From Alphaproteobacteria bacterium (GTDB taxonomy: Bacteria; Pseudomonadota; Alphaproteobacteria; MPNO01; VGEU01), in assembly GCA_016869145.1 (NCBI GenBank), contig VGEU01000018.1, forward strand, positions 1 to 41,419: a stretch of 41,419 nucleotides of DNA, written 5' to 3'. Positions 1 to 41,419 of the stretch are shown in pieces. The notes below the pieces were generated by a model. The model had not been told where the DNA came from and ran no database searches. It saw nothing but the letters and a program-made list of their open reading frames with translations. The translations under genes and the position numbers were made by a program. Numbering within the stretch: position 1 is the stretch's first letter; each line of letters opens with the position of its first letter.

Positions 1-265
1 CACCATTTTTTTGCGAGCAGCTCCTTCAGGCCCGCATTGTCGAGCATCGCATCGGCCAGAAGCTTCTTCAGCTTGGCATTCTCGTCCTCGAGCGCCCGGA
101 GCTTCTTCGCATCCGAGACCTCCAGGCCGCCGAACTTGGCTTTCCACTGATAAAAGCTCGCGCTCGACATCCCGTGCTTGCGGCACAAATCCGCCACCGG
201 CACCCGGTCTCCTGCTCCTTCAGAATCCCAATGATCTGCTCGTCCGTAAACCTGCTGCGTTTCAT
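1..265 (-). pseudogene. IS3-family transposase OrfA, frameshifted and cut by window edge
   Basis: OrfA is the small HTH and leucine-zipper subunit that combines with OrfB to form the transposase. The start ATG is at 265-263, and the product opens with MKRSRFTDEQIIGILKEQE, a hallmark of this IS3 subgroup. Near 203 one G is missing. After the shift the reading continues as VADLCRKHGMSSASFYQWK and KLRALEDENAKLKKLLADAM, the expected HTH and coiled-coil parts. The frame ends beside a run of seven A (minus strand, 12-6), a plausible slippery site for the programmed -1 frameshift that makes OrfAB in this family. The upstream frameshift would prevent a normal OrfA, so this copy looks inactive unless the missing base is a sequence error. 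Confidence 0.8.
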
Positions 266-300
266 CGTCCGGTCCTTCCTTAAGGCCGGACTCCAGTTCA
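1..300 (-). mobile_element. IS3-family insertion sequence, one end (rest lies left of the window)
   Basis: The minus strand encodes an IS3-type OrfA that runs off the left edge. The probable outer end of the element is near 300: read on the minus strand it begins TGAACTGGAGTCCGGCC, a TG-initiated terminus in keeping with IS3-family inverted repeats, about 35 bp before the OrfA start. From 301 onward the plus strand can be read as RTX-type protein, so the element appears to have inserted into that gene. The second inverted repeat, orfB and the target duplication are outside the window. Confidence 0.75.
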
Positions 301-1302
301 CCGCGGATCAAACCCTCGGGGCAACGTCACCAACTTCCAAGACCAGCTCACCGTCAACCATGTTGGCGTCACCGGCTCGGACGCGCTGACGTTCATCATG
401 AACGCCGACGTGGGCTAGAACGGCACGCCGACCGAGCACCTGATCTTCGCGGGTTGGGAGGGCATCATGATCAACTCCACCGGCACGACTGACGACACCC
501 CGGCGGCTTTGCCATCTCCATCCACGAAGTGCTCGGCGACCTGCGGGCGACCACCACCGGCGCCGGCCCGACGGCGATCACGCTCACCGGCTCGTCGAAC
601 TTCGAGATCGTCGGCTCGTCCGACGTGGCCGTGATCAACGGCGCGGCGTTCACCGGCCGAATGATCATGTCGACGGCGAACGGCACCGATCTCTCGGCCT
701 TCGCGGGCCTCGGGACCGGCGCGACGCTCACCGGCGGTTCCGGCAACGACGCGCTCGTCGGCAATCTGAAGGCCTCTCTGGCCGACACGATCTCCGGCGG
801 CGGCGGCAACGACATCATCCTCGGCACGATCTCCAATGCCGCAGGTGCGTCGGACCAGCAGGCCGATACGTTCACACGCGGTGCCGGCAACGACATCTTC
901 GTGTTCCAGGGTGCGACGGTTGCCGACGTGTATCGCGTGTCGTCGAACAACACGGCCATGACGCGGATCACCGACTTCGTGGCGGGTAGCGACAAGATCG
1001 CTCTCGTCAACGATGCCGCCGCGTTCACGACCTTCGTCCTCGCCAACTCTCAGAACATCGCATCGGCGGCGAACCTGACGGACGTCTATAACGGCATTTC
1101 GGCCATTGCGGCCTCGACGGCGACGATCGTCCAGGGCTCGTTCATCACCGTTCTCGCCGGTGCGTTGGCGGTCAAGCAGTACCTCTACGTGAACAACGCC
1201 ACCGGTGCCGTCGCAGCAGTGGACGACTCGCTGATCGACATCACTGGCTTGAGCGGCACGTTCACGGCCAACGAAGTGACGTTCTCCTACACGGTCGCGT
1301 AA
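301..1302 (+). pseudogene. RTX/calcium-binding type I secretion substrate, 3' remnant interrupted by IS
   Basis: This is the C-terminal part of a secreted RTX-like protein, probably a surface or S-layer-like protein. Calcium-binding nonapeptide-type motifs occur as GGSGNDALVG, GGGGNDIILG and GAGNDIFVFQ. They are followed by ITDFVAGSDKIAL and a C-terminal region ending FSYTVA, typical of type I secretion signals. Three lesions are visible. The 5' part is cut off by the IS end at about 300. A TAG stops the frame at 416-418, between NADVG and NGTPTEHL. A one-base shift in the C run at 498-501 moves the reading frame before GGFAISIHEVLGDL. From about 502 the frame is open to TAA at 1300-1302; a GTG at 529 could start a short product but has no clear ribosome site. 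The PrtD/HlyD exporter encoded at 5.3-8.5 kb is the obvious cognate secretion system. That pairing is inferred from position. Confidence 0.75.
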
Positions 1303-1330
1303 GCGACCGTCACAGAGACGGCGGACTATC

Positions 1331-1361
1331 GGGGCGGCCTTCGGGCCGCCCCTCCTTTTTT
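1331..1361 (+). terminator. Rho-independent terminator after the RTX gene
   Basis: A perfect 9-bp stem GGGGCGGCC / GGCCGCCCC closes on a TTCG tetraloop (1331-1352) and is followed by TCC and six T (1356-1361). It lies 28 bp after the RTX stop codon. It shows that this was a functional transcription unit end even though the gene is now broken. Confidence 0.92.
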
Positions 1362-1388
1362 CCGGGGCGCAAGCGCGTAAGCGTGTTG

Positions 1389-1408
1389 GCGCGGCGACGG
1401 CGCCGCGC
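1389..1408 (-). terminator. GC hairpin downstream of the epimerase gene
   Basis: GCGCGGCG and CGCCGCGC form an 8-bp stem around ACGG, 9 bp beyond the stop of the minus-strand epimerase. No U tract follows on the minus strand, so it may be only a weak or Rho-assisted 3' end. Confidence 0.3.
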
Positions 1409-1417
1409 GGGCGCGTC

Positions 1418-2353
1418 TCAGCCGCGCTGGCGGAACCAGTCGACCGTGCGCGCGAGGCCGTCGTCGAATTCTACCCACGGAAGATCGCCGAGCATCTGGC
1501 GAAGCCGTCCGGTATCGAGCTGGCGGCGGGTCATGTCGCCCTCCGTCCGTGCCGGCAGATGGACGATCGTCGACAGGCTGCCCACCGTCGTGATCACGCG
1601 CTCGGCGAGCGACTGGATCGAGATCTCGTAACCGGCCCCGATATTGATCACCTGGTCGATGCTCGCCGGCGTGTCGATCGCGGCGGGGACGGCCGCGACC
1701 TTGTTGCCGACATAGTTTAACTTGCGCGACTGGCGGCCGTCGCCGTTGACCGTGAGCGGCTCGCCGGCGAGCACCTGGCGGATGAAGCGAGTCATCACGA
1801 AGGCGTCGGACTGGCGCGGCCCGAAGGTGTTGAAGATGAGGAAGATCGTGTAGCGGAGCCCGTACTCGCTCCGATAGGAGCGGAGATAGGCCTCGATCAG
1901 GTTCTTCACGACCGCGTAGGGCAGGCGCGAGTTGAGCGGCGTGCGGTCCTCATGCTGGACCGCATCGACCGGCTCACCGTAGACCTCGGACGACGAGGCG
2001 TAGAACACCCTCTCGACGCCTGCGAGACGGGCGAGCTCGAGTAGGTTGCGCGCGCCGTCGATGTCGTCGAGCACCTTGAGCGGCTGTGCGAGGGTGAACT
2101 CGACGCCGACCGTTGCGGCGTAATGGAAGACGAAGCGGAAGTTGTTTTTCGAGAACAGGAACTTGATCCCCGGCCGGTCATTGACGTCGAGCTTGACGAA
2201 GCGGACCGCCTCGCGCGCCGGCGCGAGGTTGCGGGCATCGCCGGTCTGGAGATTGTCCACCGCGACCACCTGGAAGCGCTCGGCGAGGCGGTCGACGAGA
2301 TGGCTTCCGATGAAGCCCGCCGCGCCGGTGACGAGGACGGTGTCGCGGCTCAT
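1418..2353 (-). CDS. NAD-dependent nucleotide-sugar epimerase/dehydratase (extended SDR)
   Basis: A 311-residue extended short-chain dehydrogenase that probably acts on a UDP-, GDP- or dTDP-sugar in the cytoplasm. The NAD-binding GAAGFIGSH motif is near residues 10-18, followed by VAVDNLQTGD. The catalytic part has ASSSEVYGEP and the YxxxK pair in LPYAVVKN. Further family signs are FNTFGPRQ and NGDGRQSRKLNYVGN. The start ATG at 2353 overlaps the stop of the upstream glycosyltransferase as ATGA, so translation is probably coupled. Being last in a type I secretion and glycosylation block, it may supply the sugar donor for that transferase. The exact substrate cannot be read from sequence: UDP-glucose 4-epimerase, UDP-glucuronate decarboxylase and dTDP-glucose dehydratase relatives all look alike at this level. 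Confidence 0.85.
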   Translation of the reverse strand: MSRDTVLVTGAAGFIGSHLVDRLAERFQVVAVDNLQTGDARNLAPAREAVRFVKLDVNDRPGIKFLFSKNNFRFVFHYAATVGVEFTLAQPLKVLDDIDGARNLLELARLAGVERVFYASSSEVYGEPVDAVQHEDRTPLNSRLPYAVVKNLIEAYLRSYRSEYGLRYTIFLIFNTFGPRQSDAFVMTRFIRQVLAGEPLTVNGDGRQSRKLNYVGNKVAAVPAAIDTPASIDQVINIGAGYEISIQSLAERVITTVGSLSTIVHLPARTEGDMTRRQLDTGRLRQMLGDLPWVEFDDGLARTVDWFRQRG

Positions 2354-5282
2354 CGCCGGCCCCCGCCGGGGCCCGGATCCGCGACCGCGATCGGGGCGGG
2401 CGGCAGCCCCGCGATCCAGCGCCCCCACATCTCGCGATAGGCCGCCTCGAGTGCGGCGACCTGGCGCCCGGTATCGAAAACAGGGGCGAGCGCGGCGCCT
2501 CGGCGCGGAGCCGGTCCCGGAGCGCCGCGCGCGTCGCCGGGTCGCGCGCGAGGCGGAGCGCGATCGCCTCGTACTCGGCGAGGTTGCGCGCCACGAGCTC
2601 GGGAAGCCCAGCCGTCGTGACGAGGCTCGCCGCCACCCGCGCGATGAAGCTCGCCCCCGGGCAGGTCAGGACCGGAAGCACCGCCCACAGCGCATCGGAG
2701 GCCGTGGTGTGAGCTTTGACCGGCCGCGTATCGAGGAAGAGATCGGCGTGCCGGTGGCGGGCGAGGTGGACCGGCTTGGCCGCGCGCTCGGCGAAGACGA
2801 GGCGGGAGGGATAAATGCCGGCGGCGCGGGCGGCGGCGCGGAGGTTGGCCTCGGCCATCGCGTTGGAGCGGAGGAGCCACAGGACCGAGCCCGGAACGGC
2901 CGCGAGGAGGCGCATCCAGATCGCGAAGATCGGCGGTGTGATCTTGTAGACGGTGTTGAACGAGGCGAACACGAACCCGTCCGGCGGCAGGCCGCAGGCG
3001 GCGCGATCGGGGCCATCGTCAACAATGGATTGCCGGTCGTCGTTCATCTGGTACACGAACGGAAGATGGACGAGCGTCTCGGCGAAGTCGCGCGCCGCCT
3101 CGGCCGGCGCGATCGTCCTGTCGGCCAGAATATAGTCGATGAAATCGGCACCCATGGTGCCGGGATAGCCGAGCCAGTTGACCTGGATCGGCGCCGGGCG
3201 GAACGCGAAGATCTGCACCATCGCACCGCCCGTGTAGCCGGTGAGATCGACCAGGATGTCGATCGCGTCCGTGGCGATGCGCAGAGCGATGGCGACGGCC
3301 GATTGCTGGAAGGCATCGACGAAATGATCGACGCCGGCCGCGATCCGCCGGCGGTAGACGCTGTCGTCGCCGGCGGCGATCGAATAGGCGAACACCTCGA
3401 ACCCGGCGCGGTCGTGGCGATCGAACATGCCGGCGATGAGATGGCCCACGGGGTGCTCACGGAAGTCGGTCGAGACATAGCCGATGCGAAGCCGTCCGCC
3501 GCGGGCGGCCCGCGTGGCGCGATCGTGCCCGAAGGCCGTCCGCACCGCCGACTTGATCCGGGTCTCGGCGAAGTTCTGCGCGAAGGCGCACTGCCGCGCC
3601 GGATCGTCGCTGAGGCAGGTCACGAGGAAAGGTGGGATCCCGCCATAGCGGCCGGCCCGCATCGCCGCTTCCGCCACCTCGAGCGCGCGCGGCCCGTTCC
3701 TCGGTCCCGTTCCAGTCGCAGACATTGCGCTGGCACCACGCGAGACCCAGCCCGGCCGTCGCCCCGTCCGCGCCGAGCGCGAGCGCGTACGAATAGGCCT
3801 CGATCGCGTCGTCCCAGCAGCTCCTGTCGCGGAGGAGGTTGGCGAGATTGACGTGCATCGCCGCCGTCGCGTCGGGGCAGCCCACGGCGATGCGGAACGC
3901 CTCCTCGGCCTCGGAGAAGCGCCCGAGCAGATTGAGGGCGATGCCGCGGTTGTTGAGGATCGAGGCGCGGCCGGACGCGAGCGTCCGCGCGCGGTCGAGG
4001 AGCTCGAGCGATTCGCGCGCCAGCCCCTGGTCCTGGAACACGATCGCGAGATTGCTGAGGTTGTTCCAGCTCTAGGGCTTGAGCGCGATCGCGCGCTCGA
4101 GCACCGGAACCGCCTCGCGCGACCGGCCGAGGCGGTGGAGGCAGATCCCCCGATTGCCCAGCGCCTCTGGATGGTCCGGGTTCTCGGCGAGCGCGACGTC
4201 GGCGAGCGCGAGGGCCGTCGCATAGTCCTCACGCAGCATCAGGACGGCGGCGAGTGTCGTCGCCGCGCCCGCGTGTCCGGGCCGCACCTCGAGGGTCCGC
4301 CGCAGGAGCGGCTCGGACTCGGCCGGGCGGCCCTCCTGGAAATGGAGCCCACCCAGGCTCGCCAGCGCCTACGGATAGTCGGGTTCCAGGGCGAGCGCCC
4401 GCTCGAACGCCCGGCGCGCCGCATCCGTCCGGCCGGCTTCGTGCAGGATACCGCCGAGAACCGCGTGCGCGCGCGGATGATTGGGCAGAACCGCCGTCGC
4501 GTGCGCCGCGGCGACCAGCGCATCGTCGAGGCGCGACTGCGCGCGGAGCGCACCGACCCAGTTGACGAGCGCATCGACGTGATCGGGAACGAGGCGGAGA
4601 CAGGCGGCATAGGCCTCGTCGGCTTCCGCCGTCCGCCCGACCGCGAGAAGCGCGCTGCCGAGATTGTTTAGGCAGAGCGGATAGTCGGGGCGGCTGGCGA
4701 GCGCGTCGCGATAGGACGCGATCGCCTCCTCGGGTTGCTTCAGGAGAAAGAGCGCGTAGCCGAGATTGGCGAGCGCCTCGGGCCAGCCGGGCCGCGCCGC
4801 AAGGGCAACCGCTAGCGCCGCCTCGGCGTCGGCGGGTCGGCGCTGCGCGAGAAGCGCGCTCGCGAGATTTAGGTGGGATTCGGGCAACGAGGGTGAGAGC
4901 GCGAGGGCCTCGCGGCACGCAGCCTCGGCCTCGGCGTGGCGTCCGAGCGCGACGCGCTCGCGAGATTGACCAGGATGACCGGCTGATCCGGCCGCGCCCG
5001 GCGCGCCCGTTCGAACAGCGCCGCGGCGAGCGCGCGATCGCCGGCCTGGTTGGCGAGATTGCCGAGCCGGAAGTCGGTCTCGGCGGCGACGGGCGGGGCC
5101 TCCAGCAAGGCGCGCAGCCGTGCGACCGCCTCGTCCCGCCGCCCGTTGCCGAGGGCGGCGGAGATCGCCTCGACCGGCGCGGCGGCGATCGACGGGCGTG
5201 ATGCGGCCTCAGTCGGGCGGCGCTGCGGCGCCGGTGCCGCGCCCTTCTGGGCCTCGCGCGCCCGTCTTTCGCGGCGGTTCAT
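2350..5282 (-). pseudogene. TPR-repeat plus O-GlcNAc-transferase-like (GT41/SPINDLY) protein glycosyltransferase, disrupted
   Basis: Conceptually about 975 residues. A basic N-terminus (MNRRERRAREAQKG) leads into TPR repeats with the spacing and ALANLGYAL / CLNNLGSALL style of this fold, then a GT41 catalytic domain. Catalytic features are present: GYVSTDFREHPVGHL, with the His region matching the OGT active-site histidine; GYTGGAMVQIFAFRPAPIQV; WLGYPGTMGADFIDY; FNTVYKITP, whose Lys matches the UDP-contacting lysine of OGT; and TTASDALW. Five lesions break it: frameshifts near 4953, near 3690 and in the A run at 2477-2480, and TAG codons at 4371-4369 and 4074-4072. The remaining protein is highly conserved in every piece, so decay is recent or the lesions are sequence errors. 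It lies 25 bp after the HlyD-type gene and overlaps the epimerase. Bacterial relatives glycosylate flagellin or other surface proteins; here the neighbouring RTX protein is the natural candidate target (inference). Confidence 0.85.
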
Positions 5283-5307
5283 GAGGCGGCGCGGACGGGC
5301 CGCCCGC

Positions 5308-6666
5308 TCACGGCTCGCGGAACGACCGGTTCATGCTCTGGAGCACCGGCGTCAGAATGTAGTCGAGCGGTGTGCGCGCCCCGGTCTTGATGAACACATC
5401 GGCCGGCATCCCGGCGGAGATCTTCTGGTCCTTGAGCTTGGCGAGTTCGCTCTCGGGCACCTCGATGCGCGCGTTGTAGAAGGGGATGCCGGTCCGCTCG
5501 TCGGTCGAGCGGTCGGCCGAGATGTACTCGAGGGTGCCGACGATGACCGGGAGCTTGCGCAGGTTGAGGGAGGAGAAACGGACCTCGGCCACCTCGCCGA
5601 TCTTGACCTCGTCGACGTGCATCACCTCGAGCTGGGCCTCGATGATCAGCCGGTCGTCGGATGGAACGACATACATCAGGAGCCCGGCCGGCTGGACCAC
5701 GCCGCCCTCGGTGTGGATCGCCCGGCCCATGACGGCGCCGTCGACGGGCGCGGTGACGACGGTGCGATCGAGCTGGTCGCGGGTCGCGACAGCGCGCTCC
5801 TCGAGGTCGTACATCCGGTCCTGCACCTCTCGCAGCTCTGCCGCGACCTTCTCCTGGATCTCCTTCCGGATCTGGAGGATGCGGAGCTGCGATTCGCCGA
5901 TCGATTTTTCGGCGCGCGAGATCTGGGCGATGTCCTGGCCGCGCTCGCCGGTGAGCCGCGCCGCCTCGCGCTGCAGCGCGAGGATGCGCGTCTTCGGCGC
6001 GAAGCCCTTCTCGAACAGCTCGACAAGGCCATTGAGCTCGTCCTGGATGAGCCTGATCTGATCGCCGCGCGCCCGTTGCTGCGCCTGGAGGCCGCCGATC
6101 TCCTCGCGGAGCTGGCGGACGCGCTGCTCGAGGATCTCGATCTCGCCGCGCTTGCTTTCGCGCCGCGCGTTGAACAGCGCCTGCTGCCCTTTGAGGATCT
6201 CGGACACGTTGGTGTCACTGGCGCGCTTCAGGAGTTCATCCGGGAACGCGATCCGATCCTTGTCGTCGCGCTCGGCGACGAGCCGTGCCGCGAGACCGCG
6301 GGCCGCGTCGAGCTGGCCCCGGATGATCTGGAGCGCCGTGCGCGAGCGGGTATCGTCGAGACGGACGAGCACGTCGCCCTTCTTCACGACATCGCCGTCG
6401 CGCACCAGGATCTCCTTGATGATCCCGCCTTCCATGTGCTGGACGGCCTTCTTCTTGCTCTCGACCGTGACGACACCCAGCGCGATGGCGGCACCCTCGA
6501 TCGGCGCGATGGCCGACCAGGAGCCGAGCCCGCCGAACACCGCGAGGATCAGCGCCATGCCGATGATCGCGGGCTTCCGATAGCTCGACGTCGCCTTGGC
6601 CGGCGTCGCCTCGATCAACTCGATCGTCGCCGGGACGTGGTCGGAACGCGGAACGAGCCTGCCCAT
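5308..6666 (-). CDS. Type I secretion membrane fusion protein, HlyD/PrtE family
   Basis: A 452-residue periplasmic adaptor that links an inner-membrane ABC exporter to an outer-membrane channel. One N-terminal membrane helix (about residues 33-53, IIGMALILAVFGGLGSW) precedes the first lipoyl half (VQHMEGGIIKEILVRDG). A long coiled-coil hairpin rich in Arg, Glu and Gln (about 115-290) follows, then the second lipoyl half (VTAPVDGAVMGRAIH) and a beta-barrel region ending near GMPADVFIKTGARTPLDYI, the usual C-terminal family signature. The start ATG at 6666 has GAGGGA upstream. The gene sits 17 bp after the ABC exporter gene, the standard order for PrtD-PrtE pairs. No TolC-like outer-membrane partner is encoded in the window. 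Confidence 0.93.
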   Translation of the reverse strand: MGRLVPRSDHVPATIELIEATPAKATSSYRKPAIIGMALILAVFGGLGSWSAIAPIEGAAIALGVVTVESKKKAVQHMEGGIIKEILVRDGDVVKKGDVLVRLDDTRSRTALQIIRGQLDAARGLAARLVAERDDKDRIAFPDELLKRASDTNVSEILKGQQALFNARRESKRGEIEILEQRVRQLREEIGGLQAQQRARGDQIRLIQDELNGLVELFEKGFAPKTRILALQREAARLTGERGQDIAQISRAEKSIGESQLRILQIRKEIQEKVAAELREVQDRMYDLEERAVATRDQLDRTVVTAPVDGAVMGRAIHTEGGVVQPAGLLMYVVPSDDRLIIEAQLEVMHVDEVKIGEVAEVRFSSLNLRKLPVIVGTLEYISADRSTDERTGIPFYNARIEVPESELAKLKDQKISAGMPADVFIKTGARTPLDYILTPVLQSMNRSFREP

Positions 6667-6683
6667 CCGTCATTCCCTCTCGT

Positions 6684-8501
6684 TCATCCGCCGTGGCCGG
6701 GCGTCGTAAACTTGCCGGGATCCGGCCCGATGCTGCCGCCCGGAGCGACGCCGAACGGCACGCCGGCCGCGCTCGGCGTCGGCACCACGGCGGGCCGTGT
6801 GTACTGGTTCATGACCTGATCGCGCGGGCCGAACGCGACGACGACGCCGGCGTTGAGCACCAGGATCTTGTCGATCGTGGCGAGGATGCTCGGCCGGTGC
6901 GCGATGATGATGACGGTCTTGTTGAGCTTCTTGAGCGTGGCGAGCGCATTGACGAGAGCGCTCTCGCCGTCGGCGTCGAGATTCGAGTTGGGCTCGTCGA
7001 GGACGACGACGATCGGATCGCCGTAGAGGGCGCGGGCGAGCGCGACGCGCTGGCGCTGGCCGCCCGAGAGCATTCGGCCGCCCTCGCCGATCGCGCTGTC
7101 ATAGCCTTCGGGGAGATGCAGCACGAGGTCGTGGACTCCGGCCCGGTTGGCCGCCTCGACGACGGCGTCGGGATCGATCTTGCCGAAGCGGGCGATGTTC
7201 TCGGCGATGGTCCCCTCGAACAGCTCGACGTCCTGCGGCAGATAGCCGATGTGCGGCCCAAGCTCGTCGCGCGACCATTTCGCGATGTCCGCGCCGTCGA
7301 GGCGGACCGAGCCCTGGAAAAGCGGCCAGACACCGACGAGGAGCCGGGCGAGCGTCGATTTGCCGGCCGCGCTCGGGCCGATGACGCCAAGCGATTCGCC
7401 CGGCTCGAGCGCGAACGAGACCCCCTTGAGCGCGGGGTTGGTCGAGCCCGGCGGCAGCGCCACGACCCGGTCGACGACGACGGAGCCCGTCGGCTTCGGC
7501 AGCGACATGCGCTCCTTCTCGGCCGGCATCATGTCGAGAAGGTTTGCGACCCGGTTATAGGCGGTGCGCGCGGCGATGAAGCCCTGCCACTGCCCGACCG
7601 CCATCTCGACCGGCGCCAGTGCGCGGCCCATGATGATCGAGGCCGCCACCATCACGCCGGCGGTGATCTCGTTGAGAAGCGCGAGATAGGCGCCGACACC
7701 GAGAATCACGGTCTGGATCAGGATGCGGAAGAACTTGGTCATCGAGGTGATGAGCCCGGCGAAGTCGCTCGCGGTCGCCTGCTTGTAGATCACGGTGTCC
7801 TGTCGCCGCGCCCAGCGCTCGCGCATCGCGCCGACCATGCCCATCGCGGCCAGCACCTCGCCGTTGCGGAGCGTGCTCTCGACGAAGTTCGAGGCGCGGA
7901 TCGCCTCGGTGTTCGCTTCCTGCAACGGCTTCCGCGTCATGTACTCGCTGAGGAAGGCGAGGAAGAACAGGATGATCGCCCCGCTGACCGACACCCAGCC
8001 GAGCAAGGGATGGAAGATGAACGTCACCGCGATGAAGATCGGCACCCACGGCGCATCGAGTAACGCGAACAAACCGGAGCCGGTCAGGAACTGACGCACC
8101 GTGATCAGGTCGCGGAGCGCCTGCGGCATCTTCGCCTCGGGGTTGGCGATCGAGGCGTGGAACATCGCGCTGAACACGCGGTCGCGGAGCCGGTTGTCGA
8201 AGGCGACGCTGGTGCGGACGAGGACGCGCGAGCGGATCAGCTCGAGAAGGCCCATCAGGCCGAGGAGCAGGACCGCGATGATCGTCAAATAGAGAAGCGT
8301 CGATTCGCTTCGGCTCGACAGCACGCGGTCATAGACCTGCAGCATGTAGAGCGGCGAGACGAGCATCAGGAGATTGATGAAGAAGCTGAACACCGCCGTG
8401 ACGACGAGCGCCCCCCGGCTCGCCTCGAGGGCGAGGTAGAGCTCCGACTTGGCGGGTTGACCCGGCCGCGACGCGCGGGCCAGACGCAACGGACTCGACA
8501 T
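6684..8501 (-). CDS. Type I secretion ABC exporter, PrtD family (fused membrane and ATPase domains)
   Basis: A 605-residue exporter that powers secretion of RTX proteins across the inner membrane. Membrane helices fill about residues 25-300, beginning VVTAVFSFFINLLMLVSPLYM, and LLDAPWVPIF is the PrtD/LapB-type signature. The ATPase domain has Walker A GPSAAGKST, the Q-loop region GYLPQDVELF, the signature LSGGQRQRVALARAL, Walker B VVVLDEPNSNLD and the H-loop IIAHRP. The start at 8501 is chosen because GAGG lies about 10 bases upstream; an in-frame ATG at 8549 is a weaker alternative. The C-terminal tail is rich in Pro and Gly (PSAAGVPFGVAPGG). The RTX gene at 301-1302 is the nearest possible substrate. 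Confidence 0.93.
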   Translation of the reverse strand: MSSPLRLARASRPGQPAKSELYLALEASRGALVVTAVFSFFINLLMLVSPLYMLQVYDRVLSSRSESTLLYLTIIAVLLLGLMGLLELIRSRVLVRTSVAFDNRLRDRVFSAMFHASIANPEAKMPQALRDLITVRQFLTGSGLFALLDAPWVPIFIAVTFIFHPLLGWVSVSGAIILFFLAFLSEYMTRKPLQEANTEAIRASNFVESTLRNGEVLAAMGMVGAMRERWARRQDTVIYKQATASDFAGLITSMTKFFRILIQTVILGVGAYLALLNEITAGVMVAASIIMGRALAPVEMAVGQWQGFIAARTAYNRVANLLDMMPAEKERMSLPKPTGSVVVDRVVALPPGSTNPALKGVSFALEPGESLGVIGPSAAGKSTLARLLVGVWPLFQGSVRLDGADIAKWSRDELGPHIGYLPQDVELFEGTIAENIARFGKIDPDAVVEAANRAGVHDLVLHLPEGYDSAIGEGGRMLSGGQRQRVALARALYGDPIVVVLDEPNSNLDADGESALVNALATLKKLNKTVIIIAHRPSILATIDKILVLNAGVVVAFGPRDQVMNQYTRPAVVPTPSAAGVPFGVAPGGSIGPDPGKFTTPGHGG

Positions 8502-8714
8502 CAGGGACGATCCTCGACGCGGACGGTAGGGCGGACGACTGACCGACATATGGTCGCCGGGTACCCCTTCGGCAATGCCCGCCACGCGGCGACGGCACGG
8601 CCCCCGGCATCCGTTCGACCCGCGTCTTCATAGCATGTTCCGCCTGCGCCATCCCATCCATCATCGGGACCCGGTCTCCGAGCGACACATCGCGGCCCGC
8701 CGCGCCGCGCGCCC

Positions 8715-9824
8715 TCAGGGCGAGCATCGGTAGGGGAGGGGATCCCGGTGATAGTCGACCAGGCGGCCGTCGTGCTCGATCAGGACGCTGTGGGCGGTGA
8801 TGCCGTGGGCCGCCATCTCGGCCGCGATGTCGCCGGCGCGCCATTGCGGCGGCACCACGACCACGGCGACCGGGTGCTCGATGAGCCAATCGCGGAAACG
8901 GATCTCCTGGCCGGTGCCGGGAACGAACGTGCCCACCTTGGCCGGGTCGGAATCGACCACGATCGGGAAGCGTTCGGCATCGACACCGCAGCGCTGCATG
9001 AAGGCGGCCGACTTGCCGGTGCCGCCCCAGAAGGCGACCGGCCGGCCGGAACGGTGGAGCGATGCGATCTGGTCGATGATGGTCTCGCGCGAGCGGTCGG
9101 CGGCGGTGCGAAAGGCGGCGGCGGTCGTCGCATGGGCGACCTGCGAGCTCGCATGGCCGAGCCGGACCAGCGCATAGACGACCTCGCCCTGATAGCCGTG
9201 GCCGAGCTCCTCGACCATCACGGCCGAGCGCGCCAGCATGCGCGTGAACGACTCGGTCGTGAACTGCGAGCTGTGCTCGTAATAGAAGTCGACCGTTCGG
9301 CGCGTCTCGATCGCGCGGTCGATGCAGGGGACCTCGAAATAGGCGAGCGGCCGCTGGTCGTGGCAGGCCGCGACGAAGGAGAGCGTCTGCAGGAACCCGA
9401 GCGGGTTCATCAGGTGCTCGAGCACGTGGCGGCTGATCACGATGTCCGGCAGGAGCTCGGGCAGGTGGCGCGCCGGCTCGAACATCTCGGCGCGGAGGTC
9501 GAGCCGCGCCGCGATCTTGTCGATGATCTGGCCGATGAAGCCCTTCCAGATCATGCCCCGGTTGAACATCAGGTTGGGCTTGTCGGAATAGGGCACCGCG
9601 GCGTAGTCGAAGGCCGCGTTGTAGACATGGCCGCACTCGACGCAGCGGACGAAATCGAGCGGCAGACGCGGCATCGCGCGCGTCGCCTGGCGCGTCGCCG
9701 GCCAGGCGATCGTCGCGAGCGCCTGGTCGCCGCCGTCGAAGAAGTCGACGGCGACGTGGTGGCCGCAGGCGGGGCAGGCGATCTCGCGGACGCCGAACGA
9801 GGAGCCCTGGTTGGGGAGTTGCAC
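8715..9824 (-). CDS. C-methyltransferase-like protein lacking the SAM-binding motif
   Basis: A 369-residue relative of NovU/TylCIII-type sugar C-methyltransferases. The N-terminal zinc-binding part has CPAC (C17, C20) and CVEC (C61, C64). The Rossmann region retains only PDIVISRHVLEHLMNPLGF (about 126-144). The C-terminal domain has FWGGTGKSAAFMQ and VVDSDPAKVGTFVPGTG. Motif I, the E/DxGxGxG loop that binds SAM, should lie between the LMFNRGMIWKGFIGQIIDKI stretch and PDIVISRHVLEH. It is missing there: about 40-60 residues seem deleted in frame, with no stop or shift. Methyl transfer is therefore doubtful. The start GTG at 9824 has GGGAGA upstream. It is separated from the exporter gene by 213 bp with no recognisable gene. 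It probably belonged to the surface-glycan locus. Confidence 0.75.
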   Translation of the reverse strand: MQLPNQGSSFGVREIACPACGHHVAVDFFDGGDQALATIAWPATRQATRAMPRLPLDFVRCVECGHVYNAAFDYAAVPYSDKPNLMFNRGMIWKGFIGQIIDKIAARLDLRAEMFEPARHLPELLPDIVISRHVLEHLMNPLGFLQTLSFVAACHDQRPLAYFEVPCIDRAIETRRTVDFYYEHSSQFTTESFTRMLARSAVMVEELGHGYQGEVVYALVRLGHASSQVAHATTAAAFRTAADRSRETIIDQIASLHRSGRPVAFWGGTGKSAAFMQRCGVDAERFPIVVDSDPAKVGTFVPGTGQEIRFRDWLIEHPVAVVVVPPQWRAGDIAAEMAAHGITAHSVLIEHDGRLVDYHRDPLPYRCSP

Positions 9825-9945
9825 GCCGTTTCTCCCTCAATCCGGAGCAGGAACCCGTGATTGCTTCATAGAGGTTATCAGGCATTTATTTTGTGTTACC
9901 GATCACGAGTTCGAGCCCGATCCGGCCCGAAGGTCGCTTGATTCG

Positions 9946-9974
9946 TTGACACCCCGGCCGTCAGGGCCGATACC
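9946..9974 (+). promoter_or_regulatory. Candidate sigma-70-type promoter for the GGGPQ-repeat gene
   Basis: TTGACA at 9946-9951 and GATACC at 9969-9974 are 17 bp apart, and the coding start is about 30 bp downstream. The -35 box is perfect and the -10 box weak. The divergent methyltransferase gene begins on the other side of this 180-bp gap, which also holds an AT-rich island (about 9865-9900). Confidence 0.45.
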
Positions 9975-10004
9975 CTGCCCGTCCATCAACCCGAAAGGTG
10001 AGCC

Positions 10005-10340
10005 ATGACGAGCGATCAGGGCGGCGGTCCCCAGGGCGGCGGTCCCCAGGGCGGCGGTCCCCAGGGCGGCGGTCCCCAGGGCGGCGGCCCCCAGGGCGGC
10101 GCGATGTCGAGCGACCCGCAGAACGCGCTCCGGCTGAGCCGCGAGGTGTTCACGCCGGCGCTGCAGGGCGCGTGTCGGATGGCCCAGGAGCAGGGCGCCT
10201 CGATGATCGACTTGGTCAACGCCGTGGCCGATGCCTATTTCGGCCTCCTCGCGGCCATCGTCGGCGAGAAGGGCGCGATCGACCTCATGCAGGCCCATGC
10301 CCAAGATGTGGCGAGGTTGGGGCCGACGCCCCCAAGATGA
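10005..10340 (+). CDS. Small protein with N-terminal GGGPQ repeats, function unknown
   Basis: A 111-residue protein. Residues about 5-32 are a low-complexity run of GGGPQ units, encoded by 15-bp tandem repeats. The remainder (about 35-111) looks like a small helical domain: LRLSREVFTPALQGACRMAQ, then ASMIDLVNAVADAYFGLLAAIVG. No signal peptide or membrane segment is evident. AAAGGTGAG sits 6-7 bases before the ATG and fixes the start. It is the first gene of the plus-strand series leading to the XRE regulator and the rhamnose genes. I do not recognise the family. The repeats could act as a flexible tether; the helical part could be an interaction domain. Both are inferences. Confidence 0.75.
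   Translation: MTSDQGGGPQGGGPQGGGPQGGGPQGGGPQGGAMSSDPQNALRLSREVFTPALQGACRMAQEQGASMIDLVNAVADAYFGLLAAIVGEKGAIDLMQAHAQDVARLGPTPPR
10021..10095 (+). repeat. 15-bp tandem repeat inside the GGGPQ gene (five units)
   Basis: Four identical copies of GCGGCGGTCCCCAGG (10021-10080) are followed by a fifth with one T-to-C change (10081-10095). The unit is a multiple of three, so gain or loss of copies would lengthen or shorten the protein without a frameshift. The near-identity at DNA level suggests recent expansion. Confidence 0.95.
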
Positions 10341-10378
10341 GCCGTTTCCGGCGCAACCCGGCCTGACAAAAAACGCGG

Positions 10379-10415
10379 ACAATTACTGGAATTGTAAGGA
10401 TTCGGCCGCTATACT
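10379..10415 (+). promoter_or_regulatory. Candidate promoter with inverted-repeat operator for the XRE regulator
   Basis: ACAATT-N5-AATTGT (10379-10395) is a perfect 6-bp inverted repeat in an otherwise GC-rich stretch. A -10-like TATACT lies at 10410-10415. A 17-bp spacer places the -35 hexamer at 10387-10392, inside the inverted repeat, so a bound protein would block RNA polymerase. The regulator encoded 60 bp downstream is the likely binder, which suggests autorepression. Confidence 0.5.
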
Positions 10416-10475
10416 GCCGGGGCTGTTGGCGTGGCGGCGAGCCTGCCGTCGGGCACGGCAGGTGGGGCCTCACGT

Positions 10476-10829
10476 ATGTACTCGCATCCGCAGCAGGGTA
10501 TGGGCCAGAAGGCACTCGAATTGCGCCGCGAAGCAGGCGCTTGGCTGAAGCAGTTGCGGCAGGATAGCAACTTGTCGCAGCGCTACCTCGCGAAGCTGGT
10601 TCAGGTCGAGTACTACACGTTCATCTCACAGATCGAGGCCGGCAAGGGACGCATTCCGCCCGATCGCTATGCGATCTGGGCCGAGGCGCTCGGTGTGCCG
10701 ACCCGCGAGTTCGTGCGGACACTCCTTCGCTACTACGATCCGATCACCTACGCGCTCCTGTTCGAGGACGAGGCCGCAGCGGCGGCGACGGTGCGCGAGT
10801 CGTCCGCGACGATGGAACCGGTCGGGTGA
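10476..10829 (+). CDS. XRE-type helix-turn-helix regulator
   Basis: A 117-residue cytoplasmic DNA-binding protein. The Cro/C1-type fold spans about residues 15-72: LRREAGAWLKQLRQDSNLSQ, then RYLAKLVQ as the first HTH helix and YTFISQIEAGKGRIP as the recognition segment, then YAIWAEALGVPTREFVRTLL. A C-terminal tail (YYDPITYALLFED, then an Ala/Glu-rich end) may mediate dimer or ligand contact. AGGTGGGG 8 bases before the ATG at 10476 decides the start; an ATG 45 bp upstream, in frame, lacks a ribosome site. It lies between the repeat protein and the large unknown protein and directly before the glycan genes, so control of the surface-polysaccharide locus is plausible but unproven. Confidence 0.88.
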   Translation: MYSHPQQGMGQKALELRREAGAWLKQLRQDSNLSQRYLAKLVQVEYYTFISQIEAGKGRIPPDRYAIWAEALGVPTREFVRTLLRYYDPITYALLFEDEAAAAATVRESSATMEPVG

Positions 10830-10865
10830 ACCGGTAGCGTCCGAGTCCGACCGCGGCGGAGCGGG

Positions 10866-10892
10866 TTGACGTGAATCACAGACGCGTATAGG
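10866..10892 (+). promoter_or_regulatory. Candidate promoter for the 579-residue unknown gene
   Basis: TTGACG (10866-10871) and TATAGG (10887-10892) are separated by 15 bp, slightly short for a sigma-70 promoter. Coding starts at 10951, leaving a leader of about 50 bases that contains a 13-bp tandem repeat. Confidence 0.35.
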
Positions 10893-10903
10893 TGCGCTCA
10901 GTT

Positions 10904-10929
10904 TTGGTGCCGTAACTTGGTGCCGTAAC
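10904..10929 (+). repeat. Tandem 13-bp direct repeat in the leader of the unknown gene
   Basis: TTGGTGCCGTAAC occurs twice head to tail without any mismatch, between a candidate -10 box and the start codon at 10951. It could be a regulator or RNA-binding site, or simply a recent duplication. Confidence 0.85.
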
Positions 10930-10950
10930 AAGGACTTGGGAAACGGGGGC

Positions 10951-12690
10951 ATGTCGGCATCGATCGTCGAAATCAGCGACTTGGTGACCAGGTATCGCGG
11001 CTGGACCGAACAGCAGCGCGCCGATCTTTATCGCGTCGCGGACATGCTGAACTGGCTCGGCCTCAACGTCGTCGCCGAGTCCGGCATGTCGGACGAGGGC
11101 GATCCCTGGTTCGTATTCTCGCGCGCCGATACCGGCGAGGTGGTGGTCCATTTCGCCCGCATCGACGGCACCTTCGTCGCTGCGTCGCTGCCGACCGAGG
11201 ATGTCGTCCGGGGTCGCCAGTTCCGCGACGTCATCGATGCGCTGATGCGCCGCCAGCCCGCGGCACCCCTGCCGTCGCGCCAGAACTGGCGCGACGTCTA
11301 CAGCCATCCGATCGCAGCGGTCGCCGCCTTCGTCGCGACCGCTCTCGTCGTCGCGCGTGAGAAATCGTCCGCGCCGCCGGCAGACGAGGCGCACACCGAC
11401 GAGGACGGCACGTTCAGCGTCAACCAGCCGCCGCGCCCTGAGGCGGTCCACAACCAGATCGCGGCACTTCTCCGCACTACGGCAGCGACGCCCGATCACG
11501 CCGCGACGCAGACCGGCTGGGATTCGTTCTCCCTGGCGCGGCTCGGCGTCGCCGCGACCCTTCTCTTCGCGACGGATGCATTCGCGTTCGCGGCACCGGC
11601 CTCGCGCGGGGCCGACGATCTCGACCAGACGGTCGGGATGGTCCTCGAGGACCGCGCCATCCGCGACGAGGATCGCGTCGCCGCAGCGCAAGACAGCAAC
11701 GCCTCCGATGGCCAGGCGCTTGTCCGCGATGCCGCGGCGACCGCGCTCGCACATGCCGACGGCAACGCCGCCGAGACCGAGCTCCGCGCCCAGCAGGCGA
11801 TCGCGCTCGTCCACGAACCGGCCGTCTTCGAGTTCAAGGACGCGACGCCCGAGGACATGAACGGGTCCGTCGCGCGCGATCACGCCGCCGAGATGGCGCA
11901 TGACGCCTCGCTCGAGATCATGCGCAGTTCGGCAGCCTATAGGCGCGACGGCGAGATCGATGTTGCGCTCATCGCCGATGCCGCCCAACACGCCGGCGAC
12001 GAGGGGATGGTGGCGCCGATCGCGAATCCCGCGGCGACGCCGAGCGAGGCGATGCTCGCGCCGGCCGCCGCACCGACCGTCGCGATGATCGAGGTGGTCG
12101 CCTATCCGGTGCCGGCGACAAGCGAGATCGCGGTGCAGACCGTCGACGGCCTCAAGACCTTCATCGTCGGCGGCTCCAGCGGCGCCGCCTTAGACAAGGG
12201 TTTCTTCGCGCAGCTTCTCTCGATCAACGACCGCGGCCTAGTCTTCACGCCGCAGGCCGGCAAGGCCGCCCCGTTCGGCGCGAACGCGGCCGGCTCCGAT
12301 CCGCTCGCGGCGGCGAGCGCATCGCCCTCGACGCTCCTCCGCGACCTCGCCCCGACCACGTTCCTGTTCGAGCGCGATCCCGCGGCGGCCAGCATCAACA
12401 TCACCGGCGCCGGACAGGTAATGGCGAGCGCCGATGGCGGGCGCCACCAGACCGTTCGGCTCGGCGCCGAGGCCGACGTGGTCATGATCACGCCCGGCCT
12501 CAGCCACATCCGAATCGAGAATTTCACGCGTGGCGTCGACCAGTTCTATGTCAGCCAGTGGCTTCTCGATCACATGGCGCCCCGGGTCACGATCACCGCG
12601 CTCGGCGACATCGTGATGGACTTCCACCACAATTTCTCCATCACGCTGGTCGGTCTCGAGCCGCCTACGGCGCACCACGCGCTCGCCTGA
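10951..12690 (+). CDS. Large protein of unknown function with central membrane-like segments
   Basis: A 579-residue protein I do not recognise. Residues about 1-100 look like a compact domain (SDLVTRYRGWTEQQRADLYR, then GDPWFVFSRADTGEVVVHFARID). Two hydrophobic segments follow, HPIAAVAAFVATALVVA (about 122-138) and LARLGVAATLLFATDAFAFAA (about 195-215). The middle is long, Ala- and Asp-rich and probably disordered. The C-terminal 150 residues are beta-rich: SINITGAGQVM, ADVVMITPGLSHIRIENFTRG, VDQFYVSQWLLDHM, FSITLVGLE. The string HIRIENFTRGVDQFYV recalls the ITDF-type ends of RTX secretion substrates, so export or a membrane-anchored role is possible. ATG at 10951 is preferred over an upstream in-frame TTG because GGGGG sits just upstream. 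It follows the XRE gene and precedes rfbC. Confidence 0.7.
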   Translation: MSASIVEISDLVTRYRGWTEQQRADLYRVADMLNWLGLNVVAESGMSDEGDPWFVFSRADTGEVVVHFARIDGTFVAASLPTEDVVRGRQFRDVIDALMRRQPAAPLPSRQNWRDVYSHPIAAVAAFVATALVVAREKSSAPPADEAHTDEDGTFSVNQPPRPEAVHNQIAALLRTTAATPDHAATQTGWDSFSLARLGVAATLLFATDAFAFAAPASRGADDLDQTVGMVLEDRAIRDEDRVAAAQDSNASDGQALVRDAAATALAHADGNAAETELRAQQAIALVHEPAVFEFKDATPEDMNGSVARDHAAEMAHDASLEIMRSSAAYRRDGEIDVALIADAAQHAGDEGMVAPIANPAATPSEAMLAPAAAPTVAMIEVVAYPVPATSEIAVQTVDGLKTFIVGGSSGAALDKGFFAQLLSINDRGLVFTPQAGKAAPFGANAAGSDPLAAASASPSTLLRDLAPTTFLFERDPAAASINITGAGQVMASADGGRHQTVRLGAEADVVMITPGLSHIRIENFTRGVDQFYVSQWLLDHMAPRVTITALGDIVMDFHHNFSITLVGLEPPTAHHALA

Positions 12691-12721
12691 GAACGCCCAG
12701 GCCAGGCGCCTTCGGCCGCGA

Positions 12722-12750
12722 TTGACGCGGCGCGGCGGGCCATGCCTACA
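12722..12750 (+). promoter_or_regulatory. Weak candidate promoter for the rhamnose genes
   Basis: TTGACG (12722-12727) is followed after 17 bp by CCTACA (12745-12750), 35 bp before the rfbC start. The -10 match is poor. Read-through from the upstream gene is equally possible. Confidence 0.25.
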
Positions 12751-12784
12751 TGAGCGCCGACATCCAACGGTTCGCCGCCAGACC

Positions 12785-13345
12785 ATGCGTATCACCCAGG
12801 CTACCTTGCCGGGCGTCCTCCTGATCCAGCCCGAGCGCTTCGAGGATCCGCGCGGCTATTTCGTCGAGACCTATAATCGGCAGACCTTCGCCGCCGCCCG
12901 CGTCGATGCCGCATTCGTCCAGGACAATCAGTCGCTGTCTCGCCGGCGCGGGACCATCCGCGGCCTTCACTTCCAGTCGACGCCGTTCGCCCAAGCGAAG
13001 CTCGTCCGCGTGCTCCGGGGCATGATCCTCGATGTCGTGGTCGATATCCGCCACGGCTCGCCGGGGTTCTGCCAGCACTGCAAGATCGAGCTCTCGGAGG
13101 GCGACGACACCGCGCTCTTCGTGCCGGTCGGTTTCGCGCACGGGTTCTGCACCCTCGCCGACGATACCCTCGTCGGCTACAAGGTCTCGAACTTCTATTC
13201 GCGAGACCACGACCTCGGGATCCGCTGGAACGATCCCGATCTCGGCATCGACTGGCCGGTCGGCCCCAATGATGCCATTGTCTCCGACAAGGATCGGAGC
13301 CTGCCGTTGCTGCGCGACACGCCGCGCTTTTTCGAGCACGGCTGA
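12785..13345 (+). CDS. rfbC: dTDP-4-dehydrorhamnose 3,5-epimerase
   Basis: A 186-residue cupin enzyme that converts dTDP-4-keto-6-deoxy-D-glucose to the L-lyxo form, the third step to dTDP-L-rhamnose. Family signs are FEDPRGYFVETYN (about 19-31), the catalytic-His motif IRGLHFQ (His62), QAKLVRVLRG with the substrate-binding Lys72, PVGFAHGF, and YKVSNFYS with Tyr138 as the acid. The length matches the family (about 180-185). ATG at 12785 gives the standard N-terminus MRITQATLPGV; an in-frame upstream start would only add an arginine-rich leader. First of the four-gene rhamnose set, 23 bp before rfbB. Confidence 0.96.
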   Translation: MRITQATLPGVLLIQPERFEDPRGYFVETYNRQTFAAARVDAAFVQDNQSLSRRRGTIRGLHFQSTPFAQAKLVRVLRGMILDVVVDIRHGSPGFCQHCKIELSEGDDTALFVPVGFAHGFCTLADDTLVGYKVSNFYSRDHDLGIRWNDPDLGIDWPVGPNDAIVSDKDRSLPLLRDTPRFFEHG

Positions 13346-13368
13346 GGCCGGCGGCGAGGTATCGGGCG

Positions 13369-14436
13369 ATGCGCGTCTTGGTGACCGGGGGCTCGGGGTT
13401 CATCGGATCGGCCGTGATCCGCCTCGCGATCCGCGACACCGATGCCGAGGTACTCAACCTCGACATGCTGACCTATGCGGCGAGCCCGGACGCGGTCGCC
13501 GCCTGCGCGACGAGCGAACGCTACCGCTTCGTGCGGGGCGATATCGGCGACCGCACGCTGGTGCGCGCGCTCCTCGAGGAATTCCGCCCGGATGCGATCC
13601 TGAGCCTCGCGGCCGAGACCCATGTCGATCGCTCGATCGACGGCCCGGCGGCCTTCGTCGAGACCAACGTCGTCGGAACCGTCGCGCTCCTCGAGGCGGC
13701 GGCCGATTACTGGGGTCGGCTGCCGGAGGACAGGCGGGCGGCGTTCCGTTTCCATCACGTCTCGACCGATGAGGTGTTCGGCTCGCTGCCGCCAGTCGGT
13801 CGGTTCCGCGAGACGACCCCTTACGATCCGCGCTCGCCCTACTCGGCGAGCAAGGCCGCTTCCGACCATTTCGTCCGCGCCTGGAACCACACCTATGGGC
13901 TGCCGGTCGTGCTCAGCAACTGCTCGAACAATTACGGCCCGTGGCAGTTCCCCGAGAAGCTGGTGCCGCTGATCACGATCAACGCGCTGCTCGGGCTCGA
14001 GCTCCCGGTCTATGGCCGCGGCATCAATGTGCGCGACTGGCTCCACGTCGACGACCATGCCCGCGCGCTTCTCGCCATCCTCACTCGCGGTGCCGTCGGC
14101 GAGAGCTACAATGTCGGCGGCGAAGGCGAGCGGCGGAACATAGACGTCGTCCACGCGATCTGCGATCTCGTCGACGCGCTCGCCGGCCCGCTCGCGTCTG
14201 GCCCCCGGCGCTCGCTCGTCCGATATGTCACCGACCGGCCCGGCCACGACCAGCGCTACGCGATCGACAGCGGCAAGATCAGACGCTCGCTCGGCTGGGC
14301 GCCGCATTTCGACTTCGACACCGGGCTCCGCGATACGGTCGCCTGGTATCTCGCCCACCGTCCGTGGTGGGAGCGGGTCCGCGCCGAGCGCTATGCCGGC
14401 GCCCGGCTCGGCACGCGCACGACGGCGAAGCGTTGA
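13369..14436 (+). CDS. rfbB: dTDP-glucose 4,6-dehydratase
   Basis: A 355-residue extended SDR enzyme that makes dTDP-4-keto-6-deoxyglucose from dTDP-glucose with bound NAD. It shows [13 protein letters not shown] at 5-17, [10 protein letters not shown], the catalytic STDEVFG (Thr133, Asp134, Glu135) and YSASKAA (Tyr158, Lys162). Other conserved blocks are [45 protein letters not shown] and [12 protein letters not shown]. Length and motifs are normal. Its TGA stop is overlapped by the TTG start of rfbD (TTGA), implying coupled translation. Confidence 0.97.
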
Positions 14437-15371
14437 CGGCGCCGCCCGCCCGCACGCTCGTTGTGTTCGGTGCCGGCGGCCAGGTTGGGCGCGAGGTCGC
14501 GGTCGGCGCCGCCGATGCCGGTTGGCGCGCGGTCGGCTACGATCGCGCCGCGGTCGATATCGCGCGGGCCGACGATGTCATGCGCGCGCTCGAAACGACC
14601 CCGGCATCCGTCGTCGTCAATGCCGCGTCCTATACCGCCGTCGATGCTGCGGAGACCGACGCGGCGTCGGCCTTGGCGATCAATGCCGACGGCGCCCGGA
14701 ACGTCGCGGCCGCGGCGGCGCGGCGCGGCGCAGCCGTGATCCACCTCTCGACCGACTATGTCTTCGATGGCCGCAAGCGTGCCCCCTATGTCGAGGACGA
14801 CCCCGTGGCCCCGCTCGGCGTCTATGGCCGGAGCAAGGAGGCGGGCGATCGGGCCGTGCGCGCGGAAGCCGCGCGGCACGTGATCCTCCGGACCGCCGCC
14901 GTCTTCGCCGCGCACGGCAAGAACTTCGCCCGCACCATGGTGCGCCTCGCCGCGGAGCGACCCGAGCTCCGCGTCGTCGACGACCAGACGACCGCGCCGA
15001 CGGCGGCCGACGATATCGCGGCGGCGATACTCGCGCTCGCGACCCGGATCACGGCGCCCGGCGTCGCGCCCGAGGCATTCGGCACCTTCCATTACTGCGG
15101 CCGGCCGGCGACGACGTGGCACGGCTTCGCGACCGCGATCATCGCGGCGGCGGGCCGGCTCGGGCACCGGGCGCCACCCGTTGCGGCGATCGCGAGCCAC
15201 GAGTTCCCGACCGCCGCGGCCCGGCCGCGCTACTCGGTCCTCGATTGCGGACACCTCGCCCGGGTCCACGGCATAGAACAGCCCGACTGGCGACCGGCAC
15301 TCGAGCGGATCCTGCCACACCTTCTCCCCGCGACCCAACCATCCGACCTCGCACAAGGAGCACCACGGTGA
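14433..15371 (+). CDS. rfbD: dTDP-4-dehydrorhamnose reductase
   Basis: A 312-residue SDR enzyme that reduces dTDP-4-keto-L-rhamnose to dTDP-L-rhamnose. It has [12 protein letters not shown] (about 11-22), [23 protein letters not shown] (Thr107, Asp108) and YGRSKEAGD (Tyr131, Lys135), then [17 protein letters not shown]. There is no ATG near the N-terminus. The TTG at 14433 is favoured because it overlaps the rfbB stop as TTGA and keeps the Rossmann strand intact; a GTG at 14463 would cut into it. The C-terminal end is slightly longer than usual and overlaps rfbA. Confidence 0.93.
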
Positions 15372-16237
15372 AGGGCATCATACTCGCCGGCGGGTTCGGC
15401 ACCCGCCTCTACCCGGTCACGCGCGTCATCAGCAAGCAGCTTCTGCCGGTCTACGACAAGCCGATGATCTACTATCCGCTGTCGAGCCTGATGCTCGCCG
15501 GCATCCGCGACATTCTTATCATCACCACGCCCGAGGATCGCGACCGGTTCCACGCCGTGCTCGGCAGCGGCGAGCAATGGGGCATAAGGCTCTCCTACGC
15601 GGTGCAGGAGCGCCCCGACGGCCTCGCCCAGGCCTTAATCATCGGCCGGTCGTTCATCGGCACGGACCGCGTCGCGCTGATCCTCGGCGACAACATCTTC
15701 TTCGGCGAGACGTTCGAGGCCCTTCTCGCCCGCGCCGCAGCCACGGCCGAAGGGGCCACCGTCTTCGGCTATCCGGTGCGCGATCCCGAGCGCTACGGCG
15801 TGGTCGAGTTCGACGCCGACGGGCGCGCGGTCGGGATCGAGGAGAAGCCCAAGGCGCCGCGATCGAACTATGCGGTGACCGGTCTCTATTTCTACGACAA
15901 CGCGGTCGTCGATATCGCGACCACGATCGCGCCCTCGCCGCGCGGCGAGCTCGAGATCACCGATGTCAACCGGGTCTATCTCGACCGCGGCCGGCTCAAC
16001 GTGATCCGACTGCCGCGCGGCTTCGCCTGGCTCGACATGGGCACCCATGACAGTCTCCTCCAGGCCGCCGAGTATGTGCGCACGATCGAGGATCGCCAGG
16101 GGCTCAAGATCGCCTGCGTCGAGGAGATCGCGTTCCAGAAGGGGTTCATCGATCGCAGGCGGCTCGGCGAGCTCGCGCGCGATCTCGGCAAGTCGAGCTA
16201 CGGCAAGTATCTCCACCGCCTCGCCAACGAGGCCTGA
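15368..16237 (+). CDS. rfbA: Glucose-1-phosphate thymidylyltransferase
   Basis: A 289-residue nucleotidyltransferase that joins dTTP and glucose-1-phosphate, the entry step of dTDP-rhamnose synthesis. It shows [17 protein letters not shown] at 2-18, [18 protein letters not shown], the metal-site [37 protein letters not shown] and [13 protein letters not shown]. Length is exactly that expected. The start is GTG at 15368, overlapping the rfbD stop (GTGA). It completes the C-B-D-A set, so dTDP-L-rhamnose can be made from this locus alone. Confidence 0.97.
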
Positions 16238-16247
16238 CGGGGGTGGC

Positions 16248-17168
16248 ATGACGGCGCCGGCCGATCCCGCCGCGAACGCCGCACCGGCCGGGATCGCGGC
16301 CGTCATGGTGAGCTATCGGACCGGTCCCGTGCTCGCGCGCGCGATCGCGGCGCTTCGAGCGGAGCCGGCGCTCGCCCGCCTCGTCATCGTCGACAATGGC
16401 AACCCCGCGGACGTCGTCACCGATCTCGCCCGCATCGCCGCCGACGATCCGCGTGTCCGCGTGCTCTCGGGCCACGGCAATATCGGCTTTGCCGCCGCCT
16501 GCAACCGCGCTGTCGCTGAGATCGACGAGCCGACGGTTCTCCTGATCAACCCCGATTGCGTCGTCTCGCCCGGGGCGCTCGAATCCCTCGCCGCGATCGT
16601 CGCCGGCCGGGCGCGGCCGTGGCTGATCGGCTGCCGCCTCGTCAATGAGGACGGCTCCGAGCAGCGCGGCGCGCGGCGCGAGATCCTGACGCCGGCGACC
16701 GCGATCGCCGAGGCGCTCCATCTCGACCGCTGGTGGCCCGGACGCGGCCGCATTCGCCGGCTCAACCTGCACGAGACCGCGCTCCCCGACGCGACCACGG
16801 CGGTTCCCTCGATCAGCGGTGCGTTCATGCTGATGCCGGCGGCCGACTACCGCGCGATCGGCGGCATGGACGAGGGCTATTTCCTCCACGTCGAGGATCT
16901 TGATTTCTGTCTCCGCTTCGGGCGTGCGGGCGGAACGATCCTGTTCGTGCCCGACGTCGTCGTCACCCATCACCAGGGGTCGAGCGCCTCGTCGACGGCC
17001 TTCGTCGAATGGCACAAGGCCAAGGGCTTCATGCGCTATTTCCGGAAAAATTTCGGCGCCAGCCTGTCGTGGCCGACGCTCGCCGCGCTCGGCGTCCTCG
17101 TCCATGCGCGAATGGCGGCGAAGGTGGCGCTCGGGCTCGTCGCCGGTCCGCGGTCGAGAGAAGCGTGA
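16248..17168 (+). CDS. Family 2 glycosyltransferase, probable rhamnosyltransferase
   Basis: A 306-residue GT-A fold transferase, WbbL/RfbF-like. It has AAVMVSYRTGPVLARAI (about 17-33), VIVDNGNP, the NIGFAAACNRAV segment typical of rhamnosyltransferases, the metal-binding LLINPDCVV, ISGAFMLMPA and EDLDFCLRFGRAGG near 222-235. The soluble domain ends in a weakly hydrophobic tail. ATG at 16248 is preceded by GGGGGTGG. Eleven bases separate it from rfbA and its stop overlaps the next gene, so it is part of the same operon. Transfer of rhamnose to a lipid-linked or surface glycan is inferred from context. Confidence 0.9.
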   Translation: MTAPADPAANAAPAGIAAVMVSYRTGPVLARAIAALRAEPALARLVIVDNGNPADVVTDLARIAADDPRVRVLSGHGNIGFAAACNRAVAEIDEPTVLLINPDCVVSPGALESLAAIVAGRARPWLIGCRLVNEDGSEQRGARREILTPATAIAEALHLDRWWPGRGRIRRLNLHETALPDATTAVPSISGAFMLMPAADYRAIGGMDEGYFLHVEDLDFCLRFGRAGGTILFVPDVVVTHHQGSSASSTAFVEWHKAKGFMRYFRKNFGASLSWPTLAALGVLVHARMAAKVALGLVAGPRSREA

Positions 17169-18163
17169 GCGCACCGGCGCCCGAGATCACCGTCGTCGTC
17201 GTCGCCTACAATGCCGGGCCCCATCTCGCGCGCTGTGTCGCGGCGTTGGCGGCGCAGACCCATCGCGATTTCGACGTGGTGATCGTCGACAATGCCTCGA
17301 CCGACGGCTCGGTCGCGGCGCTCCGTCTGCCGGAGCGGTTCCGGATCTTCGATGCGGGTGCCAATCTGGGCTTCGCGGCCGGCTGCAACCGTGGCGCGGC
17401 GGCGAGCCGGTCGCCCTGGCTCGCGATGCTGAACCCGGACGCCTTTCCGGCGCCCGACTGGCTCGCGCGCATGATCGCCGCGACGCATAGGCATCCGTCG
17501 GTCGCGATGTTCGGCGCCGTCCTGGTCGAGGCCGACGCGCCGACTCGGTTCGACGGGCTCGGCGATTTCTACAGCCCCTACGGCATCGCCTGGCGCGGCG
17601 CCAAGGGACACGCGCGGCACGCGGTTCCGGCTGAAGCTCGCGCCTTCTCGCCCTGTGCGGCAGCCGCGCTCTATCGCCGCGATGCGTTCGAGGCCGTCGG
17701 CGGCTTCGACGAGCGCTATTTCTGCTACTTCGAGGACGTCGATCTCGGCGCGCGCCTCCGTCTCGCCGGCTCGGACTGCGTCGTAGTCGGCGATGCGGTC
17801 GTCGATCATGTCGGCAGCGGAATCACCGGACGGTGGAGCCAGTTCGCGGTCTATCACGGCTACCGCAATCGCCTGTGGACCTACTGGAAGGTGATGCCGG
17901 GTGCGCTCGCGTGGCTCTTTCTTCCGCTGGTCGTGGTTGCGCACGCGGCGCTCCTTCTCAATACCGCCCGGCGCGGCGCGCTCGGTGCGGCGCTCCGCGG
18001 CGTGCGCGACGCGGTGGCCGGTATCGGCGCCCTGCGGGAATCCCGCCGCGGCGTTCAGGAACGCCGTCGCATCGGGGTCGGTGCGTTCGCCCGCGCGCTC
18101 ACCTGGTCGCCGGTCGCGATCGTGACCCGGAAGGCCGATCTGAGGCCGATGGTCAGGGACTGA
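17165..18163 (+). CDS. Family 2 glycosyltransferase with C-terminal membrane segment
   Basis: A 332-residue second GT2 enzyme. It shows ITVVVVAYNAGPHL near 8-21, VIVDNASTDGSV, NLGFAAGCNRGAA, the LNPDAFPAPDWL metal site, AAALYRRDAFEAVGGFDERY and EDVDLGARLRLAG, the catalytic-base region. A hydrophobic stretch near 250-270 (ALAWLFLPLVVVAHAALLL) suggests peripheral or membrane attachment. It starts at GTG 17165, overlapping the stop of the previous GT2 gene (GTGA). The acceptor is unknown; the rhamnose genes upstream make another rhamnosyl step likely. Its 3' end overlaps the convergent GT-C gene by 11 bp. Confidence 0.88.
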   Translation: MSAPAPEITVVVVAYNAGPHLARCVAALAAQTHRDFDVVIVDNASTDGSVAALRLPERFRIFDAGANLGFAAGCNRGAAASRSPWLAMLNPDAFPAPDWLARMIAATHRHPSVAMFGAVLVEADAPTRFDGLGDFYSPYGIAWRGAKGHARHAVPAEARAFSPCAAAALYRRDAFEAVGGFDERYFCYFEDVDLGARLRLAGSDCVVVGDAVVDHVGSGITGRWSQFAVYHGYRNRLWTYWKVMPGALAWLFLPLVVVAHAALLLNTARRGALGAALRGVRDAVAGIGALRESRRGVQERRRIGVGAFARALTWSPVAIVTRKADLRPMVRD

Positions 18164-19811
18164 CGGGCGACCGCGGCGGCGCGCCCGCACGTTCGAGGAC
18201 GAGGACGGTCCCTTCTCCGGGCGGCAACCAGCGCATGAAAGTCTGGCGCGCGCGCTCGACATGACCGGGGACGGGACCGAGCGTCACCAGATAGCGATCA
18301 TCGACCACCCACCACCAGCTTCGCGCGGGGTTCCGCGGGTCTGCGGCCGTCTTGTCGTGGAGCCGCCAGGCGTTGTACTCGAACCCGCCGTCGATCGATG
18401 TCGGCGCGACGCCGAATCGTTCGAGCGCATCGAGGGCCGACCAGCGCGCCCGGTTCCAGGCGAAGTAGTCGTGGCTCGCGGCGACCGAATAGGCGGCGTA
18501 GGCGAGGAGGAGGACGGCGCCCGTGACGGTCGCGAGCGTGGACCGCCGCCTGTCGCTCGCGGTGAGCGCGACGAGCGCGATCGCGGCGCCGACGGCGGGC
18601 AGGAGATAGCGGTCGAACAGCGTCGTAAGGAGAAGAGGCAGCGCATAGACGACGAGAAAGACCGCCAGCAGGACGACGGCGGGACGGGTTCGATCGAGGC
18701 TGCGCCACGCGCCGCCGAGCGTCGTTGCGAACACCGCGGCGAGCGTGCCCCAGCCGAGGAGACCGATGGCCGTGACGGTGTAGCCGGCCGCCTCCGGCAT
18801 CCGCGGCCAGTGTTCGAGCTTCAGTAAATACGTGTCGCGGAGGGTAAGCGGGCCGAGACCGACATCGATCAGGATGTTGCCGAGGATCGGCATCGTGGCG
18901 GCGAACGCGACGACGGGGGCGGCGGCAAGAACGGCGTTGAAGCCGATGAGAAGTCCCGGTCGCGGATGGGCCTCGCGGAGTGCCGCGGCGATCCCCGGCG
19001 CAGCGAACGCGAGGACGGGAAGGAGCAGGAGACCGAGCGTCGTTGCGCCGCCGCCGAGGTTGAACAGGAGCTGCGGGAACGCGGTCGCGGGATCTGCTAG
19101 GGCCTGCCACAGCCGATCGGATTGGAGCGCGTAGAGCTGCGGCACCGGTTGGTCGAGGCCGAGGGCGGCCGTGTAGAGACCATAGGCGAGGATCGCGAGG
19201 GCGAGCGGCAGGAGCGCCCGCGCGAGTGTCGCGCTCGTCGGACGGTAGAGCCAGAGTGCTGCGATCGCATAGGCGAGCGGCACCGCGAGCGCGAGCTGGC
19301 GGGTCAAGACCGCGGCGAAGGTGCAGGCGATGGCGGGCCAGTAGAATCGTGCATCGCGCGCGGCGAGGTCGCGACCGAACGATGCTAGCGCGAGGAGCAT
19401 CAACGCGGTCGCCGGCACGTCGGTCATGAAGGAGAGCGAGAGGTGGAAATGGATCGGCGTCGCGAGGAGGGCCGCGGCGGCGATCCAGGCGATGACCGGG
19501 CGGGCGCCGGTCCGGACGAGAAAATAGAGCCCGACCGCGCCGAGGAAGGACAGAACGAGCGTCGCCCCGCGCAGCGCCTCGAACGAGAACCCGGCCGGCA
19601 GCGTGAACAGCCATCCCCACCCGATCTGGGCGATCAGCGGCATCGACACCCAGTTGGTGAAGACGAGCCGGCCTTCCTCCGCGAGGACCTTCACCGTCCA
19701 GGCGTAGGACCAGTCGTCGTTGAGAGGAAAATTCCCACGCGGATCGGCGATCGCGGCCATCGCCGCGAGCTGGGCGGCGAGGAGAACGAGATACCAGCGG
19801 TCGTGGCGCAC
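18153..19811 (-). CDS. Multi-spanning membrane glycosyltransferase, GT-C/ArnT-like
   Basis: About 552 residues with roughly eleven hydrophobic segments, for example LVLLAAQLAAMAAI, LVLSFLGAVGLYFLV, VVLLAVFLVVYALPLLLTTL and LATVTGAVLLLAYAAYSVA. The first periplasmic loop has FPLNDDWSYAWTVK, an Asp-Asp pair as in the catalytic loop of GT-C enzymes that use polyprenyl-phosphate sugars. A soluble C-terminal part follows (FEYNAWRLHDK, WWWVVDDRYLVTLG). There is no clear ATG; GTG at 19811 starts just before the first helix, and an ATG at 19916 would overlap ridA. It probably decorates a lipid or polysaccharide on the periplasmic side. Family assignment is moderate and the substrate is unknown. Confidence 0.7.
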   Translation of the reverse strand: MRHDRWYLVLLAAQLAAMAAIADPRGNFPLNDDWSYAWTVKVLAEEGRLVFTNWVSMPLIAQIGWGWLFTLPAGFSFEALRGATLVLSFLGAVGLYFLVRTGARPVIAWIAAAALLATPIHFHLSLSFMTDVPATALMLLALASFGRDLAARDARFYWPAIACTFAAVLTRQLALAVPLAYAIAALWLYRPTSATLARALLPLALAILAYGLYTAALGLDQPVPQLYALQSDRLWQALADPATAFPQLLFNLGGGATTLGLLLLPVLAFAAPGIAAALREAHPRPGLLIGFNAVLAAAPVVAFAATMPILGNILIDVGLGPLTLRDTYLLKLEHWPRMPEAAGYTVTAIGLLGWGTLAAVFATTLGGAWRSLDRTRPAVVLLAVFLVVYALPLLLTTLFDRYLLPAVGAAIALVALTASDRRRSTLATVTGAVLLLAYAAYSVAASHDYFAWNRARWSALDALERFGVAPTSIDGGFEYNAWRLHDKTAADPRNPARSWWWVVDDRYLVTLGPVPGHVERARQTFMRWLPPGEGTVLVLERAGAPPRSPVSP

Positions 19812-19875
19812 GGCGGAAACGGCGGGTCGGCCGGGGTCGGGCGCCGCGGATCGGGGCGGGCGCCCGGTGCGGCCG

Positions 19876-20280
19876 TCAGTCGAACATCGCGATGCAGTCG
19901 ATCTCGACGTTGGCACCCTTGCGGTGAAGGACGCTGCCGACGCAGGTCCGCGTCACCTTCTCGCCGGCCATGAACTCGCGGAAGACCTCGTTGAACACCG
20001 GGAAGTCGGCCGTGTCGCGGAGATGAACGCGCATGTTGATGACGTTCTGGAACGTCGCGCCGGCGGCCTTGAGCACGTTCTGGATATTGGCGAGCGTCTG
20101 GCGCGTCTGCACCGCGATGTCGCCCTGCACGACCTCGCGAGTCTTGGGGTCCATCGGACCCTGGCCGGAGACGAACAGCATGTTGCCGAAGCGTATCGCC
20201 TGGGCGAGCGGCGAGGGCGTCGCCTTGTCGGTGAAGCCGGTCGTCGGCGCGTCGGGCGAGGTGATGATCTGCTTGGGCAT
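19876..20280 (-). CDS. RidA/YjgF-family enamine/imine deaminase
   Basis: A 134-residue member of the YjgF/YER057c/UK114 family, whose members hydrolyse reactive enamine or imine intermediates. It shows IRFGNMLFVSGQGPMDP (about 31-47), QTRQTLANIQNVLKAAG, VINMRVHLRDTADFPVFNEVF, then VTRTCVGS with the key arginine and NVEIDCIA with the conserved Glu near the C-terminus. ATG at 20280 has AGGA about ten bases upstream and is chosen over an ATG at 20301 without a site. It lies 64 bp before the GT-C gene on the same strand and 98 bp after the protease remnant. Some members have other roles, so the substrate is open. Confidence 0.9.
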   Translation of the reverse strand: MPKQIITSPDAPTTGFTDKATPSPLAQAIRFGNMLFVSGQGPMDPKTREVVQGDIAVQTRQTLANIQNVLKAAGATFQNVINMRVHLRDTADFPVFNEVFREFMAGEKVTRTCVGSVLHRKGANVEIDCIAMFD

Positions 20281-20378
20281 CGGTCGGGTTCCTGTCGACA
20301 TGGGGCGGGGCCGCGGCGGGGCCGCGGGGCGCGCATCATGCCACGGGGCGATCCGGGCCGAAAGTCGACCGGACCGGC

Positions 20379-22060
20379 TCAGTTCGTCCGGGTCACTAGG
20401 CGAAGCCGCCAGCGCCGGAGCGTGCCGACATCGCGCCGCGCCTGATCGGCCACATGCAGCGTCCACCGCCCCCGGATCTCGATACCCCCGCGCACCAGCG
20501 CGTCGAGATCGGGGTTGTCGGCGCGGCCCCAGCGGCGCGCGAGATTCTGCGCCGAGCCGCCTGCGAGGCGATGGAGGAGGGCGGTGAAACCCTGCGGCGT
20601 GATCAGCGTGACCCTGAGGTCGCCGCGCCAGGTGTGGGCGATATCGACCGCGACGTCGATGTCGCCAAGCGCGCCGCCTGGCTCGATCTCGATCGCGCTG
20701 ACGGCCCCTTCCGGCCGGTTGTCGGGAATCGCGAGCGCGGGCGGGCTCTCGCGGACGATCTCTCCCGACGGCGCCGTCACCGTGACATGCGGTCCCCAGC
20801 TAGAATAGCCGGCCTTGCGCTTGAGCGAGGACATCGCGTCACCGTGACCACGCCGCGCGTCATCGGATAGCCCGAGAACACGCGATTTCCAGCCCGTATC
20901 TCGCTGATCGCCGCACCGCTCGCGGTGAACCGGGTGAAGCGGACCCAGTTGATGTTCTGGTCGGCCTCGAGGAAGGTCGGCGCATCGTCGTTCGCGGCGC
21001 TGAAGACGAACACCAGGCCCTTGCCGCGGCGGCCGCCGGTCTCGGCCATGCGGGTGATCTCGCTCCGGAACGCGCGCGCGAAGGGGTCGAAGCTGGTCGG
21101 GGGCAGGCCGAACTAGCAGTTGACCACGTCGGCACGGGCGGAGACGTAACGGAACACCTCGAGCATGTCGATCTGCGCCGCGCTGCCGCCGAACCCGATG
21201 CGGACCGGCAGGAACGTGCAACCGGGCGCGATTCCGCGCATCGCGTTGCCGCTGTCGTGCCGGCCGACCGCGATGCTCGCGACCGGGGTGCCGTGATAGT
21301 CGTCGGGATCGGACTCGGGCACCGCGTCGAGATCGGCGAAGTCGCGCGCCTCGGGATGGAGGCGCACGCCATGGAGCGCGGGATGGCCGAGATCGAAGCC
21401 GTCGTCGATCACCGCGACCACGATGTCGGGGCTGCCGGTGGTGATCTGCCAGGCCTCGACGACGTCGACGTCGGCGTTGGGGACGACATCCGGATCGCTC
21501 AGGAGATCGGTGGTCAGGTACCACTTCTCGGCGAAGAGCGGCGCGAACTGATGATATTGGAGCGTCATCACGAGCTCGGCCGTGCAGGCGGCGACGTCAT
21601 CGCTCTCGGCGAGCAGGTTCGCGAGCCTGACCGGATTGCTACGGGTGTCGTCTGTCAAGCGGAGCACGTGCGCGTCATCCATGCGTGTGACGTAGTGCAA
21701 ATGATGCTCCTGCATGATCCGCTCGAGCGCGCCGGTGCCCTCGCGCTTGAGCTCGAGGATCACGCGATCGGCGATGAGAATGTCCTCGCCGGTGCTCTCG
21801 ACCTGGTAGATGTGATGGGCGACGTTCCGCGCGCGGACCTCGTCCATCGCCGTGTCGCGATCGTTCGATGTCGCGGTCGAAACGCGGGTCAGGCGCGGGG
21901 CGAGCCGCTCGGAGCGAACCGCGCGCGCCGGTGCGACGCGCTCCTGCGGCGCCATGACGGTGAAATCGGTCTTGTGCTTGCGGACGGCGACGCGCTCGCC
22001 ACCGAGAACGATGCTGCCGCCATGGTCCTTGCCGGGGGCCGGGCTCTTGCCGCGTGCCAT
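20379..22060 (-). pseudogene. Subtilisin-like (S8) protease with P-domain, disrupted and lacking the catalytic Ser motif
   Basis: Reading through the lesions gives about 560 residues. An N-terminal propeptide-like region (1 to about 190) leads to an S8 domain with the Asp motif VAVIDDGFD (Asp219) and the His motif YHGTPVAS (His256). Then come ADVVNC, GLVFVFSAANDD with the oxyanion Asn, and YSSWGPHVTVTAP. The GTSxAAP serine block should follow. Instead the frame goes directly to IPDNRPEG and a C-terminal proprotein-convertase P-domain (IDVAVDIAHTWRGDLRV, GRWTLHVADQARRD). TAG at 21115-21113 replaces the Ser of the usual NCS motif, and one base is missing near 20838. Three independent defects make an active protease very unlikely. 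No signal peptide is evident. Start ATG is at 22060. Confidence 0.82.
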
Positions 22061-22132
22061 GGGAATGCTCCTTCGCGGGTGTCTTCTCGCCGGCCATCGC
22101 AGTCGGCCGGACCGCGACCGTCAAAGGGCAAA

Positions 22133-22148
22133 GATGAGGCACCTCATC
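22133..22148 (-). terminator. Small hairpin at the 3' end of the permease gene
   Basis: GATGAG and CTCATC pair around a GTGC loop and are followed on the minus strand by TTTGCCCTTTG. The permease stop codon lies inside the stem. It is a weak intrinsic terminator candidate. Confidence 0.35.
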
Positions 22149-23526
22149 CGAAGTGGCCGAGCGCGCGCCACCACAGGAACTGGAGCGGTATCAGCGCGAT
22201 CCACGAGAACAGTGTGAACGCCACCATCATCCGGAGCGCGGCGGCGGCGCGGAGCTCGGCGAGCGCGAGCGCGAGGAGCACCGGGGTGAACTGGTAGGGG
22301 AAGGGCGCCATCGACCAGGCGGGGATCTGCGCCCACAGCACGGTCTCGACCGACCAGCCCGTCGCCGCGGCGATCGTCGGCGCCATCGGCGTCATGATCG
22401 CCGGCAGACCGGCGGTGCCCGAGATGAGCGCGAGCAGCATCTCGATCGCGACGATGACGACGAAGTTCCGGAAATCCGCACCCGGCTCGAGCGGGACGAC
22501 GGAGAAGAGCGCCCGGCCGAGCACGGCGCCGAGGCCGGTGTGGCTGACGAGAAGGCCCATCCCGACCACGCCCGCGATGAATATCCAGAGGCCGAAATTG
22601 ATTCGGAGGAGAACCTGGTTCGCAGCGACGACGCCGGTCCCGGGGAGGATGCAAAGAAGCGCGACGCCGAGCGCGATCCAGGACGGCGCGATGCCGTGGA
22701 GGGCATCGGTCGCCCATAGTCCGAGCGCCGCGACGAGATAGAGCACGAGGCGCTTCTGGGCGGCGGAGACGGGCGTCGGGTCGGCCGGCGGCGGAGCGGC
22801 GGCGACGGTTGCCGGGAAGAGCCGGGCGACGATGAAGGGGAGCGCCGCGAGGCCGACGAGACCGCTCACGGGATAATGCGTCACCAGCCAGTCGGCATAG
22901 CGGAGATGGATGCCGAGATTGGTCTCCGCCGCGCCCATGAGGACGAGGTTGGGCACGCCCGCGGGCATGATCGGGATCGCGCCATAGACGGCGGCGGCGG
23001 CGACCGCGAGGCAGAGCCCGGTGCGTCCTTGCGTGCCGGGGCCGAATCCGATCCGCTCCGCGAGCGCGATCACGATCGGGATCAGGATCAGCACCCGGCC
23101 GTTCGCCGACGGCATGAAGAAGGCGAGCGCGCTGGTGAGGATGACGAGCCCGATCAGGATGCGCCGGTAGCTGCCGGCGAGGAGGCCGCTCGCACGCGCC
23201 GCGATCCGCTCGCCGAGCCTGGTCGCCTGCACCGATGCGCCGATCACGAGACCGCCGAACACCATCCATGCCGCGCCGGAATGGAACCCGGAGAACACGA
23301 CCGAGGCCGGCACGAGCGCGAGGATCATCGCGAGAAAGAAGAGGACGAGCACGCCGACATATTCGGGGACGACCGCCGTTGCCCAGAGGCTCGTCGCGAC
23401 GAGCGACACGAAGCCGGCACGCCAGATGGTCGGCGAAATGTCGGCCGGCGGCCCGAGCGCGATCGCTGCGAGCGCGACCGCCGCGGTGGCGAGCGCGACG
23501 AGTGCCGGAAGGCGCGGCCGTGTCAC
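22144..23526 (-). CDS. SLC13/DASS-type anion or dicarboxylate permease
   Basis: About 460 residues, mostly membrane helices: VALATAAVALAAIAL, VGVLVLFFLAMILALVPASVV and WIALGVALLCILPGTG are examples. Two hairpin-like motifs, FMPSANGRVLILIPI and ISGTAGLPAIMTPM, sit where the paired SNT sodium/substrate sites of DASS carriers are expected, though neither is a perfect SNT. The start is uncertain. GTG at 23526 lies 25 bp after the monooxygenase stop; ATGs at 23610 and 23601 would overlap that gene and add an arginine-rich leader. The tight spacing to the HpaB-type gene suggests it imports the hydroxylase substrate or a related acid, which is inference. Confidence 0.72.
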   Translation of the reverse strand: MTRPRLPALVALATAAVALAAIALGPPADISPTIWRAGFVSLVATSLWATAVVPEYVGVLVLFFLAMILALVPASVVFSGFHSGAAWMVFGGLVIGASVQATRLGERIAARASGLLAGSYRRILIGLVILTSALAFFMPSANGRVLILIPIVIALAERIGFGPGTQGRTGLCLAVAAAAVYGAIPIMPAGVPNLVLMGAAETNLGIHLRYADWLVTHYPVSGLVGLAALPFIVARLFPATVAAAPPPADPTPVSAAQKRLVLYLVAALGLWATDALHGIAPSWIALGVALLCILPGTGVVAANQVLLRINFGLWIFIAGVVGMGLLVSHTGLGAVLGRALFSVVPLEPGADFRNFVVIVAIEMLLALISGTAGLPAIMTPMAPTIAAATGWSVETVLWAQIPAWSMAPFPYQFTPVLLALALAELRAAAALRMMVAFTLFSWIALIPLQFLWWRALGHFG

Positions 23527-23551
23527 GTCCGGATTGGTGGCCGGTGAGGGC

Positions 23552-25021
23552 TCAGCGTCCGCCCGGACCCGCCGGCATCTCGAGCCCGTCGAGCAGCCCA
23601 TCGACGACACCGTGGAAGCGGGTCCATGGCGCCTCGCGGTCGCTCTGGTTACGCACGATGATGGAATTGCCGGCGTAGAACTTCTCGTAGAGCATGTGGC
23701 GGCCGGCGAACTCGGAGCCGATCAGGTCCCACACGAGCTTGTAGAGCCTCATCCGCGCCGAGGCCTCCATCGACGGCGTCGCCCACCAGTCGTGGAACTG
23801 GCGGCTGAGCACGGGATCGTCCACGACGTCTATGCTCGCAGGCATCTGGAGCGCATTGCCGCCGACCAGCGTGCGGAGCGTATCGATGATCTCGTTGTGA
23901 TGCTCCTGGCACCAGTTGAGCGCGGCGTACATGATCCGCCGGTTGTAGCAGGCATAGCCGTCGGGGAACCGCTCCCACGCCTCGATCTGGCCCTGCACCA
24001 GCCCGCCGATCGTGGCCTCGAGCGCGCAGAGCCGGCCGAGTGTCTCGCGCACCGGCGGCAAATGCTCGATGCCGTTCGCCTTGCAGATCCGACTCGACAG
24101 CCCGACGATCAGCGCCATCTTCGCCCAGAACCGCACGTTCGACTGATGGTTGGCGAAGCAGTTGGCGGGCGACTGGATGTAGATCGCGCGCGACGCGGTG
24201 CCGTTGTCGTGCACGAAGACGCGCTCCCACGGCACCTTGACGCGGTCGCAGACGACGACGCAGTCGGATTCGTCATAGCGGTAGCTCAGCGGATAGTCGA
24301 CCTCGTGGCGCACGGTGCCTTCGACCGCCTGGCGCGCCCACAAGGAAAGCCCCGGCGTCGCGACCGGGACGGCGCAGGTGATGCTCTCCTTCTTCGCCTC
24401 CTCCGAGAGCGGTGTCAGATTGCCGATCCAGATCTCGTCGGCGAAGGCCGCGCCGGTCGCGAGCATCTTCATCCCCGAGATGAAGACCCCGGTGTCGTCC
24501 TCGCCGACGACCTTGAGCGTCGGGTCGGGGCGGTCCTGATTGGGAAAGAGGTGCTTGTCGCGGATGCCGGTCGGCGGGATGCAGGCGAAGACGGGATAGA
24601 TGTCGTTGGCGCGCGCGAATGCGTAGTAGCGGCGCAAGTTGTCGCCATAGCCCGGGCCGACCTGGTCGAACACCGCCGGGTTCATCGCGAGGCCGGTGAT
24701 CATGCCGGCGACGTGATCGGGCGAGCGGCCGAAGAGGCCGTAGGTCATGTCGGCGACCGCCTTGAGGCCCCGCGTGCGCCGCGCGAGGTCCTCACGCGTG
24801 CGGCAGCGGAGGTAGTAGATGCTGAAGCGGCCGCCGTCCTCCTCGAAGGTGAAGGTGTCCCGGTTGGCCGGATCGGCCTTCGCCTCATAGAGCCGCGCGA
24901 CGGTCAGGGCAGCGTTGCGGAACGCGGGGTGACGGGTGACGTCCTCGACCCGCTCCTTGCCGAGATAGATGCGGCGCGCATCGCGGATCCGCTCCAAGCG
25001 CTCCTTGCCCGTCGTCAGCAT
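23552..25021 (-). CDS. HpaB-type FADH2-dependent aromatic hydroxylase (large component)
   Basis: A 489-residue member of the 4-hydroxyphenylacetate 3-monooxygenase / 4-hydroxybutyryl-CoA dehydratase fold. An N-terminal HpaB_N part has MTYGLFGRSPDHVAGMITGL and YYAFARANDIYPVFACIPP. The FAD/substrate middle has DTGVFISGMKMLATGAAFAD, then YDESDCVVVCDRVKVPWERV. The helical C-terminal domain has NCFANHQSNVRFWAKMALIV and GSEFAGRHMLYEKFYAG. Length matches the family (about 480-520). ATG at 25021 has GAGGGAG upstream. The enzyme needs reduced FAD from a separate reductase, which is not encoded here. The aromatic substrate (4-hydroxyphenylacetate, a phenol or a pyrrole acid) cannot be fixed from sequence. 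Confidence 0.9.
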   Translation of the reverse strand: MLTTGKERLERIRDARRIYLGKERVEDVTRHPAFRNAALTVARLYEAKADPANRDTFTFEEDGGRFSIYYLRCRTREDLARRTRGLKAVADMTYGLFGRSPDHVAGMITGLAMNPAVFDQVGPGYGDNLRRYYAFARANDIYPVFACIPPTGIRDKHLFPNQDRPDPTLKVVGEDDTGVFISGMKMLATGAAFADEIWIGNLTPLSEEAKKESITCAVPVATPGLSLWARQAVEGTVRHEVDYPLSYRYDESDCVVVCDRVKVPWERVFVHDNGTASRAIYIQSPANCFANHQSNVRFWAKMALIVGLSSRICKANGIEHLPPVRETLGRLCALEATIGGLVQGQIEAWERFPDGYACYNRRIMYAALNWCQEHHNEIIDTLRTLVGGNALQMPASIDVVDDPVLSRQFHDWWATPSMEASARMRLYKLVWDLIGSEFAGRHMLYEKFYAGNSIIVRNQSDREAPWTRFHGVVDGLLDGLEMPAGPGGR

Positions 25022-25054
25022 GCCCGCCCGCTCCCTCGATCGTCTTCTGGCCGC

Positions 25055-25069
25055 ACTATAACGTTAACG
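25055..25069 (-). promoter_or_regulatory. Candidate -10 box and palindrome upstream of the hydroxylase gene
   Basis: On the minus strand TATAGT (25060-25055) is a good -10 match, immediately preceded by the palindrome CGTTAACG (25062-25069), the only AT-rich island near this start. No convincing -35 lies 17 bp upstream, so an activator or repressor at the palindrome is possible. The gap 25022-25329 between the two divergent genes holds no coding sequence I can support. Confidence 0.4.
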
Positions 25070-25168
25070 CCGGGAGCACGGGGAAGGCCGGCGCGCGTGA
25101 CGCAAAGTGGGCGTCCGGCCCTTTCGTCGGGGCTCAGCGCCGTTTTCGGTCATTTTCACGCCCGTTTG

Positions 25169-25197
25169 TTGACACGGGCAGGCACTTCCCCGAGACT
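25169..25197 (+). promoter_or_regulatory. Candidate promoter for the SH3b lipoprotein gene
   Basis: A perfect TTGACA (25169-25174) is followed after 17 bp by GAGACT (25192-25197), a weak -10. The leader to the TTG start at 25330 would be about 125 bases. Confidence 0.35.
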
Positions 25198-25329
25198 CCG
25201 ACCCGGGTGGTTTCCTCTGTCCGGCACGTTGACCGTTCGTGCGGCCCGCCGGGGCCGGCCCGAGGTCGGTCGTTTCCGGATCGGATCGGGTGGCCGCCCG
25301 GCACGGGCGTCATCGATCGGAGTAGAGCC

Positions 25330-26223
25330 TTGCGTCGGTCCCTTTCGTCGAGCCGTGGTTGGGCCGCGCTGGTCGGCGCGAGCCTGTTGATTTCCTGCCA
25401 GCAGGGACCGACCGGCCAGACGGTCCGCACCGATCCCGGCGATCCCTGCGGCTACGCCCGCCAGCCATTGGCCGAGACCGGTGCCGCGCTGGCGCGGGCA
25501 CTGCCCGGTGGCGGGTCGGGCTATCTCGAGGCGAAGCGCCAGGAGACCCGGGCCACCACCGACCTCGCCGCGGCGATCGATGCCGATGCCCAGGCCGACG
25601 ACGCGGAGATCGTGAAGGCGGGCAACGCGCTCGCGACGCTCACCCGCTGTCGGCAGGACCAGATCAACACCGTGGGCGCCGCCTTGCAGCGGCGCGAGAT
25701 CGGGCAGGGCGATGCGCGCGGCCGCTACCAGGCGATCGCCGGCGCGCTCGACCAGGACGCGACGATGATGGCGGCGGTCGTCGACCGGGCCAATGCCCGC
25801 GCGGAAACCTACCTCACCGCCCGCGCCAGCGCGCTCGGCGAGCCGGTCGCCAACCGCAACAACCCCGCGCCGCAGGCCGGCGGGACCTATATCGTGAAGA
25901 ATGCCGCGAACCTCCGCGGCCAACCGGCGATCACGGCGCCGATCGTCGGCCGGCTCTCGGCCGGACAGACGGTCGCGGTGACCGGACGAAGCGCCGACGG
26001 CAAGTGGCTCGCCGTTCAGGGCCTGTCGGGGACAGCCTTCGTCTCGGCGTCGCTGCTCGCGCCGACCTCGCGCGCCGAGGCGCGCCGTCGCCCGCAACCG
26101 CGCCATTTGACCGAGCAGTTCGCCGCCAATACCCGCGACGCCGCCGACCGCCTGGAGCGCTTCCGCGGCCTCAAGCGCGAGGTCGACGCGCGCGCCGTCG
26201 AGCCCGGCGGGCCGACCAGCTAG
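25330..26223 (+). CDS. SH3b-domain lipoprotein
   Basis: A 297-residue predicted lipoprotein. The N-terminus LRRSLSSSRGWAALVGASLL runs into the lipobox LISC, so Cys near residue 22 would be lipidated. A helical Ala-rich region (about 50-170) with QDQINTVGAALQRREIG is followed by a bacterial SH3 domain near 180-240: GTYIVKNAANLRGQP, then GRLSAGQTVAVTGRS and GKWLAVQGLSGTAFVSASLL. Such domains often bind peptidoglycan peptides in the periplasm. The start is TTG at 25330, with GGAG upstream at the right distance; an ATG 123 bp upstream would bury the signal sequence behind an arginine-rich stretch. It is transcribed alone and ends in TAG near a hairpin. Confidence 0.8.
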   Translation: MRRSLSSSRGWAALVGASLLISCQQGPTGQTVRTDPGDPCGYARQPLAETGAALARALPGGGSGYLEAKRQETRATTDLAAAIDADAQADDAEIVKAGNALATLTRCRQDQINTVGAALQRREIGQGDARGRYQAIAGALDQDATMMAAVVDRANARAETYLTARASALGEPVANRNNPAPQAGGTYIVKNAANLRGQPAITAPIVGRLSAGQTVAVTGRSADGKWLAVQGLSGTAFVSASLLAPTSRAEARRRPQPRHLTEQFAANTRDAADRLERFRGLKREVDARAVEPGGPTS

Positions 26224-26229
26224 ATCTTA

Positions 26230-26250
26230 TCCGGCGACGCGGACGCCGGA
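26230..26250. terminator. Hairpin between convergent genes
   Basis: TCCGGCG-N7-CGCCGGA is a perfect 7-bp stem just after the SH3b stop (26223) and 78 bp from the end of the convergent aminotransferase gene. Only two T follow, so it may work weakly in either direction. Confidence 0.45.
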
Positions 26251-26327
26251 TTGCCGGCGCGCGCGGCGACCCGTGACGCCTCGAAACCGGCATCTGGTCG
26301 CGCGGGAGCGGAACCCGCGTCGGAACG

Positions 26328-27554
26328 CTAGGCCCCTGCGTAGACCGCGAGCGCCGCGTCGAGCCCGGCATTGGGCGGCGCGCCATAGCCGCGGCGGCGG
26401 AGCACCGCGTCGAGCGCGACGAGGCACATCGCCACGCACTCGCGCGTGCTGGTATAGCCCATCGTGCCGATGCGCCAGATCTTTCCGTGCAGCGGCCCGA
26501 ACGAGGTGCCGATCTCGATCCCGAACTGGGTGAGGAGATCGTGCCGCACCGCCTCGCCGTCGACACCGGCGGGGATATGGACGCCGGTGACGTTCGCCAT
26601 CTTGTGCGCCGCATCGCCGAACACGCGGAGCCCCATCGCGGCGAGGCCGGCGACGAGCGCCTCTGAGGTGCGGCGATGACGCGCGAAGCGTCGGTCGAGC
26701 CCTTCGGCGAGCGCGATGCGGGCGCACTCGCGCGCGGCGTAGAGCATCGTCGTCGCCTCGGTATGATGGTTGAGCCGCTTGTCGCTCCAGTACTCCATCA
26801 GCATCGCGAGGTCGAAATAGTTCGAGGCGATGACCGGCCCGTCGCCGGCGGGCGCATCGGGGTCGCGGAGCCCCTGCTCGATGTGGCGGCGCCGCGCGAT
26901 GCGATCGGCGAGGCGGTCGTTGAGGGTGAGCGGCGCCGAGCCGGGCGGGCCGGAGAGGCACTTCTGAAGCCCCGCGGTGCACGCATCGATCGACCACGCA
27001 TCGACCGGCAGATCGACGCCGCCAAGCGTCGCGGTGGCGTCGACATAGAGGAGGACATCGTGGCGACGGCAGATCGCGCCGATCTCGGCGAGCGGTTGTG
27101 CCATCGTCGTCGAGGTGTCGCCATGGACGCAGGCGAGAAGCTTCGGCCGGACGCGCCGGATCGCGTCCTCGATCGCCTCGGGCAGGAAGACGCCGCCCCA
27201 CTCGGTCTCGATCGCGTCGACCGTAGCGCCGACACGGCGACCGATCTCGCACAGGAGATGGCCGAATCGGCCGAAGATCGGGACCAGCATCCGGTCGCCC
27301 GGCTCGAGGACGGAGACCAGCACCGCCTCGATGCCGGCGCGCGCGGTGCCATCGACGAGGAACGTCCAGCGGTTCGCGGTCTGGAACACGCCGCGATAGA
27401 GCGCCATGGTCTCGGTCATGGCGGCGGTGAAGGCGGGGTCGAACTGGCCGAGCAGCGGCATCGCCATCGCGCGGAGAACACGCGGGTCCGCATCGACCGG
27501 TCCCGGCCCCATCAGGAGCCGGCGCGGCGGGATCGGTTCGGCACTCTCGGTCAT
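26328..27554 (-). CDS. pucG: (S)-ureidoglycine-glyoxylate aminotransferase-like class V aminotransferase
   Basis: A 408-residue PLP enzyme. MGPGPVDADPRVLRAMAMPL opens the fold. LLGQFDPAF places a Gln at residue 37, and Asn262 occurs in DKRLNHHTEAT; to my recollection a Gln and an Asn at these places mark ureidoglycine transaminases from serine- and alanine-glyoxylate enzymes. The PLP lysine is Lys198 in AGLQKCLSGPPG, with the metal/phosphate region VDATATLGG upstream. Context decides the name: it is the last gene of an operon with urate oxidase, HIU hydrolase, OHCU decarboxylase and allantoinase. ATG at 27554 has GAGGGG upstream. The alternative is a serine-pyruvate aminotransferase. It ends in TAG. 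Confidence 0.85.
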   Translation of the reverse strand: MTESAEPIPPRRLLMGPGPVDADPRVLRAMAMPLLGQFDPAFTAAMTETMALYRGVFQTANRWTFLVDGTARAGIEAVLVSVLEPGDRMLVPIFGRFGHLLCEIGRRVGATVDAIETEWGGVFLPEAIEDAIRRVRPKLLACVHGDTSTTMAQPLAEIGAICRRHDVLLYVDATATLGGVDLPVDAWSIDACTAGLQKCLSGPPGSAPLTLNDRLADRIARRRHIEQGLRDPDAPAGDGPVIASNYFDLAMLMEYWSDKRLNHHTEATTMLYAARECARIALAEGLDRRFARHRRTSEALVAGLAAMGLRVFGDAAHKMANVTGVHIPAGVDGEAVRHDLLTQFGIEIGTSFGPLHGKIWRIGTMGYTSTRECVAMCLVALDAVLRRRGYGAPPNAGLDAALAVYAGA

Positions 27555-27566
27555 GGCAACGGCCCC

Positions 27567-27920
27567 TCAGCTGCCGCGATAGGTGGTGTAGCCCCAGGGT
27601 GAGACGAGGAGGGGCACGTGATAATGGCCGTCCGGATCGGCGATGCCGAAACGGATGACGATGGTATCGAGGAAGGCGGGCGTCGGCAGGCTCTTGCCGA
27701 CGGCCCGGAAATACGCGCCCGCCTCGAACGCGAGCTCGTAGCATCCGGCGGCGAGCGCGTCATCGGCGAGGAGCGGTCCGTCGCAACGCCCGTCCGCATT
27801 GGTCGTGGTCGTGACGAGGAGCATCCGCCGCTCGCCGTCGATCCGGTGCAGCGCGAGCCGCATGCCGGCCGCGGGACGGCCGTCGGCGGTGTCGAGCACA
27901 TGCGTCGTTAACCGTCCCAT
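27567..27920 (-). CDS. uraH: 5-hydroxyisourate hydrolase (transthyretin-like)
   Basis: A 117-residue enzyme that opens 5-hydroxyisourate to OHCU, the step after urate oxidation. It has [17 protein letters not shown] at 4-20 with the catalytic His, an Arg in [25 protein letters not shown] and the classic C-terminal YRGS tetrapeptide. No signal peptide, so cytosolic. It lies 10 bp after puuD and 12 bp before pucG. Confidence 0.97.
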
Positions 27921-27930
27921 CGCGCCGCTC

Positions 27931-29133
27931 TCACTCGGTTTTCGCGCCCTGGCGGATCCAGGCGCCGATCATGTCGCGTTCCTCGGGCGTCATGCCGGTC
28001 GAGTTGCCGATCGGCATCGCGACCGAGGCGACCGAGGTCGCCCAGATGCGGTCGCGATGGCGCCTGATCTGGTCCGGATTGTCGAGGCGGACGTTCTTGG
28101 GCGGCGTCTTGAAGTCCGGATTCGTCGGCGCTGCCGCGTGACAGTTGACGCACCGCTTGTCGACGATCTCCTTGACCTCGGCGAAGGTGACCGGCGCCGT
28201 CGCGCCGCCGCCCGCGGCCATGTCGCCGCCAGGCGGGGCCGTCGCGATCATGACGGCGATGAAGAGCGCGACACCGGCCGGGATCGGCCACCACGCGATA
28301 CGTCTGGCGTTCTTGAGATTGAACCAGTGGCGGATCACCGCGCCGACCGCGAACAGCGCGAGCAGGATCGCCCAGTTATGCTTGTGACCATAGGTGCCGG
28401 GATAATGGGCCGACAGCATCACGAACACGACCGGCAATGTCAGGTAGTTGTTGTGCACCGAGCGCTGCTTGGCACGCTTGCCGAGCGTCGCGTCGGGCTC
28501 GGTGCCGGCCTTGCGCGCGTTCACGAGCTGGCGCTGCGCCGGAATGATCCGCATCCAGACATTGGCCACCATGATGGTGCCGATCAGGGCGCCGACATGC
28601 ATATAGGCGGCGCGGCCGGCGAGGAGCTGTGTCAGCGCGATCGAGATTGCGCAGAGGAGGACGATGCCGATGACGGCGGACCAGACACCCTTCTGCGCGA
28701 GGGCGGATGTGTAAAGCGCGTCATACACCACCCACGATATGACGAGCGCGCCGAGACCGATCAGGATCGCGGTCGACTTCGGGATGTCGAGAATGTCCGG
28801 GTCGACCATGAACGAGGCCGAGCCGAGATAGTAGATGACGACGAGGAGGAGGAAGCCCGTGATCCAGGTGAAGGCCGCCTCCCACTTGAACCAGTGGAGC
28901 GTCTTCGGGAGTTCCTCCGGCGCGACCGCGATCTTGTCGACGACGTAGAACCCGCCCGAATGGACCATCCAGAGCTCGCCCTCGACGCCCTTCTTCGGCA
29001 CGGCCGGCGGCTCGAGATGGCTGTCGAGCCACATGAAATAGAACGAGGCGCCGATCCACGCGATGCCCGTGATGACATGCGCCCAGCGTAGCGCGAGGCT
29101 CAGCCAGTCGGCGAGAGTGGGATCGAGGGTCAT
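27931..29133 (-). CDS. puuD: Membrane urate oxidase with C-terminal cytochrome c domain
   Basis: A 400-residue protein of the PuuD type, a cofactor-distinct urate oxidase that passes electrons to a haem instead of making peroxide. About eight membrane helices fill residues 10-290, with signatures [50 protein letters not shown] and [17 protein letters not shown] cytochrome c part at about 320-400 carries CVNCH and a later Met in [12 protein letters not shown], a likely axial ligand. Between them lies GGDMAAGGG, a flexible linker. The haem domain would face the periplasm. Spacing to uraD and uraH is 16 and 10 bp. Confidence 0.95.
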
Positions 29134-29149
29134 CCGGCGGTGGGCCTCG

Positions 29150-29659
29150 TCACGGTTCGCGGATCAGCGCGGCCAGGCGGAGTGCCGCGATCCGCTTGAT
29201 GTTGGCGAGCGCCTCGCGCCGTTCGGCGTCGGCATCATGGGCGAGGCGCCGCTCGAATGCATCGAGGATAGAGGCTTTCGTATGATCGCGCACGGCGACG
29301 ATGAAGGGGAACCCGAACCGGCGACGATAGGCATCGTTCAGCCGGTGGAAGCGTTCGAACTCCGCATCGCTCAGCCGGTCGAGGCCGGCGCTCGTCTGCT
29401 CGGCGGTCGAGTGCGCCCCGAGCGTGCCCGACCGCGCCGCGCACCCGGCGAGATCGGGATGCGCGCGGATCAGCGCGAGCTGGGTGTCCGCTCCCGCATT
29501 GGCGACGACCGCGGCCATGGCGGCCTCGAGCGCGGCGCGGTCGGCGAACGGACGCGCCGACGAGACACTGTCGGCGACCCACGGCGAATGCTCATAGATC
29601 GCACCCAGCGTCGCCACGAAGGCGGCGCGGTCCATGGCGTTGATCTCGGCGAGCCGCAT
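29150..29659 (-). CDS. uraD: 2-oxo-4-hydroxy-4-carboxy-5-ureidoimidazoline decarboxylase
   Basis: A 169-residue helical enzyme that decarboxylates OHCU to (S)-allantoin. It has IYEHSPWVAD, the catalytic-His motif LIRAHPDLAG (His67), STAEQTSAGLDRLSD and LNDAYRRRFGFPFIVAVRDHTK, all typical of the family. The C-terminal end ERREALANIKRIAALRLAALI also fits. Length is normal. Start ATG is at 29659, 10 bp after the ABC permease stop. Confidence 0.96.
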   Translation of the reverse strand: MRLAEINAMDRAAFVATLGAIYEHSPWVADSVSSARPFADRAALEAAMAAVVANAGADTQLALIRAHPDLAGCAARSGTLGAHSTAEQTSAGLDRLSDAEFERFHRLNDAYRRRFGFPFIVAVRDHTKASILDAFERRLAHDADAERREALANIKRIAALRLAALIREP

Positions 29660-29669
29660 CGATCCCGCC

Positions 29670-30446
29670 TCAGGCCGCGGCGTTCCGCCCCGACCGGAAC
29701 GCCCAGTGCACGACGCGGCTCTCGAAATAGGCGAAGATCGCGTACATGACGATGCCCTCGATCGCGAGCGCGACGAGACCGGCGAAGACGAGCGGCATCT
29801 GGAAGTTCGAGCCCGCCTGGAGCATCAGGTGGCCGATGCCGGCATTGGCGCCGACGGTCTCGGAGACGACGGCCCCGACGAAGGCGAGGGTGATCGCGAC
29901 CTTGAGCGATCCGAAGAAATAAGGCTGCGAGCGCGGGATGCCGACCTTGAGCATGATGTCGAGCTTCTTCGCGCCGAGCGCGCGAAGGACGTCCTCGAGC
30001 TCGGGCTCCGTCGTCGCGATCCCGGTCGCGACGTTGACCACGATCGGGAAGAACGAGATCAGGAAGGCGGTCAGGATCGCCGGCACTTCGCCGATCCCGA
30101 ACCAGATGATCAGGATCGGGACGACCGCGACCTTGGGGATCGAGTTGAAGCCGACCATGACCGGGTAGAGACCGCTATAGATGAAACGCGACCAGCCGAC
30201 GACGATGCCGCAGACCAGGCCGAACACGACCGCGATCCCGAAGCCGACCAGCGTCGTCCACAGCGTGACGGCGGAATTGCGCAGGATCGGTCGCCAGTAG
30301 ATGACGAAGGCCTCGGCGATCGCGCTCGGCGCCGGCAGGACGAAGGGATCGACCCGGAAGAGCCGGCACGCGAGCTCCCAGAGAAGGATCGAGGCCGCGG
30401 TGAAGGCCCACGGCGCGATCCGTTCCCACTGCCGTTCGCTGATCAT
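29670..30446 (-). CDS. ABC transporter permease, SsuC/TauC-like
   Basis: A 258-residue inner-membrane permease of the nitrate/sulfonate/thiamine-precursor class. About six helices are present: PWAFTAASILLWELACRLF, TLWTTLVGFGIAVVFGLVCG, ILTAFLISFFPIVVNVATGI and MPLVFAGLVALAIEGIVMYA. The EAA loop is represented by LRALGAKKLDIMLKVGIPRS. ATG at 30446 overlaps the ATPase stop as ATGA. It is embedded in a purine-degradation operon, so a purine, urate or allantoin-like substrate is the best inference; this family is better known for sulfonates, nitrate and HMP. Confidence 0.9.
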   Translation of the reverse strand: MISERQWERIAPWAFTAASILLWELACRLFRVDPFVLPAPSAIAEAFVIYWRPILRNSAVTLWTTLVGFGIAVVFGLVCGIVVGWSRFIYSGLYPVMVGFNSIPKVAVVPILIIWFGIGEVPAILTAFLISFFPIVVNVATGIATTEPELEDVLRALGAKKLDIMLKVGIPRSQPYFFGSLKVAITLAFVGAVVSETVGANAGIGHLMLQAGSNFQMPLVFAGLVALAIEGIVMYAIFAYFESRVVHWAFRSGRNAAA

Positions 30447-31231
30447 TGCCGGCGGACGGTCGCGATCTGGTCGCGGAGCTCGTGGACGATGTCGACGAAG
30501 GCGGGCTCGTAGCAGACCGAAAGCTCGCGCGGCCGCGCGAGGTCGATCCGCCGCGTCGTGACGATCCGCCCCGGGCGCGCGCTCATGACGTGGATCGTGT
30601 CGGCGAGAAAGACCGCCTCGCGGAGGTCGTGGGTGACGAGGATGACCGTGAAGCGGTGCTTCTCCCAGAGGTCGCGCAGCACGCACCAGAGCTCTTCGCG
30701 CGTAAAGGCATCGAGCGCGGCGAAGGGCTCGTCGAGCATCAGGAGCGCCGGCTGGTGGATGAGCGCGCGGCAGAGCGAGGCGCGCTGCTGCATGCCGCCC
30801 GAGAGCTCCCAGGGGTAGCGGTCGCCGAAGCCGCCGAGCCCGACGGTCGCGAGGAGCTCCTCCGCCATCGTCTTGTAGCGCGCATGCTCGGCGCGGAACC
30901 GGCCGCGATGCGGCTCGACGATCTCCATCGGCAGGAGCACGTTGTCGATCGTTCGCCGCCACGGCAGGAGCGTCGGGTTCTGGAACGCCATGCCGGCGAT
31001 CTTGAGCGGACCGTCGACGACCGCGCCCTCGACCGCGACGCGGCCACGCTGCGGGCGCACCAGCCCGGTGACGAGCTTCATCAGGGTCGACTTGCCGCAA
31101 CCCGACGGTCCGACCACGGCGGCGAACTCGCCCTTGCCGACGCTGAGCGAGGTGCCCTGGAGGGCGAGCACCCCGCCGTTCTCGCCGCGATAGGTGAGCT
31201 CGACGTCCTCGATGTCGACAAATCCCGCCAC
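30443..31231 (-). CDS. ABC transporter ATP-binding protein, SsuB/TauB-like
   Basis: A 262-residue ATPase. It shows Walker A GPSGCGKST, the Q-loop GMAFQNPTLLPWR, signature LSGGMQQRASLCRALI, Walker B LLMLDEPFAALD and the H-loop ILVTHDLREAVFLAD. The N-terminus VDIEDVELTYRG is typical. The start is GTG at 31231. The permease start overlaps its stop by 4 bp and the binding-protein gene ends 40 bp upstream. Confidence 0.94.
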   Translation of the reverse strand: MAGFVDIEDVELTYRGENGGVLALQGTSLSVGKGEFAAVVGPSGCGKSTLMKLVTGLVRPQRGRVAVEGAVVDGPLKIAGMAFQNPTLLPWRRTIDNVLLPMEIVEPHRGRFRAEHARYKTMAEELLATVGLGGFGDRYPWELSGGMQQRASLCRALIHQPALLMLDEPFAALDAFTREELWCVLRDLWEKHRFTVILVTHDLREAVFLADTIHVMSARPGRIVTTRRIDLARPRELSVCYEPAFVDIVHELRDQIATVRRQ

Positions 31232-31271
31232 GGCGGCGCCGTCCGGCTCGTCGGCAGCCGTCCGTACGCGC

Positions 31272-32291
31272 CTAGTGCACCATCCGCTCGGACTGCGGCG
31301 GCAGGAAGCGCGTGTCGAAGACGTCGCTCGCCTTGGGCTTGGCCTTGAAGTCGTAGGTGACCGCGATCTGCTCGATCGATCGCGACAGACGCGCCATGTC
31401 GACGCTGCCGAAGCCGTTCGCCTTCACCCACGGCGTCAGCACATTGTCGTTGATCGCCATCTTGAGCCGGTCGAGCTCGATCTTCTCATCGCCGATCTCG
31501 TTCCGCTTGATGACGCTCTTCACCGCGCTCGCCGGGTCCTTGATCGTGTCCCTGACGCCCCTGATCGTCGCGCGCACGAAGCCTTCGACCGCCTTGGGGT
31601 TGGCCCTTGCGAAGTCGGGGTTGACCATCACGGCGTTGCCGTAGAGCACGAGGCCATAGTCCGACATCAGGAGCACCTTGATGTCCTGGTCGGCGACGCC
31701 GCGCGACTTGAGATTGAAGAACGACGAGAACGAGAACCCGGTAATTGCGTCGACCTCGCCCGAGGCGAGCATCGGCTCGCGCACCGGGAAGCCGACATTC
31801 TTGACGTTGACCTTGCTCGCGTCGATCCCGTTCTCCTGCACGAACGCCTTCCATTGCGCGAAAGCGCCGTCTGGCGCCGGGGCGCCGAGGACGCGGCCCT
31901 CGAGGTCCTTGGGCTTCGTGATGCCGGTCTTGCGCAGCGTGACGATCGCGAAGGGGGGCGCGTCGTAGATCATCGCAACGCCCTTCACCGCCTTGTCGGG
32001 ATTCTGGTCGATGAACTTGATCAGGGAATTGATGTCGGCGAAGCCGAGCGGATAGGTCCCGCTCGCCACGCGCGTGATGCCCTGGACAGAGCCCTGGCCG
32101 GAATCGATCGTCACGTCGAGCCCTTCGGCCTTGTAATAGCCCTTGTCGACCGCGACGAAGAACGGCGCGGAGGGCCCCTCGAACTTCCAGTCGAGGGCGA
32201 ACTTGATATCGGTCTGGGCGTCGGACTTGCTCGCGAGCGCGAGGCTCGCGACGAGGGCGGCCGCGAGGGCGGGCGGGGCGGATAGCTTCAT
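31272..32291 (-). CDS. ABC transporter substrate-binding protein, NMT1/THI5-like
   Basis: A 339-residue periplasmic binding protein. Its signal peptide MKLSAPPALAAALVASLALA ends near SDAQ. The mature part shows IKFALDWKFEGPSAPFFVAVD and GYYKAEGLDVTIDSGQG, close to the NMT1/THI5 consensus. GTYPLGFADINSLIKF, GSVQGITRVASG and AITGFSFSSFFNLKSRGV follow. ATG at 32291 is chosen because it begins the signal peptide. It is the first gene of the importer; a 189-bp gap separates it from puuE, with no gene or clear promoter visible to me. Purine-pathway context suggests it binds a purine or allantoin-type compound (inference). It ends in TAG. Confidence 0.9.
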   Translation of the reverse strand: MKLSAPPALAAALVASLALASKSDAQTDIKFALDWKFEGPSAPFFVAVDKGYYKAEGLDVTIDSGQGSVQGITRVASGTYPLGFADINSLIKFIDQNPDKAVKGVAMIYDAPPFAIVTLRKTGITKPKDLEGRVLGAPAPDGAFAQWKAFVQENGIDASKVNVKNVGFPVREPMLASGEVDAITGFSFSSFFNLKSRGVADQDIKVLLMSDYGLVLYGNAVMVNPDFARANPKAVEGFVRATIRGVRDTIKDPASAVKSVIKRNEIGDEKIELDRLKMAINDNVLTPWVKANGFGSVDMARLSRSIEQIAVTYDFKAKPKASDVFDTRFLPPQSERMVH

Positions 32292-32480
32292 GGGGCGTCG
32301 TCTCCGTGATGCGGTGGGCGGGCGCCGTGGCGCGGCCGGCGTGACGGCGCGCCTCGCACGGGGCCCTGACGCTGCGGGGTCACACAAACGCGATGCCGGT
32401 ACAGGGGAACGCTTCGGGCCGAGTGATTAGCGCGTCCGGCGCGGTCCGTCCACTGGCGGCTGCGCGGCCGCGCTGCGGCT

Positions 32481-33398
32481 TCATGCCGCTCGATAGGGGT
32501 GGACGGCCTGCCAGTGGCGGGCGATGTCGATCCGCCGGCACAGCCAGACCCGGTCGTGGCGGGCCAGGTGGTCGAGGAACCGGGCGAGGCCGGCGGTCCG
32601 GCCGGGCCGGCCAACCAGCCGGCAATGGAGACCGATCGACATCATGCGCGGCCGATCCAGGCCCTCGGCATAGAGCGTATCGAAGCTGTCGCGAAGATAG
32701 GCGAAGAACTGATCGCCACTGTTGAAGCCCTGCGCGGTCGCGAAACGCATGTCGTTGGCATCGAGCGTGTAGGGCACGACGAGCTGCGGCCGGCCGCAAG
32801 TCGTGTCCCAGTAGGGGAGATCGTCGCCGTAGCCGTCGGCGTCATAGACGAAGCTGCCGTCCTCGACCACGAGGCGGCGTGTATTCGGGCTGGTCCGCCC
32901 GGTATACCAGCCGTCGGGCCGGGCGCCGGTCATCCGGGTGTGGATCGCGATCGCGCGCCGCATGTGGTCGCGCTCGGTCGCCTCGTTGACGTGCTGGTAG
33001 TCGATCCAGCGCCAGCCGTGGCTCGCGACCTCCCAGCCCGCCGCCATCATGGCCGCGACCGCCTCGGGATTGCGCGCCATCGCCATCGCGACCCCGAACA
33101 CCGTGACCGGCACGTTTCGTGCAACGAACAGTCGGTGGAGCCGCCAGAATCCGGCGCGGCTTCCGTACTCGTAGAGGCTTTCCATGTTCATGTGCCGCGC
33201 GCCGGCGATCGGGGAGGCACCGACGATTTCGGATAGGAACGCCTCCGACGCGGGGTCGCCGTGGAGGATCGCGTTCTCGCCGCCCTCCTCGTAGTTGATC
33301 ACGAACTGGACGGCGATGCGGGCGCTGCCGGGCCAACGGGCCTCGGGCGGCGTGGCGCCATAGCCCACCATGTCGCGTGGATAGTCGTCGTCGGTCAT
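32481..33398 (-). CDS. puuE: Allantoinase, PuuE type (polysaccharide-deacetylase fold)
   Basis: A 305-residue NodB-fold enzyme that hydrolyses allantoin to allantoate without the zinc site of classical allantoinase. It has VQFVINYEEGGENAILHGD near 30-48, HMNMESLYEYGSRAGFWRL, GWEVASHGWRWIDYQ, GWYTGRTSPNTRRLV, DADGYGDDLPYWD and the late motif SIGLHCRLVGRPGR. ATG at 33398 has GGAGA upstream; an upstream in-frame start is not needed. It heads the purine operon, 87 bp after the histidine kinase gene on the same strand. Confidence 0.95.
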   Translation of the reverse strand: MTDDDYPRDMVGYGATPPEARWPGSARIAVQFVINYEEGGENAILHGDPASEAFLSEIVGASPIAGARHMNMESLYEYGSRAGFWRLHRLFVARNVPVTVFGVAMAMARNPEAVAAMMAAGWEVASHGWRWIDYQHVNEATERDHMRRAIAIHTRMTGARPDGWYTGRTSPNTRRLVVEDGSFVYDADGYGDDLPYWDTTCGRPQLVVPYTLDANDMRFATAQGFNSGDQFFAYLRDSFDTLYAEGLDRPRMMSIGLHCRLVGRPGRTAGLARFLDHLARHDRVWLCRRIDIARHWQAVHPYRAA

Positions 33399-33485
33399 CG
33401 GGTCTCCGGATAGCGTGGTGGTCGGGGACGAATGACGCAACGATAGGGGCGCGACCGGCGAAGCGCCAGCGGCGCCGCGTCGGGA

Positions 33486-36371
33486 TCAGCCGGTCACCGC
33501 CGCGCGTGGCCGCGCGACGACGCGAGCGCGGGGGAAGACGAGGGTGGCGACCGTCCCGTGGCCGAGACTGCTCTCGAGTTCGAGCGTGCCGTCGTGGGCC
33601 TGCATGAAGGCTTTCACGATCGCGAGCCCGAGGCCGGTCCCGGAGCGGTTGCGGATCATCGGGTGATCGCCGCGCTGGAACGGCTCGGCGAGCACGGCGA
33701 GCGTCTCGGCGGCGATCCCTGCGCCGGTGTCCTCGATCGAAATGCGCATCGCCCCGCGACGGTCGAGCGCGGTGCGCGTAACGATCCATCCGCCGGACGG
33801 CGTGGACTCGATCGCGTTGTTGAGGAGGTTGAGGAGCGCCTGTCGGACGAGGCGCGGATCGCCGCGGAGGCCCGGTGTCTCGGGCGGGATCTCGGGCACG
33901 AGCGTGACGCCTCGGTCGGCGGCGAGCGTCTGGACCATGCGAAAGGCGGACGCGACCAGCACCCCGACGTCGAACAGCGCGTCCTCGATCTTGACCGAGC
34001 CGGTCTCCACCTGCGCCACGTCGAGAAGGTCGTCGATCAGCTGCAGGAGAAACCGGGCGCTCTCGTGGATGTTGTCGACATAGTCGGCGTAGCGGGGGTT
34101 CTCGATCGCACCGAACGTGCGCCGGCGGATCAGCTCGGAGAAGCCGATGATCGCGTTGAGCGGCGTCCTGAGCTCGTGGCTCACATTGGCGAGGAAGGCG
34201 GATTTCGCGGTACTGGCGAGCTCGGCCCGACGCTGCGAGGCGTCGAGCTCCGCCTCGCGCCGCTTGGCGGCATCGATGTTCACGAGAAAGCTGACGAGGC
34301 CTTCTTCGCGCGTCCGTTGCGCGCGCACCGACCACCAGCGACCGTCCTCGTTGAGGCGATCCATCGGTGGCGGCGGGTTGTCGAACTCGGCGATCTGGCG
34401 TACGATCCACGCCTCCGGTTCCTCGAGCGCCGACCCCGGCGCGTTGCGCGCGGCGATCATCGCGCGAAGGCACTCGGCATAAGCCGTGCCGGCGCCGATC
34501 TCCTCATGCGCGCTGCCGAACAGGCGGCGATAGGCACTGTTGCAGAGGACGAGCCGGCGATCGCGGTCGTAGAGGGCGAAGGCGTCCTCGACGCGCTCGA
34601 TCGCATCCTCGAGCCGCTGCCGCGCCCGCTGCGCGAGGTCCTCGGCGACACGTCGCGCGGTGAGGTCGTGGAGCACGACGACGAACATCGTCTCGCCGTG
34701 GTCGACCATCTCGGTGACGGCGATGTCGACGGGGATGGCGCTGCGTCCGGTCCGGAGGAGGAGCCGCTCGCCGGGCGAGCCCGACCGCGAGATCGCGACG
34801 AGCGGCGCGACGGTGTCGAGCGGCGGCATGTCGGGCGGGTCGGGTTCGAGATGATCGACGAGCGCGGTGCCGATGAGCGACGCGGCGGGCCGATCGAACA
34901 ACGTGGAAGCGGCCGCGTTGGCGGTCGCGATCCGGCCGCGCGCATCGACCGAGAGAATGGTGTCGAACGATGCCTCGACGATGCCGTGCATCAGGGCATC
35001 GCGCCGGCCGATCTGGCGCTGGTGGAGAAGCCGGAGCCGTTCTTCCTGGCGGTAGCCGGCGAGCCCGAGAAGACAGGTGACCGCGATGACCGAGAGCGCC
35101 GGAAACGTGGCGTCGAGGATGGCGCGCTGACCGAGGAGGGCCGCGCCGGCGACGGCGGCGATCAGGGTGAGGATCACGGCGAGGAGTAGAATCTGAACCC
35201 GGAGCCGGCGCCCTGGCGCGAGCGCGATCAGGAGGATGCCGCCGAGCAGCGCCATCGCGAGCTCCACCACCGTCGCCGCGGCCGTCCGTGACAGAAGCCG
35301 GTCGCCCAGGATGCCTTCGATCAACTCGGCGTGGAGCTTGACGCCGGGCGCCGCGATGCGCCGCGGCCCGAGATAGAGATCGGCGAGCGCGGCCGCCGAC
35401 GAGCCGATGAGGACGATGCGCCCCGCGAGACGGGCGGGATCGACGCTGCCGTCGAGCACGCGATGCGCGGGCACGGTCTCCACACTGCGGCCGAACGGGA
35501 CCCAGATGCGACCATCGGGATCGACCGGGATCGTCCGCCCCTGGATCGTGAGGCCGACCGGTGTCCCGTTGCCATCGACGTGGAGGAGAAGGCCGCGCGC
35601 GCCGAGCGAGACCCGGACCACCTCGACCGCGAACCCAAGTTGCAGCGTCTCGCCGACACGGACGACGGCGGGCACGCGACGGACGACACCATCGGAATCG
35701 AGGAAGGTCGTGAAGACGCCGGCGCCCACGGCGGCCTGCTCGATGACGTCGACGTTGCGGACCAGGGTCGGGATGTCGGAGAGCCCGGTGACGATGCCGG
35801 GCGTATAGAGGGTCTGGTCGGGCGAAAGGACGGCGATGCGGCTCTGCGGCGGGCGGTCGTCGGCGCCGCGTCCGGTCGCGGGCGCGCGCGAGCCGTGGCC
35901 GAGGACGACGCGGCTCGCCATGATCGAGCGGGCGAAGACCTCGTCGTTGTCAGGGAGACGCCGGAGCGCATCGGCGGCGGCGGCGTCGGGAACGCAGTCG
36001 GCGAGACGATGCGGCGACAGGCGGTCGGGGTCGGCGAACAGGACGTCGAACCCGATCACCTGGGTGCCGGCGCGGGTCAAGGCGTCGACGAGCGCGGCCA
36101 TCCGGTCGCGGGGCCACGGCCACTGGCCCACCGCGCCGAGCGAGGCATCGTCGATATCGACGACCGTCACCGGTCCCGGCGCATCGTCGCGATCGATCAC
36201 GGCGTGATAGCGATCGAAACTCCAGGTCCGCACGATCTCGATCAGCAGCGGATCGAACAGACGGAGGGCGAGGAGGCCCGCGAGAAGCGCGATCGCGGCG
36301 AGGCGAAGTCTGCGGCGCGGCCCCCGAACGTCGATCGTTTCGGGATGCGGAGCCGAGCCGTGTCGCGTCAG
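33486..36371 (-). CDS. CHASE2-PAS-PAS hybrid-free sensor histidine kinase
   Basis: About 961 residues if it starts at CTG 36371, which overlaps the OmpA stop as CTGA. No ATG, GTG or TTG occurs in this frame between an upstream TAA and GTG at 36233. Starting there would lose the first membrane helix LAAIALLAGLLALRLF. Order of parts: that helix (about 24-40), an extracellular CHASE2 sensor with ITVVDIDDASL-type and GSSAAALADLYLGPR motifs, three helices (ATVVELAMALLGGILLIAL and following), two PAS regions, then HisKA with FLANVSHELRTPLNAIIGF (phospho-acceptor His732) and HATPase_c with LLNLLNNAIE, IEDTGAGI and GTGLGLAIVK. No receiver domain or response-regulator gene is nearby. With FecR and OmpA genes upstream it probably senses the cell envelope. 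Confidence 0.85.
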   Translation of the reverse strand: MTRHGSAPHPETIDVRGPRRRLRLAAIALLAGLLALRLFDPLLIEIVRTWSFDRYHAVIDRDDAPGPVTVVDIDDASLGAVGQWPWPRDRMAALVDALTRAGTQVIGFDVLFADPDRLSPHRLADCVPDAAAADALRRLPDNDEVFARSIMASRVVLGHGSRAPATGRGADDRPPQSRIAVLSPDQTLYTPGIVTGLSDIPTLVRNVDVIEQAAVGAGVFTTFLDSDGVVRRVPAVVRVGETLQLGFAVEVVRVSLGARGLLLHVDGNGTPVGLTIQGRTIPVDPDGRIWVPFGRSVETVPAHRVLDGSVDPARLAGRIVLIGSSAAALADLYLGPRRIAAPGVKLHAELIEGILGDRLLSRTAAATVVELAMALLGGILLIALAPGRRLRVQILLLAVILTLIAAVAGAALLGQRAILDATFPALSVIAVTCLLGLAGYRQEERLRLLHQRQIGRRDALMHGIVEASFDTILSVDARGRIATANAAASTLFDRPAASLIGTALVDHLEPDPPDMPPLDTVAPLVAISRSGSPGERLLLRTGRSAIPVDIAVTEMVDHGETMFVVVLHDLTARRVAEDLAQRARQRLEDAIERVEDAFALYDRDRRLVLCNSAYRRLFGSAHEEIGAGTAYAECLRAMIAARNAPGSALEEPEAWIVRQIAEFDNPPPPMDRLNEDGRWWSVRAQRTREEGLVSFLVNIDAAKRREAELDASQRRAELASTAKSAFLANVSHELRTPLNAIIGFSELIRRRTFGAIENPRYADYVDNIHESARFLLQLIDDLLDVAQVETGSVKIEDALFDVGVLVASAFRMVQTLAADRGVTLVPEIPPETPGLRGDPRLVRQALLNLLNNAIESTPSGGWIVTRTALDRRGAMRISIEDTGAGIAAETLAVLAEPFQRGDHPMIRNRSGTGLGLAIVKAFMQAHDGTLELESSLGHGTVATLVFPRARVVARPRAAVTG

Positions 36372-37387
36372 CGGATCGAGAGCTCGACACGGCGATTTCT
36401 CGGCTCGGGGACGTTATCGGCCGTCGGGATGAGCGGATCGCGCTCGCCGAACGAGCGCACCTCGACGCGCTGTCTCTCGATCCCGAGGGCATAGAGCGCT
36501 TCCGCCACGACCGCGGCGCGCGCCCGCGCGAGGCGTTCGTTGATCTCGCTCGACCAGACGCGATCGGTATGGCCGATCACCGTGATCTCGACCGCCGGAC
36601 GGCGTCGCGCATCCTTGAGCGCGCGCGGTAGAAGACGGCGGGAGTCCTCGGTCAGCCTGTCCGTCCCGGTCTCGAAATAGAGGAGGATCGTCGCGGGCGG
36701 GATCGGCTGCGCATCGAGCGCGGCGGCGAAGACGCGCCTCACTGTCCCTTCATCGAGCCGCACGGCGCCGCCCGGGCCGTCGGCGCCGGCGATCCCGCCC
36801 TGGAGCGGGCGGTCGAGCGCGGTCCGCGTCGATCCCGTCCCGACCGAGACGCTGCCGGTCGTGCCATCGAGGTTCTCGAGCAGCACCACGAGCGTCCGGC
36901 GCAGACCGCGACGCACCGCCTCGATGGCGCGCTCGAACCGGTCGCGGCAATAGGCGATGTCGTCGGGCTGGTGCCCTTCTTCCTCCTCCTCGATCCAGCA
37001 GTCGAACGACGCGACGGCATCGGCGGCATCGCGATGGGCGAGCGCGGCGGCGCCGTCGTCGAGGGCGGCGACGAGAGCGGCCCGCCGTTCGGCGAGGAAC
37101 GCGCGGCGCGCGGCGGGAAGATCGCGCGCCGACACCGGCTCCGGATCACCGGTCTCGCCCCGGGCCGCCGCGATCGCGCGGGCGAAGAAGCGCTCCGAAT
37201 CGGCGAAATCGTAGCGTTCGAACTCGTAGCCCGAGAATTCGAGATAGTACCCGGCGAGCGCGCGGTGAAAATCGGACGGCGCCGCATCGACGCGGACGCG
37301 CTCCGGCTCCGGCTTGAAGGCGCACGCGGCGGCGAGCTGCGCGAGCGACACGGCGAGGAGAGCGGTGCGGGGGCGGATCGCTCTCAT
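36368..37387 (-). CDS. OmpA-family lipoprotein
   Basis: A 339-residue predicted lipoprotein. A signal MRAIRPRTALLAVSLAQLAA ends in the lipobox AAAC, with Cys near residue 22. The middle is helical and charged (about 40-190, including EEEEEGHQPDD). The C-terminal OmpA-like peptidoglycan-binding domain has ILLYFETGTDRLTEDSRRLL, VIGHTDRVWSSEINERLARA, GIERQRVEVRSFGERDPL and PRNRRVELSIR. Start ATG is at 37387; an upstream in-frame ATG would precede the signal by a serine/arginine-rich stretch. It lies 16 bp after the FecR-like gene and its stop overlaps the kinase start. Confidence 0.85.
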   Translation of the reverse strand: MRAIRPRTALLAVSLAQLAAACAFKPEPERVRVDAAPSDFHRALAGYYLEFSGYEFERYDFADSERFFARAIAAARGETGDPEPVSARDLPAARRAFLAERRAALVAALDDGAAALAHRDAADAVASFDCWIEEEEEGHQPDDIAYCRDRFERAIEAVRRGLRRTLVVLLENLDGTTGSVSVGTGSTRTALDRPLQGGIAGADGPGGAVRLDEGTVRRVFAAALDAQPIPPATILLYFETGTDRLTEDSRRLLPRALKDARRRPAVEITVIGHTDRVWSSEINERLARARAAVVAEALYALGIERQRVEVRSFGERDPLIPTADNVPEPRNRRVELSIR

Positions 37388-37403
37388 TCCGCGCCCCTGC
37401 CGG

Positions 37404-37856
37404 TTACCCGGGGACGCGGATCGCGACCCGCGTACCGCGGACGGCAACCTCGCCCCCCGGCGTCTCGATGCGCACCTTGTTGGGGGCGAGGCGGGCGATC
37501 CGTCCGGAAATATAGGTGACGGCGCCGCGGAGCACTGTGCCGACGAAGCCGAGGACGCCGCGCTCCGGCTCGAACCGGAACTCGCAGACGACGAAGGCCG
37601 CATTATTGCCGAGCGTCAGCATCGCGCCGTCGCTGAGCGTGACCCCGACCGAACCGTCGGATCCGGTCTCGAGCCGGTCGGTGATGAAGATCGCGACACC
37701 CGCGGAGGCCGGTAGCCGGTTGTCGGCTCGCACGACATACGCCGCGCCAACCACGGTCTTGACCATGCCGATCGGACGGTCCTCGGCGGCGCCGGGTTGC
37801 GCGGCGAGAAGCATCGCGAGCAATACGGCGACGGCACAATTGCGCAAATAAACCAC
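37404..37856 (-). CDS. FecR-domain secreted protein
   Basis: About 150 residues. A signal-like YLRNCAVAVLLAMLLAAQPG ending AAEDRP is followed by a FecR fold: IGMVKTVVGAAYVVRADNRL, FITDRLETGSDGSVGVTLSD, GAMLTLGNNAAFVVCEFRF, then GRIARLAPNKVRIETPGG and VAVRGTRVAIRV. GTG at 37856 gives the tightest signal peptide; an ATG at 37943 in frame lacks a ribosome site but cannot be excluded. This is a stand-alone periplasmic FecR domain without a sigma factor. Such domains are known in combination with CHASE2 proteins, and here the kinase two genes downstream carries CHASE2, so the two may form one sensory unit. Confidence 0.78.
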   Translation of the reverse strand: MVYLRNCAVAVLLAMLLAAQPGAAEDRPIGMVKTVVGAAYVVRADNRLPASAGVAIFITDRLETGSDGSVGVTLSDGAMLTLGNNAAFVVCEFRFEPERGVLGFVGTVLRGAVTYISGRIARLAPNKVRIETPGGEVAVRGTRVAIRVPG

Positions 37857-38050
37857 CCTGCGCGAGGCAGAATTCCTCAGCGTCCCCGTGAGCCCCGCCG
37901 ATAGTACTAGAAGAATCCCCCATCGACCGCCATGGTCGCGCACGCAATGTTTACCGATGATTTGTACCGAATTCGGCGCCCGTCAGACGATCGCGTGATC
38001 GGTCCTTCGCCCGGATCCGCGGGCACGATGGAGCGCGCGCGCCTCGTCAT

Positions 38051-38066
38051 GGTTGGAATTCCAACC
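38051..38066. promoter_or_regulatory. Perfect 16-bp palindrome in the FecR-CorC intergenic region
   Basis: GGTTGGAATTCCAACC reads the same on both strands. It lies 119 bp before the CorC-type gene, in a divergent gap of about 330 bp without coding sequence, and just before a set of 16-bp repeats. A dimeric regulator site is likely. Confidence 0.6.
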
Positions 38067-38068
38067 GC

Positions 38069-38148
38069 CCGCGTTAGGATTGGACCGCGCTAGGTTTGGC
38101 CCGCGCTGAGTTTGGCCCGTGCTGAGTTTGGATTGCGACTAGACTTCG
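38069..38148 (+). repeat. 16-bp tandem repeats upstream of the CorC-type gene
   Basis: Four related units, CCGCGTTAGGATTGGA (38069), CCGCGCTAGGTTTGGC (38085), CCGCGCTGAGTTTGGC (38101) and CCGTGCTGAGTTTGGA (38117), run head to tail, with a degenerate fifth unit at 38133-38148. They end 37 bp before the start codon, so they probably overlap the promoter or leader. Confidence 0.88.
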
Positions 38149-38185
38149 CCCGTTCCCTCCCGATGGTAGTGGAGAAAGAACCCTG

Positions 38186-39472
38186 ATGATCGGCGTCGAG
38201 CTCGTCGTCGTACTCGCCCTAATCGTCCTCAACGGATTCCTCGCACTGTCCGAATTCGCCATGGTCGCGTCGCGACGGGCGCGCTTGCAGTCGCTCGCTG
38301 CGGCCGGTCGCCGCGGCGCCGCCGACGCGATGCGGCTCGCCGAGGACCCGGGCCGATTCCTGTCGACGGTGCAGATCGGGATCACGCTGGTCGGCGTCCT
38401 GGCGGGCGCCTATTCCGGCGCGACGCTGGCACAGCGCCTCGATGAGGCGCTCGAGGGGGCCGGTCTGTCGCCGTCGGTCGCCGAGCCGCTCGCCTATGCG
38501 CTCGTCGTGACGGGGATCACCTATCTATCGCTCGTGTTCGGCGAGCTGGTGCCGAAGCGTCTCGCGCTCGTCGACGCCGAGCGGATCGGCTCGTTCGTCG
38601 CGCGTCCGATGCTCGTCCTGTCCCGCATCGCGGCGCCCTTCGTCACCGTCCTCGATCTCTCGACCCGGGCCTGTCTCAAGCTGATCGGCGCCTATGACCG
38701 CGCGCCGCGCAAGATCACCGACGAGGAGATCAAGGCGCTGATCGCCGAGGCCGAGAGCACCGGCGCGGTCGAGCCGATGGAAAAGGAGATGATCTCGGGC
38801 GTGATGCGCCTCGCCGAGCGGTCGGTCCGCGCCATCATGACGCCGCGGCCGGAGGTGAGCTGGATCGACCTGGACGCCTCTGCCGACGAGATCCGTGCCA
38901 CGCTGACCGCGAGCCGGTTCTCCAAGCTCCCGGTCGGCCGCGGCACCATCGACGAGGTCGTCGGCGTCGTCCGCTCGAAGGACGTGATGGATGCGATGCT
39001 CAACGGTCGCCGTTTCGATCTCGGCGCCCTCACGCGGAAGGCGCCTGTCGTCAACGACTGGATGGACGCGATCGATCTCCTCGAGCTGCTCAGAAGCTCG
39101 GAGGTGCACATGGCGCTCGTGGTCGACGAATATGGGTCACTCCAGGGCATCGTCACCGCGACCGACATCCTGACGAGCATCGTCGGCGCGTTCCACGAGC
39201 CGGGCGAGGCGTTCGAGCATCCGGCGTTGCGTCGCGAGGACGGGTCGTGGCTGTTCGACGGCGCGCTGCCCTCGGACGAGATGGCCGAGCGCCTCGCGAT
39301 CACGATGCCCGAGGATCACGACTATCACACGGTCGCGGGCTTCGTCCTGTCGCAGACCGGCCACGTGCCGCGGCTCGGCGATCGTGTGCGGTGGCAGGGC
39401 TGGGAGTTCGAGGTCATCGACATGGATGGCCGCCGCGTCGACAAGGTGCTGGCGTCGCGATTGGACGGCTGA
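38186..39472 (+). CDS. CorC/HlyC-family transporter (CNNM domain, paired CBS, CorC_HlyC)
   Basis: A 428-residue membrane protein of the group often called hemolysin C-like, linked to Mg2+/Co2+ efflux. The N-terminal CNNM (DUF21) part has GFLALSEFAMVASRRARLQS (about 18-37), VQIGITLVGVLAGAYSGATL and YLSLVFGELVPKRLALVDAE, with about four helices. A CBS pair follows (RAIMTPRPEVSWIDL; MALVVDEYGSLQGIVTATDI). The C-terminal CorC_HlyC domain has DGSWLFDGALPSDEM, the YHTVAGFVLSQTGHVP motif and GDRVRWQGWEFEVIDMDGRR. GGAGAAAGAA before ATG 38186 supports the start. The gene has its own upstream repeats and converges on the TRAP gene. Confidence 0.93.
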   Translation: MIGVELVVVLALIVLNGFLALSEFAMVASRRARLQSLAAAGRRGAADAMRLAEDPGRFLSTVQIGITLVGVLAGAYSGATLAQRLDEALEGAGLSPSVAEPLAYALVVTGITYLSLVFGELVPKRLALVDAERIGSFVARPMLVLSRIAAPFVTVLDLSTRACLKLIGAYDRAPRKITDEEIKALIAEAESTGAVEPMEKEMISGVMRLAERSVRAIMTPRPEVSWIDLDASADEIRATLTASRFSKLPVGRGTIDEVVGVVRSKDVMDAMLNGRRFDLGALTRKAPVVNDWMDAIDLLELLRSSEVHMALVVDEYGSLQGIVTATDILTSIVGAFHEPGEAFEHPALRREDGSWLFDGALPSDEMAERLAITMPEDHDYHTVAGFVLSQTGHVPRLGDRVRWQGWEFEVIDMDGRRVDKVLASRLDG

Positions 39473-39494
39473 GCGATCAGGAGATCGGCGGCGG

Positions 39495-39517
39495 CCCCCC
39501 CCCCCCCCCCCCCCCCC
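39495..39517. repeat. Run of 23 C between convergent genes
   Basis: An uninterrupted homopolymer of C fills the gap between the CorC-type stop (39472) and the TAA stop of the TRAP permease (39521-39519). It starts directly after a GGCGGCGG stretch, with which it could pair. Length in long runs is easily misread, so the count may be wrong. Confidence 0.9.
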
Positions 39518-39518
39518 G

Positions 39519-41419
39519 TTACCGAACATGGCGCCGAACATAGAGCCAGGCGACGACGGCGAGCGTGGCGGCGATCCCGGCCGGGTCGGTGTGGGCGAGC
39601 TCGACGCCGGCGACCGAGCGCACGATCGCATTCACGAGGCTGGTGAACACGATCATCAGGCCCGAGACCGCGAGGACGACGCGCACGAGGATGCCGAGCC
39701 GGCCGAACAGCCAGCCCTGCGCCGCGATGCCGAGCGCGATGATGCCGAGCGCCGTCGTGAGCGAGATCCACACGATGTCGATGATGCCGCCGCCTTTGGG
39801 GACATTCATCAGGAGCCCGATGCCGAGCGGGTCCATCACGAAGACGAACGGCACGAGGAACGCAGGGAGCGTGTATTTCCACGCCTGCAACGTCGTCCAG
39901 TACGGATCGCCGCCGGTAATCGCCGCGGCCGCGAAGGGTGACAGCGCGGTCGGCGGCGACACCTCCGAGAGGACGGCATAGTAGAAGATGAACATATGCG
40001 CGGCGTAGTCGGGAACGCCGAGCTGGATCAGCGCCGGCGCGGCGATCACCGCGCAGATGATGTAGGACGCGGTGACCGGCACCGCGAGGCCGACGATCCA
40101 GACGATCAACGCCGTATAGAGAGCGGTGAGGAGGAGGCTGCCGCCGGCATATTGGATCGCGATCGCGCTGAATTTCAGCCCGAGGCCGGTGAGCGTGACG
40201 ATGCCGACGATGATGCCGGCCGCGGCACAGGTCGCGGCGGTGCCGAGAACCCCGATCGTGCCGTTGCCGAGCGCCTCGAACAGCCGTTTGGGATAGAGCG
40301 CGCTGTCGCGGCGGAGATAGCTCACCGCGATCGCGAGCACCGTCGCCCAGAACACCGAGAGCACGGGCGTGAACCCGAGCAGCATGAACACGATGATCGA
40401 GACGAGCGAGGTGAAGTGGAAGCCATACTGGCGCGTGAGCGCCCAGAGGCTCTGGCGCACGATCCCTGCATGTTCGGTCGAGCCGAACTTTCCGGCGTCG
40501 AGCTCGACCATCACGAACAGCCCGAGGTAATAGAGGCAGGTCGGGATCGCCGCCATCCAGATCACCTCGAGATAGGAGATCTTGAGGAACTCGGCGATCA
40601 GGAACGCGGCGGCGCCGAGCACGGGCGGCGACAGGATCGCGCCCATGCCGCCGGCGGCGAGAAGCCCGCCCGCGTCGTTCCGGCCGTAGCCTGCCTTCGC
40701 GAGCATCGGATAGGCGACCGAGCCGAGCGTCACCGTGGTCGCGACGCCCGATCCCGACGGCCCGCCGAGCAGGAACGAGGCGCACACGATCGAGCGGCCG
40801 GCGCTCGATGGGCGCCCGCCCATCGCGGAGAACGAGAAGTCGATGAAGAACTTGCCCGCCCCCGAGTACTGCAGGATCGCGCCGAAGATCGTGAACAGGA
40901 TGATCAGGCTCGACGAGACATCGACCGCGGAGCCGAATATCCCCTCGAGCGTCATGAAGAGATGGCCGACCAGCCGGCCGATGTCATAGCCGCGATGCGT
41001 CCACGGCGGCGGCAGATGCGGCCCGAACAGGCCATAGGCGATGAAGGCGAGCGCGACGACCGGCATGATCCACCCGGTCGATCGTCGGGTCGCTTCGAGG
41101 ACCAGCGCGATGAACACGATCCCGACGATCTGGTCGGTCTGGTTGGGGAGCGTGTTGCGGTCGGTGAAATCGTCGCCACCGTCGATCATGTAGACGACGA
41201 CCGCGACGGCGAGGCAGGCGGCGATGACATCGAACCACGCGATCCGGTCGCGTCGCCGCGGGATCGGCGGGTAGAGAAGAAAGATCAGCACCAGGATGAT
41301 CGCGACGTGCACCGGGCGCAGCAACTGGGTCGGCACGATCCCGTAGGCGGCATAGAGATGGAAGAGCGACGCCGCGACCGCGAGGCCGCCGATCACCCAG
41401 GCGAGCCAGCCCTTCAGGC
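39519..41419 (-). CDS. TRAP transporter fused 4TM/12TM permease, N-terminus cut by window edge
   Basis: At least 632 residues are visible; the frame stays open to the right edge, so the true start lies outside. This is a DctQ-DctM fusion that imports organic acids with a TAXI-type binding protein. The small-subunit part has SLFHLYAAYGIVPTQ and LVLIFLLYPPIPRRR. The large subunit has GRSIVCASFLLGGPSGSGVATTV, GAILSPPVLGAAAFLIAEFL and FYYAVLSEVSPPTALSPFAA, signatures of the fused family. At least 15 hydrophobic segments are present. The C-terminal tail ends WLYVRRHVR. No binding-protein gene is visible in the window; it may lie just upstream. The substrate is unknown. Confidence 0.93.
   Translation of the reverse strand, partial: LKGWLAWVIGGLAVAASLFHLYAAYGIVPTQLLRPVHVAIILVLIFLLYPPIPRRRDRIAWFDVIAACLAVAVVVYMIDGGDDFTDRNTLPNQTDQIVGIVFIALVLEATRRSTGWIMPVVALAFIAYGLFGPHLPPPWTHRGYDIGRLVGHLFMTLEGIFGSAVDVSSSLIILFTIFGAILQYSGAGKFFIDFSFSAMGGRPSSAGRSIVCASFLLGGPSGSGVATTVTLGSVAYPMLAKAGYGRNDAGGLLAAGGMGAILSPPVLGAAAFLIAEFLKISYLEVIWMAAIPTCLYYLGLFVMVELDAGKFGSTEHAGIVRQSLWALTRQYGFHFTSLVSIIVFMLLGFTPVLSVFWATVLAIAVSYLRRDSALYPKRLFEALGNGTIGVLGTAATCAAAGIIVGIVTLTGLGLKFSAIAIQYAGGSLLLTALYTALIVWIVGLAVPVTASYIICAVIAAPALIQLGVPDYAAHMFIFYYAVLSEVSPPTALSPFAAAAITGGDPYWTTLQAWKYTLPAFLVPFVFVMDPLGIGLLMNVPKGGGIIDIVWISLTTALGIIALGIAAQGWLFGRLGILVRVVLAVSGLMIVFTSLVNAIVRSVAGVELAHTDPAGIAATLAVVAWLYVRRHVR

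Follow-up and report, generated by a model that had tools for sequence, protein, structure and literature searches.

A FecR-domain protein, an OmpA-domain lipoprotein and a CHASE2 sensor enzyme are encoded side by side at 31 distinct loci in 28 proteobacterial genome records from at least 15 families; because most of these loci were reached via FecR, the association is inflated and the counts are not frequencies. One of the loci lies in the window, by which we mean the whole stretch of DNA that was analysed (41,419 nucleotides, one whole contig of a 247-contig draft assembly of a 3.93 Mb genome). Here the three genes occupy the minus strand and comprise, in transcription order, a FecR-domain gene (37856-37404), an OmpA-domain lipoprotein gene (37387-36368) and a CHASE2-PAS-PAS histidine kinase gene (approximately 36371-33486), with 16 nucleotides between the first two (37403-37388). 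An earlier sequence-only reading had described these three genes and the 16-bp gap, and both are confirmed by Pfam and by the coordinates. The periplasmic set is constant across the loci and the enzyme changes, which speaks for FecR, OmpA and CHASE2 together as the input. By analogy with a known system, the three genes may constitute one tripartite envelope-sensing module in which FecR would shuttle between the lipoprotein and CHASE2, with the kinase set to match; we consider the chances of this reading to be even. The features of the trio are:

37404..37856, minus strand: FecR-domain protein, 150 aa, GTG start (PF04773, alignments, structure model)
36368..37387, minus strand: OmpA-domain lipoprotein, 339 aa, ATG start (PF00691, lipobox Cys22 by eye)
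36392..36679, minus strand: OmpA C-terminal domain of the peptidoglycan-binding type, residues 237-332 (Pfam)
33486..36371, minus strand: CHASE2-PAS-PAS-HisKA-HATPase_c sensor kinase, 961 aa if CTG 36371 is the start (Pfam)
35241..36275, minus strand: CHASE2 domain, residues 33-377 (Pfam)
34254..34991, minus strand: two PAS domains, residues 461-569 and 591-706 (Pfam)
33525..34208, minus strand: HisKA (722-791) and HATPase_c (837-949) by Pfam; SHELRTP motif
36369..36371, minus strand: CTG, candidate kinase start, overlapping the OmpA stop (reading frame)

Downstream of the trio lies a polysaccharide-deacetylase gene beside purine-catabolism genes and upstream, in divergent orientation, a CNNM/CorC gene. 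These flanking genes seem incidental, since the other colinear kinase cassettes have, by eye, different surroundings. A promoter scan of positions 33200-38400 returned no promoter-like site and two terminator-like sites against 1.5 expected, and no relative was found in the viral contigs searched. No second genome of the window's family occurs among 61 genomes or among the 27 genomes of the order listed.

Domain composition of the three proteins

The FecR domain (PF04773, E 2.4e-7) covers residues 60-147 of 150 (approximately 37679-37416) and is the only Pfam match in the protein, which stops just past it; LysM is absent at E 0.01, and export is predicted from a Sec signal peptide recognised by eye. 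Fold comparison of the structure model (pLDDT 92.1) ranks 5ix9 first, a cell-surface anchoring domain (Z 9.9, 75 aligned, 2.3 A; profile E 2.6e-8) that we take to be the N-terminus of MpAFP. Part of the FecR fold is therefore shared with the LapA/MpAFP N-terminal cell-surface anchoring module (5ix9; NF033682, 26.8 bits), but the window protein scores below the NCBIfam cut-off of 50 and has no attached adhesin. Further matches are the PupR signalling domain (Z 7.9, 85 aligned, 2.4 A), solved in complex going by the title of the structure, and the BDI_1681 anti-sigma domain (Z 7.5, 86 aligned, 2.6 A), where a Z below 8 can mean a common arrangement. The FecR/PupR-type anti-sigma regulators thus have the FecR fold in common with the window protein, whereas their N-terminal anti-sigma domain and membrane anchor are not recognised in its 150 residues.

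The OmpA domain (PF00691, E 1.7e-15) spans residues 237-332 of the 339-residue lipoprotein, which among solved structures is closest to Pal, YiaD and YfiB. When the lipoproteins of nine FecR-OmpA loci, six of them colinear trios, are aligned, the lipobox Cys22, Asp275, Asn283, Arg290 and two N-terminal cysteines are invariant in all nine. Asp275 and Arg290 lie in the OmpA fold, and we take them to be peptidoglycan-site residues; judged from the alignment, the window protein shares these and the lipobox cysteine with the Pal/OmpA peptidoglycan-associated lipoproteins.

The kinase contains a CHASE2 domain (PF05226, E 6.2e-47, 160.8 bits against a cut-off of 26.3), two PAS domains, HisKA (2.2e-19) and HATPase_c (1.3e-22). 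In CHASE2 proteins the domain lies between TM1 and three further helices, and the window kinase fits this layout by Pfam and by a sensor model built from 49 sequences (pLDDT 91.8, pTM 0.91), which places TM1 at residues 21-39 and three long helices after CHASE2. The sequence search against solved structures gave a single match for CHASE2 (E 0.65), the fold search reached at best Z 5.1, and Foldseek returned nothing at E 0.001; the missing fold match is no evidence of a new fold.

The start of the kinase is unusual in that its frame is open from 36413 and the first ATG, GTG or TTG is GTG 36233 (residue 47). Because this GTG sits downstream of TM1 in the structure model, a start there would remove TM1. 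Between the in-frame stop and TM1 there is no ATG, GTG or TTG, and CTG 36371 is the sole CTG. The 4-bp overlap with the OmpA gene that had been claimed earlier (CTGA, including the OmpA stop) thus presupposes a CTG start: it exists if CTG 36371 starts the kinase, but no ATG, GTG or TTG yields it. On the reading frame, this CTG is the simplest candidate; a base error in the draft or a damaged allele is a possible cause of the missing standard start. All five colinear kinase relatives examined carry an ATG, GTG or TTG ahead of TM1. The lack of a standard start in the window kinase counts against the module reading.

Occurrence of the trio in other genomes

FecR, OmpA and CHASE2 genes in the fetched loci were detected with profiles that had the three window proteins as seeds, with Pfam run on part of these genes. 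A locus was scored as a trio when no more than 600 bp separated FecR from OmpA and CHASE2 was no further than 1.5 kb away. Repeats (L213, L217, L238 and L210, of L164, L200, L182 and L186, respectively) and copies of the window (L009, L039) were dropped, and L130 and L285 are one locus. The arrangement is colinear FecR-OmpA-CHASE2 at 15 of the 31 loci, including L166, where the OmpA frame extends upstream with no stop and colinearity was assigned on inspection; CHASE2 is convergent at 13, and 3 are arranged otherwise.

The outputs at these loci, as classified by Pfam, are: class III cyclases (9, all with Guanylate_cyc); histidine kinases (8, all with HATPase and 7 with HisKA, which L172 lacks); HD-GYP enzymes (6, all with HD_5 and the HHE..GYP motif); SpoIIE phosphatases (6); a hybrid kinase that includes a receiver (1); and no output (1). 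Cultivable carriers of the cyclase version include Tepidicella xavieri (L129) and Parasulfuritortus cantonensis (L108). Since the outputs vary while FecR, OmpA and CHASE2 stay, it is the periplasmic set, not the output, that is conserved. Some loci contain fusions: at L183, FecR and OmpA form a single 400-residue protein in two tandem copies (FecR 21.0 and 22.5 bits, cut-off 24), and the OmpA partner at L111 is joined to an outer-membrane efflux protein of the TolC type. At SpoIIE loci, of which L176 is an example, genes for STAS, metallo-beta-lactamase and CHASE2-SpoIIE proteins come first, then OmpA-FecR in convergent orientation and a divergently encoded HATPase_c_2 protein that resembles RsbW in kind. 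From this gene content, the SpoIIE loci likely represent a partner-switching output on the same FecR-OmpA-CHASE2 front end.

A search of 385 genomes of the class with the window FecR gives matches at 1e-6 in 131. Among the first 20 places, hand-picked near the top of the match list and mainly short frames, OmpA is adjacent in 18 and CHASE2 is in the examined stretch in 11; seven of these 18 FecR-OmpA pairs lack CHASE2 in that stretch, some being cut by contig ends. A further 20 mixed places, also hand-picked, gave 4 and 6, respectively. In the phylum search (398 genomes), 37 places were listed outside the class, and 20 of these, mainly short frames, were taken; 19 of the 20 have OmpA next to FecR and 15 have CHASE2. 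The length of FecR is informative: OmpA lies within 200 bp on the same strand for 23 of 32 FecR proteins that end at their domain and for 2 of 62 longer ones (Fisher p 1.3e-12, a guide only, as the rows are related and chosen). The idea that LysM replaces OmpA in FecR proteins without an OmpA neighbour was rejected, as none of the ten scanned contains it. Of the 35 OmpA-domain frames in the fetched context (2.19 Mb), 26 have a FecR frame no more than 200 bp away and nine do not; these loci were picked for FecR or CHASE2 and are thus no random background. Homologues of the OmpA N-terminus elsewhere in the order have FecR or CHASE2 within their flanks of about 1.5 kb in none of ten cases.

The picture from CHASE2 is different. 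Sensor matches at 1e-12 occur in at least 154 of the 385 genomes of the class, and a sample of 40 places (every third of the first 118 CHASE2 places among the matches listed) contains 35 cyclases, one kinase, one SpoIIE protein and three unclassified outputs. OmpA is absent from the examined stretch in 38 of the 40, occurring only with the kinase and the SpoIIE protein and beside none of the 35 cyclases. Another 20 class places, hand-picked and many of them for long frames, comprise 15 cyclases, four SpoIIE proteins, one unclassified output and no kinase; the examined stretches around the SpoIIE outputs L253, L254, L255 and L258 contain neither FecR nor OmpA. By our own profile, 78 of the outputs at 80 named loci are cyclases. 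The first 30 places listed outside the class include 10 with FecR and OmpA adjacent, one with FecR adjacent and OmpA 2 kb off, eight with a longer FecR only (seven hybrid kinases) and 11 with neither, so that OmpA is lacking at 19. Most CHASE2 genes sampled thus go without OmpA. Among the fetched class matches close to the window's CHASE2, every kinase output has FecR and OmpA as neighbours; of the 26 other genomes in the order, only two have a similar sensor (1e-20).

The more distant CHASE2 kinases of the class (L033, L035, L036, L038) have no OmpA in the short stretches examined. One of these, L036, belongs to the window's order, and its kinase is preceded by a 383-residue FecR protein; its gene content suggests that FecR-CHASE2 kinases also come in a second kind, one without OmpA. 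A CHASE2 tree was built from 50 chosen rows, none from Burkholderia. In it, L035 and L036 are separated from the other rows at 100/100 and the 31 cyclases fall together on one side of a branch (94/82), with the window and five colinear kinases lying between the two without firm placement; L035 and L175 have long branches.

The trio as one cassette is therefore well supported, by 30 other distinct loci, retained order, exchanged outputs and a FecR-OmpA fusion. The sequence-only reading had staked its proposal on whether the genes lie apart in relatives, and the answer is mixed: short FecR genes usually have OmpA and often CHASE2 beside them, but most class CHASE2 loci lack OmpA, the OmpA N-terminal homologues lack both partners, and the sensor is rare in the order.

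Relation to known systems

The pairing of FecR and CHASE2 is already known (PMC5192318, PMC9239204), as had been said. Published FecR-CHASE2 kinase operons of Burkholderia (BiofilmReg) include LysM and a response regulator, and operons of a FecR protein and a kinase alone are also described there (PMC5192318). BiofilmReg and PA4035/PA4036 resemble the window in that the gene of a FecR protein precedes that of a CHASE2-PAS histidine kinase, there immediately. In BiofilmReg as described, however, FecR carries LysM and the response regulator mostly comes first in the operon (PMC5192318), whereas the window has a separate OmpA lipoprotein, no LysM and no regulator on the contig. Clusters of CHASE2 adenylate cyclase and FecR are reported from Campylobacterota, with a phosphodiesterase and a TPR gene as further partners (PMC9239204); these and the alphaproteobacterial cyclases found here share CHASE2 and a FecR neighbour, but the output is a cyclase instead of a kinase. 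Titles and visible abstracts of the open-licence literature listed on CHASE2 (with FecR, OmpA, SpoIIE or peptidoglycan) and on FecR with OmpA yielded no description of the FecR-OmpA-CHASE2 trio with its separate OmpA partner or of output swapping.

YfiBNR of Pseudomonas aeruginosa is described as one operon of a small soluble periplasmic protein, a peptidoglycan-binding OmpA/Pal-like lipoprotein and an inner-membrane enzyme with a periplasmic sensor (PMC2837407, PMC3375315), as the window trio is predicted to be; the YfiB lipoprotein sequesters the small periplasmic protein and requires peptidoglycan binding to do so (PMC3375315). The individual parts differ, with YfiR in place of FecR, a periplasmic PAS domain in place of CHASE2 and a diguanylate cyclase in place of the kinase. 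The window lipoprotein scores 45.6 bits with the YfiB model NF053585 (cut-off 128), and Pfam finds neither YfiR nor GGDEF in the trio, the matches over cut-off in that scan being FecR and CHASE2/PAS/HisKA/HATPase. The relation is one of analogy, not membership.

Proposed mechanism and alternatives

Part for part, the trio is of the same kind as YfiBNR, and a YfiBNR-like logic is taken as most likely. The OmpA lipoprotein would sit in the outer membrane and hold peptidoglycan, and FecR, free in the periplasm, would dock on one of two partners, the lipoprotein or the CHASE2 domain. An altered relation between outer membrane and peptidoglycan would shift FecR between these partners, and the shift would set the CHASE2 kinase, which may phosphorylate a response regulator encoded elsewhere. 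The resemblance of the FecR model to the PupR signalling domain supports this model. The FecR protein SMc02177 of Sinorhizobium, in contrast, is reported as a target gene of the Clr/CHASE2-cyclase pathway that is dispensable for signal perception (PMC5498481), which counts against FecR as input. The idea of an envelope-sensing cassette is thus partly supported: the cassette and the FecR-CHASE2 pairing stand, and envelope sensing may be the role of the trio.

A broader proposal, to which we lean somewhat less than to the module itself, is that the trio represents a previously undescribed, general type of envelope sensor, in which one invariant periplasmic front end of three proteins is fitted to kinases, partner-switching phosphatases, cyclases or HD-GYP enzymes, with FecR reporting the state of a wall-bound lipoprotein to CHASE2 and no small ligand involved. 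The signal of CHASE2 is described as unknown (PMC5192318); if FecR and the wall-bound lipoprotein are its input, what CHASE2 senses reduces to a question of binding and deletion. A single mechanism with a common front end would then span several second-messenger and phosphorylation pathways.

FecR may alternatively not shuttle at all, and contact an outer-membrane protein (a barrel or secretion pore), as in FecA-FecR, to inform the CHASE2 enzyme, with OmpA merely tethering the complex to the wall. The same PupR match, the TolC-type fusion at L111 and the Sinorhizobium CHASE2 cyclases, reported to respond via the outer-membrane barrel NsrA (PMC13001267), are consistent with such a contact, but no outer-membrane barrel is recognised among the window trio and the scanned neighbours, and we consider this reading unlikely, if the strongest of the alternatives. 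Rather less probable is that FecR and OmpA are wall-anchored products or targets of the pathway, adjoining the sensor through co-regulation. The 5ix9 match of FecR and the target role of SMc02177 would fit, as would the long proteins headed by FecR beside some CHASE2 cyclases, one of which (L094) was scanned and has cadherin-like and VWA domains. The FecR of the trio, however, usually ends at its domain without cargo, it precedes the sensor in the colinear order, and the set is maintained across four unlike outputs. It is improbable that the window simply holds a BiofilmReg-type operon minus its response regulator: the domain pair is identical and FecR-plus-kinase operons are on record, but FecR has no LysM, OmpA is separate, and the window CHASE2 groups with cyclase and SpoIIE sensors across the 100/100 split from L035 and L036, in the tree without Burkholderia sequences. 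Chance neighbourhood without shared function is very improbable, for although each of the two families, OmpA and CHASE2, is common by itself, the trio recurs at 31 loci and most OmpA-domain frames lie close to FecR in the loci chosen for FecR or CHASE2.

Response regulators

The absence of an adjacent response regulator, as claimed earlier, extends to the whole window: of 30 PF00072 matches in the genome (draft, 247 contigs), none is on this contig. Around the colinear kinase relatives L162, L163, L164, L166 and L175, a profile of 21 receivers found no receiver domain in the 9-18 kb examined. DivJ/PdhS models score well, yet far below cut-off, on the window kinase and the four cassette kinases scanned. 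L036, the OmpA-free CHASE2 kinase that served as control, scores likewise, and DivJ/PdhS identity was dropped as a lead to the cognate regulator. As a separate observation, DivK- and PleD-like genes, named by eye, are present in the genome (L273).

Fusions and relatives of the FecR and OmpA proteins

The OmpA lipoprotein of the window carries an N-terminal part (residues ~8-160) with two invariant cysteines, and this part is shared by a wider lipoprotein family, members of which occur in the order without FecR or CHASE2 nearby. Fusions are found as well. At one locus (L183, 82-2594) a tandem pair of proteins, 400 aa each, joins FecR to OmpA, the FecR match lying just below the Pfam cut-off. 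At another (L111, 5253-7244) an OmpA domain is fused to a TolC-type efflux protein, and the fusion gene adjoins a short FecR and is convergent with a CHASE2 cyclase gene. FecR resembles an anchoring module of the LapA type; taken together with this arrangement, the resemblance points to a possible connection with adhesin retention.

CHASE2 genes with other outputs

In locus L176 (4694-9942), consecutive genes encode STAS, metallo-beta-lactamase and CHASE2-SpoIIE proteins; OmpA-FecR is convergent to this row and a gene for an RsbW-like ATPase is divergent. Such a gene set is likely a partner-switching system. L179 resembles this arrangement, and L254 contains its first three genes. The CHASE2-SpoIIE genes of L253, L254, L255 and L258 have no FecR or OmpA within the stretch examined; the four genomes carry a FecR ending at its domain elsewhere, with OmpA near it in two (loci L169 and L184).

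The second CHASE2 gene of the window's own genome (L040, contig C64, 721-3462) encodes a cyclase. Directly 5' of it, in the position of FecR at other loci, lies a gene for a small secreted-looking protein, for which the Pfam scan gave no match.

Genes beside the trio

27931-33398, minus strand: purine catabolism cluster (Pfam)

The cluster includes a Urate_ox_N-type urate oxidase, in which a cytochrome c match falls below cut-off, as well as OHCU decarboxylase, ABC transporter parts and a polysaccharide-deacetylase-family protein.
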